Assembly (NCBI RefSeq): GCF_021401245.1 | Contig: NZ_JACBFY010000006.1 | Span: 1-64,000 of the forward strand | Source of the DNA: Pseudacidovorax sp. NFM-22 | GTDB taxonomy: Bacteria > Pseudomonadota > Gammaproteobacteria > Burkholderiales > Burkholderiaceae_C | Direction: 5' to 3' | DNA length: 64,000 nucleotides | Part shown: piece after piece, positions 1 to 64,000 of the stretch | How positions within the stretch are numbered: position 1 is the stretch's first letter | Layout of the letters: the number at the start of each line of letters is the position of its first letter | Translations under genes and position numbers: made by a program | Notes under the pieces: model-generated | Database searches by the model: none | What the model was told of the DNA's origin: nothing | What the model saw: the letters and a program-made list of their open reading frames with translations, nothing else

Positions 1-2154
1 GAGGACACGGACAGCACCACCAGCAGCACCAGCCGCAACGTGGGCATCCTGGGCGTGGAGAGCGCCTACATGGAGGGCGGGCGCGTGTACAACGAGTACC
101 GCCTGGCCGATGCGGACAGCATCGCCGGGGTGGTGTTCAACGACGGTGGTGCACCCAGCAGCGGCGCCAACACCGGCACGCCCAACGACGGCGTGCAGAA
201 CGGCGCAGAAGCGGGCGTCGGCGGCCTCACCGTCAACCTGACCAACTGCGCCGGCACCACCTATGCCAGCACCACCACGGACGGCAACGGCGCCTACGGC
301 CTGAGCATCCCGACGGCGCAGATCGGCCAGGCGGTGTGCGTGCAGCCGGTGCTGGCGGCCAACACGCTGGCCACCGGTGCCAACTCGGCAGGCACGGTGT
401 TGGCGAACGGCAGCGCCACCACCGTGGGCGGGGTGGGCTACACCTACACCCGGGCCAGCCAGCAGGCGAGCTTCACCGCCCCGGCCTCGGGCACGGTGAC
501 GCTGAACTTCGGCCAGGTGCCGGCCAGCACGCTGAGCCCGACGACCAGCAGCCAGCAGACACAGCCGGGTGGGCGAGCCATCCATCCGCACACCTTCACC
601 GCCGGCACCGGCGGGACGCTGAAGCTGCAACTGGGCACGGCCACGGCGACCCCCAGCACCGTCACGGGCTGGTCGGAGATGGTGTACCTGGACGCGAACT
701 GCACGGGCAAGCTGGACCTGACCGCCCAGCAACTGGCACCGGCGGCAGCGACGCTGACGGTGGTGCAGGGCCAGCAGGTGTGCGTGCTGGTGCACGAGCT
801 GGTGCCGGCGACGGCCGCCGAGGGCAACAGCAACACGGTGCCGGTGACCGCCACGCTGACGTTCACCAACGCGGCGCCCAGCCTGAGCGCGAGCTACACG
901 GCCATCGGCTACAAGGGCGTCGTTCAGTACGACGACGTCAACAGGCAGGTGAACCTCGTGGCGGTGCCGCGGATTTCGGGCGTGGTATTCAATGACGGCG
1001 GCGCGCCCGCTGGCAGCAGCAACACGGGCACGCCCAACGATGGGCGACAGAACGGGGCCGAAGCCGGACTCGCTGCCATCACCGTCAACCTCGGCAATTG
1101 CGCGGGGGTCACCTACGCCAGCACCGCGACGGACGCGAGCGGCGCCTATGCGCTGAGCGTGCCGGCTGCGCAACTCGGGCAGGATATCTGCGTGCAGCCC
1201 GTGCTGCCCCCGGGCTTGTTGCCCACCGGCGCCAACGCAGCGGGTGCGCCGCTCGTGGATGGCGCCACCGTGTCCGTCGGCGGCGTGGCCTATGGTTATG
1301 GGCGTGCAGACCAGCGCGTGAGATTCACGGCTGCCGCGTCAGGCGATGGCACGTTGAACTTCGGGCAGGTACCGGTGAGCACATTCACGCCGGCGGTGAG
1401 TGCTCAACAGGCCCGGCCCGGCATGCGCGCGCTGCATCCGCACACGTTCACGGCTGGGACAGGCGGCACGCTGAAGTTGCAGCTGGGTGCTGCCACGGCT
1501 CTCCCGAACACCGTCACGGGCTGGAGCGAGGCGGCCTACCTGGACGCGAACTGCACGGGTAGCCTGGATCTGTCGGCGCCGCCGTTGACAGCCGCGACGT
1601 CGCTGACGGTGGTGCAGGGTCAGCAGCTGTGCTTTCTGGTGCACGAGCAGGTGCCGGCCACGGCGCCCGAGGGCAGCAGCAACGCGGTGCCGGTGACAGC
1701 GACGCTGGCGTTCACCAACGCAACGCCCAGCCTGAGCGCGAGCTACACGGTCACAGACACGACGTCGGTGAGCAACTCAGCGCTGCAGCTGACCAAGGAG
1801 GTGCGCAACGTGACACAGGGCGGCAGCTTCGGCATCAACAACCAGGCGAAATCGGGGGAGGTGCTGGAGTACCGGATCACGTACAAGAACACGGCGCCGT
1901 CGCCGCTCACGACCCTGGTGATCAACGACGCGACGCCGACGTACACGACGTTCGTGCAGGCGACGACGGACACGACGCCCCCGAGCCTGACGGCGTGCAC
2001 GAAGGTGACGCCGGCGAACGTGGCGCCGGCCCCGGTGGTGGGCTGCGACGTGGCGCAGACCGCGGGCGGCACCGGCGCGATCGGCTGGACCTTCACGGGC
2101 ACGCTCAATGGCGGCGGAACGGGGGCCGTGCTGTTCCAGGTGAAGGTGGACTGA
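1..2154 (+). CDS. Large repetitive surface/secreted protein with SdrD-B-like and DUF11-like modules, 5' end missing
   Basis: The frame is open from the first base, so the N-terminus lies outside the window; about 717 codons are visible. Two long near-identical modules follow each other, each with a GVVFNDGGAP start, an NAEAG-like turn (NGAEAG), an HPHTFTAG block and an SLSASYT end. A last unit (VLEYRITYKNTAPSPLTTL) resembles the DUF11 conserved repeat of bacterial adhesin-like proteins. The composition (Thr, Ala, Gly, Asn, few charges, a few regularly placed Cys) fits an exported beta-sandwich protein. No membrane anchor or sorting signal is visible at the C-terminus, which ends FQVKVD. The role in adhesion or the cell surface is inferred from architecture; the exact family is not certain. 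Confidence 0.75.
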   Translation, partial: EDTDSTTSSTSRNVGILGVESAYMEGGRVYNEYRLADADSIAGVVFNDGGAPSSGANTGTPNDGVQNGAEAGVGGLTVNLTNCAGTTYASTTTDGNGAYGLSIPTAQIGQAVCVQPVLAANTLATGANSAGTVLANGSATTVGGVGYTYTRASQQASFTAPASGTVTLNFGQVPASTLSPTTSSQQTQPGGRAIHPHTFTAGTGGTLKLQLGTATATPSTVTGWSEMVYLDANCTGKLDLTAQQLAPAAATLTVVQGQQVCVLVHELVPATAAEGNSNTVPVTATLTFTNAAPSLSASYTAIGYKGVVQYDDVNRQVNLVAVPRISGVVFNDGGAPAGSSNTGTPNDGRQNGAEAGLAAITVNLGNCAGVTYASTATDASGAYALSVPAAQLGQDICVQPVLPPGLLPTGANAAGAPLVDGATVSVGGVAYGYGRADQRVRFTAAASGDGTLNFGQVPVSTFTPAVSAQQARPGMRALHPHTFTAGTGGTLKLQLGAATALPNTVTGWSEAAYLDANCTGSLDLSAPPLTAATSLTVVQGQQLCFLVHEQVPATAPEGSSNAVPVTATLAFTNATPSLSASYTVTDTTSVSNSALQLTKEVRNVTQGGSFGINNQAKSGEVLEYRITYKNTAPSPLTTLVINDATPTYTTFVQATTDTTPPSLTACTKVTPANVAPAPVVGCDVAQTAGGTGAIGWTFTGTLNGGGTGAVLFQVKVD
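127..1749 (+). repeat. Two tandem intragenic modules, period 852 bp
   Basis: Module 1 (127-900) and module 2 (979-1749) both run from GVVFNDGGAP to SLSASYT. The module starts are exactly 852 bp (284 codons) apart, while the ends are 849 bp apart, so one codon has been gained or lost. The modules agree closely in protein sequence but differ at many synonymous positions, so the duplication is not recent. Confidence 0.85.
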
Positions 2155-2286
2155 GTCCCAAGGCCGGACTGGTACGAAGGTGCGTCCAACGCGGCCAAGC
2201 CAGCGCGAGACAGGCGTGGCTGGGGGGCGCGTTCAGGCGGCCGGCCGTGTCGATCCTCGAAGGGCGCGGCGTCGCGCCCCGCGTCC

Positions 2287-3525
2287 TCAGGCCAGCAGGT
2301 CGGCCAGCGTGCGCGCGATCACCTTGGTGGCGCGGCGCAGGTCTTCCAGCTCCAGGCGCTCGTCGGCGCGCTTGGCGTGGGACTCCAGCACCGTGCGCGG
2401 CCCGGCACCGTAGATCACGCCGGGAATGCCCGCCTCGCCGTACAGCCGCACGTCGGTGTACAGCGGCGTGCCCATGGCCGGAATCGGCTGGCCGAAGAGC
2501 TGTTCGCCATGCTTCTGGATGGCCTCGACCAGCGGCTGGTTGCCCGCCAGCGGCTTCATCGAATTGGCCAGCAGCAGGCGCTTGACCTCGACCTCGATGC
2601 CGCCCGCCGGCGTCTTGAATTCGGCCGCGGCCTTGGCGATCACGTCGCGGATGGCGGCCTCGACCTCGGCCGGGTTCTCCTCGGGGATCATCCGGCGGTC
2701 CAGCTTGAACACCACCTTGCCGGGCACCACGTTGGTGTTGGTGCCGCCTTCGATGCGGCCCACGTTGAGGTACGGATGGCTGATGCCCTCGACCTTCGAC
2801 GTGACCTGCTGGTAGAGGGTGTTCTGCGCATACAGCGCATTGAGGATGTGCACCGCGCCCTGCAGCGCGTCCACGCCGGTGGTGGGAATGGCCGCATGGG
2901 CCATCTTGCCGTGCACCGTCACTTCCATCTGCAGGCAGCCGTTGTGGGCCGTGACCACCTCGTAGCTGAACCCCGCGGCGATCATCAGGTCGGGCTTCGT
3001 GAGACCGTTCTTGAGCAGCCAGCCGGGGCCCAGGATGCCGCCGAATTCCTCGTCGTAGGTGAAGTGCAGCTCGACGCCGCCCTTGGCCGGCCTGGCCACG
3101 GCCTCCAGCGCGCGCACGGCGAAGGTGAAGCTCGCGAAGTCGCTCTTGCTCACGGCCGCGGCACGGGCGTAGAGCTTGCCGTCCACGATCTCGCCGCCGT
3201 ACGGGTCGTGCGTCCAGCCTTCGCCGGGCGGCACCACGTCGCCGTGCGCATTGAGCGCCACGGTGCGGCCGCCATCGCCATAGCGGCGGCGCACGATCAG
3301 GTTGGTGATCGATTCCAGGCCGTAGTCCTTGACCTCCTGCGCGGGCACGGCGTGCTTCTCGGCCTCGAAGCCGAAGGCGGCGATCAGCTCGGCGGTGCGC
3401 TCGGCATGCGGTGCGTTGTTGCCCGGCGGGGTGTCGGTGGGCACGCGCACCATCTCCTGGAGGAACTTCACCTCCTCGTCGAAATGGGCGTCGATCCAGG
3501 CGTCGAGCTGGGCGTAGTCGGTCAT
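2287..3525 (-). CDS. M20-family metallohydrolase of the purine-degradation operon
   Basis: This 412-aa protein belongs to the ArgE/DapE-like branch of M20 zinc hydrolases, which cleave amide bonds. Metal-site signatures are visible: LNAHGDVVPPGEGW (His and bridging Asp near residue 95) and FTYDEEFGG (catalytic Glu-Glu near residue 155). It starts with an ATG that overlaps the stop of the UraD-AllC gene (ATGA), so it is the last gene of that operon. Context suggests it acts on a ureido or amide product of allantoin breakdown, for example ureidoglycine or ureidoglycolate, but the substrate is unknown. It is clearly different from the AllC domain upstream. Confidence 0.85.
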   Translation of the reverse strand: MTDYAQLDAWIDAHFDEEVKFLQEMVRVPTDTPPGNNAPHAERTAELIAAFGFEAEKHAVPAQEVKDYGLESITNLIVRRRYGDGGRTVALNAHGDVVPPGEGWTHDPYGGEIVDGKLYARAAAVSKSDFASFTFAVRALEAVARPAKGGVELHFTYDEEFGGILGPGWLLKNGLTKPDLMIAAGFSYEVVTAHNGCLQMEVTVHGKMAHAAIPTTGVDALQGAVHILNALYAQNTLYQQVTSKVEGISHPYLNVGRIEGGTNTNVVPGKVVFKLDRRMIPEENPAEVEAAIRDVIAKAAAEFKTPAGGIEVEVKRLLLANSMKPLAGNQPLVEAIQKHGEQLFGQPIPAMGTPLYTDVRLYGEAGIPGVIYGAGPRTVLESHAKRADERLELEDLRRATKVIARTLADLLA

Positions 3526-5321
3526 CGTTGTTCTTTCGCGAGGTTGTCCAGCAGCTTCTGCGTGGCGAGCACGGCCAGTTGCATGTCGTCGCTGGTGGTG
3601 GATTCGAGCGGGTTGTGGCTGATGCCGCCGTTGAGGCCCCGCACGAAGAGCATGGCCTGCGGCATGATCTCGTGCAGCTTCATGGCGTCGTGGCCGGCGC
3701 CGCTGGGCATGCGAAAGAGCGGCACGCCGAGCGATTCGACAGCCGCCTCCCAGCGGGCCTGCCAGTCGGGATGGCTGGGCGCGGCGGCGGCGCGCATGGC
3801 TTCTTCAAGCGTGTAGCGCAGGCCGCGGCGGGTGCAGATCTCTTCCAGCGCAGCCAGCACGTCGGCGATCACGGCATTGCGCTGGTCGTCGCGCGGTGCG
3901 CGGATGTCGAGGCTGAACTTCGCCAGGCCGGGCACGACGTTGATCGAGCCCCCCGGCACATTCAGCATGCCCACGGTGGCCACCGAGTCGGCGTCCTGGC
4001 GGGCGCGCTTCTCGGCCGCGAGGATCAGCTCGGCCACGGCACAGGCCGCGTCGCGGCGACGGTCCATGGGCGTGGTGCCGGCATGGCTGGCGATGCCGTG
4101 GATCTCGCCCACATAGCGCACCCCACCGTTGATGGAGGTGACGATGCCCAGCGGCAGGTTCAGCTCGTTGAGCACCGGGCCCTGCTCGATGTGCACCTCG
4201 ATGAAGCCGAGGTAGCGGGCCGGGTCGCGCTGGATCTTCGGGATGTCCTCGATCTTCAGCCCTGCCTGCTGCATGGCCTCACGCATCGTGATGCCATCGG
4301 CATCGGCCTGGTCCAGCCAGGCGGGGTTGAAGTGGCCCGTGAGTGCGCCCGAGCCGATGAAGGTGGCCTTGTAGCGCTGGCCTTCCTCTTCCGCGAAGCC
4401 CACCACCTCGAAGGCGAAGGGCAGCCGGCGCCCCTGACGGGCCAGTTCTTTCACGCACGCCATGGGCACGAAGATGCCCAGCCGGCCGTCGTACTTGCCG
4501 CCGTTGCGCACCGTGTCGTAGTGCGAGCCGGTCAGCAGCGTGGGCGCGCCGGGGACGGCGCCGCCGCTGGTGACGAAGCCCTCGGCTTCGTAGCGGCCGA
4601 TGACGTTGCCCACGGCATCGATCTCCACCGAGTCGAAGCCCACCTCGTGCATCCAGGTGCTGATCTGCAGCGCGCAGGCGCGGTGCGCCTGGGTGAGGTA
4701 GGTGACGGTGAGCTGGCCCTGCTCGGCGAAGCCGGGGTCGCTGTGCAGGGCCAGCTGTTCCTGCCAGTCCCACACCTGGTTGCCCAGTTCGGGCGAGACG
4801 CCGAACTTGTCGTTCAGGCGGATCTCGGCGATGCGGTGGATGTTGCGCAGCGCCTCGACGCGCTCGTAGTCCGGATGGTTGTTCAGCCGCCGCGCGAAGG
4901 TGGCCAGGATCTCGGCCTTGGGCAGCCCGGTGCCGCGCGGGCCGCGCACGGCCAGGATGAAGGGAAAGCCGAACTTCTGGCCGTAGGCCGCATTGAGTTC
5001 GCGGATGTGCGCCAGCTCTTCGGGCGTGCAGGCCGTCAGGCCCGCCTTGCTCTGCTCGTTGGTCGATTCGGCGGTGAGCGCGTTGCTCTCCATCGCCTTG
5101 CCGGCCAGCTCCGGGTGCATGCGGATCAGGGCGAGCTGCTGCTCGGCCGGCGCGCGCGTCACGACCTGGGCCATGGCGGCCTTCAGGTGCTGCAGCGAGC
5201 GGAAGGGCCGTTCGGCCAGGGCGCCTTCGGCCACCCAGGGCGAATGCTCGTAGGTGCCTTCCAGCAGCGCGACGGCGTCGGTGGCGGAGGCGGCGTTGAG
5301 TTGTTCGATGGTCAGGGCCAT
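3522..5321 (-). CDS. Bifunctional OHCU decarboxylase / allantoate amidohydrolase fusion
   Basis: This 599-aa protein has two enzymes. Residues about 1-170 are UraD, which decarboxylates OHCU to S-allantoin; the catalytic His is H69 in MHPELAGK, followed by STNEQSKAGL. Residues about 180-599 are an M20-type allantoate amidohydrolase (AllC), which hydrolyses allantoate: TGSHYDTV and GGKYDGRLG (His, Asp), FAEEEGQRY (Glu-Glu), EVHIEQGP (His) and GGISHNPLE (His) supply the metal ligands. The steps are not consecutive: allantoinase, encoded by the next gene upstream (PuuE), acts between them. The gene lies 12 bp after puuE in the same operon. Confidence 0.93.
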   Translation of the reverse strand: MALTIEQLNAASATDAVALLEGTYEHSPWVAEGALAERPFRSLQHLKAAMAQVVTRAPAEQQLALIRMHPELAGKAMESNALTAESTNEQSKAGLTACTPEELAHIRELNAAYGQKFGFPFILAVRGPRGTGLPKAEILATFARRLNNHPDYERVEALRNIHRIAEIRLNDKFGVSPELGNQVWDWQEQLALHSDPGFAEQGQLTVTYLTQAHRACALQISTWMHEVGFDSVEIDAVGNVIGRYEAEGFVTSGGAVPGAPTLLTGSHYDTVRNGGKYDGRLGIFVPMACVKELARQGRRLPFAFEVVGFAEEEGQRYKATFIGSGALTGHFNPAWLDQADADGITMREAMQQAGLKIEDIPKIQRDPARYLGFIEVHIEQGPVLNELNLPLGIVTSINGGVRYVGEIHGIASHAGTTPMDRRRDAACAVAELILAAEKRARQDADSVATVGMLNVPGGSINVVPGLAKFSLDIRAPRDDQRNAVIADVLAALEEICTRRGLRYTLEEAMRAAAAPSHPDWQARWEAAVESLGVPLFRMPSGAGHDAMKLHEIMPQAMLFVRGLNGGISHNPLESTTSDDMQLAVLATQKLLDNLAKEQR

Positions 5322-5333
5322 GGTCGTGTCTCC

Positions 5334-6293
5334 TCAGGCCGCGTCGACGAAGGGATGCGTGTGGCGCCAGTGGCGCGCGATGTCCACCCGGCGGCACACC
5401 CACACCTTGTCGTGGCGGCCGATGTGGTCCAGAAAGCGCTGCAGCGCCGTGATGCGGCCCGGGCGGCCGAGCAGGCGGCAGTGCATGCCGATGCTCAGCA
5501 TCTTGGGCCGGTCCAGGCCGGCCGGGTCGCCTTCGGCATAGAGCGCGTCGAAGCTGTCCTTCATGTACTGGAAGAAGGGATCGGCATGCGAATAGCCCTG
5601 CGGCAGCGCGAAGCGCATGTCGTTGCAGTCCAGCGTGTAGGGCACGATCAGCTGCGGCACCACGCTGCCGTCGGTCTTCTGCACCTTCATCCAGAAGGGC
5701 AGGTCGTCGCCGTAGTAGTCGCTGTCGTATTCGAAGCCGCCGTCGTCCGCCACCAGGCGGTGGGTGCGCGGGCTGTCGCGGCCGGTGTACCAGCCGACCG
5801 GGCGCTCGCCGGTGAGCTTCTCGATGGCTTCCATACCCAGGCGCATGTGCTCGCGCTCCAGCGACTCGTCGGCGCTCTGGTAGTGGATCCAGCGCCAGCC
5901 GTGGCAGGCGATCTCGTGGCCCAGCTCCTTGAAGGCGACGGCCAGCTCGGGGTAGCGCTGCAGCGCCATGCCCACGCCGAAGACGGTGAGCGGCAGGCCG
6001 CGCTGCTCGAACTCGCGCAGGATGCGCCAGACGCCGGCGCGCGAGCCGTATTCGTAGATGCCGTCCATGCTCATGTGCCGGTCGGGATAGCTCGCCGGGT
6101 TGAACATCTCGGACAGGAACTGCTCCGAGCCCGGATCGCCGTGCAGCACGTTGTTCTCGCCGCCCTCTTCATAGTTGAGGACGAACTGCACCGCGATGCG
6201 GGCACCGCCCGGCCAGCGGGCATGCGGCACGTCGCGGCCGTAGCCGACGAGGTCGCGCGGATAGGGAAGGGTGGCGTCGTAGACGGTGGGCAT
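5334..6293 (-). CDS. puuE: Allantoinase, PuuE (polysaccharide-deacetylase-fold) type
   Basis: This 319-aa protein hydrolyses allantoin to allantoate. It matches the metal-independent PuuE family, which has a NodB-like fold and is unrelated to the amidohydrolase-type allantoinases. Recognisable stretches are YPRDLVGYGRD at the N-terminus, NYEEGGENNVLHGD, the CHGWRWIHYQ block and GWYTGRDSPRTHRLV. Length is as usual for the family. It starts 7 bp after the GntR gene ends and runs into the UraD-AllC gene 12 bp downstream, giving one operon. Confidence 0.92.
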   Translation of the reverse strand: MPTVYDATLPYPRDLVGYGRDVPHARWPGGARIAVQFVLNYEEGGENNVLHGDPGSEQFLSEMFNPASYPDRHMSMDGIYEYGSRAGVWRILREFEQRGLPLTVFGVGMALQRYPELAVAFKELGHEIACHGWRWIHYQSADESLEREHMRLGMEAIEKLTGERPVGWYTGRDSPRTHRLVADDGGFEYDSDYYGDDLPFWMKVQKTDGSVVPQLIVPYTLDCNDMRFALPQGYSHADPFFQYMKDSFDALYAEGDPAGLDRPKMLSIGMHCRLLGRPGRITALQRFLDHIGRHDKVWVCRRVDIARHWRHTHPFVDAA

Positions 6294-6300
6294 GGGGGTC

Positions 6301-6978
6301 TCAGGAAAGCGCCAGCGTGATGTCGCTGGTGGGAACCTTGCGGTCCAGGGTGAGGTTGTCCTCGACGTGCTGCAGGTGCTCGGTCATCAGCCGGGCGGCC
6401 TTGTCGCCATCGCGCGCCGCCAGGGCGCGGACGATGTCGGCATGCTCGTCGTTGGAATGCGCAGCCTCGGCGGCGCTCTGGTACATGAGCGTGATCAGGG
6501 CGCAGCGCGAGATCAGATCGCTCAGGATCTGCGCCAACACCTGATTGCCCATCAACTCCGCCATGCGCACATGGAAGTCGCCGAGCAGCTCGGTCCGACC
6601 TTCCACGTCCTCCCCGGCCACGGCGGCCTTCTCTTGTGCAACGTGTTCCTTCAGGGCCTTGATCTGCGCGGTGGTGGCCTGGCGCGCGAACTCGCGCGCC
6701 ATCTCGGCCTCCAGCATGCGGCGCACGCCGAACACCTGGCGGGCCTCGTCGGCCGAGGGCGCGGCCACGAAGGCGCCGCGCGCGGGTTCCAGGCGGATCA
6801 GCCCGTTCTGCGAGAGCTGGAACAAAGCTTGCCTCACCAGCGTACGCGAGACGCCGAAATGGTCGGCCAGCTTCTGTTCGGCCAGCTTGCTGCCCGGCTG
6901 CAGCCGGTGTTCGACGATGGCCCGGGTCAGGGCATCGACGATCGCGCGTGTCGTGGTCGGCTCCATGATGGCGGGCAT
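6301..6978 (-). CDS. GntR-family (FadR/FCD type) regulator of the purine operon
   Basis: This 225-aa transcription factor has an N-terminal winged helix (KLADHFGVSRTLVRQALFQL, about residues 30-70) and a C-terminal all-helical FCD ligand-binding domain (VRRMLEAEMAREF onward). I chose the ATG at 6978; an upstream frame to 7083 exists but would run through the palindromic operator, and another ATG lies at 6966. It is the first gene of the leftward purine operon and divergent from uraH. It probably represses both units in the absence of an early purine breakdown product (inference). Confidence 0.9.
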   Translation of the reverse strand: MPAIMEPTTTRAIVDALTRAIVEHRLQPGSKLAEQKLADHFGVSRTLVRQALFQLSQNGLIRLEPARGAFVAAPSADEARQVFGVRRMLEAEMAREFARQATTAQIKALKEHVAQEKAAVAGEDVEGRTELLGDFHVRMAELMGNQVLAQILSDLISRCALITLMYQSAAEAAHSNDEHADIVRALAARDGDKAARLMTEHLQHVEDNLTLDRKVPTSDITLALS

Positions 6979-6991
6979 GATAGCTTCACGA

Positions 6992-7015
6992 CACAAATGT
7001 GTATACACTTTTGTG
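6992..7015. promoter_or_regulatory. 24-bp palindromic operator between gntR and uraH
   Basis: The centre is the perfect 10-bp palindrome GTGTATACAC (6999-7008). It is extended by CACAAAT on the left and TTTTGTG on the right, so 22 of 24 positions are symmetric. It sits 13 bp upstream of the GntR start and 79 bp upstream of uraH. TGT-ATACA-type palindromes are typical sites for FCD-type GntR proteins, so this is the likely autoregulatory and uraH operator. Confidence 0.75.
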
Positions 7016-7094
7016 GACGGATCGCCCGGTCCTGCCCCGGTCCCACCCCGGTGCGTTTTGCCGTCCATTTCAACGACTCGCAAGGAGATGCCCC

Positions 7095-7445
7095 ATGGGC
7101 TTGAGCACCCACGTACTGGACACGATGCACGGCTGCCCCGCTGCCGGCATGGAAGTGGCGCTCTACACGACGGACGGTGAGGCGGCCACGCTGGTGCGGC
7201 GCTTCGCCCTCAACCACGACGGCCGCAGCGACGGGCCGCTGTATGACAACAGCAGCCTCAAAGTCGGCACCTATCGCCTGGTGTTCGATGTGGCGGGGTA
7301 CTTCAAGGCGCGCGGTGTCGAGCTGCCGCAGCCCAACTTCCTCAACCGCGTGGCGCTGGATTTCGGCGTGGCCCACACCGACCAGCACTACCACGTGCCG
7401 CTGCTGGTGAGCCCGTGGAGCTACTCCACGTACCGGGGTTCCTGA
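7095..7445 (+). CDS. uraH: 5-hydroxyisourate hydrolase
   Basis: This 116-aa transthyretin-like enzyme hydrolyses 5-hydroxyisourate to OHCU, the substrate of the UraD domain encoded on the other strand. It has the family start (LSTHVLDTMHGCPAAGM), the substrate-site region (TDQHYHVPLLVSP) and the hallmark C-terminus YRGS. Start ATG 7095 has a good Shine-Dalgarno (AAGGAG, 7082-7087). It is a single-gene unit divergent from the GntR operon and shares the palindrome between them. No urate oxidase is present in the window. Confidence 0.95.
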   Translation: MGLSTHVLDTMHGCPAAGMEVALYTTDGEAATLVRRFALNHDGRSDGPLYDNSSLKVGTYRLVFDVAGYFKARGVELPQPNFLNRVALDFGVAHTDQHYHVPLLVSPWSYSTYRGS

Positions 7446-7479
7446 ATGCCTCGCCCCCTGCGTCGATGGGGGGCTGGAG

Positions 7480-7595
7480 CCCCTCTCCCCTTGCGGGAGA
7501 GGGGTTGGGGAGAGGGGTGTTCACCCGCAGCGTGCCGCCAAGATGCACAGGCCGCTGCCCCCTCTCCCCGGCCCTCTCCCGCGAGGGGAGAGGGA
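7480..7595. repeat. REP-like pair of inverted GC-rich palindromes
   Basis: Two oppositely oriented units, 7480-7517 and 7558-7595, are each built from CCCTCTCCC and GGGAGAGGG blocks. Each unit can fold on itself and the two can pair with each other. The element lies between the convergent ends of uraH and the lipoprotein gene. A second copy with the same arrangement occurs at 34556-34671, so this is a dispersed genomic repeat that could act as a bidirectional transcription stop. Confidence 0.8.
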
Positions 7596-7607
7596 GGAAG
7601 ACCCTGG

Positions 7608-8114
7608 CTACTGCTGCAACTGGCCTTCGCTCAGCGTGTCCAGCTGGAAGCGGCCGCTCCGGTCCCAGAGCCAGGTGTCGGTCCACACGACGGACCCGAG
7701 CCGCGTGGCCACGGGGTAGGGTGCCGCGGCCAGGACGGTGCGCTCGATGCCGGCGATGGCATCGGGCGCGTGCTTCGGCGCCCGCAGCCAGTGCATGCCG
7801 GTCACCTGGCCGCGCGCGTCGAGCTTCACTTCCAGCACGCCGACGGCGTAGAGCATCGGCGGCAGCTTGCCCGAGTAGATGCGGTCCGCATTGCGCGCAT
7901 AGACGTGGCGGGCGGCATCCTGCCGGTACTCGCGCGGTGTGCGGGCGCGGGAACTGCCCGCCGGCTCGGCGGCAGCCACCGCTTCGCGCGGCGCGGTGGC
8001 GTCGGAGATCTGGCCCGGCACCGTGGAGCCGGTGCTGCCGCAGCCGGCCAGCCATGCGGCGGCCACGGTGCAGGCGGCCAGCAGGCCCAGGCGCGAGAAG
8101 ATGTTGTTGATCAT
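7608..8114 (-). CDS. Lipoprotein with a TonB-C-terminus-like domain
   Basis: This 168-aa protein starts with a lipoprotein signal (hydrophobic stretch ending in the lipobox LAGC, Cys near residue 25). A Ser/Ala/Glu linker follows. The C-terminal half (GVLEVKLDARGQVTGMHWLR, then AIAGIERTVLAAAPYP) has the beta-strand and helix pattern seen in TonB C-terminal-like energy-transducer domains. It is a single gene, divergent from xdhC and convergent with uraH. The function is unknown; a periplasmic envelope role is inferred. Confidence 0.75.
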   Translation of the reverse strand: MINNIFSRLGLLAACTVAAAWLAGCGSTGSTVPGQISDATAPREAVAAAEPAGSSRARTPREYRQDAARHVYARNADRIYSGKLPPMLYAVGVLEVKLDARGQVTGMHWLRAPKHAPDAIAGIERTVLAAAPYPVATRLGSVVWTDTWLWDRSGRFQLDTLSEGQLQQ

Positions 8115-8230
8115 GGCGCGGCTTTATACCTGCGCCGCGGCGCGGCCGTGTTTCCATTGATGACGGCACCTGCGGGCCCCGCCCGTGGCGCTGCGCGGCA
8201 TCGATCTGCGCCGCTGTCCGGGGGCGCGCT

Positions 8231-9049
8231 ATGAGTACCGGCACCCTCGACGACGGCCTCGCCCGCCTGGCTGCCGAAGACGGCGTGCTGGTGCGCGTCG
8301 AGGCCACCGAAGGCTCGGCCCCGCGCGAGGCCGGCACCTGGATGCTGGTCTGGGCCCGGGGCCTCACGGCCACCATCGGCGGCGGCCAGCTCGAGTTCCA
8401 GGCCATCGACGAGGCCCGCGCCCTGCTGCAGTCGCCGGCCGCCGGGCCGCAGCGCAAGCGCTACCCGCTCGGCCCCAGCCTGGGCCAGTGCTGCGGCGGC
8501 GTGGTGCACCTGTCGATGCGCCGCGTGGGGGCGGCCGATGCGGCCGAACTGCGCCGGCAGCTCACCGAGCACCTGGCGCCCGTCGCCATCTTCGGCGGTG
8601 GCCATGTGGGGCTGGCGCTGGCGCGTCTGCTGGCCACGCTGCCCTACGCCGTGCGCTGGATCGACAGCCGCGACGGCGTCTTCCCCGATGCCCTGCCGGC
8701 CCAGGTGCAGACCGAGCACAGCGAGCCGGTGCAGGACGCCGTCGCCGCGCTGCCGCCTGGCACGCATGTGCTCATCATGAGCTTCAGCCATGCGGAGGAC
8801 CTGGACATCGTCATCGCCTGCCTCCGGCGGCTGCGCGAGCGCGATGACCTGCCCTACGTCGGTCTGATCGGCAGCAAGACCAAGTGGGCCACCTTCCGGC
8901 ATCGGCTGGAGGCGCGCGGCTTCGGCGAGGCCGAGATGGCGCGCATCACCTGCCCCATCGGCGTGCCGGGCGTGACGGGCAAGGAGCCCGAGGTGATCGC
9001 CGTCGCCGTGGCGGCACAGCTGCTGCAGCGGCGCACGGCCTCGGGCTGA
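8231..9049 (+). CDS. xdhC: Xanthine dehydrogenase accessory protein XdhC
   Basis: This 272-aa protein resembles XdhC, the chaperone that receives molybdenum cofactor and promotes its sulfuration before insertion into xanthine dehydrogenase. Seen are the N-terminal XdhC/CoxI block (VRVEATEGSAPREAGTWMLV, TIGGGQLEF, GPSLGQCCGG) and the C-terminal Rossmann part (VAIFGGGHVGLALA, YVGLIGSKTKW, RITCPIGV). No xdhA or xdhB is adjacent, only 116 bp of non-coding DNA upstream, so it stands alone here. Proximity to the urate genes fits the purine pathway. Confidence 0.9.
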   Translation: MSTGTLDDGLARLAAEDGVLVRVEATEGSAPREAGTWMLVWARGLTATIGGGQLEFQAIDEARALLQSPAAGPQRKRYPLGPSLGQCCGGVVHLSMRRVGAADAAELRRQLTEHLAPVAIFGGGHVGLALARLLATLPYAVRWIDSRDGVFPDALPAQVQTEHSEPVQDAVAALPPGTHVLIMSFSHAEDLDIVIACLRRLRERDDLPYVGLIGSKTKWATFRHRLEARGFGEAEMARITCPIGVPGVTGKEPEVIAVAVAAQLLQRRTASG

Positions 9050-9110
9050 GCACCGCGGGGAGTCGGGCGCTGGGCACATCGCCCAACGCGAGCGCCATGA
9101 GCCGTTCCTC

Positions 9111-10607
9111 TCAGGCCGCGCGCTCCGCGCTCTCCCGCGCCACTGCATAGCGCTCCAGCGTCTGCTGGCGCGCCTCGCCATGGTCGACCACCGGGGCCGG
9201 ATAGTCGTGGCCGATGCGCAGCCCGGCGGCTTCGAGTTCCACCGGCTTGGCGAGCCACGGCGCATGGATCATCTTGTTCGACAGCCTGGCGAGCTCGGGC
9301 ACATAGCGGCGGATGAACTTGCCCTCGGGGTCGAAGCGCTCGCTCTGCGTCACCGGGTTGAAGATGCGGAAGTAGGGCTGCGCATCGCAGCCGCTCGAAC
9401 TGGCCCACTGCCAGCCGCCGTTGTTGGACGCGAACTCGAAGTCGTTCAGGTGCTCGGCGAAGAAAGACTCGCCCCGGCGCCAGTCCAGGCCCAGGTCCTT
9501 GCACAGGAAGCTGGCCGTCACCATGCGCAGCCGGTTGTGCATGTAGCCCGACTGCACCAGCTGGCGCATGCCGGCGTCCACCAGCGGATAGCCCGTGCGG
9601 CCCTCGCACCAGGCGGCGAAGAGCTGGTCGGCATGCTTGCCGTGGTGCCAGCGGATGCGGTCGTACTCGGGCTTGTAACTCTTGCCCTCGGCCAGGTCGG
9701 GCCGGTGGGTCATCACCTGGGCATAGAAGTCGCGCCAGATCAGCTCGCCCAGCCAGGTGGCGGCGCCGCGGCTGCCGTTGCCGGCCAGCGCATGGGCCGT
9801 GGCCGCTGCCTCGCGGATGGACAGCGTGCCGAAGCGCAGGTGCACGCCCAGGTAGCTGGGGCCGCGCACGGCGGGAAAGTCGCGCGTGCTGTCGTAGCGG
9901 TCGATGCGGCCGACGAATTCGTCGAAGAGCTGCCGCGCGCCGGCCATGCCGCCGCCCAGGCCCAGCTCGTGCAGATTGGTGGGCTCGAAACCCAGGTCGG
10001 CCAAGGCCGGCACCTCGGTGCGGTGCTCGGCCGGCGTGGGGATGAGGGCGTCGGCGTAGCGCTCCACCGGGTAGGGGCTCAGGTAGAAGGCGTCTTCGGC
10101 CTTGGCCAGCCAGGCCCGCTTGTAGGGCGTGAACACCGAATAGACGCCGCCGGCCTGGGTCAGCACCTCGTCGCGCTCGAAGACGACGTGGTCCTTGAAG
10201 GTCTGGAAGCTCACGCCCGCATTGGCCAGCGCGCCCAGCACCTGGGCATCGCGGTCCAGCGCGGCGGGCTCGTCGTCGCGGTTGGCGAAGACGGCCTGCA
10301 CCTCCAGTTGGCGGGCGAGGGGCGCGATCTCCTCCTCGGCCACGGCATGGCGCACCACCAGATCGCCGCCCATGGCGCGCAGGGCGTCCTGCAACTGCTG
10401 CACCGATTCCTGGATGAACTCGACCCGCCGGTCGCGCCGGGGCAGGGCGTCGAGGATCGCCCGGTCGAACACGAAGGCGCAGACCACCTCGCGGCAGCTG
10501 CGCAGCGCGTGGTAGAGCGCCGCGTTGTCCTGCACCCGCAGGTCGCGCCGGAACCACATGAGGCCCCGGGCGAAGGGCTTGTCGACGGCCACTAAAATTG
10601 GAGGCAT
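9111..10607 (-). CDS. phr: Deoxyribodipyrimidine photolyase (class I CPD photolyase)
   Basis: This 498-aa light-driven DNA repair enzyme splits cyclobutane pyrimidine dimers. The N-terminal photolyase domain starts at GLMWFRRDLRVQDNAAL (about residue 15). The C-terminal FAD domain has GLPTVDAGMRQL-like TGYPLVDAGMRQLVQSGYMH, NRLRMVTASFLCKDL and the N/D-rich WASSSGCDAQPYFRIFNP block. The ATG at 10607 gives the usual short leader before GLMWFRRD; a start at 10559 would cut directly at MWFRRD. The start abuts that of yqgE with no gap (CAT|ATG). Confidence 0.93.
   Translation of the reverse strand: MPPILVAVDKPFARGLMWFRRDLRVQDNAALYHALRSCREVVCAFVFDRAILDALPRRDRRVEFIQESVQQLQDALRAMGGDLVVRHAVAEEEIAPLARQLEVQAVFANRDDEPAALDRDAQVLGALANAGVSFQTFKDHVVFERDEVLTQAGGVYSVFTPYKRAWLAKAEDAFYLSPYPVERYADALIPTPAEHRTEVPALADLGFEPTNLHELGLGGGMAGARQLFDEFVGRIDRYDSTRDFPAVRGPSYLGVHLRFGTLSIREAAATAHALAGNGSRGAATWLGELIWRDFYAQVMTHRPDLAEGKSYKPEYDRIRWHHGKHADQLFAAWCEGRTGYPLVDAGMRQLVQSGYMHNRLRMVTASFLCKDLGLDWRRGESFFAEHLNDFEFASNNGGWQWASSSGCDAQPYFRIFNPVTQSERFDPEGKFIRRYVPELARLSNKMIHAPWLAKPVELEAAGLRIGHDYPAPVVDHGEARQQTLERYAVARESAERAA
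10593..10604 (+). promoter_or_regulatory. -10-like box TAAAAT and Shine-Dalgarno GGAGG for yqgE
   Basis: TAAAAT lies at 10593-10598 and GGAGG at 10600-10604, just before the yqgE ATG at 10608. If the -10 is used, transcription would begin within or next to the start codon and the SD might be bypassed or the mRNA would be leaderless. No convincing -35 is visible. Both signals lie inside the 5' end of the photolyase gene on the other strand. Confidence 0.35.
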
Positions 10608-11231
10608 ATGTCCGTCGATTCTGCCCTGACCAATCTCACGCATCACTTCCTCATCGCGATGCCGGGCATGCAGGACCAGGCCTTCAGCCGCAGCGTCGTC
10701 TACCTGTGCGAGCACGGCGAGCGCGGCGCGCTGGGGCTGATCATCAACAAGCCGAGCGACATCGACCTCAAGGGCCTGTTCCAGAAGATCGAGCTGCGCC
10801 TGGCGCGTCCCGACCTCGACGATGCCCCCGTCTTCCAGGGCGGCCCGGTGCAGACCGAGCGTGGCTTCGTGCTGCACGAGCCCGTGGTCGGCGAGGACAC
10901 CACCGGCGCCACGCCGGCCGACGACGGCAAGCCGCAGTCGGTCTACGCCTCCACCATGACCATCCCCGGCGGCCTGGAGATGACCACCTCCAAGGATGTG
11001 CTGGAGGCCATGGCCACCGGTGCCGGCCCGCGCAAGGTGCTGGTCACCCTGGGCTATTCGTCGTGGGAGCAGGGCCAGCTCGAATCCGAGATCGCCGAGA
11101 ACGCCTGGCTCACGGTGGGCGCCGACCCGGCCGTCATCTTCGACACGCCGGTGGAGCAGCGCTACGACAAGGCGCTGTCGCTGCTCGGCCTGGCCGCCTG
11201 GACCCTGTCGCCGGAAGCCGGCCATGCCTGA
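10608..11231 (+). CDS. yqgE: YqgE/AlgH family protein (UPF0301)
   Basis: This 207-aa protein belongs to the widely conserved YqgE/AlgH family, whose molecular role is not settled. Typical family blocks are NLTHHFLIAMPGMQD at the start, YLCEHGERGALGLIINKPS, VFQGGPVQTERGFVLH and VTLGYSSWEQGQLESEI. It is the first gene of a tight co-directional run and its stop overlaps the start of ruvX by 8 bp, as is usual for the yqgE-yqgF pair in proteobacteria. Confidence 0.93.
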   Translation: MSVDSALTNLTHHFLIAMPGMQDQAFSRSVVYLCEHGERGALGLIINKPSDIDLKGLFQKIELRLARPDLDDAPVFQGGPVQTERGFVLHEPVVGEDTTGATPADDGKPQSVYASTMTIPGGLEMTTSKDVLEAMATGAGPRKVLVTLGYSSWEQGQLESEIAENAWLTVGADPAVIFDTPVEQRYDKALSLLGLAAWTLSPEAGHA

Positions 11232-11634
11232 GAACGCCGACGTCCCCGCGCACTTCCAGACCTTCCTCGCCTTCGATTTCGGCCTCAAGCGCACCGGCGT
11301 GGCCAGCGGCAACCGCCTGCTGCGCAACGCCACGCCGCAGGCCACGATCAAGGCCGAGGGCGACGCCCGCTTCGCGCAGATCCAGGCCCGCATCCGCGAA
11401 TGGCAGCCCGACGCGCTGGTGGTGGGCGTGCCCTACCACCCCGACGGGGCGCCGCACGACAACACCCGCGCCGCCCTGCGCTTTGCCCGCCAGCTGCATG
11501 GCCGCTTCGGCCTGACGGTCTACCAGGTGGACGAGCGCTACAGCACCACCGAGGCCATCGCCTCCGGCGCGCGCGATGCCGACGCGGCGAGCGCCTGCAT
11601 CATCCTTGAACAATTCCTGAGGAACCTTCCGTGA
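11224..11634 (+). CDS. ruvX: Putative pre-16S rRNA nuclease / Holliday-junction resolvase-like protein
   Basis: This 136-aa RNase H-fold protein (YqgF/RuvX family) is implicated in maturation of the 16S rRNA 5' end. The acidic active-site strand is [13 protein letters not shown] (Asp, about residue 17), with [10 protein letters not shown] and the conserved DERYSTTEA block, and a final Asp in [16 protein letters not shown]. Start ATG 11224 lies inside the yqgE end; the stop overlaps the pyrR GTG start (GTGA). Confidence 0.94.
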
Positions 11635-12128
11635 ACGCATTGCCCGATGCCGAGGGGCTCTACCAGACGCTGCTGGCCGGCGTGAAGCCGCTGATGCGCG
11701 AGCACACCCGCCTGGTGGGCGTGACCTCCGGCGGCGCCTGGCTGGTCGAGCGGCTGCAGAAAGACCTGGGCCTGCCTGGCACGCCCGGCGTCATCTCCTC
11801 CGCGATGCACCGCGACGACTTCGCCCGCCGCGGCATGGCCGCCAGCGCGCAGACGCAGCTGCCCTTCGACGTGGACGGCAGCGACGTGCTGCTGCTGGAC
11901 GACGTGCTCTACACCGGCCGCACCATCCGCGCGGTGCTCAACGAGCTGTTCGACTTCGGTCGCCCGGGCTGCGTGCGGCTCGCGGTGATGGTGGACCGCG
12001 GCGGGCGCGAGCTGCCGGTGGCGGCGGACTTCGCGGCGGCCCATCTCACGCTGCCCGACACGCAATTGCTCGCGCTCGCCCGGGGCAACGACGGCAGCCT
12101 GCGTTTCAACGTCGAGGAGCAGGCCTGA
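11631..12128 (+). CDS. pyrR: PyrR bifunctional regulator / uracil phosphoribosyltransferase
   Basis: This 165-aa phosphoribosyltransferase-fold protein carries the PRPP-binding loop [16 protein letters not shown] and the MHRDDF and [10 protein letters not shown] blocks typical of PyrR. In Gram-positives PyrR binds pyr mRNA; in proteobacteria its regulatory role is less certain and it may act mostly as a weak UPRTase. It begins with GTG overlapping the ruvX stop, and its own stop overlaps the pyrB start (TGATG). I see no pyr attenuator ahead of it. Confidence 0.93.
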
Positions 12129-13090
12129 TGCTCTACAAACGCAACCCCCAGCTCAACAAGAACGGCGAGCTGATCCACCTGCTGTCCATCGAGGGCCTGC
12201 CCAAGTCCATCGTCACGCAGATCCTGGACACGGCCGCCAACTTCGTCAGCGTGAGCGACCGCGAGGTCAAGAAGGTGCCGCTGCTGCGCGGCAAGAGCGT
12301 GTTCAACCTCTTCTTCGAGAACAGCACGCGCACCCGCACCACCTTCGAGATCGCGGCCAAGCGGCTGTCGGCCGACGTCATCAACCTCGACATCGCCCGC
12401 AGTTCCACCGCCAAGGGCGAGACGCTGCTGGACACCATCGCCAACCTGAGCGCGATGGCGGCCGACCTGTTCGTGGTGCGGCACAGCGAATCGGGTGCGC
12501 CCTACCTGATCGCGCAGCATGTGGCGCCGCATGTGCACGTCATCAACGCGGGCGACGGCCGGCATGCGCACCCCACGCAGGGGCTGCTCGACATGTACAC
12601 CATCCGCCACTACAAGAAGGACTTCTCCAACCTCACGGTGGCCATCGTGGGCGACGTGCTGCATTCGCGCGTGGCCCGCTCCGACATCCACGCGCTGACC
12701 ACGCTGGGCGCCGCCGAGGTGCGCGTGGTGGGCCCGCGCACCCTGGTGCCGGCCGACCTGGCGCCCATGGGCGTGAAGGTCTTCCACAAGCTCGAAGAGG
12801 GCATCAGGGACTGCGACGTGGTCATCATGCTGCGCCTGCAGAACGAGCGCATGAGCGGTGCGCTGCTGCCGTCGAGCCAGGAGTACTTCAAGACCTATGG
12901 CCTCACGCCCGAGAAGCTGCAGCTGGCCAAGCCCGACGCCATCGTGATGCACCCGGGCCCCATCAACCGCGGCGTGGAGATCGCCTCGGAAGTGGTGGAC
13001 GGCAAGCAGAGCGTGATCCTGCCGCAGGTGACCTTCGGCATCGCGGTCCGCATGGCGGTGATGAGCATCGTGGCAGGTAACGAAGCATGA
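12128..13090 (+). CDS. pyrB: Aspartate carbamoyltransferase catalytic chain
   Basis: This 320-aa enzyme makes N-carbamoyl-aspartate from carbamoyl phosphate and aspartate, the committed step of pyrimidine synthesis. The carbamoyl-phosphate motif [12 protein letters not shown] and the loop [16 protein letters not shown] are intact, as is [10 protein letters not shown] near the C-terminus. No regulatory chain PyrI is present; instead the gene overlaps an inactive dihydroorotase downstream by 4 bp, the class-A arrangement known from Pseudomonas. Confidence 0.96.
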
Positions 13091-14370
13091 ATACGTTGAT
13101 CCAACACGGCCGGGTGATCGACCCCGCCTCCGGCTTCGATGGGGTGGCCACGGTGGCCATCGCGGACGGCCGCATCGCCGCCATCGGCGACGTACCCGCC
13201 GGCTTCAATGCGGAGCGCACCATCGATGCGAGCGGCTGCCTGGTGCTGCCCGGCCTGGTCGACCTGGCCGCTCGGCTGCGCGAGCCGGGCTACGAGCACG
13301 AGGGCATGCTCGAAAGCGAAATGGCCGCGGCCGTCGCCGGCGGCGTCACCAGCCTGGTCTGCCCGCCCGACACCGACCCGGTGCTCGACGAGCCCGGCCT
13401 GGTCGAGATGCTCAAGTTCCGCGCCGAGAAGCTGCAGAAGGCCCGCCTCTTTCCGCAGGGCGCGCTGACCCGCGGCCTCCAGAGCGAGGTGCTGACCGAG
13501 ATGGCCGAGCTGACCGAGGCCGGCTGCATCGGCTTCGGCCAGGCCGAGGTGCCGCTGTCCGGCAACGTGGTGCTGCAGCGTTCGCTGCAGTACGCCAGCA
13601 CCTTCGGCTACACCGTGTGGCTGCGTCCGCAGGACCGCGACCTGGGCAAGGGCGTGGCCGCCAGCGGCGCGCTGGCCACGCGCATGGGCCTGTCGGGCGT
13701 GCCCGTGGCCGCCGAGACCATCGCCCTGTTCACCATCTTCGAGATGATGAAGACCACCGGCGCCCGCGTGCACCTGTGCCGCCTGTCCAGCGCGGCCGGC
13801 GTGCAGCTGGTGCGCGAGGCCAAGGCCGCGGGGCTGCCGGTGAGCTGCGACGTCAGCATCAACTCGCTGCACCTGGCCGACACCGACATCGGCTTCTTCG
13901 ACAGCCGTGCGCGCCTCACGCCCCCGCTGCGCCAGCAGCGCGACCGCGATGCGCTCTCGGCCGCGCTGGCCGACGGCACCATCGACGCGCTGGTCTCCGA
14001 CCACACGCCGGTCGAGGCCGATGCCAAGACGCTGCCCTTCGCCGAGAGCGAGCCGGGCGCCACCGGCCTGGAGCTGCTGCTGCCCCTGGCCCTGCTGTGG
14101 GCCGAGCGCAGCGGCGCCGGCCTGTCGCGCGCCGTGCAGGCCATCACCCAGGCGCCCGCGCGCCTGCTGGGCGAGACGGGGGCGCAACTCGGCCGCCTGG
14201 CCGTGGGCGGCCCGGCCGATGTGGTGGTGGCCGACCCGCGCCGCGAATGGCAGGTGCTGCCCGAGGCCTTGCGCAGCCAGGGCAAGCACACGCCCTTCGC
14301 CGGCCATGCGCTGGTGGGCGCGGTGCGCGCGACCTTCGTGGGCGGACAGCTGGTGCACGAGGCCGCCTGA
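13087..14370 (+). CDS. Dihydroorotase-like, probably inactive partner of PyrB (PyrC')
   Basis: This 427-aa protein has the amidohydrolase fold of dihydroorotase, with a C-terminal [12 protein letters not shown] block. The metal-binding HxH after strand one is absent: where active enzymes read DxHxHLREPG, this reads [10 protein letters not shown] (about residue 60). The residue expected to be the carbamylated Lys region also differs ([11 protein letters not shown]). In class-A ATCases such as Pseudomonas, a non-catalytic PyrC' of this kind is needed to assemble PyrB. The ATGA overlap with pyrB fits that structural role. A catalytic dihydroorotase must lie elsewhere. Confidence 0.9.
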
Positions 14371-14416
14371 GCGGCGCGGCTGCGCCCTGTCTTCCGCGTT
14401 GCTTCCTCCGACCCTC

Positions 14417-15172
14417 ATGCCCCGATCCCTTGTCGCCCTGGTCCGGCTGATCCGGCTGCTGGGCCATTCCGCACGCGGCTGGTGGACCATCCGCCGCCGC
14501 TTCGCCGCTCTGGATGCGCCGACGCGCGCCATGCTGGTCGAGCGCTGGGCCCAGCGCGCGCTGCAAGTGCTGGGCATCCGCCTGGTGGTGCGCGGGCCGG
14601 TGCCCGAGGCCGGCCCCGTGCTCGTGGTGGCCAACCATGTGTCGTGGCTGGACATCATGACGTTGCATGCGGCCCGCCATGTGCGCTTCGTCTCCAAGTC
14701 GGCCGTGCGGCACTGGCCGCTGATCGGCACGCTGGCCACCGGCGCCGGCACGCTCTACATCGAGCGAGAGAAGCGCCGCGACGCGCTGCGCGTGGCGCAC
14801 CACATGGCCGAAGCCCTGCGCGCGGGCGACCGCATCGCCGTCTTCCCCGAAGGCACCACCAGCGACGGCCGTGGCCTGCTGCCCTTCCATGCCAACCTGC
14901 TGCAGTCGGCCATCTCGGCCGACGCGCCCGTGCAGCCGGTGGCATTGCGCTTTCTGGATGCCGCCACGGGCGAGGTGAGCTTCGCGCCCATCTACGTCGA
15001 CGACGACACCCTGATCAGTTCGCTGTGGCGCACCCTGCGTGCGCCGCCGCTGGTGGCCGTGGTGCAGTTCGGCGAGCCCCAGAGCGCCGAGGGCCGCGAC
15101 CGCCGCGGCTGGGCCCAGAGCCTGCATGCCGACGTGCTCGCGCTGCGGGGCGAGGCCTCGCGCTTGGGTTAA
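14417..15172 (+). CDS. plsC: 1-acyl-sn-glycerol-3-phosphate acyltransferase
   Basis: This 251-aa membrane-associated acyltransferase makes phosphatidic acid from lysophosphatidic acid. The catalytic motif NHVSWLD (HX4D, about residue 78), the substrate motif FPEGTTS and the PVQPVALRF block are all present. An N-terminal hydrophobic/basic stretch anchors it. It starts 46 bp after the pyrC' gene and may be co-transcribed. Confidence 0.93.
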   Translation: MPRSLVALVRLIRLLGHSARGWWTIRRRFAALDAPTRAMLVERWAQRALQVLGIRLVVRGPVPEAGPVLVVANHVSWLDIMTLHAARHVRFVSKSAVRHWPLIGTLATGAGTLYIEREKRRDALRVAHHMAEALRAGDRIAVFPEGTTSDGRGLLPFHANLLQSAISADAPVQPVALRFLDAATGEVSFAPIYVDDDTLISSLWRTLRAPPLVAVVQFGEPQSAEGRDRRGWAQSLHADVLALRGEASRLG

Positions 15173-15220
15173 AGTCGCGGGCCTGCCGCCGGCCTCCCAC
15201 GGCCCGCGGCCAGTGCCCCG

Positions 15221-15295
15221 GTCCCTATAGTTCAATGGATAGAACGGCCCCCTCCTAAGGGGCAGATGCAGGTTCGATTCCTGCTGGGGGCACCA
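15221..15295 (+). tRNA. tRNA-Arg (anticodon CCT)
   Basis: The 75-nt sequence folds into a full cloverleaf including encoded CCA. The acceptor stem is GTCCCTA/TGGGGGC with two G-U pairs, the D stem GTTC/GAAC, the anticodon stem GCCCC/GGGGC with loop CTCCTAA, and the T arm GCAGG-TTCGATT-CCTGC. The anticodon CCT is at 15254-15256 and reads AGG. A TAAAGT box at the plsC stop codon (about 15170) could be its -10, but no -35 is clear. Confidence 0.97.
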
Positions 15296-15302
15296 GCTTC
15301 AG

Positions 15303-15339
15303 GCCCGCACATGCCAACGCGTGTGCGGGCTTTCTCTTT
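15303..15339 (+). terminator. Rho-independent terminator after tRNA-Arg
   Basis: GCCCGCAC (15303-15310) pairs perfectly with GTGCGGGC (15323-15330) across a 12-nt loop, followed by TTTCTCTTT. It begins 7 bp after the tRNA 3' end. Confidence 0.88.
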
Positions 15340-15427
15340 GGGGCGGCATCGCGCGACGCACCTTGTAAAGCCGTTGACATACACCCCCCAGCCGCCTTCC
15401 TAGACTGGCTGCGCCGCCCCCGGGCGT

Positions 15428-16123
15428 CTACAGCTTCGGCGCCAGTCGCCGCAACCCCTGCATGTCGCGGATCACGCAATGGGACTTCGCCATCTCGATC
15501 AGCCCCTGGCCTTGCAGCTGGCTCATCACGTTCGAGGTCATCACGCGGCTCAGGCCGGTGATGTTGGCCATCTCCTGGTGCGTGAAGGAGACCCCGATGG
15601 CCACGCCCGTGGCCTGCGTCTCGCCATAGGTGTCGGCCAGCTGCAGCAGGTGGTGCACCACGCGCTCGGCCGCGCTGGTCTGGCTCAGCAGCAGGTTCTG
15701 CTGCGCCAGCACGCGCAGCTTGGTGCCCATGAGCCACAGCACCTGCCGCAGGCAGGTGGCGTCGGCCTGCATGCAGCGCAGCAGATGCGTGCGCTCGATC
15801 TGGCGTGCCACCCCGTCGCACGAGGCCACAGCCGTCATCGACTGCCGGCCGTCCAGGAAGGCGCTGCACTCTCCCACCAGGCCGTGGCGGCCGACGATGG
15901 CCAGGTGCTTCTCGTGACCGGATTCGGACCACAGCATCAGCCGGACGCGCCCCTGTTCGATGAGCTGCACTTGGGTGGCGGCATCCCCCTGCGAAAACAG
16001 CGTCTGGCCCTTGCGGAAAGCCACCGCCGGCAGGACGCCGGCCGCCGTCAGTGCCTGCCAGTCGAACTGCGGCACCTCGATCCAGGCCGAAGGCGAAGCC
16101 GCCGCGCCGGCGTGCGGATTCAT
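15428..16123 (-). CDS. Crp/Fnr-family transcriptional regulator
   Basis: This 231-aa protein has an N-terminal cyclic-nucleotide-like sensing domain (FSQGDAATQVQLIEQGRVRL) and a C-terminal winged helix with the recognition segment SFTHQEMANITGLSRVMTSN. It lacks the Fnr-type N-terminal Cys cluster, so it is not an obvious oxygen sensor. I prefer the ATG at 16123 to a GTG at 16135. It is divergent from the catabolic operon that starts at 16162, with under 40 bp between them, so it probably controls that operon and itself from a shared site. Confidence 0.9.
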   Translation of the reverse strand: MNPHAGAAASPSAWIEVPQFDWQALTAAGVLPAVAFRKGQTLFSQGDAATQVQLIEQGRVRLMLWSESGHEKHLAIVGRHGLVGECSAFLDGRQSMTAVASCDGVARQIERTHLLRCMQADATCLRQVLWLMGTKLRVLAQQNLLLSQTSAAERVVHHLLQLADTYGETQATGVAIGVSFTHQEMANITGLSRVMTSNVMSQLQGQGLIEMAKSHCVIRDMQGLRRLAPKL

Positions 16124-16161
16124 CGCTTCAAGCACCCCAAGGCCTCCACAACAACAGCGTC

Positions 16162-17301
16162 ATGACCCATCCATTTTCTTCATACCGAAAGCTTTTCCCC
16201 ATCCTGGAGAACACCGTCCAGTTGTCGAGCTGCTCGCAGAGCGCGATGAGCCTGCCGGTCAGGCAGGCGATCGACGACTACCTGGCGGTGTGGACCACGC
16301 GTGGCGCCGACTGGGGCTACTGGATGGAGCAGGTGGCGCTGGCGCGCGCCGAGTTCGCTCGCATGATCCATGCCGATGCCGACGATGTGGCGGTGCTCGG
16401 CAGCGTGTCCGATGCGGCGTCCAGCATCGCCTCGGCGCTGCGCTTCGAGGACGGGCGCGACGGCATCGTCACCGGCAGCCTGGACTTTCCTTCGGTCTGC
16501 CACGTGTGGCTGGCGCAGCAGTCGCGGCGCGGCGCCCGGGTGCGCTTCGTGCAGGCCCAACCCGGCGCGAGCGACACCACGGCCCGGCTGGTGCAGGCCA
16601 TCGACGCGTCCACCGCGCTGGTCTCGGTGTCGCAGGCCTGCTTCTACGACGGGCAACTCGTGGACATCGCCGCCACGGGCGCCGCGGCGCGTGCGCAGGG
16701 CGCACTGCAATTCGTCGATGCCTACCAGTCGGCCGGCTCGCTGGCCATCGACGTCCGGGCCCAGGGCATCGACATGCTTGCCGCCGGCGCCCAGAAGTAC
16801 CTGCTGGGCATACCGGGCATCGCCTTTCTCTACGTGCGGCCCCAGCTGGCACGTCAGCTGGAGCCGGCCGTCACCGGCTGGTTTGGCCGGGTCAATCCCT
16901 TCGCCTTCGATCCCGCCCAACTGGACTTTGCCGCGAGTGCGCAACGCTTCAACACGGGCACGCCCCCCATGATGTGCGCGAGCGTGGCGCGCGCCAGCAT
17001 CGGCCTGCTCAACGAGGTCGGCGTGCCGGCCATCGAGGAATGGCTGGGCCTGCTCTCGGCCGCGGCGCTGGAAGAGGCGCCACGCCTGGGCCTGGAGGTG
17101 GTGAGCCCGACGGCTCCCGGCGCCAAGGGGGCCAACACAGCGATCCGCGTGCGCAACGCCGCCGAGGTGGAGGCGCGCATGCTGGCTGCCGGCTTCGTGG
17201 TGTCGGCCCGCAACGACGTGATCCGCATCGCGCCGCACTTCTACAACACCGCCGAAGACGTGGTCGGCGCGCTGCGTGAGCTGGCGCGGCTGACGCGCTG
17301 A
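16162..17301 (+). CDS. Class V PLP-dependent aminotransferase / kynureninase-like enzyme
   Basis: This 379-aa protein has the class V fold-type I layout: SSCSQSAMSLPVRQAI near the N-terminus, VDAYQSAGSLAIDV with the PLP-contacting Asp, and the Schiff-base Lys in AAGAQKYLLGIPG (about residue 213). It looks closest to the desulfurase/kynureninase-like branch. It is the first gene of an operon with a Bug receptor, a Rid protein and a cyclase of the kynurenine-formamidase superfamily. A role in breaking down an amino-acid-like compound is inferred; the substrate is unknown. Confidence 0.85.
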   Translation: MTHPFSSYRKLFPILENTVQLSSCSQSAMSLPVRQAIDDYLAVWTTRGADWGYWMEQVALARAEFARMIHADADDVAVLGSVSDAASSIASALRFEDGRDGIVTGSLDFPSVCHVWLAQQSRRGARVRFVQAQPGASDTTARLVQAIDASTALVSVSQACFYDGQLVDIAATGAAARAQGALQFVDAYQSAGSLAIDVRAQGIDMLAAGAQKYLLGIPGIAFLYVRPQLARQLEPAVTGWFGRVNPFAFDPAQLDFAASAQRFNTGTPPMMCASVARASIGLLNEVGVPAIEEWLGLLSAAALEEAPRLGLEVVSPTAPGAKGANTAIRVRNAAEVEARMLAAGFVVSARNDVIRIAPHFYNTAEDVVGALRELARLTR

Positions 17302-17312
17302 CCGGCACCGCC

Positions 17313-17744
17313 ATGGACGCCATTCCCGCTTCCATCCATTGCGCGTCGGTGCTGTGCGCCGCCCCCGCCGACCGCGCGCTGGCCTTCCTGGCCGACGGCC
17401 TGGAACTCGGCCGCTGGGCGCTGGGCTGCTGGCAGACCCGCGACGCTGGCGATGGCGTGGTGCAAGGCCATTCGCTGTTCGACGGCGCCGAAGGCTTCGT
17501 GCGGCCGGTGCTCGATGCGGCGCGCGGCAGGGTCACCTATCACGTCGGTGGTGCGCCCGATGCGCTGACGCCCCGCATCCACGCCACGGTCGAGGCCGCG
17601 TCCTTGCCCGGGGCAACGACGCCCGGCTGCCGCATCAGCCTGCATGCCGCGCGCACGCCCGACATGGACGACGCACGCTGGCTGCGCCTGGTGCGCTGCC
17701 ACGAGGTGGAAGTGCTGCTGATCCAGTCACTGCTCGCCCGATGA
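17313..17744 (+). CDS. Small protein, possibly START/SRPBCC fold
   Basis: This 143-aa protein begins 11 bp after the class V enzyme gene. No signal peptide or membrane segment is visible. The pattern (APADRALAFLADGLELGRWALG early, VTYHVGG and PRIHATVEAA strands, long C-terminal helix VEVLLIQSLLAR) recalls SRPBCC-fold ligand-binding proteins, which often sit in aromatic catabolic operons. I do not recognise a specific family, and the assignment is tentative. Confidence 0.6.
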   Translation: MDAIPASIHCASVLCAAPADRALAFLADGLELGRWALGCWQTRDAGDGVVQGHSLFDGAEGFVRPVLDAARGRVTYHVGGAPDALTPRIHATVEAASLPGATTPGCRISLHAARTPDMDDARWLRLVRCHEVEVLLIQSLLAR

Positions 17745-17783
17745 GCTTCTTTTCCACGACGCCATGAACCGAGGACCCCTGCC

Positions 17784-18770
17784 ATGAACCGACGCCAGTT
17801 CAGCCGCCTCTTTCCCGCCGCCTGCGCGCTGCCCGCGCTTTCGTCAGTGCCGCTTGCCGCGGGCGCCAAGCCCTACGGCGGCCCGGTGCGCGTGCTGGTG
17901 GGCTTTCCGCCGGGAGGCGCCACCGACGTGGTGGCCCGTGCCATCGTCGACCGCCTGGGCAAGGCCATGAACGGGCAGGTCTTCGTCATCGACAACAAGC
18001 CCGGCGCCGGCGGCCAGATCGCGGCGCAGGCGCTCAAGGCCGCCGCGCCCGACGGCTCGACCATCATGCTGTCCATCGATCACACGCAGGTCATCGTGCC
18101 GCTCACGATTGCGGCGGCAGGCTATGACGCGGTGCGCGACTTCACGCCGCTGGCCGGCGTGGCCAGCTACTACAACGTGCTGGCGGTGAGTGCGGCCACG
18201 GGGGTGACCTCGATGGCCGAACTCGGCAGCTGGGTCAAGGCCCGGCCCACCGAAGCCAACTACGGCATCCCGGCCGCGGGCAGCGTGCCGCAGTTCATCG
18301 GCCATGTGATCGGCCAGTCGTTCGGCGTGCCGCTGAACTCCGTGCCCTACAAGGGCGGTGCGCCGATGGTGCAGGACCTGCTCGCCGGCCAGATCCCGAT
18401 CGGCATCGCCTCGATGACCGAGCTGATCGAGCACCACCGGGCCGGCAAGGTGCGCATCCTGGCCAGCTCGGGCGAGACGCGCAGCCGCACCGCACCGGAC
18501 ATTCCCACCTTCCGCGAGCTGGGCTTTGCGGGCATCGACAAGAACCCCTGGCTCGCCTTCTTCGGCCCCAAGGGCGTGCCGCCCGAGGTGGTCGAGCCCT
18601 TCGAGCGTGCCGTGCGCACCGTGCTGGCGCAGCCGGACCTGCAGGAGCGGCTGGCCAAGATGGGCAACGAGGTCACGCCCGCGTCCTCCGCCGAGGTGGG
18701 ACGCTGGGTGGTCGAGGCCAACGCCACCTGGGGCAAGGTGATCCGCGATTCGGGCTTCAAGGCGACATGA
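17784..18770 (+). CDS. Bug-family tripartite tricarboxylate transporter substrate-binding protein
   Basis: This 328-aa periplasmic binding protein carries an N-terminal signal with a twin-arginine-like start (MNRRQFSRLFPAA) and the Bug signature VRVLVGFPPGGATDVVARAI and IDNKPGAGGQIAAQ. Such receptors capture carboxylates for TctAB-type permeases or for sensing. No permease genes are nearby, which is common for the numerous Bug genes in Burkholderiales. The gene overlaps the next (Rid) gene by ATGA. Confidence 0.93.
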   Translation: MNRRQFSRLFPAACALPALSSVPLAAGAKPYGGPVRVLVGFPPGGATDVVARAIVDRLGKAMNGQVFVIDNKPGAGGQIAAQALKAAAPDGSTIMLSIDHTQVIVPLTIAAAGYDAVRDFTPLAGVASYYNVLAVSAATGVTSMAELGSWVKARPTEANYGIPAAGSVPQFIGHVIGQSFGVPLNSVPYKGGAPMVQDLLAGQIPIGIASMTELIEHHRAGKVRILASSGETRSRTAPDIPTFRELGFAGIDKNPWLAFFGPKGVPPEVVEPFERAVRTVLAQPDLQERLAKMGNEVTPASSAEVGRWVVEANATWGKVIRDSGFKAT

Positions 18771-19153
18771 GCGGCCGCCGCTTCATCCTGAGCGGCTCGC
18801 GCTGGGAAGAGCTGGCCGGCTATGCACGGGCGGTGGTCGACGGCCGATGGGTCTTCGTCTCCGGCACCGTGGGACAGGACTTCCGCACCGGCCGCTTTCC
18901 CGAGGGCGCCGAAGCCCAGGCCGAACTGGCGCTCGACACCATCGGCGATGCGCTTGCCGAGGCGGGCGCGGGCTTCGACGACGTGGTGCGCGTGCGCGTC
19001 TACGTGCCCGACCGCGGCGATGTGGTGGCCGTCAGCCAGGCGTTGCGGCGGCGCCTGGGCGACAACCGCCCGGCCAACACCACCGTGTGCAGCCCGCTCG
19101 CCGTGGAGGGCGCACGGGTCGAGATCGAAGTGACCGCCCGGCGCAACGCCTGA
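18767..19153 (+). CDS. Rid-family (YjgF/YER057c/UK114) protein lacking the RidA arginine
   Basis: This 128-aa trimer-forming-family protein keeps the VFVSGTVGQD and VVRVRVYVPD blocks and VEIEVTA at the C-terminus. The position after PA, which in RidA is Arg (PAR) and needed for imine/enamine deaminase activity, is Asn here (RPANTTV). It therefore belongs to a Rid subfamily other than RidA and may not be an imine deaminase. It is coupled to the Bug gene by an ATGA overlap. Confidence 0.9.
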   Translation: MSGRRFILSGSRWEELAGYARAVVDGRWVFVSGTVGQDFRTGRFPEGAEAQAELALDTIGDALAEAGAGFDDVVRVRVYVPDRGDVVAVSQALRRRLGDNRPANTTVCSPLAVEGARVEIEVTARRNA

Positions 19154-19181
19154 GCTTCTCCCTCCCAACCAGGACCCACCG

Positions 19182-19979
19182 ATGAGCCTACTGACCCAGC
19201 TTGCCGCGGCGATGCGCGCGCAGACCATCCGCACCATCGACCTCACCCACACCTTGAGCGAAGACTTTCCGCCGCTGCAGCTGCCGCCCCAGTTCGGCCA
19301 GGTGGCGGCGTTCAAGAAGGAGCGCATCTCGCGCTACGACGAAGCCGGCCCGGGCTGGTACTGGAACAACTTCTCCTGCGGCGAGCACACGGGCACGCAT
19401 TTCGACGCGCCCGCCCACTGGGTGAGCGGCCGCGACCATGCGGGCAACACCGTCGACACCATCGCACCCGCGCAGTTCATCGCGCCCGCCGTGGTGGTCG
19501 ATGCCAGTGCGCAGGTGGCCGAGAACGACGACTGGCTGCTGACGGTGGAGTTCCTGCAGGAATGGGAGTCGACGCACGGCCGCATCCCGAAGGGCGCCTG
19601 GGTGCTGCTGCGCACCGACTGGTCGAAGCGCCTGGCCGACCCGGCCGCCTTCGTGAACATGCGTGAGGACGGCGCGCACACGCCCGGCCCCACGCAGGCG
19701 GCGGTGGAATGGCTGATCCGCGAGCGCGAGGTGCACGGCTTCGGCGTGGAGACCATCAACACCGACGCCGGCCAGTCCTATGCCTGGCCGCTGGCCTACC
19801 CCTGCCACACGCTGATGCACGGCGCCAACCGCTACGGCCTGCAGTGCCTGCGCAACCTCGACCAGCTGCCGCCCACTGGCGCACTGATCATCTCGGCACC
19901 GCTCAAGATCGAGGAAGGCTCGGGCAGTCCGCTGCGGGTGCTGGCGCTGGTCGAGGCGCCCGACGCAGCGGCTGCGTAG
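19182..19979 (+). CDS. Cyclase-family metal-dependent hydrolase (kynurenine-formamidase-like)
   Basis: This 265-aa protein carries the metal site of the cyclase/KynB superfamily, HTGTHFDAPAHW (about residue 67), and a distal INTDAGQSYAWPLAYPCH block. Members hydrolyse amide or ester bonds, for example N-formylkynurenine or isatin. With the class V PLP enzyme upstream it could form a two-step, kynurenine-like route, but this is inference. Its 3' end overlaps the convergent RlmN-like gene by 77 bp. Confidence 0.88.
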   Translation: MSLLTQLAAAMRAQTIRTIDLTHTLSEDFPPLQLPPQFGQVAAFKKERISRYDEAGPGWYWNNFSCGEHTGTHFDAPAHWVSGRDHAGNTVDTIAPAQFIAPAVVVDASAQVAENDDWLLTVEFLQEWESTHGRIPKGAWVLLRTDWSKRLADPAAFVNMREDGAHTPGPTQAAVEWLIREREVHGFGVETINTDAGQSYAWPLAYPCHTLMHGANRYGLQCLRNLDQLPPTGALIISAPLKIEEGSGSPLRVLALVEAPDAAAA

Positions 19980-20979
19980 CGCCACCCAGCGCGCGCGCCC
20001 TCAACTGCCCGCATCCGCCATCCACATCCTGCCCGGCGGAATGCCGCAGCTTGGTCAGGATGCCGCGCTCGTGCAGCGCGCGCGCCATGCGTTCGCAATG
20101 TGCGAGGTCGGGCCGCGTGAAGCCGCTGCCTTCCACGCTGTTGAAGGGAATGAGGTTGAGCACGCCCCAGCGGCCGCGCAGCAGGTGCACCAGGCCCTCG
20201 ATGTCCTCGGGCCGGTCGTTGATGCCTTCGAGCAGCGTCCACTGGTACTGCACCGGGTAGCCGCTGGCGCGGGCGTAGGCGTCTGCCGCTTCGACCAACT
20301 GCTCGGGCGTGAGGTCGGGCGCGCGCGGCAGCAGGCGGCGGCGCAGCGCGGCATCGGTGGTGTGCAGCGACAGGGCCAGCGCCGGCCGCACCGTCTGCCG
20401 GTGCAGCCGCTCGAAGGCGCGCGGATCGCCCACCGTCGAGAAGACCAGGTTCTTGTGGCCCACGTTGCCCACGGTGCCCAGGAAGTCGATGGCCTCCAGC
20501 ACGCCGTCGAGGTTGTGCGAGGGCTCGCCCATGCCCATGAACACCACGCGGCTCACCGGCCGCCGGGCCCGTGCCAAAGCCACCTGGGCCACGATCTCGG
20601 CGCTGCGCACCTGGCGCAACAGGCCGGCCTGGCCGGTCATGCAGAACTGGCAGCCCACGGCGCAGCCCACCTGCGACGAGACGCACACGCCGCCGCGCGG
20701 CAGCAGCACGCTTTCCACCGTCTGGCCATCGGCCAGGCCCACCAGCAGGCGCTCGGAGCCATCCGCGCCGGGGTGCACCGCCTGCACGCGCGCCAGCGCC
20801 GCCAGCTCGGCGTCGATGGCAGGCAGTTCGGCCAGCAGGCCGGCGGGGAAGTAGCGGGCGGTCGGTCGCTTGCCGCCATCGCGCGGCAGCGCCTGCGACC
20901 AGGTACGCAGGATGCGGTGCTCGTGACTGGGCCCGGCGCCGGCGGCGCGCAGGCGAAGGCGCAGGTCGTGGAGGTGCAT
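19903..20979 (-). CDS. RlmN/Cfr-like radical SAM RNA methyltransferase
   Basis: This 358-aa protein matches the RlmN family, which methylates C2 of an adenosine in 23S rRNA and some tRNAs. The [4Fe-4S] motif CAVGCQFC is preceded by the upstream Cys of GVCVSSQVGC. The methyl-transfer Cys near the C-terminus is kept in GQDVDGGCGQL, so both mechanistic cysteines of RlmN/Cfr are present. VVFMGMGEPSHNLD is also typical. After that motif come about 30 Pro/Ala/Arg-rich residues, encoded in part over the convergent cyclase gene. It may be a paralogue of a housekeeping RlmN elsewhere. Confidence 0.88.
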   Translation of the reverse strand: MHLHDLRLRLRAAGAGPSHEHRILRTWSQALPRDGGKRPTARYFPAGLLAELPAIDAELAALARVQAVHPGADGSERLLVGLADGQTVESVLLPRGGVCVSSQVGCAVGCQFCMTGQAGLLRQVRSAEIVAQVALARARRPVSRVVFMGMGEPSHNLDGVLEAIDFLGTVGNVGHKNLVFSTVGDPRAFERLHRQTVRPALALSLHTTDAALRRRLLPRAPDLTPEQLVEAADAYARASGYPVQYQWTLLEGINDRPEDIEGLVHLLRGRWGVLNLIPFNSVEGSGFTRPDLAHCERMARALHERGILTKLRHSAGQDVDGGCGQLRARALGGATQPLRRAPRPAPAPAADCPSLPRS

Positions 20980-21040
20980 GGGAGCGAGGAGGAAGGCGGC
21001 GATGCTAGCGCGCCAACCCTCGGCCCCGCACCGGCACGGC

Positions 21041-22069
21041 CTATCCGCCGGTCACCGACATGTGGCGCACCAGCCGCACGGGCTGTTCGCGGCCGGTGAT
21101 CCGGAAGTCGTGGCCCTGTGGCTTTCGCGCGATGGCACCGTCGATGGCGGCGTGCAGCGCATCGTCGCTGGCCGAGGCGCGCAGCGCGCTTCGCAGGTCG
21201 GTGCCGTCCTCATGGCCCAGGCAGGTGTGGAGCATGCCCATGGCGGTGACGCGCACGCGGTTGCAGTCGCCGCAGAAGTGCTGCGTGAGCGGCGTGATGA
21301 AGCCCAGCAGGCCGCCGGTCTGCGCCACGCGCGCATAGCGGGCCGGGCCGCCGCTGCGCTCGGCCACGTCGACCAGTGTCCAGCGCTGCGCGATCTGCCG
21401 GCGCAGCGCCGCGAGGCTCAGGAAGCCGTCCGCCCGGTCCATGCCGGTGTCGCCCAGCGGCATGGTCTCGATGAGCGTCAGCGCCATGCCCCGGCCATGT
21501 GCGAAGGCGATCAGGTCGTGAATCTCGTGCTCGGTGCTGCCGCGCAGCGCGACGGCATTGAGCTTGACGGCCAGGCCCGCGGCCAGCGCGGCGTCGATGC
21601 CGTCCAGCACCGCCTGCAGCGAGCCGCCGCGCGTGAGCTGCGCGAAGCGATCGGCATCGAGCGTGTCGAGCGAGATGTTGATGCGCCGCACGCCGGCCGC
21701 GGCCAGGCCTTCGGCCAGCTGCGGCAGGCGGGTGCCGTTGGTGGTGAGCGTCAGCTCGTCCAGGGCGCCGTCGCGCAGGCAAGGCGACAGGCTCTCGAAC
21801 AGCGAGAGGATGCCGCGGCGCACCAGCGGCTCGCCGCCGGTGATGCGCAGCTTGCGCACGCCCTGTCGCATGAAGGCGCGCGCCACGCGCTCCAGCTCTT
21901 CCAGCGACAGCAGCTCCGGGCTGGGCTGGAACTGCATGTGCTGCGGCATGCAGTAGACGCAGCGCAGGTTGCAGCGGTCGGTGACCGACAGTCGCAGGTA
22001 GCGCACGGCGCGGCCGAAGGGGTCGACCAGTGGCGGCAGCGCGCCGCGGCTGCGGGTGTCCATCAGCAT
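21041..22069 (-). CDS. moaA: GTP 3',8-cyclase MoaA
   Basis: This 342-aa radical SAM enzyme makes the first intermediate of molybdenum cofactor synthesis from GTP. Both Fe-S clusters are encoded: CNLRCVYC near residue 33 and FCGDCNRVRVTAMG with a later Cys (LHTC) near residue 265. LRITGGEPLVRR and the C-terminal Gly-Gly are also typical. The start is 22069 or the in-frame ATG at 22063, which forms a TGATG with the upstream reductase stop. It is the last gene of the Mo-enzyme operon. Confidence 0.94.
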   Translation of the reverse strand: MLMDTRSRGALPPLVDPFGRAVRYLRLSVTDRCNLRCVYCMPQHMQFQPSPELLSLEELERVARAFMRQGVRKLRITGGEPLVRRGILSLFESLSPCLRDGALDELTLTTNGTRLPQLAEGLAAAGVRRINISLDTLDADRFAQLTRGGSLQAVLDGIDAALAAGLAVKLNAVALRGSTEHEIHDLIAFAHGRGMALTLIETMPLGDTGMDRADGFLSLAALRRQIAQRWTLVDVAERSGGPARYARVAQTGGLLGFITPLTQHFCGDCNRVRVTAMGMLHTCLGHEDGTDLRSALRASASDDALHAAIDGAIARKPQGHDFRITGREQPVRLVRHMSVTGG

Positions 22070-23397
22070 GCGGCCACCTCCGGGCGAGCGGCGGCCCGCA
22101 TCGCGTCCATGTCCACGAACTTCTCGCGTGGCTTGCCCAGGGCGGTGCCGCGGGCCACTTCGGCACGGTCGATGCGCTGCCAGGCGCCATGGTCCACCGC
22201 CCGTTCGCCGGCGGCCTGCATGGCAGGGGTGGGCGCCACTGGCCGCTCGCGCAGCAGGGGCAGGTCGGCCAGCACCGCTTCGGCCGTCTGCATGCCGCAG
22301 GCGCGGTTGCTGCCGATGGTGCCCTGCGGGCCGCGCTTGGCCCAGCCGCAGACATACAGGCCGGCGACGGGACGGCCGGCTTCGGTGATGCGTCCGTGCG
22401 CGTTGGCATGCACGCCTCGTGCCGCGTCGTAGGGCACGCCCGGCAGCGGCAGCGCGCGTCGGCCCACGCTGGCAAAGACCAGGCCGCAGTCCAGCGTCAG
22501 CTCGCCGCCGGCCGGGGCATCCGGTGCACGGACGAAGTGCATGGCCTGCACCCGCCCGTGGCCACTGATGGCGGCCGGCGCCAGGTGGAAGCGGAACACG
22601 CAGCGCCGCGACTGCGCGGGCACATGTGTCGAAAAGCCTTGCAGCAGTTGGATCGCCGCGCGGCCTTCGGCATCTGCGTCCGGCACCGGGTCGAAGCTGT
22701 GCGCCGTCCAGTCGCTGCCGTCCAGCAACGCGTCGCAGCCGGCCAGGGTGCCGAACTCGTGCAGTTCCTTGGGCGAGAAGCGCGTCTGCGCCGGGCCGCG
22801 GCGGCCCACCACCACCACCTCGCGAACGCGGCTGTCGGCCAGGGCGTCCAGGGCGTAGGCGGCGATGTCGGTGCGGCGCAATTCGTCCACCGGCCGCAGC
22901 AGGATGCGCGCGACGTCCAGCGCCACGTTGCCGTGGCCCACCACCACGGCCCGCTCGGCCGAGAGGTCGAAGCGGCAGTCGCGCTGGTCGGGATGGCCGT
23001 TGTACCAGCCGACGAAGTCGCCTGCCGCGTGGCAGCCGGGCAGGTCCTCGCCGGCAATGCCGAGCCGCCGGCTCTGCGCGGCGCCGGTGGCCAGCACCAC
23101 CGCGTGGTAGCTGCGGTGCAGATCGTCCAGCGTCACGTCCTGGCCCAGCGCCACGCCGCCCAGGAAGCGCAGGCCGGGCATGGCGGCGATGCGTTCGAAC
23201 ACGGCGCTCACCTGCTTGAGCTTGGGATGGTCCGGCGCCACGCCGTAGCGCACCAGGCCATGCGGCACGGGCAGGCGTTCGATCAGGTCCACCTGCAGGC
23301 CGGAGATGCCGGCGCGCAGCAGCGCCTCGGCGGTGTAGAAGCCGCTGGGACCGGCGCCGACGACGGCGATGCGGGGGGCGAGGGGCGGGGCACTCAT
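22063..23397 (-). CDS. FAD-dependent ferredoxin/adrenodoxin reductase-like enzyme (FprA type)
   Basis: This 444-aa NAD(P)H-linked flavoprotein resembles adrenodoxin reductase and FprA, which reduce ferredoxins. The FAD site is VVGAGPSGFYTAEAL at the N-terminus, followed by VPHGLVRYGVAPDHP, the NADP site VVVGHGNVALDVARILL and the C-terminal GWAKRGPQGTIGSN. It overlaps the ferredoxin gene stop (ATGA) and the moaA start, so it is translationally coupled to both. It probably passes electrons between NADPH and the adjacent 7Fe ferredoxin. Confidence 0.92.
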   Translation of the reverse strand: MSAPPLAPRIAVVGAGPSGFYTAEALLRAGISGLQVDLIERLPVPHGLVRYGVAPDHPKLKQVSAVFERIAAMPGLRFLGGVALGQDVTLDDLHRSYHAVVLATGAAQSRRLGIAGEDLPGCHAAGDFVGWYNGHPDQRDCRFDLSAERAVVVGHGNVALDVARILLRPVDELRRTDIAAYALDALADSRVREVVVVGRRGPAQTRFSPKELHEFGTLAGCDALLDGSDWTAHSFDPVPDADAEGRAAIQLLQGFSTHVPAQSRRCVFRFHLAPAAISGHGRVQAMHFVRAPDAPAGGELTLDCGLVFASVGRRALPLPGVPYDAARGVHANAHGRITEAGRPVAGLYVCGWAKRGPQGTIGSNRACGMQTAEAVLADLPLLRERPVAPTPAMQAAGERAVDHGAWQRIDRAEVARGTALGKPREKFVDMDAMRAAARPEVAAC

Positions 23398-23699
23398 GCG
23401 CCTGCGCCCTGCGGCAGCGCTGGCGCGCCCGGCAGCGGCGGCAGGCGCTGCGTGAGAACCGGCGTCAGCGCGGCGCGTTCGCGGTTGATGCCGATCCATT
23501 CCTTCTTGTCCGCAGCCAGCAGGAAGTCCGCCTGGATGGCGCCGACCGGGCAGATGGGCACGCAGCCGCCGCAGTCGATGCAGTGGTCGGGGTCGATGTA
23601 GGTCATGCGTTCGTCGACGTGGAAGCACTCCACGGGACAGACGGTGACGCATTCGGTGTAGCGGCAGCCGCTGCACAGGTCGGTGACGACGTAGGCCAT
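23394..23699 (-). CDS. 7Fe ferredoxin (FdxA type)
   Basis: This 101-aa protein carries the pattern of a [3Fe-4S][4Fe-4S] ferredoxin: CSGCRYTECVTVCPVECF and CIDCGGCVPICPVGAI. It lies between the Mo oxidoreductase and the reductase genes, 18 bp after the former. It most likely shuttles electrons between those two enzymes. The Pro/Ala-rich tail (LPPLPGAPALPQGAGA) is longer than in minimal ferredoxins. Confidence 0.93.
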   Translation of the reverse strand: MAYVVTDLCSGCRYTECVTVCPVECFHVDERMTYIDPDHCIDCGGCVPICPVGAIQADFLLAADKKEWIGINRERAALTPVLTQRLPPLPGAPALPQGAGA

Positions 23700-23717
23700 G
23701 GGTTCTCCGTCTTCCGC

Positions 23718-25844
23718 TCAGAGGGCCGCGACCTGGACCAGCGTGTCCGAGAAGGTCGGCGCCCGCCCCAGGTCGGCGAACACCGCCGGTGTGATCGCAT
23801 GCACGTTGCCGGTGCCGCGGCTGCTGCGGTGCCAGTAGCCCGAGGGCGCCACCACCAGGCCCGGCATCACATCGGCCGACAGGGTGGCCTTGGCCTCGAA
23901 GGCGCCGCGGTCGTTGAACACGCGGATCGGCGTGCCGGCCTCGATGCCGCGGCGGCTGGCGTCTTCCGGATGCAGCAGCACCAGCTGCTCTTCGCCGGCC
24001 TGCATCTGCTGCGCCGGCAGGTTGCCGAAGTTGGAGTTGAGGAAGGCATGGCTCTTGGGCGAGATCAGGCTCAGCGGGTAGCGCTCGGCCAGTGCCGGCG
24101 CGGTGGCCGGGGTCTCGTTGGGCCGGATGTAGTGCGGCAGCGGGTCCACCGGCTCGCCCGACTGGTCGGCGCCGTAGCCCTGGCGGAACAGCGGCGCGAC
24201 GAAGTTGCCGCCTTCGGCCAATGAGGACTTGAATTCGCACTTGCCCGAGGGCGTCGGAAAGTTGCCCTCGCGGTGCGGCGCCCAGTCGGCCGCGGCGGGC
24301 ATGGACAGGCGCATGTAGCCGCGCGCCTTGAGCGCGTCCAGCGTGATGCCCTGCATCACGGGGCTCGCCCAGTCCATGGACTCCGCGATCATCTGCGCGT
24401 CGCTGCGCTGGAAGAAGGGGTCGTCGATGCCCAGCGCCTTCGCCAGGCGGCGGAAGAGTTCGGTGTTGGGGACCGCCTCGCCCAGCGGCGCGATGGCCGC
24501 GTTGTTGTACGTCAGGTAGAGGTGCCCCCACGAGAACATGATGTCCTCCTGCTCCAGCTGCGTGGTGGCGGGCAGCACGATGTCGGCATAGCGCGCCGTG
24601 TCGGTCATGAAGTGCTCGCTGACCACGGTGAACAGGTCATCGCGCATCAGGCCCTGGGCGATCTTGTCCTGCTCGCACACCATGGCCATGGGGTTGGCGT
24701 TGTAGACGAAGAGGGCGCGGATGGGTGGCCCCGACGGCAGCTCGCCGTTGAGCGCCGGGCCCAGTCGCCAGCTGTTGATCACGCGCATCGAGGCCGGCTG
24801 CAGGTCGGGCCGCATCAGGCCCGGCCAGTTGACCGGAAAGGCCCAGATGGGCAGCTGCAGCAGGCCGCCGCCCACCTGCTTCCAGGCGCCGATCAGCGCC
24901 GGCAGGCAGGAGATGGCGCGCACCGTCTGGCCGCCGCCCGCATGGCGCTCCACCGCCACGCCGATGCGGATCACCGCGGGTGGCGTGCTGGCGTATTCAC
25001 GCGTGAGCCTGAGGATGTCCTCGACCGGAATGCCCGTCTCCTCGGCCGCGAATTCGGGCGTGTATTGCGCCACGCGCTCGGCCAGCTCGTCGAAGCCGAC
25101 CGTGTGCTGCGCGATGTAGTCGCGGTCCAGCCGGCCTTCCTGGATCAGGATGTGCGCCATGGCCAGCGCCAGTGCGCCGTCGGTGCCGGGCCGGATGGGG
25201 ATGTGCCAGTCGGCCAGCCGCGCGGTGCGCGTGCGCACCGGGTCGATCACCACCAGCTTGGCCCCGTTCTTCCTGGCCTGCTCGATGAAGGGCCAGTGGT
25301 GCGAGTTGGTGCTGAGCGTGTTGCAGGCCCACAGGATGATGTAGCGCGAATGCACGAAGCTCTCCGGGTCCACGCCCGGCGTGTGGCCGATGGTCATCAT
25401 GTAGGCGGTGCACGAGCCCGAGTCGCAGAAGGTGCGCTCGCACACGGTGGCGCCCAGCTTGTTGAACAGCGGATCGCCCACGTTCAGCCCGTTGAGGATG
25501 CCCTGCGTGCCCAGGTAGCTGTAGGGCAGGATGGCCTGCGGCCCGTCCTGCGCGATGACGTCCTTGAAGCGGGCGGCGATCTCGGCCACGGCTTCGTCCC
25601 AGCCGATGCGCTCGAACTGCCCACTGCCCTTGGGGCCGGTGCGCCGCATGGGGTAGAGCAGGCGCTGGTCGCTGTAGACGCGGTCCTGGTAGTTGTTGAC
25701 CTTCACACACAGCCGGCCACGGGTGAAGGGGTGCTCGGGATTGCCGCGCACGGCGATGGCCTTGCCATCTTCGACCGTGGTGATGAGGGAGCAGGTGTCG
25801 GGGCAGTCATGCGGGCAGGCGCCCATCACGGTGGTGCGGGTCAT
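23718..25844 (-). CDS. Molybdopterin (bis-MGD) oxidoreductase with N-terminal [4Fe-4S] site
   Basis: This 708-aa protein belongs to the DMSO-reductase superfamily. The N-terminal Fe-S motif is CPHDCPDTC plus a fourth Cys in RGRLCVKVNNY. MGD-binding regions follow (YLGTQGILNG, LWACNTLSTNSHHW, and C-terminal PSGYWHRSSRGTGNVH). The segment CERTFCDSGSC covers the expected Mo-ligand region, but I cannot decide the ligand by eye. No Tat signal is present, so it is cytoplasmic. It is the first gene of an operon with ferredoxin, reductase and moaA. The substrate is unknown. Confidence 0.92.
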   Translation of the reverse strand: MTRTTVMGACPHDCPDTCSLITTVEDGKAIAVRGNPEHPFTRGRLCVKVNNYQDRVYSDQRLLYPMRRTGPKGSGQFERIGWDEAVAEIAARFKDVIAQDGPQAILPYSYLGTQGILNGLNVGDPLFNKLGATVCERTFCDSGSCTAYMMTIGHTPGVDPESFVHSRYIILWACNTLSTNSHHWPFIEQARKNGAKLVVIDPVRTRTARLADWHIPIRPGTDGALALAMAHILIQEGRLDRDYIAQHTVGFDELAERVAQYTPEFAAEETGIPVEDILRLTREYASTPPAVIRIGVAVERHAGGGQTVRAISCLPALIGAWKQVGGGLLQLPIWAFPVNWPGLMRPDLQPASMRVINSWRLGPALNGELPSGPPIRALFVYNANPMAMVCEQDKIAQGLMRDDLFTVVSEHFMTDTARYADIVLPATTQLEQEDIMFSWGHLYLTYNNAAIAPLGEAVPNTELFRRLAKALGIDDPFFQRSDAQMIAESMDWASPVMQGITLDALKARGYMRLSMPAAADWAPHREGNFPTPSGKCEFKSSLAEGGNFVAPLFRQGYGADQSGEPVDPLPHYIRPNETPATAPALAERYPLSLISPKSHAFLNSNFGNLPAQQMQAGEEQLVLLHPEDASRRGIEAGTPIRVFNDRGAFEAKATLSADVMPGLVVAPSGYWHRSSRGTGNVHAITPAVFADLGRAPTFSDTLVQVAAL

Positions 25845-25961
25845 GGCGTTCCTTTCGCTCGTCGGCGCATCGGTGGGATGGCTGCAAGTCTGGCGAGCCA
25901 GGGCCCGGAATCCCTTGTCCGGGTTTGCTCTGTTCTTGTCCTCGTCGGCTGCTTCGACGAT

Positions 25962-25982
25962 TGGCATGGAATCTGCGTGCCA
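25962..25982. promoter_or_regulatory. Inverted repeat TGGCATG-N7-CGTGCCA between the Mo operon and araC
   Basis: Two 7-bp arms (25962-25968 and 25976-25982) are complementary except for one position. The site lies 118 bp upstream of the oxidoreductase and 55 bp upstream of the AraC start. It is a candidate operator. The same bases read as a sigma-54-like -24/-12 element towards araC (TGGCATGGAATCTGC). Confidence 0.4.
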
Positions 25983-26036
25983 CGCCCCCACGTCTGCACG
26001 CCCGCCGTCGCGGCGCAGCGACAACCTGCCAGCACC

Positions 26037-26927
26037 ATGTTGGGACATTCGGTCGACAAGTACGTCAACAGCACGATGCACCAGACCTCCAATGCGCAGG
26101 GCTGGCGTCATGTCCTGGCCGAGCGCTGGAGCCATGCGGCCGGCGAGCTGCCGCGGCTGGTGCCGCGCGACACCGAGGTCGCCATCCAGCTTGGCGGCCA
26201 CACGCGCGTGGACCGCCGGGGCGGCGGCCGGCGCGAGAACACCGTGGGGCGGCCGGGCACCATCTGGCTGTGCCCCGCCGGCATCGAAGAGGAATACATC
26301 AACGTCGTCCAGCCCATGGCCGACTGCCTGCACCTGTTCCTGCCGGCCCGACCCTTTGCCGACACCGTGCAGCGCGAGTTCGACATCGACCCGGCGCGCG
26401 CCGTGCTGCGCTACCAGACCATCGAGCACGATCCCTTCGTGGCGGCCGTCGCGCAGCAGATCGTGGCCGAGCTGGACCAGGAGTCGGGCGCCGGCCGGCT
26501 GCTGGTGGAAAGCCTGTCGGTGGCGCTCAGTGCCCACCTTCTGCGCCACTATGCCGAGCAGGGGCCCGCCCGGCCGCTGGTCGAGAAGGCGGCGCGCCCC
26601 ATGGACAGCCGCCGGCTGGCGCGGGTGCTCGACGCCATCGACGCAAGGCTGGACCTGGAACTCAGCGTGGCCGAGCTGGCCGAGATCGCCTGCATGAGCG
26701 TGGGCCACTTCACCCGCAGCTTCCGCGCCGCGACGGGCCAGCCGCCGCATGCCTTCGTCGCCGAGCGGCGCATCGCGCGGGCCAAGGCCTGGCTGCGCGA
26801 ACGTGAATGCCCCATCGAGGAGATCGCCTATGCGGCGGGCTTCTCCACGGCCGCGAGCTTCTCCAAGGCCTTCCGCCGCGCCACGGGCTGCACGCCGCGG
26901 GAGTACCGGTTGCTCGGCCGGCGCTGA
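26037..26927 (+). CDS. AraC-family transcriptional regulator
   Basis: This 296-aa protein has an N-terminal cupin-like sensing part (about residues 15-170) and a C-terminal double helix-turn-helix: LSVAELAEIACMSVGHFTRSF and IEEIAYAAGFSTAASFSKAF, ending in the AraC-type TGCTPREYR. I took the first ATG (26037); one 39 bp downstream is possible. It is divergent from the Mo-oxidoreductase operon and is its likely activator, with 192 bp between the two starts. Confidence 0.92.
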   Translation: MLGHSVDKYVNSTMHQTSNAQGWRHVLAERWSHAAGELPRLVPRDTEVAIQLGGHTRVDRRGGGRRENTVGRPGTIWLCPAGIEEEYINVVQPMADCLHLFLPARPFADTVQREFDIDPARAVLRYQTIEHDPFVAAVAQQIVAELDQESGAGRLLVESLSVALSAHLLRHYAEQGPARPLVEKAARPMDSRRLARVLDAIDARLDLELSVAELAEIACMSVGHFTRSFRAATGQPPHAFVAERRIARAKAWLRERECPIEEIAYAAGFSTAASFSKAFRRATGCTPREYRLLGRR

Positions 26928-26946
26928 GCTTCGCCCGGATGGCGGC

Positions 26947-27972
26947 TCAGGCGCTGGCGAGCTGACGCGCTCCGGGTGCAGGGGCGGCGGCGCCCCAGCC
27001 CTTCCACCCCCGCAGCCACTGCACGAAGCGCGGTAGCCCTTCGGCCAGCGGCGTGGCTGCCCAGGGGCCGATGGCCGCCTCCAGCCGCGACGGGTCGGCG
27101 CAGGTGAGCGGCACGTCGCCCACCGGCCTGGGTGCGAAGGCCACCACGGCCCGGCGGCCCAGCGCTGCTTCGAGCTGCGCCACGAAGTCGACCACCCGCA
27201 CCGGCTGCCGGTGGCCGAGGTTGAGCACCTCGCACGGCACGCCTTCCGCATCGGGCGCGGGCGGGCCGCGGCGCACCAGGCGCAGCAGCGCATCCACCAC
27301 GTCGTCGATGCAGGTGAAGTCGCGCTGCAGCAGGCCGTGGCCATAGAGCGTGATCGGTCGGCCGGCCTGGATGGCCTCGGCGAAGCCCCAGTAGGCCATG
27401 TCGGGCCGGCCCCAGGGCCCGTACACGGTGAAGAAGCGCAGGCTGGTGGCCGGCAGGCCGTGCACGGCAGCCGTGGCATGCGCCATCAGCTCGTTGGCCT
27501 TCTTGGTGGCGGCATAGAAGGAGGCCGGCGCATCGGTGCTGTCCTGCTCGCGGAAGGGCGCGTCGGCCCGCTGGCCATACACGCTCGATGAGCTGGCATG
27601 GAGCAGGTGGCGGACGCCGTTCAACCGGCAGGCCTCCAGCACCGAGGCGAAGCCCACCAGGTTGGCCGTGGCGTACTCCAGCGGCCGCTGCACCGAATGG
27701 CGCACGCCGGCCTGCGCGGCCAGGTGCAGCACCACCTCGCAGCGGTGGCGGGCCCAGAAGGCCTGGGTGGCGGCCACGTCCGACAGGTCCAGCGCGGCCA
27801 CCTCCACGCCCAGTGGCGCCAGCAGCGCCTGCACGCGGTCGTGCTTGAGCCGCGGGTCGTAATAGCTGTTGAAGCTGTCGCAGCCCACCACGCGGTGGCC
27901 GGCCCGAGCCAGGGCCGCCGCGGCATGGGCGCCGATGAAGCCGGCAGCGCCGGTGACGAGCACGGAGGTCAT
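26947..27972 (-). CDS. NAD-dependent sugar epimerase, UDP-glucuronate 4-epimerase-like
   Basis: This 341-aa short-chain dehydrogenase of the extended type starts with the NAD loop VTGAAGFIGAHAAAAL. The catalytic set is Ser in SSSSVYG and YxxxK in FYAATKKANE. SLRFFTVYGPWGRPDMAYWGF is typical of enzymes that interconvert UDP-glucuronate and UDP-galacturonate. UDP-glucose dehydrogenase in the same region (34688-35854) would supply its substrate. It is convergent with the araC gene and divergent from the PAP2 gene. Confidence 0.88.
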   Translation of the reverse strand: MTSVLVTGAAGFIGAHAAAALARAGHRVVGCDSFNSYYDPRLKHDRVQALLAPLGVEVAALDLSDVAATQAFWARHRCEVVLHLAAQAGVRHSVQRPLEYATANLVGFASVLEACRLNGVRHLLHASSSSVYGQRADAPFREQDSTDAPASFYAATKKANELMAHATAAVHGLPATSLRFFTVYGPWGRPDMAYWGFAEAIQAGRPITLYGHGLLQRDFTCIDDVVDALLRLVRRGPPAPDAEGVPCEVLNLGHRQPVRVVDFVAQLEAALGRRAVVAFAPRPVGDVPLTCADPSRLEAAIGPWAATPLAEGLPRFVQWLRGWKGWGAAAPAPGARQLASA

Positions 27973-28090
27973 GCGCCGCAATGTGACGCCGCCACAAGTC
28001 AGCCATGTGGCATTCAGCTTTCCGTCGCACCGCTGACATGCAGCCTGCCTACCGTCGGGCGGTCCGCGTTGTCCATTGCCCCGCTGCGCC

Positions 28091-28948
28091 ATGTCCTCGA
28101 CCTCGACCTCCGATTCCATCGCGTCCCCGGCGCTGCCGATGCGCCGGCTGCCCCTGGCGGTGGCGGCCCTGCTGCTCGGCGCGCTGCTGCTGCGCCTGAC
28201 CGAGGCCGACCTGCCGCTCTTCCGCAGCCTGAATGCGCTGGCGGCCGTGCTGCCCGACACGCTCTGGTCGGGCCTGAGCGTGCTGGGGCTCGGGCTGTCG
28301 ATCGGACTCATCGGCCTGGCGCTGTCGCCGGGCCGCGAGCGTGGGGCGATGCGGCTCATCAACGGGCTGATGTGGGCCTTTCCGCTGGGCGGGCTGCTCT
28401 CGCACGTGCCCAAGCGCCTGTTCGTGCAGCTGCGGCCACCGGGCGTGCTGCCACCGGATCAACTGCATGTGATCGGCGATCCGCTGGTGCACCTGGCCAT
28501 GCCGTCGGGGCATGCGCTGGCGGCGGTGGCCTTCGTCTGGGTGGTGCTGCACACGCGCCATTGCACGGCGGCGCAGCGCGCGCTGCTGTGGGGCATGGCG
28601 GCGGCGGTGGCGCTGTCGCGCATCGCCGTGGGCGCGCACTGGCCCAGCGACGTGCTGGCCGGCGCGGCGCTGGGCCTGGTGGCGGCGGCGCTCAGCCTGC
28701 GGGCGGCGCAGCGCTGGGACCTCAGCGGCCTGCTCACGCGGCGCCGGGCCCAGGCGGTGATGGCCCTGGTGCAGGTGGGTGCGGGCCTGGCCATGCTGTG
28801 GACGACGACCGGCTATCCGTTGGGCGCGCCACTGCAGTGGGCCCTGGGCCTGGCCGGCGTGGCCGGTGGCCTGCTGCGCCTGCGCTGGGTGGCGGTGCCG
28901 GCGCTGGCGGCACGCCAGCCGGGCTGGATGACGGAGCGGGCGGGGTGA
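28091..28948 (+). CDS. PAP2-family membrane phosphatase
   Basis: This 285-aa integral membrane protein has the three PAP2 motifs: KRLFVQLRP, PSGHALA and SRIAVGAHWPSD. Several hydrophobic helices surround them, so the active site should face the periplasm. Family members remove phosphate from undecaprenyl diphosphate, phosphatidate or lipid A. It is the first gene of the rightward envelope operon; the next gene starts within a few bases of its stop. Confidence 0.9.
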   Translation: MSSTSTSDSIASPALPMRRLPLAVAALLLGALLLRLTEADLPLFRSLNALAAVLPDTLWSGLSVLGLGLSIGLIGLALSPGRERGAMRLINGLMWAFPLGGLLSHVPKRLFVQLRPPGVLPPDQLHVIGDPLVHLAMPSGHALAAVAFVWVVLHTRHCTAAQRALLWGMAAAVALSRIAVGAHWPSDVLAGAALGLVAAALSLRAAQRWDLSGLLTRRRAQAVMALVQVGAGLAMLWTTTGYPLGAPLQWALGLAGVAGGLLRLRWVAVPALAARQPGWMTERAG

Positions 28949-28953
28949 GCCCC

Positions 28954-29898
28954 ATGCCGCTGCGTGCCGGTTCCGCGATTCGCCGAGCGATGCAGGCCCT
29001 GTCGGCGCTGGTTGCGTTGCTGCTGCTGGCCTGGCTGCTCAGTGACGTGGATGCCCGTGCCTTGGCCGGCACGGCTCGGCGCATGCCGGCCGCGACCTGG
29101 GCCCTCGCGCTGGCAGGCGTGCTGGCCACCTACGGGCTGCGTGCGGCACGGCTGCATGCCGAATGGCGCGCCCGCACCGGCGCGCGCTTCGTCGACTGCC
29201 TGGCGCTGTTCGCCTGGCACAACGCGGCCGTGTCGCTGCTGCCGCTGCGCACCGGCGAGGCGGGCTATGCCTGGTGGCTGCACCGCCACTGGCAGGTGCC
29301 GCTGGCCCAGTCGCTGCCCAGCCTGCTGTGGCTGCGCCTGCAGGACGCGGCCGTGCTGGGCACGATGGTGCTGGCGCTGCTGGTGTCGCCCGCCCTGGCG
29401 TTCGTCGCGGTCGCCGCGCTGGCGTTGCTGGCCGCCGTGGTGCTGCGTGGTGGCCGGGGCGGGCCGGTGGGCGGCATGACCGAGGCCGACCGCGCACCCT
29501 GGCTTCCGCGCCTGCTGCAGGGGCTGTATGGCGGCCGCGGCGGCTGGCGCTCCTGGGCCTTCTGCGCGGCCAACTGGGGCGTCAAGCTGGGTATCTCGGC
29601 CCTGCTGCTGCAGGCGGCGGGGCTGCATCCGGCGGCGCTCGGCTGGTGCGGCGCGGCGGGGGCGGAGGCCGGTGCGGCCCTGCCGCTGCAGGCGCCCGCC
29701 GGGCTGGGCGTGTTCGAGGCTGGCGCCTTGGCGGGCGTGCATCTCTGCGCTGCGGGTGCCGCGCCGGTGGACGCAGGCGCCGTCGTCGGCGCGGCCCTGC
29801 TGGTGCATGCCCTCTGGCTGCTGGTGAGCGTGGGCGCGGCGCTGGTCGTGCTGGCGTCGCGCCGCAGCTTCGCCACGCCCGCGCGGGCGCTTCCGTGA
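28954..29898 (+). CDS. LPG-synthase-type (flippase-like, UPF0104) membrane protein
   Basis: This 314-aa protein is very hydrophobic with about eight membrane helices. It has the family features FAWHNAAVSLLPLRTGEAGYAW and LPLQAPAGLGVFEAGAL seen in the lysylphosphatidylglycerol synthase TM region/UPF0104 group, often annotated as flippase-like. A GTG at 28945 overlapping the PAP2 stop (GTGA) is an alternative start. It may move a lipid-linked sugar across the membrane for the glycosyltransferases downstream (inference). Confidence 0.85.
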   Translation: MPLRAGSAIRRAMQALSALVALLLLAWLLSDVDARALAGTARRMPAATWALALAGVLATYGLRAARLHAEWRARTGARFVDCLALFAWHNAAVSLLPLRTGEAGYAWWLHRHWQVPLAQSLPSLLWLRLQDAAVLGTMVLALLVSPALAFVAVAALALLAAVVLRGGRGGPVGGMTEADRAPWLPRLLQGLYGGRGGWRSWAFCAANWGVKLGISALLLQAAGLHPAALGWCGAAGAEAGAALPLQAPAGLGVFEAGALAGVHLCAAGAAPVDAGAVVGAALLVHALWLLVSVGAALVVLASRRSFATPARALP

Positions 29899-29917
29899 AT
29901 CCCGATCCTGCCGCCCC

Positions 29918-30976
29918 ATGGACCGCACCGCCCCAACCCATCTGCTCGCGCGCGACACCGCGCAGTTGCCGCCGCACCGGCTTTCCGTCGTCGTGCCCAT
30001 GTACAACGAGGTCGAGAACGCCGCCGCCCTGGTCGACGCCGTGCAGGCGGCGCTGGCCCATTACCCCGCACCCTGGGAGCTCATCGTGGTCGACGACGGC
30101 AGCCAGGACGGCACCGGCCCCGCGCTGGAGCGCCGCGCCGCCGAGCTGGGCCCGCATGTGCGCGTGCTGCGCCTGGCGCGCAACTTCCGCCAGACGGCCG
30201 CCATGCAGGCCGGCATCGACGTGGCGCGGGGCGACGTCATCGTCACGCTCGACGGCGACCTGCAGAACGATCCGCACGACATCCCGCGGCTGGTGCGCCG
30301 CCTGCTGGCCGAGGACCTGGACATCGTGGCCGGCTGGCGCCGCCACCGGCAGGACGGGCTGTGGCTGCGCAAGCTGCCCTCGCGCCTGGCCAACCGGCTG
30401 ATCCGCCGTGTGACGGGGCTGGACTTCGAGGACCTGGGCTGCAGCCTCAAGGCCTTCCGCGCCGAGACGCTGCGCGAGGTGCGCCTGTATGGCGAGATGC
30501 ACCGCTTCATCCCTGCGTGGCTCGCGACGGTGACCTCGCCCGCGCGCATGGCGCAGGAGCCGGTGGCGCACCATCCGCGCCGCGCGGGCCAGTCCAAGTA
30601 CGGCCTGTCGCGCACGCTGCGGGTGGTGGTGGACCTGCTGGCCATCACCTTCTTCATGCGCTTCGCGGCGCGGCCCGGCCACTTCTTCGGCGTGCTGGGG
30701 CTGTCGGTCGGCGGGGCGGGCGCGCTCATCCTGAGCTACCTGGCGGCGCTCAAGCTGGCGGGCCACGACATCGGCGGCCGGCCGCTGCTGTCGCTGGGCT
30801 TCTTCTGCCTGCTGGGCGGGTTGCAGCTGCTGATGACCGGCGTGCTGGCGGAGCTGGTCACGCGCATCTACTACGGCGGCCGGCATGGCTCGCCCTATGT
30901 GCTGCGGCGCGGCCAGGCCGCGGCGCCGCCGGCCGCCGAAGGCTGGTGCGGCGGAGGTGCCGATGCGCATGGCTGA
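29918..30976 (+). CDS. Family 2 glycosyltransferase, polyprenyl-phosphate sugar synthase type
   Basis: This 352-aa protein has a cytoplasmic GT-A domain with LSVVVPMYNEVENA, LIVVDDGSQDGT and the metal-binding TLDGDLQNDP, followed by AHHPRRAGQSKYGL and two C-terminal membrane helices. This layout is that of dolichyl/undecaprenyl-phosphate sugar synthases (DPM1, GtrB, ArnC, RgtE), which load a sugar onto a lipid phosphate. It overlaps the ArnT-like gene by 14 bp, matching the donor-maker/transferase pairing seen in lipid A sugar systems. Confidence 0.92.
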   Translation: MDRTAPTHLLARDTAQLPPHRLSVVVPMYNEVENAAALVDAVQAALAHYPAPWELIVVDDGSQDGTGPALERRAAELGPHVRVLRLARNFRQTAAMQAGIDVARGDVIVTLDGDLQNDPHDIPRLVRRLLAEDLDIVAGWRRHRQDGLWLRKLPSRLANRLIRRVTGLDFEDLGCSLKAFRAETLREVRLYGEMHRFIPAWLATVTSPARMAQEPVAHHPRRAGQSKYGLSRTLRVVVDLLAITFFMRFAARPGHFFGVLGLSVGGAGALILSYLAALKLAGHDIGGRPLLSLGFFCLLGGLQLLMTGVLAELVTRIYYGGRHGSPYVLRRGQAAAPPAAEGWCGGGADAHG

Positions 30977-32645
30977 GTTCATCGCATCGCGGCCCGCCGC
31001 CGAGCGCCGCACGATGGCGGGGTGGGCGCTGGCCATGGGCCTGGTCGCGCTGCTGGGCCTGGGGCTGGCGCCGCTCTTCGATGTGGACGAAGGCGCCTTC
31101 TCCGAGGCCACGCGCGAGATGCTGGCCAGCGGCGACTGGGGCCACACCACGCTGAACGGCGAGCCGCGCTTCGACAAGCCCATCCTCATCTACTGGCTGC
31201 AGGCGGCGAGCGTGCAGCTCTTCGGCCTGAACGAGGCGGCCCTGCGCCTGCCCTCGGGCCTCGCCACCTGGGCCTGGGTGCTGGCCGTGGCGGCCTTCGC
31301 CTGGCCGCGCTGGGGCCAGCGTGCCGCCATGCTGGCCGGTACCGTGCTCGGCACCAGCGCGGGCGTGCTGCTGATCGGCCGCGCGGCCACGGCCGATGCG
31401 CTGCTCAATCTGTGGCTGGCGCTCACGGCGCTGGATCTGTGGCGACATGCCGAAGGCGGCGCCGATGCGCGCACCGCCCTGCGCCGGGCCGCCCTGTGGT
31501 GCGGGCTGGGCGTGCTCACCAAGGGACCGGTGGCGCTGCTGGTGCCCATGGCGGCCCTGCTGCTGTGGATCGTCACGTCGGGCCGCGCTGCCTGGGTGCC
31601 GCGCGCACGGGCACTTTTGTGCGACGGCTGGGCGTGGCTCATCTTCGCGGCCGTCGCGTTGCCCTGGTATGCCTACGCGCTGCACCGGCATGGCATGGCC
31701 TTCGTCGACGGCTTCCTGTTGCGCCACAACCTGCAGCGCTACGGCGGACCGCTGGAAGGCCATGGTGGCAGCCTGCTGTACTACGTCGTGCTGCTGCCCC
31801 TGCTGATGCTGCCGTGGACGCCGCTGCTGGTGCCGCTGCTGGCCCGCCTGCGCGCCACCTGGCGCGAGCCGCTGGGCCGCTACCTGCTGCTGTGGGCGGG
31901 CTTTGTGCTGGTGTTCTTCAGCTTCTCGGGCACCAAGCTGCCGCACTATGTGCTGTACGGCTTCACGCCGGTGGCGTTGCTGGCTGGGCGGGAGGCGGCG
32001 CGCTGGCTGGAGGGCGCGCCCGATGCACGCTGGGCCCTGTACGTGCAGGCGGGCCTGCTGGCGCTGTGGCCGGCGGCGGCCGTGGCGGTGACGGCCTGGG
32101 TCGCCCTGCAGGCGGCGCGCGTGGCCAATCCGCTCTACCGCGCACTGATCGGCCAGCCCGCCGCGCTGACGCCGCTGGCCGTCGCGGCCCTGACCGCCGC
32201 GCTGGGCGTGCTGCTGTTGCTGCGCCTGCGCCGCTGGACCCCGTCCGTGCGCTGGAGCGCGGCCGGCGCCGGTGTGGCCCTCGTGCTGACGCTGGCCGTC
32301 GTGCCATGGTGGGGCCGGCAGCTGCAGGCGCCGGTGCGCGCGGCGGGCCAGCGGGCCGCCGAAGTGCTGGCGCGGACCGACGACGCGGCCGATGCGACGC
32401 TGGTGCAGTGGGGCCTGCACCTGCCCAGCGTGGCCGTCTACGCCCGACGCGAAACCCCGCGACGGCCGCCCCTGCCGGGCGATCTGGCCCTGGCGCGCGA
32501 GGACCAGGTCGACGTCCTCGCATCGCAGCTGGCCGCCCTGCCGGCGGGGCGCCGGCCGTCCGACGCGGACGCCACGCTGCCGACCTGGCAGCCATTGCTG
32601 CGCATGGGCGGCCTGGTGCTGCTGCGATGGAACGGTGCACCATGA
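30963..32645 (+). CDS. ArnT-like (GT39/GT83) membrane glycosyltransferase
   Basis: This 560-aa protein has about a dozen membrane helices and the first-loop acidic motif LFDVDEGAFSEATREML of the PMT/ArnT superfamily, plus FDKPILIYWLQ and FSGTKLPHYVLYG. Such enzymes take a sugar from an undecaprenyl-phosphate donor and attach it to lipid A or another periplasmic acceptor. The GT2 gene just upstream probably makes the donor. The stop overlaps the next gene (ATGA). Confidence 0.92.
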   Translation: MRMAEFIASRPAAERRTMAGWALAMGLVALLGLGLAPLFDVDEGAFSEATREMLASGDWGHTTLNGEPRFDKPILIYWLQAASVQLFGLNEAALRLPSGLATWAWVLAVAAFAWPRWGQRAAMLAGTVLGTSAGVLLIGRAATADALLNLWLALTALDLWRHAEGGADARTALRRAALWCGLGVLTKGPVALLVPMAALLLWIVTSGRAAWVPRARALLCDGWAWLIFAAVALPWYAYALHRHGMAFVDGFLLRHNLQRYGGPLEGHGGSLLYYVVLLPLLMLPWTPLLVPLLARLRATWREPLGRYLLLWAGFVLVFFSFSGTKLPHYVLYGFTPVALLAGREAARWLEGAPDARWALYVQAGLLALWPAAAVAVTAWVALQAARVANPLYRALIGQPAALTPLAVAALTAALGVLLLLRLRRWTPSVRWSAAGAGVALVLTLAVVPWWGRQLQAPVRAAGQRAAEVLARTDDAADATLVQWGLHLPSVAVYARRETPRRPPLPGDLALAREDQVDVLASQLAALPAGRRPSDADATLPTWQPLLRMGGLVLLRWNGAP

Positions 32646-33565
32646 GCCTGCAGCCGCTGCCCCTGGGTGAGGAGATGTGCGCCGTGCCGATGGCGTCCAT
32701 GGCACCTGCTGTGCCTGCTCCTGCATCGGCCCCTGCATCTGCAGCGTTCTGGGTCCGGCCGGTGCCCGGTCGCGCGCGGCGTCGACCGTGCCCGCGCCAG
32801 GTGGTCTGGCTCGGCTGGCTGGCGGCCGTGCTGGCCTGCGGCCTGGTCTTCCGCACCTGGCCGGCGCTGGACCTGGCGGCCTCCGCGCCCTTCTACCTGC
32901 CGCAGATTCCCACCGGCTTCATCGGCAACCTGTACCACGGGGTGCTGGACCTGTGGCGGCTGGTGCCGCAGCTCGGCCGCGTGCTGGGGTTGGCAGGCCT
33001 GCTGGTGCTGCTGGTGCCGGCGCGGCGCATTCCCTGCGGCGTGGTGCGGCGCTGGCGCGGCCGGCTGCTGGCCGTCGTGGCGCTGCTGCTGCTGGGCGTG
33101 TGCCTGGTGGTCAACCAGGGCCTCAAGGAGCATGTCGGCCGTCCCCGGCCGCAGCAGGTCCGGCCCTTCGGCGGGCCGAGCGACTATGTGCCGGTGGGCA
33201 GCCTCTCGCGGGCCTGCGAGCGCAACTGTTCCTTCGTCAGCGGCCATGCGGCCACCGGCTTCGTGATCGCGGGCTTCGGCCTGTGGGGCGTGCGGCGGGT
33301 GCGCCGGCGCTGGTGGGCAGCCGGCGCCCTGCTGTGCCTGCTGCTCGGTGCGGCGCGGGTGGCCCAGGGCGGGCACTTTGCCAGCGACGTGGTCTTCAGC
33401 CTGCTGGTGATGACCGGCGTGGCCATGGCCCTGCGTGCGGCCGTGGTGCGGTGGCGCAGCCTGCGGCGGCGCATCGGCCGGCAGCGGGCGGCGCGCGCGG
33501 GCCAGCGGGTGGCGCCCGCGTCAGGCTGCGGGCTGCCAGTCCGGCCGATCATTCCCTTGTCATGA
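32642..33565 (+). CDS. PAP2-family phosphatase, LpxE-like
   Basis: This 307-aa membrane protein has a long Ala/Pro-rich cytoplasmic lead, then several helices and the PAP2 motifs KEHVGRPRP, CSFVSGHAATG and RVAQGGHFASD. The KX6RP spacing and the bulky first extramembrane loop resemble LpxE-type lipid A phosphatases, but the acceptor cannot be proved by eye. It is translationally coupled to the ArnT-like gene before it and the dioxygenase gene after it (ATGA overlaps at both ends). Confidence 0.87.
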   Translation: MSLQPLPLGEEMCAVPMASMAPAVPAPASAPASAAFWVRPVPGRARRRPCPRQVVWLGWLAAVLACGLVFRTWPALDLAASAPFYLPQIPTGFIGNLYHGVLDLWRLVPQLGRVLGLAGLLVLLVPARRIPCGVVRRWRGRLLAVVALLLLGVCLVVNQGLKEHVGRPRPQQVRPFGGPSDYVPVGSLSRACERNCSFVSGHAATGFVIAGFGLWGVRRVRRRWWAAGALLCLLLGAARVAQGGHFASDVVFSLLVMTGVAMALRAAVVRWRSLRRRIGRQRAARAGQRVAPASGCGLPVRPIIPLS

Positions 33566-34464
33566 GCACCGTCCTTCGCTTCCTGCCCGAGCTGGGCCAC
33601 TGGATCACCCACAACCTCGATGCCGGCGCGCCACCCGATGGGCTGGTCGACGCGATGGCCGGCCAGGGCATGGCCGACCCTGCGGCGCAGGCCATCGTCG
33701 CGGCCTTCGTGGAGGCCCGCCGACGTGGCGTCGCTGCGCCGGTGGACAGCGTGGCGCTGCCGGATGAGCCGGCGGCACGTCCCTTCATCGCCCGGCCACG
33801 ACTGCCAGCGGGCCACCGCATCGCCGCGGCGGACCGCGAGGTCACCGTGCATGCGCGCGGCCACGACCCCGTGTGGGCCGCGCTGGGCCCGGTGCTGGAC
33901 GCGGACGAATGCCGGGCGTTGATCGACATGGCGCGCCCGCGCTTGCGGCCGTCCACGCTGGTCGACCCGATGAGCGGCCGGGACGTGGTCAGCCAGCACC
34001 GCAGCAGCTGGGGGATGTTTTTCCGCCTGGGCGAGAACGCGCTGGTCGCGCGGCTCGACCGGCGCCTGTCGGCGCTGATGAACCTGCCGCTGGAAAACGG
34101 CGAGGGCCTGCAGCTGCTGCACTACCCGGTCGGCGCGGGCAGCGAGCCGCACCACGACTACCTGGCGCCCACCAATGCCGCCAACCGCGAATCGGTGGCC
34201 CGCAGCGGCCAGCGCGTGAGCACGTTGGTGACCTACCTCAACGACGTGCCGGCGGGCGGCCAGACCGTGTTCCCTCACCTGGGACTGGCCTTCTCGCCCG
34301 TGCAGGGCCATGCCTGCTACTTCGAGTACGGCGACGGCCAGGGCGGTGTGGACCCGCGCTGCCTGCATGCCAGCAGCCCGGTCGAGCAGGGCGAGAAGTG
34401 GGTCGTGACCAAGTGGATGCGCGAGCGCCGCTTCGTGAGTGCGGGCGAGGCTGCCGCAGACTGA
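33562..34464 (+). CDS. 2-oxoglutarate/Fe(II) dioxygenase, prolyl 4-hydroxylase alpha-like
   Basis: This 300-aa protein has a helical N-terminal part and a C-terminal double-stranded beta-helix. The Fe(II) ligands are in EPHHDYLAP (His-x-Asp) and CLHASSP (distal His), and the 2-oxoglutarate Lys is in GEKWVVTKW. No signal peptide is visible. It ends the envelope operon and overlaps the PAP2 gene by ATGA. The hydroxylated target is unknown. Confidence 0.9.
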   Translation: MSTVLRFLPELGHWITHNLDAGAPPDGLVDAMAGQGMADPAAQAIVAAFVEARRRGVAAPVDSVALPDEPAARPFIARPRLPAGHRIAAADREVTVHARGHDPVWAALGPVLDADECRALIDMARPRLRPSTLVDPMSGRDVVSQHRSSWGMFFRLGENALVARLDRRLSALMNLPLENGEGLQLLHYPVGAGSEPHHDYLAPTNAANRESVARSGQRVSTLVTYLNDVPAGGQTVFPHLGLAFSPVQGHACYFEYGDGQGGVDPRCLHASSPVEQGEKWVVTKWMRERRFVSAGEAAAD

Positions 34465-34555
34465 GGGTCGGCCCGCCATCGGCCTTGCGCGTCGCTCTTG
34501 CGCTCGCCTTTCCCTCGCGGGCGCAGGCACTGTCCGCACTGGCGGGCATCTTGCA

Positions 34556-34671
34556 CCCTCTCCCCTTGCGGGAGAGGGCGGGGGAGAGGGGGCCACGGCG
34601 CCCGTAGGGTACAGGCGGCGGGTGGTGGTGCTCCCCCCTCTCCCCACCCCTCTCCCGCGAGGGGAGAGGGG
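34556..34671. repeat. Second REP-like inverted pair
   Basis: Units 34556-34592 and 34633-34671 repeat the arrangement seen at 7480-7595, with CCCTCTCCCC...GGGAGAGGG cores in opposite orientation and about 40 bp between. It again lies between two convergent genes (dioxygenase and UDP-glucose dehydrogenase). The 223-bp gap between those genes holds nothing else that I recognise. Confidence 0.8.
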
Positions 34672-34687
34672 CTCCGGTCACACCTTG

Positions 34688-35854
34688 TCAGTCCCCGCCG
34701 AAGAGGTCGCGGGTGTAGACGCGGTCCCGCACGTCGTCCAGCTCCGGCGTGGCGCGGTTGGCGACGATCAGCGCGGCCTCGCGCTTGAACCGGGCCAGGT
34801 CGCGCACCACCGGCGAGCCGAAGAACTGGTCATCGGCGAGCGTGGGCTCGTACACGATCACCGGCACGCCCTTGGCCTTGATGCGCTTCATGATGCCCTG
34901 CACGCTGCTGGTGCGAAAGTTGTCCGAGCCGGCCTTCATGGTCAGCCGGTAGATGCCCACCGGCCCGCTGCTGCGCGCCAGGATGTCGCGCGCCAGGAAG
35001 TCCTTGCGCGTGGTGTTGGCCGTGACGATGGCCCGGATCAGGTTCTGCGGCACGTCGGCATAGTTGGCCAGCAGCTGCTGCGTGTCCTTGGGCAGGCAGT
35101 AGCCGCCATAGCCGAAGCTCGGGTTGTTGTAGTGCAGGCCGATGCGCGGATCGAGCCCCACGCCGGTGATGATCTGCCGTGGGTCCAGCCCGTGGCTCAG
35201 GGCGTAGGTGTCCAGTTCGTTGAAGAAGGCCACGCGCATGGCCAGGCAGGTGTTGGCGAAGAGCTTGATGGCCTCGGCCTCGCTGCTGCCGGTGAGCAGC
35301 AGCGGCACCTCGGCCGCCAGCGCGCCCTCGCGCAGCAGGGCGGCCACGCGCCGGCCGCGCGGGCCGGTGTCGCCCACCACGATGCGGCTGGGATGCAGGC
35401 TGTCGTGCAGGGCGCGGCCTTCGCGCAGGAACTCGGGCGCGAACACGATGGCGTCGTGGCCCAGGCGTTCGCGCAGCGCCCGCGTGTGGCCCACGGGCAC
35501 GGTGGAGCGGACCACCACCAGCGCCTGCGGCGCCCAGGCCAGCGCATCGGTCGTCACGGCGTCCACGCTGCGGGTGTCGAAGTGGTTGGCCACCGGGTCG
35601 TAGTCCGTGGGTGTGGCCACGATCACCAGCTCGGCGCCGTCGTAGGCCAGGTTGCGGTCCAGCGTGGCAGTGAGGTCCAGCCCGCCGCCGGCCAGCTGCG
35701 CCTGCAGCTCGGCGTCGACGATGGGGCTCAGGCCGGCGCGCAGGGCCTCGACCTTGCGTGCGTCGGTGTCGAGCACCACCACATGGTGATGGCGCGCCAG
35801 CATCACGGCATTGGCCAGGCCGACATAGCCGGCCCCGACGACGGCGATCTTCAT
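34688..35854 (-). CDS. ugd: UDP-glucose 6-dehydrogenase
   Basis: This 388-aa enzyme oxidises UDP-glucose to UDP-glucuronate in two steps. It starts with the NAD loop [20 protein letters not shown] and contains [18 protein letters not shown], the nucleotide-sugar part [20 protein letters not shown] and the catalytic Cys in [11 protein letters not shown] (about residue 250). Length matches the short Ugd class. Its product would feed the epimerase at 26947-27972. It is followed on the same strand by nothing and preceded by the GT4 gene (22-bp gap). Confidence 0.95.
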
Positions 35855-35876
35855 GGCGGCGGCTCCGCGGTGGCGA

Positions 35877-37016
35877 TCAGGCAGTGGCGGCCGCGGCCAC
35901 GGCGGTGGGCCCGCTGCCCTGCGCGGCCCCGCCGTGGTCGGCGCGATCGTCATCGACGGCGGCCGTGCCCTCGGCGGCGATGCGTTCGGCGGCGGCCAGC
36001 GCGGCGGACTTGTCGCCGCGCCGGGGCGCCAGCGCCTGCAGCATCTGCCGCGTGGCGGCCGGCCAGCTGTAGCGCTCGGCGAAGCGCCGCACGCCCCCGC
36101 GCGGCTTCTGCAGGGCGGCCAGGCAGGCGGCGCGCAGGTCGTCGCTCAGCACGCCGCCGGGCGACTCCGGGCCCACCACGTCGATGGGCCCCGGCACCGG
36201 GTAGGCGGCCACCGGCGTGCCGCAGGCCATGGACTCGGCCATCACCAGCCCGAAGGTGTCGGTGACGCTGGGGAAGACGGTCACGTCGGCCGTGCGGTAG
36301 AGGCTGGCCAGCGCCTCCACGTCCAGCAGGCCCAGCCAGCGTGCCTCGGGAAAGCGGGCCTTGAGCTTGGCCAGTTCCGGGCCTTCGCCGGCCACCCATT
36401 TCTGGCCGGGCAGGTCGAGTTCGAGGAACTTGTGCACCTGCTTCTCGACCGCGATGCGGCCCACGTACAGGAAGACCGGTTCGGCCGGCCGTTCCATGCG
36501 CGGGCCCACCGGGTTCATTGCCGCCAGGTTGACGCCGCGCGACCACAGCCGCGCCTGTGTGAAGCCGCGCTGCTTCAGGTCGTCCACGATGGCCGGTGTG
36601 GGCGCCAGCGTGGCGCGTGCCGCGTTGTGGAAGCGGCGCAGCACCGCATAGCTCCAGCCCAGCGGCAGCCGCGCGCGGGCGTGCACGTATTCCGGAAAGC
36701 GGCTGTGGTAGGCCGTGGTGAAGGGCCAGCCGCGCGACAGGGCGATGCTGCGCGCCGCCCAGCCCAGCGGGCCTTCGGTCGCGATGTGCAGGCAGTCGGG
36801 GTCGATGGCGTCGATGCGGCGGGCCACGCCGGCGCGCGAGGTCAGCGCCAGCGAGATCTCCGGGTACGTGGGACAGGGCACCGAGCGGAAGTCCAGCGGC
36901 GAGAGCACATGCACCTCCACGCCCAGGCGCTGCAGCTCGCGGCGTGTCATCTTGAGCGTGCGCACGACGCCGTTGACCTGGGGTTCCCAGGCATCCGAGA
37001 CGATCAGCAGTTTCAT
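35877..37016 (-). CDS. Family 4 glycosyltransferase
   Basis: This 379-aa GT-B enzyme resembles the MgtA/GtfA-like alpha-mannosyl and glycolipid glucosyltransferases. The N-terminal [20 protein letters not shown] and the donor-binding C-terminal domain with [17 protein letters not shown] and [20 protein letters not shown] (E-x7-E) are clear. The last 35 residues are an Ala/Asp-rich tail. Its start overlaps the lplT stop. It could build a glycolipid or LPS sugar; the product is unknown. Confidence 0.9.
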
Positions 37017-38257
37017 GGCAGGTCCCTGGTGGAAGAGGTGGCGGACAGAGAAGGCGCACGGGGCGCGCCTGTACAGCGAGGGGGTGCTGCGCTGCGCCTC
37101 GCATACAGGCCTGCGGCCAGCAGCGTGCCCAGCGCCACGCAGGCACCCAGGGCGGTGGTCAGCAGGGCGATGGACTGGCCCGACCCGAGCAGCGCTGCAT
37201 AGACCCCCAGCATCGCCAGCACGCCCAGGTTCTCGTTGAAGTTCTGCACTGCGATGGATTCGCCCGGCCGCAGCAGCAGATGGCCGCGGTGCTGCAGCAG
37301 CGCATTCATCGGCACCACCAGCAGGCCGGCCAGGGTGCCGATCAGCGTGAGCAGCACGATGGCGACGGGCAGCGTGTCCACGCCCACCATCAGCGGCACA
37401 CCTGCGCCCATCAGCACGCCCAGCGGCAGCACGCGGGGGGCCTGGTGCAGCCGCACCCATCGCCCGGCCAGTGCCGCACCCGCCACGATGCCCAGGGCCA
37501 CCACGGCCTGCAGGTAGGCCGCCTGGTCCAGGCCCAGGTTCAGCGCGGCCTGCGCCCAGGCCAGCACCACCAGCTGCAGCGTGGCGCCCGCGCCCCAGAA
37601 GAGGGTGGTGATGGCCAGCGACAGCCCGCCCTGCGGATCGCGCCACAGCGTGGCGTTGGCCGTGGCGAAGCGGCCCACGAGCGCGGCCGGCGCCCAGCCC
37701 ACGCCACTGCCGTGCGACACGCCGCGCGGGATCAGCAGGTTGAGCAGGCCTGCCAGCGCGTAGGTGGCCAGCACCACGGCCAAGGCCGTGTCCACGCCCG
37801 GCATGCGCGCGCTGACGAGCAGGCCGCCGAAGCCCGTGCCCAGCACGATGGCGCACACGGTGCTGACCTCGATCCAGCCGTTGGCGCGCACCAGCATCGC
37901 GGGCGGCACCTGCTCGGTGATCAGCCCGTACTTGGCCGGCGAATAGACCGCGGCCCCGAGCCCCGCCAGCGCGAAGGCGACCAGCGGGTGCAGCCCCAGC
38001 ACCATGCCGCAGGCCGCGCCCGCCTTGAGCAGGTTGGCGGCCAACATGACCAGGGCCTTGGGCCAGCGGTCGGCCAGCGCACCCACCCAGGGCGCGAGCA
38101 GCACATAGGCCAGCGTGAAGCAGAACTTGAGCATGGGCGCCATCCACACCGGCGCGCCCATCGCCATCAGCTGCGCGATGGCGATGACCAGCAGCGCGTT
38201 GTCGGCCAGGCCCGAGAAGAACTGCGCGGCCAGCAGCCAGTGCATGCCGCGGTTCAC
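37013..38257 (-). CDS. lplT: Lysophospholipid transporter LplT-like MFS protein
   Basis: This 414-aa major-facilitator protein matches LplT, which flips lysophospholipids inward for re-acylation. WLLAAQFFSGLADNALL and YSPAKYGLITEQVPPAMLVRANGWIE are typical. It starts with GTG at 38257 (ATG at 38245 possible). The partner acyltransferase Aas is not adjacent; a PlsC is encoded at 14417. It overlaps the GT4 gene by 4 bp. The Ala/Ser/Thr tail beyond the last helix is poorly conserved. Confidence 0.9.
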   Translation of the reverse strand: MNRGMHWLLAAQFFSGLADNALLVIAIAQLMAMGAPVWMAPMLKFCFTLAYVLLAPWVGALADRWPKALVMLAANLLKAGAACGMVLGLHPLVAFALAGLGAAVYSPAKYGLITEQVPPAMLVRANGWIEVSTVCAIVLGTGFGGLLVSARMPGVDTALAVVLATYALAGLLNLLIPRGVSHGSGVGWAPAALVGRFATANATLWRDPQGGLSLAITTLFWGAGATLQLVVLAWAQAALNLGLDQAAYLQAVVALGIVAGAALAGRWVRLHQAPRVLPLGVLMGAGVPLMVGVDTLPVAIVLLTLIGTLAGLLVVPMNALLQHRGHLLLRPGESIAVQNFNENLGVLAMLGVYAALLGSGQSIALLTTALGACVALGTLLAAGLYARRSAAPPRCTGAPRAPSLSATSSTRDLP

Positions 38258-38353
38258 GCGTGGTTCCGGCTCGTGCTGTGCATGGCCGGCATTGGAGGTG
38301 GCGAACGTGTCGCTGCGGTGACGGTGGGTTGGGGCGCTGTCTATGCTCGGGGC

Positions 38354-38884
38354 ATGTCCGACGCTTCCGTTTCGTCCGCTTCGTCATCCGCTGCCGATTG
38401 GCGGCCCATGCTGCCGCAGGACCTGCCCGCCGTGCTGCGGATCGCGGCGGAGGTCCATCCCGCCTATCCGGAGGAGGCGGCCGTCTTTGCCGAGCGCCTG
38501 ACCCTCTTCGCCGGCGGCTGCCTGTGCCTGGCCACGCGCGAAGGCACGCTCGCCGGCTATGTGCTGAGCCATCCCTGGCAGGCCGATGCGCCGCCAGCGC
38601 TGGACACGCTGCTGCAGCGCCTGCCGGTGCCCGCACCGGCCTACTACCTGCACGACATGGCGCTGCTGCCCGCCGCCCGCGGCCTGGGGGCGGCCGGGCG
38701 CGCCATGCCGTTGCTGGCCGCGCAGGCTGTGGCCGCGGGTTGCCGCGAGATGGCGCTGGTGGCTGTCAACGGGTCGGCCGGCTTCTGGGCGCGGCAGGGC
38801 TTCGAGGTGCGCGAGGTGCCCGCACTGGCAGCCAAGCTGGCCAGCTACGACGCGGCCGCGTGCTTCATGGTCCGGCCGCTGTAG
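38354..38884 (+). CDS. GNAT-family N-acetyltransferase
   Basis: This 176-aa protein has the GNAT layout: YYLHDMALLPAARGLGAAGR carries the acetyl-CoA pyrophosphate loop (R/Q-x-x-G-x-G/A) and REMALVAVNGSAGFWARQGF the fourth motif. A Ser/Ala-rich N-terminal stretch precedes the domain. It stands alone, divergent from lplT. The acceptor cannot be predicted. Confidence 0.87.
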   Translation: MSDASVSSASSSAADWRPMLPQDLPAVLRIAAEVHPAYPEEAAVFAERLTLFAGGCLCLATREGTLAGYVLSHPWQADAPPALDTLLQRLPVPAPAYYLHDMALLPAARGLGAAGRAMPLLAAQAVAAGCREMALVAVNGSAGFWARQGFEVREVPALAAKLASYDAAACFMVRPL

Positions 38885-38953
38885 CCTGACGGCGCCGCGC
38901 GGATCGCCCGCGTTCACGGGGAGCCGCGCGCTGCCGTCTGCGGCGCCCTGCCT

Positions 38954-39577
38954 TCAACCGCCCTCGCGCAGTGGCACGGCTGCAGCGGGGCCGGCGGCGC
39001 CGTCATGGCGCCGTCCCAGCCAGCACAGCAGCGGCAGCATGAGCGCCCATTCGACCGCCAGCCAGCCCAGGGCCAGCGGCGCATCGACGAACTGCGCGCC
39101 GCCCAGCCGCACGCCCGACGAGAAGGCGAGCGGCCCCGCCACCGCACCCAGCAGTGCCGCCAGCACGGGCCGGCCGTGCAGCCAGCGCAGCGTGAGGTTG
39201 ATCGACGTGGCGAAGGCGGCCCACAGCCCGCTCAGCCAGAAGGGCGGCAGCGCCGCCGTCCATTGGCCGCTGGGGTAGGCCACGGCGCCCAGCAGCACTG
39301 GGCCGGCATCGGCCAGCGTGCCCAGCAGCACGGCATAGAGCACCAGCCGCGCCTCCGGCTGCGCGCGCCGGACCGTGCGCAGGTGCCAGGCCAGCCCGGC
39401 CACCAGCGGCAGGCAGCCCAGCACCGGCCAGCCGTGCGCCGCGCCCAGCACGGCGGCAAACCAGGCGATCTGCGTCCAGGCGAAGTTGGCCCCCAGCAGC
39501 CGACGCGGCGGCAGTGGGGCGACGGCGCGCCCGACGGCGTCGGGGAGCGAAGAAGGAGCGGGCGCTTTGGCAGCCAT
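38954..39577 (-). CDS. DUF2878 family membrane protein
   Basis: This 207-aa protein has about six membrane helices and the NFAWTQIAWFAAVLGAAHGWP start and ARLVLYAVLLGTLADAG block of the DUF2878 family. Its function is unknown; in many proteobacteria it occurs next to genes for fatty-acid cyclopropanation and similar membrane lipids, which are absent here. It lies between two unrelated genes. Confidence 0.8.
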   Translation of the reverse strand: MAAKAPAPSSLPDAVGRAVAPLPPRRLLGANFAWTQIAWFAAVLGAAHGWPVLGCLPLVAGLAWHLRTVRRAQPEARLVLYAVLLGTLADAGPVLLGAVAYPSGQWTAALPPFWLSGLWAAFATSINLTLRWLHGRPVLAALLGAVAGPLAFSSGVRLGGAQFVDAPLALGWLAVEWALMLPLLCWLGRRHDGAAGPAAAVPLREGG

Positions 39578-39641
39578 GTCGCTTCTACGGCGCAAGCAGC
39601 CGGTTGGATGAGGGGCGACCGCACCCAAAGGCCCGGCCTGC

Positions 39642-40532
39642 TCAACGCGGCGATCTGCGCAGCCGCTGGATGAGGAACGCTTCCAGAAGCTCCACCGCCC
39701 TGCGTCCTGGCAAAGGCACGGCCGCCAGCCAGACTTCGCATTCGGGCATTGCGGGCATGCCTTCGCGGCCGCCCAGCACCTTGAGCCGCTTCGAGATCGT
39801 GGCCTCGCGAAACACACCGATGGCGATGCCTGCGCGCACCGCCGCCTCCAGCCCCGTGACCGTGGTGCTGGTGTACGCGATCCGCCACGCGATGCCAGCC
39901 CGGTCGAGCGCGTGCGTCGCCCACTCCCGCAGCATCGCACCTTCGGGATTGAGCGCGAGCGGCAACGGGCGTTGCTGGTGGATGTTCGAGCCCGGCGTCG
40001 ATGCCCAGACCACGCGTGACTTCGAGAGGCGCCGGCCCTCTCCTGAGCCGACCGGCCCGATGCCCACCACGAGGTCATAGCGCGCGCCCAGTTCCGCGTG
40101 CATGAGGGACGAGACGCCGTGCTCCAGCTCGACATGGATCCTCGGATACAGGCGGCAGAACTCCGCGATCAGCGCCGGCAGCACGCGCGTGGCGTAGTGC
40201 TCGATCGCGCCGATGCGGATGCTTCCCGACACCTCGGCGATGTCGAGGTCGTGGAACAGCTGGTCGTTCAGGCCGAGCATCTGCCGTGCCAGCGGCAGTA
40301 ATTGCAGGCCCTCGGGCGTTGCGCTCAACCGGCGTCCGGTGCGATCGACCAGTTGGACCCCGAGTTGATCTTCCAGTCTCCGCAGCTGCATGCTGACCGC
40401 CGACTGCGTGCGCGACAGTGCCTTGGCGGCTGTGGTGAAGCTGCCGACGCGCAGCAACGTGTCGAACACCCGCAGCAGGTCGACGTCGACCGTATGGCTG
40501 CGGGGTGTGCGTGGTTCGGTCGGTGGCGGCAT
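39642..40532 (-). CDS. LysR-family regulator of the 40.6-47.5 kb catabolic operon
   Basis: This 296-aa protein has the LysR winged helix at the N-terminus (FTTAAKALSRTQSAVSMQLRRLEDQLG) and a periplasmic-binding-like effector domain. I chose the ATG at 40532 because AAGGGG lies properly upstream; the longer form from 40559 would cover the putative operator. It is divergent from the Bug gene and is the probable regulator of that operon. Confidence 0.92.
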   Translation of the reverse strand: MPPPTEPRTPRSHTVDVDLLRVFDTLLRVGSFTTAAKALSRTQSAVSMQLRRLEDQLGVQLVDRTGRRLSATPEGLQLLPLARQMLGLNDQLFHDLDIAEVSGSIRIGAIEHYATRVLPALIAEFCRLYPRIHVELEHGVSSLMHAELGARYDLVVGIGPVGSGEGRRLSKSRVVWASTPGSNIHQQRPLPLALNPEGAMLREWATHALDRAGIAWRIAYTSTTVTGLEAAVRAGIAIGVFREATISKRLKVLGGREGMPAMPECEVWLAAVPLPGRRAVELLEAFLIQRLRRSPR

Positions 40533-40551
40533 GGCAAGAGTCCCCTTCAGG

Positions 40552-40569
40552 ATCATCACGAAACATGAT
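40552..40569. promoter_or_regulatory. LysR-type box between the regulator and the Bug gene
   Basis: ATCAT-N8-ATGAT (40552-40556 and 40565-40569) contains the T-N11-A signature (T40553, A40565) in a 5-bp dyad. It is 20 bp from the LysR start and 89 bp upstream of the Bug start, as expected for an autoregulatory binding site. Confidence 0.5.
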
Positions 40570-40657
40570 GTGAAGAATCAAGAAGTATCACGCCGGGTGC
40601 TCCAAGCCGGCTCAAGAATCGGTGCAACGACAAATCGCGGAGACATCGGAGACACGC

Positions 40658-41659
40658 ATGCCAGCCCTTACTGCTTTTTCCTCACGACGGCGCCAGCTGC
40701 TACGTGGCGCGCTCGCGTCGTCGCTGACGCCCGTCGTGGCGAGCGCGAACGCCGCATGGCCTCAGAAGCCATTGCGCCTGATCGTCGGATTTCCCCCAGG
40801 TTCATCCCCAGACGCGCTGGCGCGCCTGATCGCCGAACCCCTCGGCCAGGCATTGGGGCAGCCGGTGGTGGTCGACAACAAGGTCGGTGCCACCGGCAGC
40901 ATCGGCGTCGCCGCGGTGGCGCGCGCGACGGACGGCCACACCATCGGCCTCACCGGCAACGGTCCGCTCACCACCGCCAAGGCGCTGACCCCCTCCACCC
41001 CCTACGACGTGGCGCGCGACCTGCGGCCCGTCTCGCTTGTCGCGAGCAGCCCCTTCGTGCTCGTGGGCAGCAATGCGATGCCGGCGACCGATCTGCGCGG
41101 CTTTCTCGACTTTGCGAGGGCCCGAGCCGACAAGCTGAGCTACGGCTCGATCGGTCCGGGCTCGGGTTCGCACCTGACCATGGAACTGCTCAAGACCCAT
41201 ACCGGCATCCGCGCAGTGCATGTCCCCTTCCAGGGCTTTCCGCAAGTAGCGACGGCGCTCATGGGCCAGCAGATCGACCTGGCGTTCATGATTCCCTCCA
41301 TTGCCGTCCCGCAGGCAAAGAACGGGCGGTTGCGGCTCTACGGGATCAGCTCGGCCCAGCCTTCTCCGGGCGCGAGCGATGTGCCGCCGATCCAGTCGGC
41401 GCTCGAAGGCGCGGGCGGCACGTTCGACGTGACCTCGTGGAACGCCATCTTCGGCCCGGCCAGCCTGCCCTCGTTCGTGGCAGACCGGCTGTCGGATGAG
41501 ATCGCCCGGATCCTGCGCGCCCCCGCCGTGACGCAGGGCCTGCAGGACCAGGGCTGGCTGGCCATCGGCAGTGCCCCCGATGTGCTCGCCCGCCAGATCG
41601 TGGAAGACACCGCAATGTGGGGCCGCGTGATCAAGCTCACCGGCGCGCGCAACGAATAA
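40658..41659 (+). CDS. Bug-family tripartite tricarboxylate transporter substrate-binding protein
   Basis: This 333-aa protein has an N-terminal export signal with three arginines (SSRRRQLLRGALASSL) cleaved after an Ala-rich stretch. The Bug domain follows with LRLIVGFPPGSSPDALARLI, VVDNKVGATGSIG and YGSIGPGSGSHLTMELL. The upstream frame extends to 40622 but the ATG at 40658 has a purine-rich leader and gives a normal signal peptide. It is the first gene of the operon and probably binds the operon's carboxylate substrate. Confidence 0.92.
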   Translation: MPALTAFSSRRRQLLRGALASSLTPVVASANAAWPQKPLRLIVGFPPGSSPDALARLIAEPLGQALGQPVVVDNKVGATGSIGVAAVARATDGHTIGLTGNGPLTTAKALTPSTPYDVARDLRPVSLVASSPFVLVGSNAMPATDLRGFLDFARARADKLSYGSIGPGSGSHLTMELLKTHTGIRAVHVPFQGFPQVATALMGQQIDLAFMIPSIAVPQAKNGRLRLYGISSAQPSPGASDVPPIQSALEGAGGTFDVTSWNAIFGPASLPSFVADRLSDEIARILRAPAVTQGLQDQGWLAIGSAPDVLARQIVEDTAMWGRVIKLTGARNE

Positions 41660-41668
41660 GGAGCGGAC

Positions 41669-42466
41669 ATGCAACGTCGAAATCTCTTCGCTGCCGGCCT
41701 GGCCGCAGCAGGGCTGGCCGGCCCGCTGCGCGCAGCGGCCCGTTCGGATGCGCCCCCCTTCGTCCTTGTGCACGGTGCATGGCACGGAGGCTGGTGCTGG
41801 AAGCACGTGGCGGCATCGCTGCGCGCTGCAGGGCATCTGGTGTTTGCGCCGACGCTCACCGGGCTCGGTGAGCGCCGCCACCTGCTGTCGCCCCAGGTCA
41901 ACCTCGACACGCACATCGACGACATCGTCAACCTGCTCGACTACGAGGAACTGGAAGACGTGGTGCTGGTGGGCCACAGCTACGCCGGCATCGTCATCTC
42001 GGGCGTCGCCGATCGTGCGCGCGCCCGGCTGAGGCAGTTGGTGTTCCTGGATTCGCTGCTCCTCGAATCCGGCAAGAGCCTGTTCTCGGACTTTCCGCAG
42101 TCCGTGGTCGACCAGCGTCTGAAGACGATCCGGGAGACCGGTGCCGGCGTGGGTGCAGCACCTGCGCTGCCACCGGCGGCGTTCGGGGTGACGGCTGCGG
42201 CCGATGCGGCCTGGGTTCAACGCCGCATGACGCCGCAGCCCGTGGGCACCTACCTGCAGCCGCTGCAGCTCAGGTCCCCATTGGGCAATGGGCTGCCCAA
42301 GACCTACATCGAATGCACGGTCGATCCGATCGCCACGCTGGAGCCGACCAAGGCCCGCGTCCGCGCCGACGCGGCCTGGCAGACGCGAAAGCTCGCGACC
42401 GGTCACGACGCGATGGTGACCGCGCCCGTGCCCTTGAGCAATCTGCTTCGCGAACTCGCTGCCTGA
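41669..42466 (+). CDS. Exported alpha/beta hydrolase (esterase / hydroxynitrile-lyase-like)
   Basis: This 265-aa protein starts with an export signal (MQRRNLFAAGLAAAGLAG). FVLVHGAWHGGWCWKHVA forms the oxyanion region, the nucleophile elbow is VLVGHSYAG (Ser near residue 105) and the catalytic His is in LATGHDAMV. The sequence type matches the plant MES/hydroxynitrile lyase-like group. A periplasmic ester-cleaving first step of the pathway is plausible but not shown. It begins 9 bp after the Bug gene. Confidence 0.87.
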   Translation: MQRRNLFAAGLAAAGLAGPLRAAARSDAPPFVLVHGAWHGGWCWKHVAASLRAAGHLVFAPTLTGLGERRHLLSPQVNLDTHIDDIVNLLDYEELEDVVLVGHSYAGIVISGVADRARARLRQLVFLDSLLLESGKSLFSDFPQSVVDQRLKTIRETGAGVGAAPALPPAAFGVTAAADAAWVQRRMTPQPVGTYLQPLQLRSPLGNGLPKTYIECTVDPIATLEPTKARVRADAAWQTRKLATGHDAMVTAPVPLSNLLRELAA

Positions 42467-42496
42467 CATCCACCTCTCATTCTCGAAAGCTGCACG

Positions 42497-43924
42497 ATGG
42501 GAACCCTCACCGCGGAAGACCGCCACTTCTTCCAATCCGACGTCAACCTGCGCCAGAGCCAACGCACACAGCGTGCGCCGCAGGGCCACATCGCCGAGGC
42601 TGCACGGCACACGCCGGTGCACACACGCTGTGATGTGCTGGTGCTGGGCGGCGGCCCGTCGGGCGTTGCGGCCTCGGTTGCCGCCGCGCGCTCCGGCGCG
42701 CGGGTGGTGCTGCTCGAACGCTACAACCACCTTGGTGGCCTTTCCACCGGCGGCCTCGTGATCTGGATCGACCGGATGAGCGACTGGCAGGGCGAGCCGG
42801 TGATCCAGGGGCTCGCCGCCGAATTCATGGAACGGCTGGGCGCCGATGCCGTCGCGGGGCCGCCGCGCGAGGCGTGGGGATCGCAGGACCTGGGCCAGGC
42901 CGCGCATTGGGCGCTGCGCACCGCTGCCTTCCACGGCGTGGTCACCCATTCGCCGACCATCGACCCGGAGATGCTGAAGGGCGTGTACCACCAGATGGTG
43001 CGCGAAGCCGGCGTCGACCTGATCCTGCACGGATGGATGGTCGCGCCGGTGGTCGAAGACGGCCGCGTGACCGGCGCCATCTTCGAGAGCAAGCAGGGCC
43101 GCCGCGCGATCCTGGCCCACGTGGTGGTCGACACGACAGGCGAGGGCGACCTCTACGCCGCTGCGGGTGCGGCCTATGACTCGGACATCGATGCACGCGA
43201 GATTCATCACTGCATGAACACCTCCTGGCTGTTCGCGGGCGTGGACATGCAGCGCTGGCTTGACTTCCGTGCGCATAAGCCCGAGGCCTTTGCCGGGTTC
43301 ATGGCGCGCGGTCGCGCGACGGTCGGCAGCTTCGAGAAGCCCCTCGTCTCTTGGCGCAACGATGTCGCCACCTTCCTCGGGCCGCGCAAGGCGGGCTTCA
43401 GCGCGCTCGATGTCGACGACATGACGCAGGTGGAATGGGAGTCGCGCCGAAGCATGGAAGAGCATCTGGCGTTCTATCGTGCGCATGCACCGGGTTTCGA
43501 GCGCGCCTGGACCCTGCTCATGGCCCCGCAGATCGGCACACGCCACGGACGCAGGCTGGTCGGCGTCAAGCCGGTGCTTCGCGGTGCGTGGGACGCGGGT
43601 GTCATCGAGCCCGACGAGATCGGCATCAGTCCCAGTCCGTCGCCGCGCTTTCCCAACATCTCGGTGCCTTACGGTGCGCTCTTACCCGAGAGGCTGGACG
43701 GCGTGCTGGCCGCGGGCAAGCACATCGCCTGCGATGCGAACTCGCATGGCTTCCTGCGGGAGATTCCCCAATGCTGGCTCACCGGCCAAGCGGCCGGCAC
43801 CGCTGCAGCGCTGGCAGCCGACAACAACGTGCTTCCGCGCAATGTGAACGTGAAACAGTTGCAGGCGGCACTCGCGGCGCAGGGCGTGCCGCTGCGCCAG
43901 GCGCTTGCGGCGGTGCCGGCATGA
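42497..43924 (+). CDS. FAD-dependent oxidoreductase (FAD_oxidored family)
   Basis: This 475-aa protein has the dinucleotide fold CDVLVLGGGPSGVAASVAAAR at about residue 45, then LERYNHLGGLSTGGLV, VVVDTTGEGDLYAAAG and the C-terminal FAD contact ECWLTGQAAGTAAAL-like QCWLTGQAAGTAAAL. It is related to the PF12831 group, known in several uncharacterised sugar or acid catabolic operons. The first 40 residues are a polar extension. It lies in the middle of the operon and overlaps the next gene by ATGA. Confidence 0.88.
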   Translation: MGTLTAEDRHFFQSDVNLRQSQRTQRAPQGHIAEAARHTPVHTRCDVLVLGGGPSGVAASVAAARSGARVVLLERYNHLGGLSTGGLVIWIDRMSDWQGEPVIQGLAAEFMERLGADAVAGPPREAWGSQDLGQAAHWALRTAAFHGVVTHSPTIDPEMLKGVYHQMVREAGVDLILHGWMVAPVVEDGRVTGAIFESKQGRRAILAHVVVDTTGEGDLYAAAGAAYDSDIDAREIHHCMNTSWLFAGVDMQRWLDFRAHKPEAFAGFMARGRATVGSFEKPLVSWRNDVATFLGPRKAGFSALDVDDMTQVEWESRRSMEEHLAFYRAHAPGFERAWTLLMAPQIGTRHGRRLVGVKPVLRGAWDAGVIEPDEIGISPSPSPRFPNISVPYGALLPERLDGVLAAGKHIACDANSHGFLREIPQCWLTGQAAGTAAALAADNNVLPRNVNVKQLQAALAAQGVPLRQALAAVPA

Positions 43925-44739
43925 GCTTCACGCTCTCGCTCGCGCACCTGGGTATGCTGGACGCGTCGCCGCCGCTGCTGGTGGAGGCGGCCCATGCGGC
44001 GGGGTTTCGCGGCGTCGGAATGCGGCTGCATCCTGCGCGGCCCGGCGAGGCACCCTTTCCCATGCACGAGGGCGGCCCGATGCTGCGCGAGACGCTCGCG
44101 CGCCTTCACGACCTGGGGCTGGACGTGCACGATGTGGAGATCGTGCGTATCCGGCCCGAGTTCGACGCGCGGGCGTTTGACGGCGTCCTGGCCTCGGCCC
44201 AGGCACTGGGCGCACGGCGGCTGATGGTGAACGTGGACGACGTCGACATCGGCCGCGCCACGTCCCACATCGGCATGCTGGCCGAGCGTGCCGCATCGCA
44301 CGCGCTGAGCCTCGGCCTCGAATTCATGGTCTACACGGCGGCGCGGTCGCTGTGGGTGGCCCGGGAGCTGGTTCGGCCGTTCGGGCACGATGCGGTGCGC
44401 GTGGTGGTCGACGCGCTGCATTTCTTCCGCGCAGGCGGCACGCCGGAAGACATGGCGGACCCGTCCATCGACCACCACTTCATGCAGATCAACGACGCAC
44501 CGGCGCAGCGGCATCCTGGCCTGTCGGCCAGTGAGGAAGGCCGCGCCCACCGGCTTTTCCCCGGCGAGGGGGCCTTGCCGGTCCACCGCCTGCTGCCTTG
44601 CCTGGCCGACGACGCGGTGCTGTCGGTGGAGTCGCCGAGTGCGATCCGCACGGCCACGCTCGGCATCCATTCACGGGCCGCCGCCGCCTGGCGCAGCGCC
44701 CATCATTTCCTTCAAGGACACGGTCATGACCACCAATGA
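43921..44739 (+). CDS. Sugar-phosphate isomerase/epimerase-like TIM-barrel protein
   Basis: This 272-aa protein has the xylose-isomerase-like TIM-barrel pattern: HAAGFRGVGMR, LDVHDVEIVRIRP, LGARRLMVNVDD, VRVVVDALHFFRAGG and HHFMQINDAP, where the acidic and His residues would bind a divalent metal. Relatives isomerise, epimerise or dehydrate sugars and cyclitols. It overlaps the genes on both sides (4 bp and 14 bp), so it belongs to the same pathway. The substrate is unknown. Confidence 0.87.
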   Translation: MSFTLSLAHLGMLDASPPLLVEAAHAAGFRGVGMRLHPARPGEAPFPMHEGGPMLRETLARLHDLGLDVHDVEIVRIRPEFDARAFDGVLASAQALGARRLMVNVDDVDIGRATSHIGMLAERAASHALSLGLEFMVYTAARSLWVARELVRPFGHDAVRVVVDALHFFRAGGTPEDMADPSIDHHFMQINDAPAQRHPGLSASEEGRAHRLFPGEGALPVHRLLPCLADDAVLSVESPSAIRTATLGIHSRAAAAWRSAHHFLQGHGHDHQ

Positions 44740-45541
44740 ACCCTGGGAGGGGCTCCGGCTCGACGGCCACACCGTGGTGCTCGGCATCATTGGAGACCCC
44801 GTCGCCCAGGTGAAGGCGCCGCTGCCATTGACGCGCCTGCTCCAGGCGCGCGGAACGAATGCCGTGCTGGTGCCCCTGCATGTCCAGGGTGGGGACGTGG
44901 GCAGCCTGTTCGACGCCCTGCATGCAGTGCGCAACCTTGCGGGCATCGTCGTGACCGTGCCGCACAAGCAGCGCGTGGCGGCCCTGGCGATGGAACTGCT
45001 GCCGGCCGCGCAGCAGGCGCGTGCCGTGAACGTCGTGCGGCGCACCCCGCAGGGTTGGCAGGGCGACCTGCTCGACGGCGCTGGCTTTGTCCGCGGGCTG
45101 GTACGCAGCGGCTTCGACGTCGAGGGACGTCGTGTGGGCCTGGTCGGCGCGGGCGGCGCAGGCTGCGCGATTGCCGTGGCGCTGGCCGCGGCAGGCGCCG
45201 CGGCCATCGACGTGCAGGACGTCGACGAGACGAAGCAGCTTGCACTGATCGATCGTCTGCGTGCCCTCGGGCACATCGCCGGCCGATGGGACGCTGCCAG
45301 TCCCCGCGATCTCGTCGTGAACGCGACGCCTGCGGGCATGCGGCCCGAAGATCCGCTGCCGATCACGCTGTCGGCCATCCGGCCGGGCCACACGGTGGCC
45401 GAGGTCATCATGGAGCCGGCCATCACGTCGCTGTTGGCGCATGCGCAGCAGTTGGGTGCACGCGTGGTGCCTGGCCGGCACATGATGGAAGAGCAACTCG
45501 AAGCGATGGCAGACTTCTTCTTCGACGGAACCCAGGAATGA
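44726..45541 (+). CDS. Shikimate dehydrogenase-family protein with an altered substrate site
   Basis: This 271-aa protein has the AroE layout: catalytic Lys in VVTVPHKQ (about residue 78), NADP loop GLVGAGGAGCAIAVAL, VVNATPAGM and a C-terminal GRHMMEEQ. The N-terminal motif that binds shikimate carboxylate in AroE (G-x-P-x-x-H-S-x-S-P) reads GDPVAQVKAP here, so the two serines are gone. It is therefore more likely a catabolic oxidoreductase for another cyclic or polyol acid than an aromatic-pathway enzyme. Confidence 0.87.
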   Translation: MTTNEPWEGLRLDGHTVVLGIIGDPVAQVKAPLPLTRLLQARGTNAVLVPLHVQGGDVGSLFDALHAVRNLAGIVVTVPHKQRVAALAMELLPAAQQARAVNVVRRTPQGWQGDLLDGAGFVRGLVRSGFDVEGRRVGLVGAGGAGCAIAVALAAAGAAAIDVQDVDETKQLALIDRLRALGHIAGRWDAASPRDLVVNATPAGMRPEDPLPITLSAIRPGHTVAEVIMEPAITSLLAHAQQLGARVVPGRHMMEEQLEAMADFFFDGTQE

Positions 45542-46428
45542 GCACGCCTTTCTTTCCAGGTTTCGACGTGCGTCGCTTCGCCCTCGGCGATGCAACGATC
45601 CATGCAGAGGTCGGCGGCGGCGGGCCGCCCCTGTTGCTGCTGCATGGGTATCCGCAGACCCATGTGGCCTGGCATCGCATCGCGCCGACGCTGGCGCGGC
45701 ATTTCACCGTTGTGGCACCGGACCTGCGCGGTTATGGAGACAGCGTCGGACCGGGCGGCGATCCGCTGCATGTCCGTCATTGCAAGCGCACGCTGGCGGG
45801 CGACCAGGTCGCTCTGATGCATGCCCTTGGCTTCGAACGTTTCGCGGTCATGGGCCATGACCGCGGCGCACGCGTGGGGTATCGCCTGTGCCTGGATCGG
45901 CCGGAGGTTGTCAGCGCCTTCGTCTCGTTGACGGTCGTCCCGACCGAGACGATGTGGCAACGCGCCGGCATGGCCTTCGGGCTCAAGGCCTTCCACTGGT
46001 ACCTGTTCGCGCAACCCTTCGACCTGCCCGAGCGCATGCTTCGCAGCGATCCAGGCTACTTCCTCGACTGGGCGCTGCGCAATGCAGTGCTCAAGGTCGA
46101 CGCCGTCACGTCCGAGGCCCTGGCCGAGTACCACCGGGCCTTCGCCAAGGAGTCGGTGCGGCATGCCATGGTCGAGGACTACCGCGCGGCGGCCTCGATC
46201 GACCTGCAGCACGACCGTGACGATCTCGCGGCGGGCCGCCGCATCGCCTGCCCGCTGCAGGTGCTGTGGTGTGCGTCGAATGCGGGCACACCGGATCCGG
46301 TGGAAACCTGGCGCGGCTGGGCCGATCAGGTCGAGGGCGCGGCCATCGACTGCGGTCACCTGATGGCCGAGGAGGCGCCCGACGACGTGCTGGCGCATGT
46401 CCTGCCCTTCCTCCAGCGCCACGCCTGA
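45538..46428 (+). CDS. Alpha/beta hydrolase resembling haloacetate dehalogenases
   Basis: This 296-aa protein follows the fluoroacetate-dehalogenase/epoxide-hydrolase pattern: LLLHGYPQTHVAWHRIAP, APDLRGYGDS, the Asp-nucleophile elbow MGHDRGARVGYRL and AFHWYLFAQP, which matches the halide-pocket His-Trp region. The catalytic His is in CGHLMAEEAPD. Where the family usually has LD(I/V)LPT after the elbow, with the triad Asp, this reads LTVVPT. It may therefore have a changed activity. Coupled to the SDH-like gene by ATGA. Confidence 0.87.
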   Translation: MSTPFFPGFDVRRFALGDATIHAEVGGGGPPLLLLHGYPQTHVAWHRIAPTLARHFTVVAPDLRGYGDSVGPGGDPLHVRHCKRTLAGDQVALMHALGFERFAVMGHDRGARVGYRLCLDRPEVVSAFVSLTVVPTETMWQRAGMAFGLKAFHWYLFAQPFDLPERMLRSDPGYFLDWALRNAVLKVDAVTSEALAEYHRAFAKESVRHAMVEDYRAAASIDLQHDRDDLAAGRRIACPLQVLWCASNAGTPDPVETWRGWADQVEGAAIDCGHLMAEEAPDDVLAHVLPFLQRHA

Positions 46429-46450
46429 ACGCCGAAAAAGGAGACGAGAC

Positions 46451-47542
46451 ATGCGACCGACAACGATGCTGGCCGGACTTGTGCTGGCGCTGCAGGCCCA
46501 TGCGCAACCGGCGCCCATGCGGCTGAGCCAGCTGGGCGACGCCGTGCCTGCGCGCCAACAGGAGTTCTTTCCCGCACCTTCCTTCGAAGTGGTGCATGCG
46601 GGCGGTTGCGGCGTGATGGAAGGCATCGCGAGTGCATCCGACGGTAGCGTCTATTTCACCGAGATCACACGCTCGGTCGGCTGCAGCGATGCGGCCGGCG
46701 TGCAGGGCGGTCGCATCTGGGTGGTGCCGCCCGGCGGTGTGCCGCGCATCTTCCGTGAGCCCAGCAACATGGCTGCCGGCCTGGCCATCGACGCGCAGGA
46801 CCGGCTGGTTGCCGCAGAAGGGGCCGACTACGGCGGCCGTCGCGTGTCCGTGACCGACCTTCGCAGCGGCAGCTATCGCGTGGTCGCATATTTCCACGAG
46901 AACCGTCAGTTCAATGCGCCGAACGATGTGGCGATCGACCGTGACGGCCGCATCTTTTTTTCGGACCTTCGTCTGTTCGGGCCCGAGACCATCGAGCAGC
47001 GGATCAATGCCGTCTACCGGCTCGATCCGCCCGGCGCCAATGCGAAGGGCCTGTGGCCGGTGTCGCGCATCCTGGGCAACGATGCCAAGATGAACGGTAT
47101 CGAGCTGTCGCCGGACGGGCGGACCTTGTACGTGGGCCACTGCGATCCCGGGACCAATGCGCTTGGCGAGCAGGGCAAGCCGGCCCTCGATCGCACCGGG
47201 GCAGGCGGCCTGGTGGCGTATCCGCTGGATGCGGCCGGTGGGCCTGGCGCACCGCGCGTCCTGCTCGACCTGGAGAAGGCGGGCTGCGTTGACGGTATGA
47301 CGACGGATCTGGACGGCAACCTCTATCTCGCCCTGCCGAGTGCGCCCTCCGGTCCGGGCGTCTACGTGATGACGCCGGAGGGCGTGCTGGTGGCGCGACT
47401 CACCCTGCCGAACAGCGAAAGCCCCGTCAACGTGGGCTTCGGTCGCGGCCCGGAAGCGGGCACGCTGTACATCGCGACGGTCGGTGTGGGCAAGGTCTAT
47501 CGCCTGCGCACGGGCAAGGTCGGGTTCGCGCCGTCCCGCTGA
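46451..47542 (+). CDS. SMP-30/gluconolactonase-like six-bladed propeller protein, exported
   Basis: This 363-aa protein has an N-terminal export signal (MLAGLVLALQAHAQ) and propeller-blade repeats: GIASASDGSVYFTE, NAPNDVAIDRDGRIFFSD, GIELSPDGRTLYVG, GMTTDLDGNLYLAL. The Asn and Asp in NAPND and the Glu at VMEG are the usual Ca/Zn ligands. Such proteins hydrolyse lactones. A strong SD (AAGGAG, 46439-46444) precedes the ATG. It is the last gene of the operon. Confidence 0.9.
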   Translation: MRPTTMLAGLVLALQAHAQPAPMRLSQLGDAVPARQQEFFPAPSFEVVHAGGCGVMEGIASASDGSVYFTEITRSVGCSDAAGVQGGRIWVVPPGGVPRIFREPSNMAAGLAIDAQDRLVAAEGADYGGRRVSVTDLRSGSYRVVAYFHENRQFNAPNDVAIDRDGRIFFSDLRLFGPETIEQRINAVYRLDPPGANAKGLWPVSRILGNDAKMNGIELSPDGRTLYVGHCDPGTNALGEQGKPALDRTGAGGLVAYPLDAAGGPGAPRVLLDLEKAGCVDGMTTDLDGNLYLALPSAPSGPGVYVMTPEGVLVARLTLPNSESPVNVGFGRGPEAGTLYIATVGVGKVYRLRTGKVGFAPSR

Positions 47543-47584
47543 TGGCTCTTCCCGGCCATCGACGGCGGGGCAACGCACCCGCCT

Positions 47585-50500
47585 TCAGTCGTACTGCACC
47601 GTGTAGATCAGATCGATCCCGCTCTGGATGCCCGCCTGCCCGCGCAGCGTGAGGTTGCGCGTGAGGTCGTAGAAGAAGTAGATCGTGCCCAGCGTGCCCG
47701 CCAGGCTGCGCTCGTAGGTCACGTAGAAGTCGTCCGAAAGCCGCTTGCCCAGCGTGATGGCCGAGCCGGCCACGTCGCCGTTGCCGCCACCCTTGAAGCC
47801 GATTTCGTCCAGGCCGAAGCGACTGGCCAGGCTGCCGCCTTCGCCGCCCGCGCCCAGGCGGCCCAGCAGCGCCAGGGCGGCCTGCTGCATCAGCTGCGCC
47901 TCGCCGCCGCTGGCGGCAGAGGCCCGGCCCAGCACCACCCACGACAGCACCTCGGCGTCCGACAGCGGCGGGTCGGAGTACAGCTTGACCCGCGGCGCCT
48001 GCGCCGAGCCGGTGATCTGCACGCCCGCGCGCTGGCTGATGTTGGGCCGCAGGGCCAGGATGTCCAGCTGCGGGTTGTCCACGGGGCCGTTGAAGCGGAC
48101 GATGCCGCTCTCCACGTCCAGCGCCTGGCCGTAGGCACGGTACTGGCCCTGCACGGTGCGGATCTCGCCGGTCACGCGCGGCGGTGCCGTGGTGCTGGTG
48201 GCGCGGATGTCCAGCTTGCCCTCCAGCCGCGTGGTGATGCCGCGGCCCTGCACCGCGAAGTCGCGGCCCAGGTCGAAGCTCACCTGGATGTCCGGCGGCC
48301 TGGCCGTGGTGGGCTGCTGGGGCGAGACCTCGGCCGCCTCGGCCTTCTTGCGTTCCTGCGCGTCGCGGGCGGCCGAATGCACGACCACGTCGCTGCCCAG
48401 GCTGGGCGCGCTCTCGTCGGGCAGGATGATCACGGCGCGGTCGGCCGTCAGGTCGCCGCGCAGGCGGATCTGCCCGTCCTGCAGGCCGGCCTGCAACTGG
48501 CCCGACAGCGTGAGCTGCCGGTCGGAGCGCACCAGCGCGCGCAGGCTGCGGATCTCGCCGCGCATCGACATCGACAGCCCCGAGCGGCCGGCGCTGGCGG
48601 GCCCCCAGCCCAGTTCGCCGCTCATCGACAGGCTGCCGCCGTCCTGCGCGGCCTGGCTGGAGACGGTGCTCAGGTTGCCGCTGCGGCCGGGGATGCGCAC
48701 GCGGCTGCCGGGGCCGCCCTGCAGGCGGAATTCCTCGATCGCCACGCGGTTGCCGGCCAGCGTGGCGCGCAGGCGGCCGTCGCGCAGGTCCAGGCCTTCG
48801 ACAGCGGCCTTCAGCGCCAGCTGGTCGGCGCGGACGGTGCCGTTCCAGCGCGGGTCGTTGCGTTGGCCGCCGAGCGTGGCGTCGGCCTCCAGCGTGCCGG
48901 CGATGCGCCAGCCCGGCGGCGCCAGCATGGACCACACGCCCAGCTGCGGCAGGCTGGCCTGCAGCCGGCCGGCCAGCGGCGCGTCGGCGGCCCATTGCCA
49001 GCCCTCGCCCTGGCGCTGCAGGCGGGTGGAGGCGTTGGCCTGGATTCGGCCGGCGCGCTGGCTGTCCCAGTCCAGGCTGGCGCGCACGGTGTCGCCTTCG
49101 GCATCCAGCCGCAGCTCGGCCTGGCGCAGGCCGGCCGGTGTGGAGGGCGCGCTGTCGCTGGAGTCGGTCTTGACCTCGCCGGGTGCGCCGGTGCCGTGGC
49201 TTTCGAGCTTGCGCACCAGCGCGGCCTCGCCGGCCTGCACACGCAGGTCGCCGCTGGCGCGCCCGAGGCGCACGCGGGCGCGCAGCTGGTCGAGGGCGGC
49301 GATGTCCCAGTCGCCGTCGAAGACGAGGTCGCCGCTGATGCCCAGCTCGCGCAGGCTGGTGTCGCCGCCGAAGGCGCGGCTCCAGGCCATGGGCAGGCCC
49401 TGCAGCCGGCCCTTGGTCTGCAGCTGCACGCCGCTATGGCCCGAGCTGAGGCGGATCGGCTCCCACGACAGGCGCACGGTGCCGGGCACGGGGCCGCGCA
49501 CGGTGGCGCTGCCGGCGGTGGTCTCCACCTGCAGACGGTCGCCGGACTGGCGCACCCGGGTCTCGAAGCCCTGGCCCAGTTCCAGCACCCAGGGCGTGTC
49601 GCCCCGGCCGCCGTCGTCCAGGTCGGCGCGCAGGCGGGCCAGGGCCAGTCGCCATTGGCCGGCGGCTTCGAGGCCGCCGCTGGCGGTGGTGTCGAGCCGC
49701 GCCCGGCGCTCGCCCTGCTGCACGTCGCCCGACAAGGCGAGGTTGGCGCGTGCCAGGCTGCCGTCGATCGTGGCGAAGAAAGCCATCAGCTGGAGCGGAA
49801 CCGGCCGCGTGCCGTCCGCGGCGGGGCCCGGCCTGAGCAACAGTTGCGGCGTGCTCAGCCTGGCGTTGAGGGTGGGCTCGGCGCTGCCGCGGGGCAGGGG
49901 GGCCGTCGGCTTTGCCAGCCGTTCCTGGAAGCTGCGCCAGCCGCCGCTCCAGCGCGCGTCCAGCCGCGCGCCGCCTTCGGTCGTCATCGCCTTGTTGATG
50001 TTGGCGAGGCCGGGCAGCTTCTGCAGCCAGGCCTGCAGCCGGGCGGCATCCTGCAGCTGCACCTCGGCCTGGCCGGTGCCGCGCGCGGGCGCCATGTCGG
50101 CCTGCAGCCGCGCGTTGACGCCCGGCAGCACCACGCGCAGGTCGCCGCTGCCCGCCTGCTCGGCGACACGGGCGCGCACCTGGCCCTCGATGCTGGCGCC
50201 TTCGGCCTCGACGCGCAGGGTCGGCAGCTCGGCCAGTTGCGTGCGCAGGTTGTACTGGCCCTTGGCCAGCAGACGTTCCAGGCCGAAGCCCTGCAGGCCC
50301 TGGGCGCTGGCCCGGCCGCCCTGGGCGCGCAGGTCGGTGTCGAAGCGCAGCACATCGCCTTCCTGCCGGGCGGTCACGGGGCCGCTGATGGCACCGCCTT
50401 CCAGTGCGGTGTGCAGCTCGCCGGGGCGCACGCCGTCGATGCGGGCCTGCACCTGCCACGGCGCGGGCGCGGGCTTCCAGCTGCCCTGGGCGTCGATGCG

Positions 50501-51649
50501 GCCATGGCCGGCCTCGACATGGGCCTCGTCCACCGTCCAGGTGCCGTCGGCCGGACCGGCATAGCCGATGCGGGCGCGCAGGCGCTCCACCGGCAGGCGC
50601 TGCTGGTCCCAGGGGCCGGGCATGGCATTGCGAAGGTCGGCGCGCAGGCGCCAGGCCTGCTCGCCGGTCGGCGGATCGGGCTGCACGGCGACCTCGCCGC
50701 TCAGGCGGGTCAAGGGCCCGGTCTTCCAGAAGGTGGCGACATTGACGTCGCGCAGCGTGGCCAGGGCGTCGATGACGGGCTGCGGCGCCCAGGGTGCCAG
50801 GTTCGCATCGAGCTTGGCGTACAGCGCGCCGGCCTTCTCGTCGGCCTGCTCGGCGCGGGCCTCGGCCTGCACGGCCAGCCGTGCATTGGCGCCCGCCAGG
50901 TTGCCCTTGGCCGTGGCCGTGGCTTGCACGGGCAGGGTGCGGCCGTCGCCCAGCGGGGCCTGCAGGCGGCCCTGGAGCGCGGCATTCAGCGCCATCGGCC
51001 CGTCGCCCTGCAGCTGCACCTGGCCGCTGTAGTGGCCGCCTTCGATGTCGACGCCGTCCAGGTCCAGCCGGTGCTCGGCCTTCTGGTAGCGGTAGTGGCC
51101 GGCCAGTTGCTGCGCCACCACCGGCGGCGGGCCGGCCCAGCGGACCTCGCCGATGCGGAAGGGCACGTCCACCTCCACCACCGGCAGCACCAGGCGTTCG
51201 AGCGGCTGCAGCGGCTTCTTGGGCGCATCCGCGGGCGCGGGCTTGGCCTCGATGAGCACCTGCGCAGCGCGCACCTCTCCCAGTTGCACGCGGCGGTCGA
51301 ACAGGGGGCGCAATTGCCAGCCGATCTCGGCCTGGTGCACCTCGACGGTGAGGTCGGGCGTGCGATAGCGCAGCAAGCCGATGCGGCCGCCTTTGCGCAG
51401 CGAGCCGGTCACCTCCTGCGTCTCCAGCGTCTGGCCGGCGGGCAGGTAGCGGGCGGCGCGGGTCAGCGCGGTGGCGAGCGAGCTGTCGCTGCCGGCCCAC
51501 CACCAGGCGCCGCCCAGCAGCACCAGCACCAGGGCGAACAGGCCGACGACGGTCCAGGCCAAGCCGCGCAACACCCGGCGCGTGCGGGAGCGGGTGGGCG
51601 GCGTCGTGGGGCGCTGCGGCGTCGGGGGCGGCGGGGTGTCGGTACTCAC
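47585..51649 (-). CDS. tamB: Translocation and assembly module subunit TamB
   Basis: This 1354-aa protein spans the periplasm as a long beta-rich groove and works with TamA in outer-membrane assembly or lipid transport. One N-terminal helix (about residues 29-51) anchors it in the inner membrane. The C-terminal DUF490/TamB domain carries RVTGEIRTVQGQYRAYGQAL, FNGPVDNPQLDILALRP and LYSDPPLSDAEVLSWVVLG and ends in a Tyr-Thr-Val strand. It starts with GTG 7 bp after the tamA stop, and the start fits the Pro-rich cytoplasmic tail before the helix. Confidence 0.95.
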   Translation of the reverse strand: MSTDTPPPPTPQRPTTPPTRSRTRRVLRGLAWTVVGLFALVLVLLGGAWWWAGSDSSLATALTRAARYLPAGQTLETQEVTGSLRKGGRIGLLRYRTPDLTVEVHQAEIGWQLRPLFDRRVQLGEVRAAQVLIEAKPAPADAPKKPLQPLERLVLPVVEVDVPFRIGEVRWAGPPPVVAQQLAGHYRYQKAEHRLDLDGVDIEGGHYSGQVQLQGDGPMALNAALQGRLQAPLGDGRTLPVQATATAKGNLAGANARLAVQAEARAEQADEKAGALYAKLDANLAPWAPQPVIDALATLRDVNVATFWKTGPLTRLSGEVAVQPDPPTGEQAWRLRADLRNAMPGPWDQQRLPVERLRARIGYAGPADGTWTVDEAHVEAGHGRIDAQGSWKPAPAPWQVQARIDGVRPGELHTALEGGAISGPVTARQEGDVLRFDTDLRAQGGRASAQGLQGFGLERLLAKGQYNLRTQLAELPTLRVEAEGASIEGQVRARVAEQAGSGDLRVVLPGVNARLQADMAPARGTGQAEVQLQDAARLQAWLQKLPGLANINKAMTTEGGARLDARWSGGWRSFQERLAKPTAPLPRGSAEPTLNARLSTPQLLLRPGPAADGTRPVPLQLMAFFATIDGSLARANLALSGDVQQGERRARLDTTASGGLEAAGQWRLALARLRADLDDGGRGDTPWVLELGQGFETRVRQSGDRLQVETTAGSATVRGPVPGTVRLSWEPIRLSSGHSGVQLQTKGRLQGLPMAWSRAFGGDTSLRELGISGDLVFDGDWDIAALDQLRARVRLGRASGDLRVQAGEAALVRKLESHGTGAPGEVKTDSSDSAPSTPAGLRQAELRLDAEGDTVRASLDWDSQRAGRIQANASTRLQRQGEGWQWAADAPLAGRLQASLPQLGVWSMLAPPGWRIAGTLEADATLGGQRNDPRWNGTVRADQLALKAAVEGLDLRDGRLRATLAGNRVAIEEFRLQGGPGSRVRIPGRSGNLSTVSSQAAQDGGSLSMSGELGWGPASAGRSGLSMSMRGEIRSLRALVRSDRQLTLSGQLQAGLQDGQIRLRGDLTADRAVIILPDESAPSLGSDVVVHSAARDAQERKKAEAAEVSPQQPTTARPPDIQVSFDLGRDFAVQGRGITTRLEGKLDIRATSTTAPPRVTGEIRTVQGQYRAYGQALDVESGIVRFNGPVDNPQLDILALRPNISQRAGVQITGSAQAPRVKLYSDPPLSDAEVLSWVVLGRASAASGGEAQLMQQAALALLGRLGAGGEGGSLASRFGLDEIGFKGGGNGDVAGSAITLGKRLSDDFYVTYERSLAGTLGTIYFFYDLTRNLTLRGQAGIQSGIDLIYTVQYD

Positions 51650-51656
51650 GGCGTCG

Positions 51657-53588
51657 TCAGAAGCTGAATCCCAGGCGCAGGTGCAGCCGGAACTTGCGCG
51701 TCTCCACGCCATAGCCCAGGTCGGCCTGCACCGGTCCCACCGGGCTGCGCCAGCGCGCGCCCACGCCCACGCCCACCTGCGGCTTGTTGAGCTGGCTCAC
51801 CTGGTCGGCCACGCTGCCGGCGTCGACGAAGACCACGCTTTCCCAGGCCGAGACCTTGTTGTTGAAGACCAGCGGCTTCTGCCATTCGGCGCTGAGCACG
51901 GCCAGGTAACGGCCGGCCACCGTGGCGCCGCTCGCATTGGTAGTGCCGATGGAGCGGTAGGCGTAGCCGCGCACGCTGGTGTCGCCGCCGGTCAGGAAGA
52001 GCAGGGTGGAGGGGATCTGCGCATCGTCCTTTGCCGTCACCGCGCCGACCTGCGCCCGCAGCGCCAGCCGCGATTGCCGTGCCAGGCCGGCCGTGTCGCC
52101 CTCGGCCACGCGGCCCAGCGGCAGGATGTAGAGCGAGCGCACGTCGGCGCGGGTGAACGGCCGCTGGGCGCCGCTCAGGGTGTAGCCGGCACCCAGCTCC
52201 AGGCCCAGGCCCCAGCCGCGCCGCGGCGCGCCGGCATCGTCGAAGTAGCGGCCCGTCCACGACCAGTTGGCGCTCAGGGCCGAGGCCGAAGGCGGCGCGC
52301 CCACGCCGCGGTTGAGCGCGTAGTCGTACTGCAGGTAGTAGGCGCGGTCGATCTTGGGGTCGGACTTGCTGCGGCCGAAGCGGGCCCGGCCGCTGTCGAC
52401 CTCGTAGTCGCCCGACAGGTCCTGCTTGAGCTCGCCCGAGGTGATCCAGCGCCAGCCGTCGTCGCCCGGGATCGCGCTCCATTCGCTGTTGAGCGAACGG
52501 GTGTTGCGGTCCACCGAGAGCTTGGTCACCGCGCGCCAGTCCAGCAGCGGCATGCGGTTGTGGATGTGGTCGGCCGACAGCCGCGGCCCCGAGTCGGAGG
52601 TGAAGCCCGCCCCCAGCACGATCTTCTGCAGCTTGGCCTCGCGCACCTGCGCGACGACGGTGGCGGCCTGCGGGTCGGCGTCGGTGTCCAGCGTGAGGAA
52701 GACCGAGTCGTAGTAGCCACTGCTGGCCATGCGGGCCTGGGCGTCGAGCAGTTCCTGCTGGTCGTAGGGCTGGCCGGAGGGCACGCGGGCGATGCGTCGC
52801 GCGCCGTCCACGCTGTAGCGCTCGGCGCCGCGCACCTCCAGCGGCCCGAAGCGGTAGGCCGGGCCCGACTGGTAGGTGACCGACAGCCGCGCCGTGCCGG
52901 CATCGGCGTCGATGTCGGCGCGGCTCAGCGAGATGCTGCCGGTGGGAAAGCGCTGCGCCACCAGCTTGCGCAGGCCCGCGTTCTTGGCACCGTCCCAGGC
53001 GGACTGGGTGAAGTCCTGGCCGGCCGACAGCGTCCAGCCCTCGCGGATGGCCTTGCGCTGGGCGGCGGTCTTGTCGTCGGTGTCCGTGGCGATGGGGCCG
53101 GCGAAGTCCACCTGCGCTGCCGTCACCTTGGTGCGCGGTCCGGGGTCGACCTGGATGCGCACCTCGTAGGGCACGGCAGCATCGGCCGGCAGGTCCACCA
53201 GCTCCATCTTGAGCGTGGGCGTGAAGTAGCCCAGCGTGCCCAGCAGCTCGCGCGCATTGGCGTCGGCGGCCACCATCAGGCGGGAGATCTCGGCCAGCTG
53301 CAGGTCGTCCAGGCGGCGGTAGCGCTGCAGCTCCAGGTGCTGCTCCAGGAGCTCGCGCGCCTCGTCGGGGCCTTCGACGCGGACGTTGAAGCCGTGCCGC
53401 CCGTCCGAGGTTTCCTTGCCGTTGCTCGTGAGTGCCGAGGGCGCATCGTCGGCCCCCGCCTTGTCGTCCTTGTGGCGGCCGGGCAGCAGGCTGCAGCCCT
53501 GCAGCAGCAAGGCGCCGAGAAGCAGCAGCACAAAAAGAAACGCCGGCATGCGTGCCGGCGTCGGTCGACGGGAATCCACCCTGGGCAT
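51657..53588 (-). CDS. tamA: Outer-membrane assembly protein TamA (BamA/Omp85 family) with lipobox-like signal
   Basis: This 643-aa protein has N-terminal POTRA-type domains (about residues 60-280) and a C-terminal 16-strand Omp85 barrel, with the conserved GGDTSVRGYAYRSIG, VVFVDAGSVAD, SPVGPVQADLGYGV blocks and a terminal Phe (LHLRLGFSF). The signal sequence ends in LLLQGCSLLPG, which reads as a lipobox. Starts at 53606 or at an internal Met (about 53549) are possible. It is co-transcribed with tamB. Confidence 0.94.
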   Translation of the reverse strand: MPRVDSRRPTPARMPAFLFVLLLLGALLLQGCSLLPGRHKDDKAGADDAPSALTSNGKETSDGRHGFNVRVEGPDEARELLEQHLELQRYRRLDDLQLAEISRLMVAADANARELLGTLGYFTPTLKMELVDLPADAAVPYEVRIQVDPGPRTKVTAAQVDFAGPIATDTDDKTAAQRKAIREGWTLSAGQDFTQSAWDGAKNAGLRKLVAQRFPTGSISLSRADIDADAGTARLSVTYQSGPAYRFGPLEVRGAERYSVDGARRIARVPSGQPYDQQELLDAQARMASSGYYDSVFLTLDTDADPQAATVVAQVREAKLQKIVLGAGFTSDSGPRLSADHIHNRMPLLDWRAVTKLSVDRNTRSLNSEWSAIPGDDGWRWITSGELKQDLSGDYEVDSGRARFGRSKSDPKIDRAYYLQYDYALNRGVGAPPSASALSANWSWTGRYFDDAGAPRRGWGLGLELGAGYTLSGAQRPFTRADVRSLYILPLGRVAEGDTAGLARQSRLALRAQVGAVTAKDDAQIPSTLLFLTGGDTSVRGYAYRSIGTTNASGATVAGRYLAVLSAEWQKPLVFNNKVSAWESVVFVDAGSVADQVSQLNKPQVGVGVGARWRSPVGPVQADLGYGVETRKFRLHLRLGFSF

Positions 53589-53680
53589 GGGGCGCCATTC
53601 TGGCATCGGGCCCCGGGCCGGCTTGTCGGAATGCCGCCCGTCCTGCGGGGGCTTGCCGATGCGGAGCCGGCTGCCTTGTG

Positions 53681-54868
53681 TTATTTCGACAGCAGCCGCA
53701 TCGCGTCTTCCAGCCCCTTGAGCGTGAGCGGGAACATGCGCTGGGACATCAGCTGCTGGATCACCGAAATGCTCTGGCGGTACTGCCACACGCCCTGCGG
53801 CTCGGGGTTGATCCAGGCGAACTTGGGGAAGGCGTGCGTCAGGCGCTGCAGCCATTCGGCGCCGGGCTCCTCGTTGTTGTATTCGACGCTGCCGCCGGGC
53901 TGCAGGATCTCGTAGGGGCTCATGGTGGCGTCGCCCACGAAGACCAGCTTGTAGTCCTTGTTGTACTTGCGGATGATGTCCCAGGTCGCGAACTTCTCGC
54001 TGAAACGGCGGCGGTTGTTCTTCCACATGAAGTCGTAGACGCAGTTGTGGAAGTAATAGAACTCCAGGTGCTTGAACTCGGTCTTGACGGCCGAGAACAA
54101 CTCTTCGACGCGCGCGATGTGCTCGTCCATGGTGCCGCCGACGTCCATCAGCAGCAGCACCTTGACGTTGTTGTGGCGCTCGGGCCGCATCTTGATGTCG
54201 AGGTAGCCGGCGTTGGCGGCGGTGCGGCTGATGGTCTGGTCCAGGTCGAGCTCGTCCTCGTGGCCCTCGCGCGCGAAGCGGCGCAGCCGGCGCAGCGCCA
54301 TCTTGATGTTGCGCGTGCCCAGCTCCTGGGTGTCGTCGTAGTCCTTGTAGGCGCGCTGCTCCCACACCTTCACGGCGCTCTTGTTCTTGCCGACGCCACC
54401 GATGCGGATGCCCTGGGGGTTGTAGCCGCCATTGCCGAAGGGCGAGGTGCCGCCGGTGCCGATCCACTTGCTGCCGCCCTCGTGGCGCTCCTTCTGCTCT
54501 TCGAGGCGCTTCTTGAGCGTCTCCATCAGCTCGTCCCAGCCCATCTTCTCGATGGCCGCCTTCTGCTCGGGCGTGAGCTCCTTTTCCAGCACCTGGCGCA
54601 GCCAGTCGAGCGGCACCTCCTTGGTGAAGTCGGTGAGCATCTCCACGCCCTTGAAGTAGGCGGCGAAGGCACGGTCGAACTTGTCGTAGTGCTTCTCGTC
54701 CTTCACCAGGGCGGTGCGGCTGAGGTAGTAGAAGTCGTCCATGCCGAAGGCATCGTCCGAGTTCGGGCCCACCACGTCGGCCTGCAGGGCCTCCAGCAGC
54801 GTGAGGTATTCCTTGACCGACACGGGCAGCTTGGCCGCGCGCAGGGTGTAGAAGAAGTCGATCAGCAT
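53681..54868 (-). CDS. VWA-domain protein of the CoxE type, MoxR partner
   Basis: This 395-aa protein has a helical N-terminal part and a von Willebrand A domain from about residue 235. The MIDAS strand reads VLLLMDVGGTMDEH, so the usual D-x-S-x-S is D-x-G-x-T. FVGDATMSPYEIL supplies a later metal-site Asp. MoxR ATPase plus VWA pairs act as metal-cofactor or complex-assembly chaperones. Its Shine-Dalgarno (AGGAG) lies inside the 3' end of the toxin gene, 3 bp upstream, so its translation should depend on toxin translation. Confidence 0.9.
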   Translation of the reverse strand: MLIDFFYTLRAAKLPVSVKEYLTLLEALQADVVGPNSDDAFGMDDFYYLSRTALVKDEKHYDKFDRAFAAYFKGVEMLTDFTKEVPLDWLRQVLEKELTPEQKAAIEKMGWDELMETLKKRLEEQKERHEGGSKWIGTGGTSPFGNGGYNPQGIRIGGVGKNKSAVKVWEQRAYKDYDDTQELGTRNIKMALRRLRRFAREGHEDELDLDQTISRTAANAGYLDIKMRPERHNNVKVLLLMDVGGTMDEHIARVEELFSAVKTEFKHLEFYYFHNCVYDFMWKNNRRRFSEKFATWDIIRKYNKDYKLVFVGDATMSPYEILQPGGSVEYNNEEPGAEWLQRLTHAFPKFAWINPEPQGVWQYRQSISVIQQLMSQRMFPLTLKGLEDAMRLLSK

Positions 54869-54871
54869 GGG

Positions 54872-55165
54872 TCAGGCTCCTGGCCAGCGGTCGGGGCTTT
54901 GGCGGAAATGGACGCAGGCCAGCACATGGACATGATGGCCGTCTATCCGATAGTGCAGGGCGTAGGGGAAGCGGCGCAGCTTCGCGCTGCGATAGGCACC
55001 AAGCCCGTGGCGGAAACGCTGCGGATCGCGCGAAAGCAATTCCACCAGTGCGGCGACGCTGCGCAGGAGTTCGGCGCCAAGGCCCGTTTGCTTCGCTTCG
55101 TACCACTCGAAGGCCATGCGCAGGTCTTGCTGCGCAGGCTTCTCGAGATGCACTTCGAACTGCAT
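54872..55165 (-). CDS. RelE/ParE-superfamily toxin
   Basis: This 97-aa protein matches the ParE-type toxin fold: VHLEKPAQQDLRMAFEWYEA (first strand and helices), RFRHGLGAYRSAKLRRFPYALHYRI and VHVLACVHFRQSPDRW. ParE-like members poison gyrase and RelE-like ones cleave mRNA; this group is usually labelled ParE-like. It starts 4 bp after the antitoxin stop, in the usual antitoxin-first order. Confidence 0.9.
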   Translation of the reverse strand: MQFEVHLEKPAQQDLRMAFEWYEAKQTGLGAELLRSVAALVELLSRDPQRFRHGLGAYRSAKLRRFPYALHYRIDGHHVHVLACVHFRQSPDRWPGA

Positions 55166-55169
55166 CGAC

Positions 55170-55385
55170 TCAGAGCCGGACGCCCAGCGACGCGGCGAGT
55201 TCGGCGGGCGTGCATGCGGTGCCGGGATTTGCCTGAACCCACGCCCAGCGACGGTCGAGCTCGGCCTTGAGTTCTTCGCTCATCGGCGGCATGAGGTCCT
55301 GGTCGATGCTGTCCCAGAGATCCTCGACGAGTTGCAGCTTCTCGTGCACACCGAGTTGGGCGATTTCTTTCGGGAGCGCGCTCAT
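55170..55385 (-). CDS. Addiction-module antitoxin
   Basis: This 71-aa protein is of the addiction-module-component type: IAQLGVHEKLQLVEDLWDSI, then PMSEELKAELDRRWAWVQANP. It neutralises the ParE-like toxin encoded next. The ATG at 55385 is preceded by a strong SD (AGGAGG, 55391-55396) that lies in the last codons of the GNAT gene. A longer form from 55403 would overlap that gene. Confidence 0.88.
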   Translation of the reverse strand: MSALPKEIAQLGVHEKLQLVEDLWDSIDQDLMPPMSEELKAELDRRWAWVQANPGTACTPAELAASLGVRL

Positions 55386-55386
55386 G

Positions 55387-55995
55387 TCAGCCTCCTGAGA
55401 CAAGACGGGGTTTGTCCAGCAGATACAGCAGCTGCGCCTTCACCTCCGGCCATTCGCCGGCGCGCACGCTGTACATCACGGTGTCGCGGATGGTGCCGTC
55501 GCGGCGCAGGGCGTGGCCGCGGATCACGCCGTCCTTCTTGGCGCCCAGGCGCTCGATGGCGCGCTGGCTGGCGAAGTTGAAGTTGTCGGTGCGCCAGCCC
55601 ACCACGTGGCACTGCAGCGTCTCGAAGGCATGGCGCAGCAGCATCAGCTTGCAGGTGGTGTTGACATGCGTGCGCTGCACGCGCTGCGCGTACCACGTGT
55701 AGCCGATCTCCACCCGGCGGATGGCGGGCACGATGTCGTGGTAGCTGGTGGTGCCCAGCACCGTGCCGCTGGCCTCGTCGAGCACCGCGAAGGCCAGGCG
55801 GTTGCCGTCGTCGCGCATCTTCAGCGCCTGGGCGATGTAGGTGGCGGTGTTCTCCGGCTCCGGCACCGAGGTGACGCGGATGTTCCACAGCGCGCCGTCG
55901 GCGGCGGCCGCGGCCAGGCCGGCCTCGTGCTGCGGGGTGAGCGGCACCAGGCGCACGCCGCGTTCGCTCAGTTCAACGGGTTCGACGAAGGCCAT
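55387..55995 (-). CDS. RimJ/RimL-type GNAT acetyltransferase
   Basis: This 202-aa protein matches the acetyltransferases of the ribosomal-protein type: RGVRLVPLTPQHEAGL, AFAVLDEASGTVLGTTSY, RRVEIGYTWYAQRVQRTHVN and RTDNFNFASQRAIERLGAKKDGV. It lies between moxR (46-bp gap) and the toxin-antitoxin pair and seems part of the same transcript. The target is unknown; relatives act on proteins, amino acids or antibiotics. Confidence 0.9.
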   Translation of the reverse strand: MAFVEPVELSERGVRLVPLTPQHEAGLAAAAADGALWNIRVTSVPEPENTATYIAQALKMRDDGNRLAFAVLDEASGTVLGTTSYHDIVPAIRRVEIGYTWYAQRVQRTHVNTTCKLMLLRHAFETLQCHVVGWRTDNFNFASQRAIERLGAKKDGVIRGHALRRDGTIRDTVMYSVRAGEWPEVKAQLLYLLDKPRLVSGG

Positions 55996-56040
55996 GGCAG
56001 CTCGGCGCGGTCAGGAGGGTCGTGGGCGTGCGGCGACGGC

Positions 56041-56883
56041 TCAGCGGTTGTTGCGCTGCATGAAGACCAGCTTCTCGAACAGCGTCACATCCTGCTCGTT
56101 CTTGAGCAGCGCGCCCACCAGCGGGGGCACGGCCACCTTCTCGTCCTTGCTCTGCAGGGCTTGCAGCGGGATGTCCTCGGCCACCAGCAGCTTGAGCCAG
56201 TCGAGCAGCTCCGAGGTCGACGGCTTCTTCTTGAGGCCGGGCAGGCCGCGCACGTCGTAGAAGGTCTTCATCGCCGCGGCCAGCAGTTCCTGCTTGAGAT
56301 CGGGGAAGTGCACCTCGACGATTCGGCGCATGGTCTCGGCGTCGGGGAACTTGATGTAGTGGAAGAAGCAGCGGCGCAGGAAGGCGTCGGGCAACTCCTT
56401 CTCGTTGTTGGAGGTGATGAACACCACCGGCCGGTGCTTGGCCTTGATCAGCTGGCGCGTCTCGTAGCAGTAGAACTCCATCCGGTCCAGCTCGCGCAGC
56501 AGGTCGTTGGGGAATTCGATGTCGGCCTTGTCGATCTCGTCGATCAGCAGCGCCACCGGCTCGTCGGCCGTGAAGGCCTGCCACAGCACGCCCTTGACGA
56601 TGTAGTTGTGGATGTCCTTGACCCGCTCGTCGCCCAGCTGCGAATCGCGCAGGCGGCTGACGGCGTCGTACTCGTACAGGCCCTGCTGCGCCTTGGTGGT
56701 GGACTTGATGTGCCACTGCAACAGCGGCAGGCCCAGTGCGCTGGCGACCTCTTCCGCCAGCATGGTCTTGCCGGTGCCCGGCTCGCCCTTGACCAGCAGC
56801 GGGCGCTTGAGGGTGATGGAGGCATTGACCGCCAGCATCAGGTCCTGCGTGGCGACGTAGTTGTCGGAACCCTTGAATTTCAT
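56041..56883 (-). CDS. MoxR-family AAA+ ATPase
   Basis: This 280-aa ATPase has Walker A GEPGTGKTMLAEE, Walker B ALLIDEIDKAD, sensor 1 FITSNNEKELP and the arginine-finger helix DAFLRRCFF. MoxR proteins assemble or activate metalloenzymes together with a VWA-domain protein; the partner is probably encoded at 53681-54868, three genes downstream. The start at 56883 (MKFKGSDNYV) is the family's usual N-terminus. It is divergent from cytochrome c4. Confidence 0.94.
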   Translation of the reverse strand: MKFKGSDNYVATQDLMLAVNASITLKRPLLVKGEPGTGKTMLAEEVASALGLPLLQWHIKSTTKAQQGLYEYDAVSRLRDSQLGDERVKDIHNYIVKGVLWQAFTADEPVALLIDEIDKADIEFPNDLLRELDRMEFYCYETRQLIKAKHRPVVFITSNNEKELPDAFLRRCFFHYIKFPDAETMRRIVEVHFPDLKQELLAAAMKTFYDVRGLPGLKKKPSTSELLDWLKLLVAEDIPLQALQSKDEKVAVPPLVGALLKNEQDVTLFEKLVFMQRNNR

Positions 56884-56976
56884 GGATGGCTTGCAGTGGG
56901 GAAAAGCGGGAGGGAGGTGCGCCCGATGCACGTGCGATCAGGGCTTTCCAGCGGGTCGGCGCAAGGGTCGGCTTCC

Positions 56977-56982
56977 TATAAT
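56977..56982 (+). promoter_or_regulatory. Consensus -10 box TATAAT upstream of cytochrome c4
   Basis: A perfect TATAAT lies 44 bp upstream of the cytochrome c4 ATG, in an otherwise GC-rich gap. No good -35 hexamer is found at 16-18 bp spacing, so the promoter would be weak or activator-dependent. Confidence 0.5.
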
Positions 56983-57025
56983 CGCCCGCCGATCCCCCAA
57001 GTCCTCACGAGATTTTGCGCGCAAA

Positions 57026-57709
57026 ATGAACAAGCTGTTGACCACGATGTTTGCCCTTGCTGTCGCTTGCGTGACCAGCGTGGCCTCTGCGCAGAAGGTG
57101 ACGGGCAATGCCGACAACGGCGCCAGGAAGGTGGCCATGTGCGTGGGCTGCCACGGTATCGTGGGCTACCAGGCCAGCTTCCCCGAAGTGCACAAGGTGC
57201 CCAAGATCGCGGGCCAGAGCGCCGGCTACATCACGGCGGCGCTCACCGCCTACAAGGGCGGCGACCGCAAGCATCCCACCATGCGCGCCATCGCCGACAC
57301 CCTGACCGAGCAGGACATCGCCGACCTGGCCGCCTACTACTCGGCCCTCGGCATGAACGACGGCGCGGCCCCGCCCGCCACCGCCAAGCCGCCCAGCGAC
57401 AAGGTCCAGGCCCTGATCGCCCGCAATGCCGAGAACAGCTGCACCAAGTGCCACGGCGCCAACTTCAACACCCCCAACGACGCCACTGTGCCCAAGCTGG
57501 CCGGCCAGTACGGCGACTATCTCTTCGTGGCGCTCAAGGCCTACAAGACCAGCCACCCGATGGTCGGCCGCTCCAACGCGGTGATGAGCACCCAGGTCAA
57601 GCCCTACAGCAACGCCGAGCTCAAGCAGCTGGCCCAGTACATCGCCTCGCTGCCGGGCGAACTCAAGACGGTGCCGGAGTCCGAGCTGCACCGCACCGCC
57701 AGCAAGTAA
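57026..57709 (+). CDS. Diheme cytochrome c4
   Basis: This 227-aa periplasmic protein has a Sec signal (MNKLLTTMFALAVACVTSVASA) and two class-I cytochrome c domains, each with a heme-binding motif: CVGCH (about residue 39) and CTKCH (about residue 139). MRAIADTL and VMSTQVKPY hold the likely Met ligands. Cytochrome c4 passes electrons to terminal oxidases. It is a single-gene unit with its own terminator. Confidence 0.95.
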   Translation: MNKLLTTMFALAVACVTSVASAQKVTGNADNGARKVAMCVGCHGIVGYQASFPEVHKVPKIAGQSAGYITAALTAYKGGDRKHPTMRAIADTLTEQDIADLAAYYSALGMNDGAAPPATAKPPSDKVQALIARNAENSCTKCHGANFNTPNDATVPKLAGQYGDYLFVALKAYKTSHPMVGRSNAVMSTQVKPYSNAELKQLAQYIASLPGELKTVPESELHRTASK

Positions 57710-57736
57710 GTCAGCGCTGTCGGTCCCAGGACGAAG

Positions 57737-57772
57737 AAGGCCTGCGAGGCGAACGCCCGCAGGCCTTTGTTC
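57737..57772 (+). terminator. Rho-independent terminator after cytochrome c4
   Basis: AAGGCCTGCG (57737-57746) pairs perfectly with CGCAGGCCTT (57758-57767) over an 11-nt loop, followed by a short T-rich tail (TGTT). It lies 28 bp after the stop codon. Confidence 0.88.
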
Positions 57773-57816
57773 ATGGGGCGCTTGGCTTACCGCCCCGGCT
57801 GCGCGGGGCGCATGGT

Positions 57817-58662
57817 TCAGGCGGTCTCCAGCGCCATCAATGCTGTCGCCGTGTTCGAGATCGGCAGGTGGTAGTTGGCGTGCACCTTGCGCACCGACGG
57901 GCCGGCCGCCGTCAGCGCTGCGCGCATGGCCAGCCACATGAGCAGTTCCACGCCCTGGGTGCCCGCCTTCTCGACGATCTCATGCACGGAGAACTGCGTG
58001 GCCCACTCCGGGTTGGTGAGCAGGCTGTCCATGAACTGCAGGTCGAAGCGCTTGTTGATGTGGCCGGCGCGCGTGCCGTCGAGCTGGTGCGACAGCCCGC
58101 CCGAGGCGACGAAGAGCACGCGCCGGTCCTCGCCCCAGGTCGCCACGGCTTCGCCGACGGCCTTGCCCAGCGCATAGACGCGGCTGGCCTTGGGCAGCGG
58201 GAACTGCACCGTGTTGATGCACACCGGCACGATCGTCACCGGCCACTCGCCCTGCGGCCACAACAGCTTGAGCGGCAGCGTGCAGGCATGGTCGACCAGC
58301 ATCTCCTGGCAGCTGACGATGTCGAACTCGCGCTCGACCAGCGTGTTGATCAGCTGCCACGACAGCGCCGGCTCGCCGCCCACCGGCGGCTGCGCCGGAA
58401 TGCCCCAGCCCTCGTCGGCCGAGGCGTACTGCGCCGCTGCGCCGACGGCGAAGGTCGGCATCTTGTCGAGGAAGAAGTTGAGCCCGTGGTCGTTGTAGAA
58501 CAGGACCACCACGTCGGGCCGGGCCGTCGCCAGCCAGTCGTGCACGGGCGGATAGCCGTCGAAGAAGGGCTTCCAGTAGGGCTCGGCCTGCAGGCCTTCA
58601 TGGATCGCCTTGCCGATGGCGGGAATGTGCGAGGTACCGATGCCGCCGATGATCTTGGCCAT
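57817..58662 (-). CDS. ligB: Protocatechuate 4,5-dioxygenase beta subunit (LigB-type extradiol dioxygenase)
   Basis: This 281-aa protein is the catalytic subunit of a class III extradiol ring-cleaving dioxygenase. GIGTSHIPAIG carries the first Fe(II) ligand His, FYNDHGLNFF the second His, and LFVASGGLSHQLDG, WATQFSVHEIVEKAG complete the site. It would cleave protocatechuate, gallate or a close relative. It follows ligA after a 20-bp gap, matching the alpha-beta subunit pair. Other pathway genes are not in the window. Confidence 0.93.
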   Translation of the reverse strand: MAKIIGGIGTSHIPAIGKAIHEGLQAEPYWKPFFDGYPPVHDWLATARPDVVVLFYNDHGLNFFLDKMPTFAVGAAAQYASADEGWGIPAQPPVGGEPALSWQLINTLVEREFDIVSCQEMLVDHACTLPLKLLWPQGEWPVTIVPVCINTVQFPLPKASRVYALGKAVGEAVATWGEDRRVLFVASGGLSHQLDGTRAGHINKRFDLQFMDSLLTNPEWATQFSVHEIVEKAGTQGVELLMWLAMRAALTAAGPSVRKVHANYHLPISNTATALMALETA

Positions 58663-58682
58663 GGGGTGTCTCCGGGTTGGGG

Positions 58683-59036
58683 TCACTGGAAGTTGGCCGC
58701 GACGAGCCGGGCCTTGAATTCGTCCTTGGACAGGCCCGTCTGCTGGGCGCCGATGTCCTGCATGTCCAGCTTGAAGATGCCCGCGAACTTGGCCAGGTAG
58801 TAGGCATTGCCGCCCGCCGCAATGAGCTGCAGCACGTTGCGCGCACGGATGGCCGCCGCCTGCTCGGCATCGAGGCCGTAGCGGCGCATGTAGCCCTCCT
58901 CGTCGGCCATGAAGGCCTGCCGGTTGGCTTCCTCGTTGAAGGAGAAGCACATCTTGTTGAGCGCATAGCCCTTGCGGGCCTGATCGCCGTCGAACAGGGT
59001 GGTGCCCTCGATGGGCGCTGGCGTGCGAGTGTTCAT
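58683..59036 (-). CDS. ligA: Protocatechuate 4,5-dioxygenase alpha subunit (LigA)
   Basis: This 117-aa all-helical protein is the small subunit that caps the LigB active site. GYALNKMCFSFNEEANRQAF, ARNVLQLIAAGGNAYYLAK and the IGAQQTGLSKDEF tail match LigA. A good SD (GAGGAG) precedes the ATG. It is the first gene of the ligAB unit and divergent from a LysR gene. Confidence 0.93.
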   Translation of the reverse strand: MNTRTPAPIEGTTLFDGDQARKGYALNKMCFSFNEEANRQAFMADEEGYMRRYGLDAEQAAAIRARNVLQLIAAGGNAYYLAKFAGIFKLDMQDIGAQQTGLSKDEFKARLVAANFQ

Positions 59037-59117
59037 GCGGTCTCCTCGTCGATCCCGTGGTGATGGAAGGCCGCCAGTATTCGCCCGTCGTTGCCAAAGA
59101 TAAACCGATGGATCATC

Positions 59118-60026
59118 ATGGATCGCATGAGCGATTTCGATTGGTCCGATCTGGACGCGCGGCTGCTGCGCCTGCTGGTGGCGGTGGTGGAGACGGGCTC
59201 CATCACCGGCGCGGCGCAGCGCCTGGGCGTGACGCAGTCGGCGGTGAGCCACCTGCTCGACAAGCTGCGCGCCATCACGGGCGACCCGCTCTTCGTCAAG
59301 TCGGGCCGTGGCATCGTGCCGACAGCGCACGCGCAGGCACTGGCGCCGCAGGCGCGTGAGCTGCTGGCGCAGCTGCAGGCCTTTGCGCGGCATGCCCGCT
59401 TCGATCCCGCCGCCTGGCGCGGTGTGCTCACCGTCGCGGCCAATGACTTCCAGCGCGAGGTGCTGCTGGTGCCGCTGGCCGCGCGGCTGCGGGCGCAGGC
59501 GCCGGGGCTGGTGCTGCGGGTGCTGCCTTCGGACGTGCCCACGGCCGAGATGCTGCGCAGCGGCCAGTGCCAGTTGGTGGTCAGCCCGCGGCCACCCGAG
59601 GGCAGCGACATCGTGCAGAAGCGCCTGTTCGAGGACCGCTGGCGCGTCTTCTACGACCCGGCCGTGCGCGAGGCGCCGACCACGCGCCGCGAGTGGCTGG
59701 CCGCCGACCATGCCACCGTGGTCTATCCGCCGCAGCGGCGCATGGCGCTGGACGAGGCGCTGGCGGCGCGCGGCATCGAGCGGCATTTCGTGGTGACGGT
59801 ACCGGGCTTCGCGGGCCTGCCGGCCTTCCTGCGCGGCACGCCTTTGCTGGCCACGGTGCCGGGGCTGCTGGGCGAGGGCCTGATGCGCGAGTTCGCCAGT
59901 GCGGCGGTACCGGTCGCGTGTCCGCCGTTGCCGATGTACATGGTGTGGCACCTGCGGCATCAGCAGGACGCGGCCCATCAATGGTTGCGTGAGCAGTTGG
60001 TGGCGGTGGTGCCGGCGCGGCGCTGA
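59118..60026 (+). CDS. LysR-family regulator next to ligAB
   Basis: This 302-aa protein starts with the LysR helix-turn-helix GSITGAAQRLGVTQSAVSHLLDKL and has a typical effector domain. The frame is open from 59091 (TTG), but ATG 59118 or 59127 gives a normal N-terminus. With 81 bp between its start and that of ligA it is the likely regulator of ligAB, with the ring-cleavage substrate or product as probable effector (inference). Confidence 0.9.
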   Translation: MDRMSDFDWSDLDARLLRLLVAVVETGSITGAAQRLGVTQSAVSHLLDKLRAITGDPLFVKSGRGIVPTAHAQALAPQARELLAQLQAFARHARFDPAAWRGVLTVAANDFQREVLLVPLAARLRAQAPGLVLRVLPSDVPTAEMLRSGQCQLVVSPRPPEGSDIVQKRLFEDRWRVFYDPAVREAPTTRREWLAADHATVVYPPQRRMALDEALAARGIERHFVVTVPGFAGLPAFLRGTPLLATVPGLLGEGLMREFASAAVPVACPPLPMYMVWHLRHQQDAAHQWLREQLVAVVPARR

Positions 60027-60387
60027 GTGTTGCGTTGGGCGGTGGCGTGCCTACGTCGGGGTTGCCCAGGTCGCGCGGTATGCACGGGGCATGTGGGCAT
60101 GTGGGCATGGGGTGCGTGGGTGCTTCGCATCCATCTGTCGCGGGGCAGCAGTGGCGTGCACGGGTCGCACGGGTCGCCTTGACGGTAATCCGGCAGAGGA
60201 CGCCGGCATGCGTGCTGCCGGTGCACGCTCGCGCTGACCGGCTTGCTGCGCATGAAGGGTGCTCGCTCTCCACCGACGCGCCTTCTGCACTGCACGGCGC
60301 CGCGAATGGCACCTCCGCACGCACACCGGCATCCTCCGCCTGGACGCTGCGCCCGAACTGCCGGGTTCGACCGCCCAGATCCTCACT

Positions 60388-60503
60388 CCGTTCGCCCTGA
60401 GCCTGTCGAAGGGCAGAGCGGCGCGCGGCGCAAAGGCGGGCCGTCCTCGTCCGCCTCAGTTCAACCTCGACGGGCGAGGCTTCGACAGGCTCAGCCCGAA
60501 CGG
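60388..60503. repeat. Inner inverted repeat of the TTCGACAGGCTCAG type
   Basis: CCGTTCG...TGAGCCTGTCGAA (60388-60410) and its inverse (60481-60503) match at 21 of 23 positions and are 70 bp apart. The core TTCGACAGGCTCAG is a dispersed repeat I know from many betaproteobacterial genomes (from memory). Confidence 0.75.
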
Positions 60504-60549
60504 TCTGGGGTTGACTGGCCCACATTGCCCCACGCCCCCACGCCCCCAC

Positions 60550-60626
60550 GACTCCACGACTCCACGACTCCATGACTCCATGACTCCATGACTCCATGAC
60601 TCCATGACTCCATGACTCCATGACTC
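60550..60626. repeat. 8-bp tandem array GACTCCAT
   Basis: Nine full copies and a partial tenth run head to tail. The first two read GACTCCAC and the rest GACTCCAT. Two longer units CGCCCCCAC precede it. The unit length is not a multiple of three and no gene spans it, so it is a non-coding variable-number repeat. Confidence 0.92.
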
Positions 60627-60839
60627 AAGGGCTCACGGCCCAACCTTAAAAGGGGAGGGCTCGAGCGCAGCGTCGAGGCGGAGGATGCCGGTGTGCGTGC
60701 GGAGGTGCCATTCGCGGCGCCGTGCAGTGCGGAAGGCGCGTCGGTGGAGAGCGAGCACCCGCGCTGTGCAACAAGTCGGTCAGCGCGAGCGTGCACCGGG
60801 AGCACGCATGCCGGCGTCCTCTGCCGGGTCACCGTGACG

Positions 60840-60947
60840 GCGACCCATGCGACCCGTGCGACCCATGCGACCCATGCGACTCATGCGACCCATGCGGCCC
60901 ATGCGACCCATGCGACCCATGCGACCCGAACGACCCATGCGACCCAA
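60840..60947. repeat. 9-bp tandem array GCGACCCAT
   Basis: Twelve head-to-tail copies, most exact, with single-base variants such as GCGACCCGT, GCGACTCAT and GCGGCCCAT. The mirror position at the left arm holds only about two copies, inverted, so one side of the big inverted repeat has expanded. It lies just downstream of the acs stop. Confidence 0.92.
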
Positions 60948-61018
60948 GACCCAACCGACGCAATCGCCCAGGCATGCGGCACCGGGCGACGCCCGCCGAA
61001 GCCCAGGACCCCGCGTCC

Positions 61019-62986
61019 TCAGTTCGTCTGCGCCAACTGCTCCAGGATCGCCGGGTTCTCCAGCGTCGACGTGTCCTGCGTGATCGCCTCGCCCTTGGCG
61101 ATGCTGCGCAGCAGGCGCCGCATGATCTTGCCGCTGCGCGTCTTCGGCAGGTTGTCGCCAAAGCGGATGTCCTTGGGCTTGGCGATCGGCCCGATCTCCT
61201 TGGCCACCCAGTTGCGCAACTCGTTGGCCAGGGCCTTCGCCTCCTCGCCCGTCGGGCGCGGCCGCTTGAGCACCACGAAGGCGCAGATCGCCTCGCCCGT
61301 CGTGTCGTCCGGGCGGCCCACCACTGCGGCCTCGGCCACCAGGTCGGTCTTGGCCACCAGCGCCGACTCGATCTCCATCGTGCCCATGCGGTGGCCCGAC
61401 ACGTTCAGCACGTCGTCGATGCGGCCGGTGATGGTGAAGTAGCCCGTCTTCGCGTCGCGGATCGCTCCGTCGCCCGCCAGGTAGTAGCGGCCCTGGAATT
61501 CTTCCGGGAAGTAGCCCTTGCGGAAGCGCTCCGGGTTGCCCCAGATCGTGCGGATCATCGACGGCCAGGGTCGCTTCACCACCAGGATGCCGCCCTGGCC
61601 CCAGGGCAGCTCGTTGCCCGTCTCGTCCACCACCGCGGCCGCGATGCCCGGGAAGGGCAGGGTGCAGGAGCCCGGCACCAGGCCCGTCGCGCCGGGCAGC
61701 GGCGTGATCATGTGGCCGCCCGTCTCGGTCTGCCAGAAGGTATCGACGATGGGGCAGCGCCCGCCGCCCACATGCTGGTGGTACCAGGTCCAGGCCGCGG
61801 GGTTGATCGGCTCGCCCACCGAGCCCAGGATGCGCAGGCTCGACAGGTCGTAGCGGGCCGGATGCACCGCCTCGTTGGCCTCGGCCGCCTTGATGAGCGA
61901 GCGGATGGCCGTCGGCGCCGTGTAGAAGATCGTCGCGCGGTGCGCCTCGATCATCTGCCAGAAGCGGCCGGCATCGGGGTACGTGGGCACGCCCTCGAAC
62001 ACGATCTGCGTCGCGCCCAGCATCAGCGGCCCGTAGGCGATGTAGGTGTGGCCGGTCACCCAGCCGATGTCGGCGGTGCACCAGAAGATGTCGCTGGCCT
62101 TCATGTCGAAGGTCCAGTGGCAGGTCAGGGCCGCATGCAGCAGGTAGCCGCCGGTGGCGTGCTGCACCCCCTTGGGCGTGCCGGTGGAGCCCGAGGTGTA
62201 GAGCAGGAAGAGCGGATGCTCCGCCTCCACCCATTCGGGCTCGCAATGCTCGCTCTGGCCCTCGACCAGCTCGTCCAGCCACAGGTCGCGCGGCGCCTGG
62301 AAGGGTACGGCCGCGCCGGTGCGCCGCGCCACCAGCACATGGCGCACGCTGGCGCAGCCGCCCTGGGCCAGGGCCTCGTCCACGATGGCCTTGAGCGGCA
62401 GCTGCTTGCCGCCGCGCACCTGCTGGTCGGCCGTGATGACCAGGCAGGCGCCGGTGTCGGCGATGCGGTCGCGCAGGGCGTGGGCGGAGAAGCCGCCGAA
62501 CACCACCGAGTGGATGGCGCCGATGCGCGCACAGGCCTGCATGGCCGCCACGCCGTCGATGGACATGGCCATGTAGATGACGACGCGGTCGCCCTTCTTC
62601 ACGCCCAGGGCGCGCAGCGCGTTGGCGATGCGGTTGACCCGCACCAGCAGCTGGCGGTAGCTGACGTGCGTGACGGCGCCGTCGTCGGCCTCGAAGATCA
62701 GCGCCGTCTTGGCGCCCAGGCCGCGCTCGATGTTGCGCTCCAGGCAGTTCCAGCTGGCGTTGAGGGTGCCGTCGTTGAACCACTCGAAGAAGGGCGCGCG
62801 GCTGTCGTCCAGCACGCGGGTGAAGGGCGTCTTCCAGCCCACGTACTCGCGGGCCAGGCGGCCCCAGTACCCCTCGGGATCGGCCTCGGCCTCGGCGACC
62901 AGGCGGTCGTAGGCGGCGCGGCCGGAGACATGGGCCTTCGCGGCCAGGGCGGTGGGCGGGGGATAGAGGGCGGCGGTGTCGCTCAT
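61019..62986 (-). CDS. acs: Acetyl-CoA synthetase
   Basis: This 655-aa AMP-forming enzyme activates acetate. The phosphate-binding loop is [15 protein letters not shown], and [60 protein letters not shown] and the catalytic, acetylation-regulated Lys in [15 protein letters not shown] (about residue 611) are all present. Length matches the Acs family. It lies 27 bp after the next acyl-CoA ligase gene on the same strand and probably shares its transcript. Confidence 0.96.
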
Positions 62987-63012
62987 GGTCGTCTCCGTCA
63001 AGGGAAAAAGGG

Positions 63013-64000
63013 TCACTCGATGGCGCGGGCGGAATGCACCCGCTCGCGCAGCACGAACTTCTGGGTCTTGCCGGTGGAGGTCTTGGGCAGCTCGCCGAAG
63101 ACGATCCGCTTGGGCATCTTGAAGCGGGCCAGCAGCGGCCGGCAGAAGTCCAGCAGCGTGGCCTCGTCCACCGCCATGCCGGGCTTGAGCTCGACGAAGG
63201 CGCAGGGCACCTCGCCCCACTTGGCATCGGGCATGGCCACCACGGCGGCGGTCAGCACGGCGGGGTGGTGGTGCAGCGCGTCCTCCACCTCGATGGACGA
63301 GATGTTCTCGCCGCCCGAGATGATCACGTCCTTGCTGCGGTCGGTGATCTTCACGTAGCCGTCGGGATGCAGCACGCCCAGGTCGCCGGTGTGGAACCAG
63401 CCGCCGGCAAAGGCCTCCTCGGTGGCGCGCGGGTTCTTGAGGTAGCCCTTCATCACCGCATTGCCGCGGAAGAAGATCTCGCCCACCGTCTCGCCATCGG
63501 CTGGCACGGGCTGCAGCGTGGCGGGGTCGAGCACCGTCACCGCCTCCTGCAGCGGATAGGGCACGCCCTGGCGGCCGTTGAGCCGTGCGCGCTCGACCGG
63601 CGGCAGCTGGGCCCACTCCGGCTTCTGCGCACACACGGCCGAGGGGCCGTACACCTCGGTCAGGCCATAGACATGGGTGATGGCGATGCCGGCGGCCTCG
63701 CAGCCCTCGATCACGGCGGCCGGCGGCGCCGCGCCGGCCACCAGGCCCTGCACCGGGTGGTCGATGCCCGCGCGCAGCGCGGCGGGCGCGGCGATCAGCA
63801 GGCTGTAGACGATGGGCGCGCCGCACAGGTGCGTGATGCGGTGCTCGCGGATCAGGCCATAGATCACCGCCGGATCGACGCGCCGCAGGCACACGCTGGT
63901 GCAGGCCATCAGCGCCGTGGTCCACGGAAAGCACCAGCCGTTGCAGTGGAACATCGGCAGCGTCCACAGGTAGACCGCGCCCGGGGGCAGGTTCCAGGCC
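63013..64000 (-). CDS. AMP-forming acyl-CoA synthetase, N-terminal part beyond the window
   Basis: The visible 328 residues are the C-terminal part of an acyl-CoA ligase; the frame stays open to the window edge. [55 protein letters not shown] and the catalytic Lys in [12 protein letters not shown] are present. This type covers medium-chain, methylthiopropanoate (DmdB-like) and related acids; the substrate cannot be decided. It lies just upstream of acs. Confidence 0.92.

Follow-up and report, generated by a model that had tools for sequence, protein, structure and literature searches.

In Rhizobium and Mesorhizobium, the Rgt system comprises the donor synthase RgtE and the transferases RgtD/RgtF and RgtA-C, found together with LpxE and LpxF. 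To our knowledge, no flippase for the galacturonate carrier has been identified in rhizobia. Lipid A bearing galacturonate is reported, in the sections of two articles drawn on here, for some Alphaproteobacteria, Aquifex and two marine Echinicola (PMC7663294, PMC10179214), and an excerpt of the former describes Oligotropha lipid A as carrying galacturonate at both ends, with the genes called lpxE, rgtF and rgtE at neighbouring locus tags (PMC7663294). A passage of a study on LpxE argues that galacturonate at position 1 requires earlier dephosphorylation (PMC6581854).

The cluster described here resembles the Rgt system in combining a candidate RgtE-type GT2, a GT-C transferase, PAP2 proteins resembling the lipid A 1- and 4'-phosphatases and a UPF0104 gene beside the GT2, but differs in that almost the whole set is gathered in a single operon, that the host belongs to the Burkholderiales, and that phosphatase and transferase genes tend to pair, once within one frame. 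It was found at positions 26947-37016 of the window, that is, the whole 64,000-nucleotide stretch analysed (positions 1-64,000 of contig NZ_JACBFY010000006.1 of Pseudacidovorax sp. NFM-22, GCF_021401245.1). All proteins listed in the first-pass annotation are encoded there and belong to the families it named, and a GT4 is present as well. The features are:

EPIM, 26947..27972, minus strand: candidate UDP-glucuronate 4-epimerase (PF01370), divergent from the operon
PAP2a, 28091..28948, plus strand: LpxE-like lipid phosphatase (PF01569), candidate lipid A 1-phosphatase
UPF0104, 28945..29898, plus strand: PF03706 membrane protein, candidate polyprenyl-phosphate-galacturonate flippase
GT2, 29918..30976, plus strand: candidate polyprenyl-phosphate galacturonosyltransferase (RgtE type)
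GTC, 30963..32645, plus strand: ArnT/Rgt-like GT-C, candidate lipid A galacturonosyltransferase
PAP2b, 32642..33565, plus strand: LpxF-like lipid phosphatase, candidate lipid A 4'-phosphatase
Dioxygenase, 33562..34464, plus strand: 2OG-Fe(II) type (PF13640), within the operon here, probably not core
Ugd, 34688..35854, minus strand: UDP-glucose 6-dehydrogenase (NF011631, TIGR03026), UDP-glucuronate supply
GT4, 35877..37016, minus strand: PF13439/PF00534 neighbour, probably of separate glycolipid function
LplT, 37013..38257, minus strand: lysophospholipid transporter (NF008397), first gene of LplT-GT4-Ugd

PAP2a, UPF0104, GT2, the ArnT-like GT-C and PAP2b form one tightly packed operon. We consider it probable that this operon encodes a system of the Rgt kind that exchanges phosphate for galacturonate, most likely on lipid A.

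In a survey of 250 genomes of the family, a GT-C ortholog was found in 20 genomes (hereafter carriers) with 12 genus labels. GT2 was present in all 20 carriers and in 17 of the 230 others (Fisher p 9e-20), and EPIM in 19 carriers and 84 others (Fisher p 2e-7; 103 of 250 overall); counted by genus, the figures were 12/12 carrier against 9/129 other genera for GT2 and 12/12 against 53/129 for EPIM. A close GT2 (at least 66%) occurred in 15 carriers and 2 of the 230 others, while five carriers (G015, G059, G151, G234, G249) have a more distant one, at about 50%, as their sole GT2. The carrier in which EPIM was not found, G249, has a genome that is 79% complete. The order EPIM / PAP2a-UPF0104-GT2-GTC-(second GTC)-PAP2b is shared by loci of Pseudacidovorax, Sphaerotilus and Leptothrix (L001-L006 and L008, the order in L004 stopping after GT-C). 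This recurrence in three genera, together with the co-occurrence of GT2 and GT-C, indicates that the grouping is not due to chance. In three genomes of another genus (L068-L070), Ugd-PAP2a-UPF0104-GT2-GTC-GTC2 and EPIM lie on one strand, with PAP2b preceding EPIM in two of them; a further genome of that genus, G071, has neither EPIM nor GT2 nor the GT-C ortholog. Similar sets occur in two loci from other families of the order Burkholderiales, namely GTC-PAP2a-GT2 (L128) and GT2-GTC-GTC2-PAP2b, with a weak PAP2/UPF match in between (L129). Seven loci (L079-L084, L094) hold a related module with GT2 and EPIM some 2.5 kb apart; there is a GT-C match between the two in 5/7 (Pfam-tested in L079 only), Ugd nearby in 6/7, and no PAP2 match.

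Judged from its sequence, EPIM is most likely a UDP-glucuronate 4-epimerase, which would make UDP-galacturonate. Its best PDB relatives are 5u4q (5.6e-87), 6zl6 (1.8e-40) and MoeE5 (6kv9, 3.5e-40). The Arg of its motif RFFTVYGPWGRPDM aligns to residue 185 of 6zl6, that is, EPIM keeps the residue that holds the UDP-galacturonate carboxylate in UDP-glucuronate 4-epimerases, and YAATK (the YxxxK catalytic pair) and GRPDM are both matched in the same alignment. The motif is found in 26 of 26 locus rows, a count that takes in EPIM of the window itself as well as two duplicates. The nearest NCBIfam model is GalE, at 130.9 bits and under its cut-off of 262.3. The cluster-linked EPIM proteins of Pseudacidovorax, Sphaerotilus and Leptothrix form one clade (99), and the linked epimerase of L068-L070 belongs to a different one, so that the epimerase would have joined the cluster at least twice or been replaced once.

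GT2 is, on sequence grounds, a candidate polyprenyl-phosphate galacturonosyltransferase of the RgtE type. It scores 169.9 bits against the ArnC model NF007986, under the cut-off of 529, which is exceeded by L138 (626.6) and L139 (546.5), the two tested of the nine members of the ArnC clade. In a quick tree with SH-aLRT support only and with long branches flagged, GT2 falls into a clade of 35 rows with rhizobial rgt-type GT2s (support 97; Burkholderiales subclade 99, rhizobial subclade 100), apart from an ArnC-like clade (98); S. meliloti and Rhizobiaceae-like loci served as the rhizobial references in place of R. leguminosarum RgtE. It is 49% identical to the Sinorhizobium meliloti GT2 that adjoins a GT39 and a flippase-like gene. 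GTC matches the ArnT model NF009784 below its cut-off (161.6 bits against 567), whereas the GT39 of S. meliloti has no match among the NCBIfam models. GTC aligns to ArnT 5ezm, its only PDB match (1.6e-21), and residues D41, D43, E44, D72, K73 and D146 are invariant across 15 aligned sequences; these we take to be the acidic residues of the first periplasmic loop, the (D/E)K motif and the second Asp of ArnT/Rgt GT-C enzymes.

The first-pass annotation had an LpxE-like PAP2 clear the lipid A phosphate ahead of transfer. The likeness to lipid A phosphatases holds, but there are two PAP2 proteins, seemingly tied to particular GT-Cs. With a profile of 17 PAP2a sequences, Aquifex LpxE (6ebu) comes first in the PDB (1.6e-24, runner-up 2.1e-12), a likeness to the bis-galacturonate lipid A systems of Aquifex and Caulobacter; the window is without the second GT-C of Sphaerotilus-type relatives. 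KX6RP, PSGH and RX5HX3D are invariant among the PAP2a relatives. In NCBIfam, the C55-PP phosphatase SepP model matches 17/17 of the set and the LpxE model 2/17; part of the LpxE study gives C55-PP as a substrate of LpxE enzymes too (PMC6581854). PAP2a directly adjoins GT-C in six carriers, in one of which the two form a single fused frame. PAP2b appears related to LpxF, not a certified member: the LpxF model NF045633 is its best family (2e-24, 86.8 bits) under a cut-off of 400, and the LpxF (E<=0.001) and PAP2_lipid_A models match 14/14 aligned PAP2b sequences. A PAP2b profile search of the PDB returned no LpxE or lipid A phosphatase; it did return the PGP phosphatase YodM (2.7e-6). In G033 and G241 the genes lie at two loci, PAP2a-GTC at one and UPF0104-GT2-GTC2-PAP2b at the other, PAP2b there going with the second GT-C. 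We infer that lipid A positions 1 and 4' each have their own phosphatase-transferase pair, the exceptions being PAP2b accompanied by no detected GTC2 (the window, L065, L067, L009, L010) and GTC2 accompanied by no detected PAP2b (L070, L085).

UPF0104 exceeds the PF03706 gathering score (49.7 bits against 33.4). Its predicted structure (pLDDT 75) matches MprF entries at ranks 1-6 with probability 1.00, at E 4.7e-4 to 2e-2, TM about 0.5 and rmsd about 10 A, and on this modelled fold it is a candidate flippase for polyprenyl-phosphate-galacturonate. Whereas the MprF flippase domain and GpgF accompany aminoacyl- or glycosyl-PG synthases, it is found with a candidate polyprenyl-phosphate sugar synthase and PAP2. 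It shares a single frame with PAP2a in L009 (by Pfam) and L010 (by ORF length only). UPF0104 also adjoins GT2 in seven loci that look rhizobial (L120-L122, L124-L127) and in L135 of S. meliloti, and is therefore not the betaproteobacterial addition for which it had been taken; it was undetected in L066 and next to the less closely related GT2s found in L079-L084, L086-L090 and L094. The dioxygenase, likewise counted as part of the system before, is probably not core by sequence comparison: homologs occur in 27 of 30 genomes, including 10/10 without a GT-C ortholog, and were not found in the genus whose operon is most complete (30 genomes searched). Among the loci compared, it adjoins PAP2b only in Pseudacidovorax; in L062 GT-C and a 37% homolog are some 2.9 kb apart.

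As to the remaining neighbours, Ugd matches the Ugd structure 3phl (3.1e-160) and scores 551.6 bits with NF011631 (under the cut-off of 757) and 308 bits with TIGR03026 (over 189.8). Its assignment to the system is supported by L068-L070, where it heads the operon, but in the window and elsewhere in Pseudacidovorax it stands beside it, here as part of another, convergent operon that also holds LplT and GT4. Ugd-like genes (E<=1e-20, many only 32-37% identical) were found in 17/20 carriers and 5/10 non-carriers searched. LplT exceeds the cut-off of NF008397 (456 bits against 297). GT4 and LplT adjoin the operon in Pseudacidovorax and lie beyond EPIM in L061 (GT4 65%) and in L006 and L008 (GT4 31-32%).

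From the computed families, motifs, GT2 clade, linkage, co-occurrence and fused frames, we infer the following reactions, with their sidedness, acceptor and positions. Ugd would convert UDP-glucose to UDP-glucuronate and EPIM the latter to UDP-galacturonate; GT2 would load galacturonate onto polyprenyl phosphate at the cytoplasmic face, and UPF0104 would move the product over the inner membrane. PAP2a would strip lipid A of one phosphate, most likely the one at position 1, GT-C would place galacturonate on the hydroxyl thus freed, and PAP2b would remove the other lipid A phosphate. A search of two Pseudacidovorax genomes did not turn up GTC2, the usual partner of PAP2b, so that galacturonate at a single position, probably C-1 in the window's host, and a dephosphorylated C-4' are predicted. 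The galacturonate decoration system first proposed is upheld, as a candidate, by the epimerase residues, GT2 type, co-occurrence, operon elsewhere and PAP2 likeness. Counted against it are the ArnC, ArnT and LpxF model matches, all under curated cut-offs, and a review that, in the part cited, lists the lipid A of Sphaerotilus natans as bearing three phosphates (PMC10179214); the genes are present in S. hippei and S. mobilis, and S. natans was not identified among the genomes surveyed. Also to be weighed against it are the GalE model as nearest to EPIM, the C55-PP phosphatase matches of PAP2a, the PDB result for PAP2b, the unlinked EPIM and distant GT2 genes of some carriers, the Ugd-like genes of non-carriers, and the exceptions to the pairing and to the UPF0104-GT2 neighbourhood.

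The same donor route could instead serve the LPS core (Kdo/heptose) or another envelope glycan or glycolipid, with the PAP2 proteins in carrier or phospholipid metabolism. Rhizobial Rgt enzymes do include core transferases, the seven GT2-EPIM modules show no PAP2 match, and PAP2a relatives also match C55-PP phosphatases; but PAP2a lies within 3.3 kb of GT-C in 18/20 carriers, once in one frame, and PAP2b matches lipid A phosphatase models throughout. Moreover, the GT-C reaction releases polyprenyl phosphate, not the diphosphate, and therefore its cycle requires no phosphatase, and we regard such an acceptor as unlikely. Decoration of the ArnC/ArnT type with another sugar, e.g. aminoarabinose or a neutral hexose, is the least probable of the alternatives: the GT2 plus GT-C architecture is shared, ArnC and ArnT are the nearest curated models and ArnT the sole PDB match of GT-C, but no ArnA scores above cut-off in the genome, GT2 lies outside the ArnC clade and far under the ArnC cut-off, the epimerase is linked and co-occurs, and PAP2 phosphatases are present.

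Scarcely more probable is that EPIM is a capsule or exopolysaccharide gene that adjoins the operon by chance. EPIM-type genes are indeed common outside carriers and lie unlinked to the cluster in 12/20 carriers, but linkage within one clade in three genera, linkage of another clade in L068-L070, the near-complete co-occurrence and the joint absence in G071 argue otherwise. A better case, if still a doubtful one, can be made for Ugd and GT4 making a glucuronosyl glycolipid with LplT, the GT2 operon being independent of this Ugd, which would be compatible with the galacturonate reading for the other genes. On the minus strand LplT and GT4 share 4 bases, and some 22 bases separate the end of GT4 from Ugd; GT4 is a weak match (55.5 bits, cut-off 480) to NF053787, the model for GlcNAc-PG synthase, and the host genome has a second Ugd-type dehydrogenase; in the gpgSDF operon, as outlined in part of PMC12713373, the UPF0104 protein GpgF, a predicted flippase, accompanies a GT4 glycolipid synthase. 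Against this, the Ugd heading the PAP2a-UPF0104-GT2-GTC operon in L068-L070 is orthologous to the window's (66-72%; the contig begins inside Ugd in L068 and L069), and the sequence retrieved there includes no GT4.

Returning to the galacturonate-for-phosphate reading, we tentatively suggest, as an idea with somewhat less than even chances, that UPF0104 may be a polyprenyl-phosphate-galacturonate flippase common to Burkholderiales and rhizobia, and that the phosphatase-transferase pairs may be position-specific machines swapping lipid A phosphate for uronic acid, the position 1 and 4' swaps being gained or lost by pair. Loss of phosphate alters the binding of cations and cationic peptides by the outer membrane. 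If our reading is true, the UPF0104 neighbour makes the question of the rhizobial galacturonate-carrier flippase testable, and the fused PAP2a-GT-C and PAP2a-UPF0104 frames allow the coupling to be tested within one protein. Having a phosphatase of its own would make a GT-C a direct genetic handle on the altered lipid A position, and galacturonate lipid A would reach scattered Burkholderiales, i.e. 20 of 250 genomes of the family.

The candidate galacturonate genes lie in the window (C18:1-64000 of a 6.4-Mb genome) as follows, with start codons chosen by hand from the translations:

26947-27972, minus strand: EPIM, candidate UDP-glucuronate (UDP-GlcA) 4-epimerase, divergent from the plus-strand run with 118 bases between
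28091-28948, plus strand: PAP2a, LpxE-like phosphatase, first of the operon-like run
28945-29898, plus strand: UPF0104 membrane protein
29918-30976, plus strand: GT2, RgtE-type candidate
30963-32645, plus strand: GT-C, ArnT/Rgt-like glycosyltransferase
32642-33565, plus strand: PAP2b, LpxF-like phosphatase
33562-34464, plus strand: 2OG-Fe(II) dioxygenase
34688-35854, minus strand: Ugd, UDP-glucose 6-dehydrogenase
35877-37016, minus strand: GT4
37013-38257, minus strand: LplT

Because the plus-strand genes from PAP2a to the dioxygenase overlap by 4-14 bases, with a single gap of 19 bases, they look like one operon. LplT-GT4-Ugd form a second tight group, convergent on this run. Promoter and terminator scans of the window gave nothing above shuffles. 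A molybdopterin-oxidoreductase-like protein, recognized from its translation only, is encoded upstream (23718-25700, minus strand), without link to the gene set. The nearest named relatives are Pseudacidovorax, with GT-C identities of 88-95% (L001-L004).

GT-C matches at E≤1e-20 were found in 75 of 250 genomes drawn from the family (a further 299 were drawn from the phylum). Scores were at least 385 bits in 20 genomes and 113 bits in the next, and those 20 were defined as carriers of a GT-C ortholog. All 20 carriers have GT2 (E≤1e-60) versus 17 of the 230 other genomes (Fisher p 9e-20), and close GT2s (at least 66%) occur in 15/20 versus 2/230. EPIM (E≤1e-60) is present in 19/20 carriers versus 84/230 others (Fisher p 2e-7), the only carrier without it, G249, being 79% complete. 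Counting by genus label, which takes out relatedness only in part, gave 12/12 carriers for GT2 and EPIM, and among the others 9/129 for GT2 and 53/129 for EPIM. G071, of the window's genus, has no GT-C ortholog, GT2, EPIM or any PF00984 dehydrogenase, and the whole route is therefore patchy within the genus.

Linkage was read from the surroundings of the other 19 GT-C orthologs. In three genomes of one genus (L068-L070) the order on one strand is Ugd-PAP2a-UPF0104-GT2-GTC-GTC2 (GTC2 being a second GT-C), then EPIM. PAP2b precedes EPIM in L068 and L069, whose contigs start inside Ugd, and was not detected in L070. The EPIM of these loci falls in a different clade from that of the window, in a tree built without the duplicate loci L026, L059 and L060. 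L060 and L061 have the window's gene order plus GTC2, with EPIM divergent. Overall, EPIM is linked in 7 of the 20 carriers and unlinked in 12. Other families of the order show GTC-PAP2a-GT2 (L128) and GT2-GTC-GTC2-PAP2b (L129).

The best PDB relative of EPIM is 5u4q (5.6e-87), titled dTDP-glucose 4,6-dehydratase. It is followed at ~1e-40 by 6zl6, which we take to be the Bacillus cereus UDP-GlcA 4-epimerase, and MoeE5 (6kv9), presumably a UDP-GlcA epimerase, both slightly better than UDP-glucose epimerase 7ys8 (3.2e-37). The top NCBIfam model is GalE, at half of its cut-off. By alignment count, residues 178 and 185 of 6zl6 are the Thr of FTVYG and the Arg of RPDM; EPIM keeps both and carries the epimerase motif, and the whole EPIM motif is identical in 26/26 locus rows. 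Among these rows are the window's own copy (L026) and two repeats, L059 of L001 and L060 of L005. As far as sequence can tell, the proposal of the first-pass annotation that the epimerase would make UDP-galacturonate (UDP-GalA) is thus a good one. Given the kept motif and the match of the window's Ugd to a Ugd structure at 3e-160, a supply of UDP-GalA in the host is very likely. Ugd-like genes, many assigned no further than that, occur in 17/20 carriers versus 5 of 10 hand-picked non-carriers. Two carriers without a Ugd-like match, G170 and G017, do encode a nucleotide-sugar dehydrogenase according to a PF00984 search, which found none in carrier G008 (65% complete). A second Ugd-type dehydrogenase lies ~300 kb off, beside a sugar epimerase/dehydratase (G000:C18:336977-338884, L024).

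Aminoarabinose as the transferred sugar was rejected as unlikely, since no ArnA above the cut-off was found in the window's genome and since GT2 is placed elsewhere than the ArnC-like enzymes. GT2 scores 169.9 bits against the ArnC model (cut-off 529), and the curated ArnC, ArnT and LpxF cut-offs are not reached by GT2, GT-C and PAP2b, respectively. A quickly built tree of 68 chosen locus rows plus the window (69 GT2s), with SH-aLRT as its only support measure and flags on several long branches, puts GT2 in a Burkholderiales clade of 25 (support 99), which joins 5 rhizobial rows (100), 3 rows of another genus with the same family label and 2 single rows in a 35-row clade (97). The ArnC-like GT2s form a separate clade of nine (98), and both members tested pass the ArnC cut-off. 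On the rhizobial side, Sinorhizobium meliloti L135 and L124-L127 served as stand-ins for R. leguminosarum RgtE. L135 has GT2-GT39 with a flippase-like gene divergent. In both L126 and L127, GT2 is surrounded by three GT-Cs and UPF0104 is divergent, an arrangement in line with the rgt cluster of R. leguminosarum. Searched against a plasmid collection, 10 kb of L126 matched 129 records, 122 of them Rhizobium, each covering at most 12% of that piece. GT-C itself matched 52 plasmid records, of which the 25 listed are all annotated ArnT (33-35% identity). The plasmid GT2s of Azospirillum lipoferum and Leisingera were set aside as support, lying amid polysaccharide-type genes with no annotated PAP2; the former has a PF03706-type neighbour. 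The window's genome also encodes a second GT2 and GT-C pair (G000:C17:574279-575361; L078 8255-10218) at 31-34% identity, whose GT2 matches PgfS better than ArnC.

Relatives of the window's GT2 also go with uronate enzymes. That is, in L079-L084 and L094 a more distant GT2 (~50%) lies ~2.5 kb from EPIM, with a GT-C match between the two in 5/7 loci and Ugd nearby in 6/7. No PAP2 match was found in these seven loci, and the set possibly transfers galacturonate to an acceptor needing no dephosphorylation.

In the carriers, PAP2a lies within 3.3 kb of GT-C in 18/20 cases, the misses being L074, where the GT-C match starts at contig base 152, and L077. PAP2a adjoins GT-C with no GT2 in the stretch fetched in L062, L072, L073, L075 and L076, and in L066 (7998-10469) the two form one 823-residue frame beginning at the GT2 stop. 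PAP2b accompanies GTC2 in L091-L093, and G033 and G241 each have two loci apart, UPF0104-GT2-GTC2-PAP2b and PAP2a-GTC. Contrary to strict pairing, PAP2b occurs without detected GTC2 in the window, L065, L067, L009 and L010, and GTC2 without detected PAP2b in L070 and L085; in L063, L066 and L071 neither was detected. No GTC2 ortholog was found in the two Pseudacidovorax genomes searched (best 4.8e-7 in G000, 1.7e-8 in G177). For PAP2a the matches point two ways: its profile (16 chosen loci and the window) finds Aquifex LpxE first in PDB (1.6e-24; next 2.1e-12), whereas NCBIfam favours the C55-PP phosphatase SepP (17/17, versus 2/17 for the LpxE model). A structure model of PAP2a was set aside (pLDDT 51). 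The PAP2b relatives match the LpxF model in 14/14 cases, the window's copy at 86.8 bits (cut-off 400); the PAP2b profile (13 chosen loci and the window) finds YodM (2.7e-6) in PDB, not LpxE, and the single sequence gave no PDB match. In Oligotropha, lipid A carries galacturonate at C-1 and C-4', and lpxE (c19740) is tabulated with rgtF (c19750) and rgtE (c19730) (PMC7663294, Table 4). That paper also names R. leguminosarum RgtE (RL1470), RgtD (RL0684), LpxE (RL4708) and LpxF (RL1570) and M. loti RgtF (mlr0011). From the linkage, the LpxE/LpxF matches and the neighbouring Oligotropha tags, we infer that PAP2a/GT-C would act at lipid A position 1 and PAP2b/GTC2 at position 4'. If GTC2 does pair with PAP2b, S. 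hippei lipid A would be expected to bear two galacturonates.

UPF0104 is the best candidate for the mover of polyprenyl-P-GalA. It lies near GT2 in most Burkholderiales clusters of the carrier surroundings and in 8/8 rhizobial-looking loci examined (L120-L122, L124-L127, L135). In L009 (7015-8805) it shares one frame of ~597 residues with PAP2a (Pfam), and L010 (7048-8844) has a frame matching this one in size only. The six best PDB matches of its AlphaFold2 model (pLDDT 75) are all MprF (probability 1.00; E 4.7e-4 to 2e-2, TM ~0.5, rmsd ~10 A). The GlcN-PG operon likewise encodes a UPF0104 protein, GpgF, which is its predicted but unproven flippase (PMC12713373). No UPF0104 was detected in L066, L128 and L130-L134, or next to the less closely related GT2s of L079-L084, L086-L090 and L094. 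These absences lower somewhat the odds of a tentative reading, less likely than not, in which UPF0104 would be a polyprenyl-P-GalA flippase common to Burkholderiales and rhizobia and the phosphatase-transferase pairs would be position-specific swap machines.

The dioxygenase, first taken for part of the system, is probably outside the core set. Its place inside the Pseudacidovorax operon, close orthologs (at least 70%) in 4/20 carriers and 0/10 hand-picked non-carriers, and, in L062, a homolog of 37% identity at ~2.9 kb from GT-C point toward the core. Against this, homologs occur in 27 of the 30 genomes searched (17/20 carriers and 10/10 non-carriers), none was found in the genus of L068-L070, whose operon is the most complete, and in G139 and G223 the 70% orthologs are encoded away from these genes. 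LplT-GT4-Ugd (34688-38257, minus strand) may make its own glycolipid, glucuronosyl or other, since GT4 weakly matches GlcNAc-PG synthase; L061 has a 65% GT4 with LplT beyond EPIM.

The strongest contrary datum is Sphaerotilus natans, whose lipid A is listed with three phosphates in a review (PMC10179214). The Sphaerotilus loci in our data are from S. hippei and S. mobilis; the genus is mixed, since G248, with the genus label of S. hippei G170, has EPIM and neither GT2 nor a GT-C ortholog. The literature covered by our search yielded no report of galacturonate in Burkholderiales lipid A, a weak absence since most subscription journals lie outside it, and no LPS structure for any certain carrier.

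The likeness to Rhizobium RgtE/Rgt and LpxE/LpxF logic drawn at first pass is supported by the epimerase motif and the rhizobial-type clade of GT2, and the window's system would work likewise; we infer every enzyme step of this route. The gene set is a real, conserved, mosaic system, which in all probability serves galacturonate, and lipid A is the likely place where that galacturonate goes.
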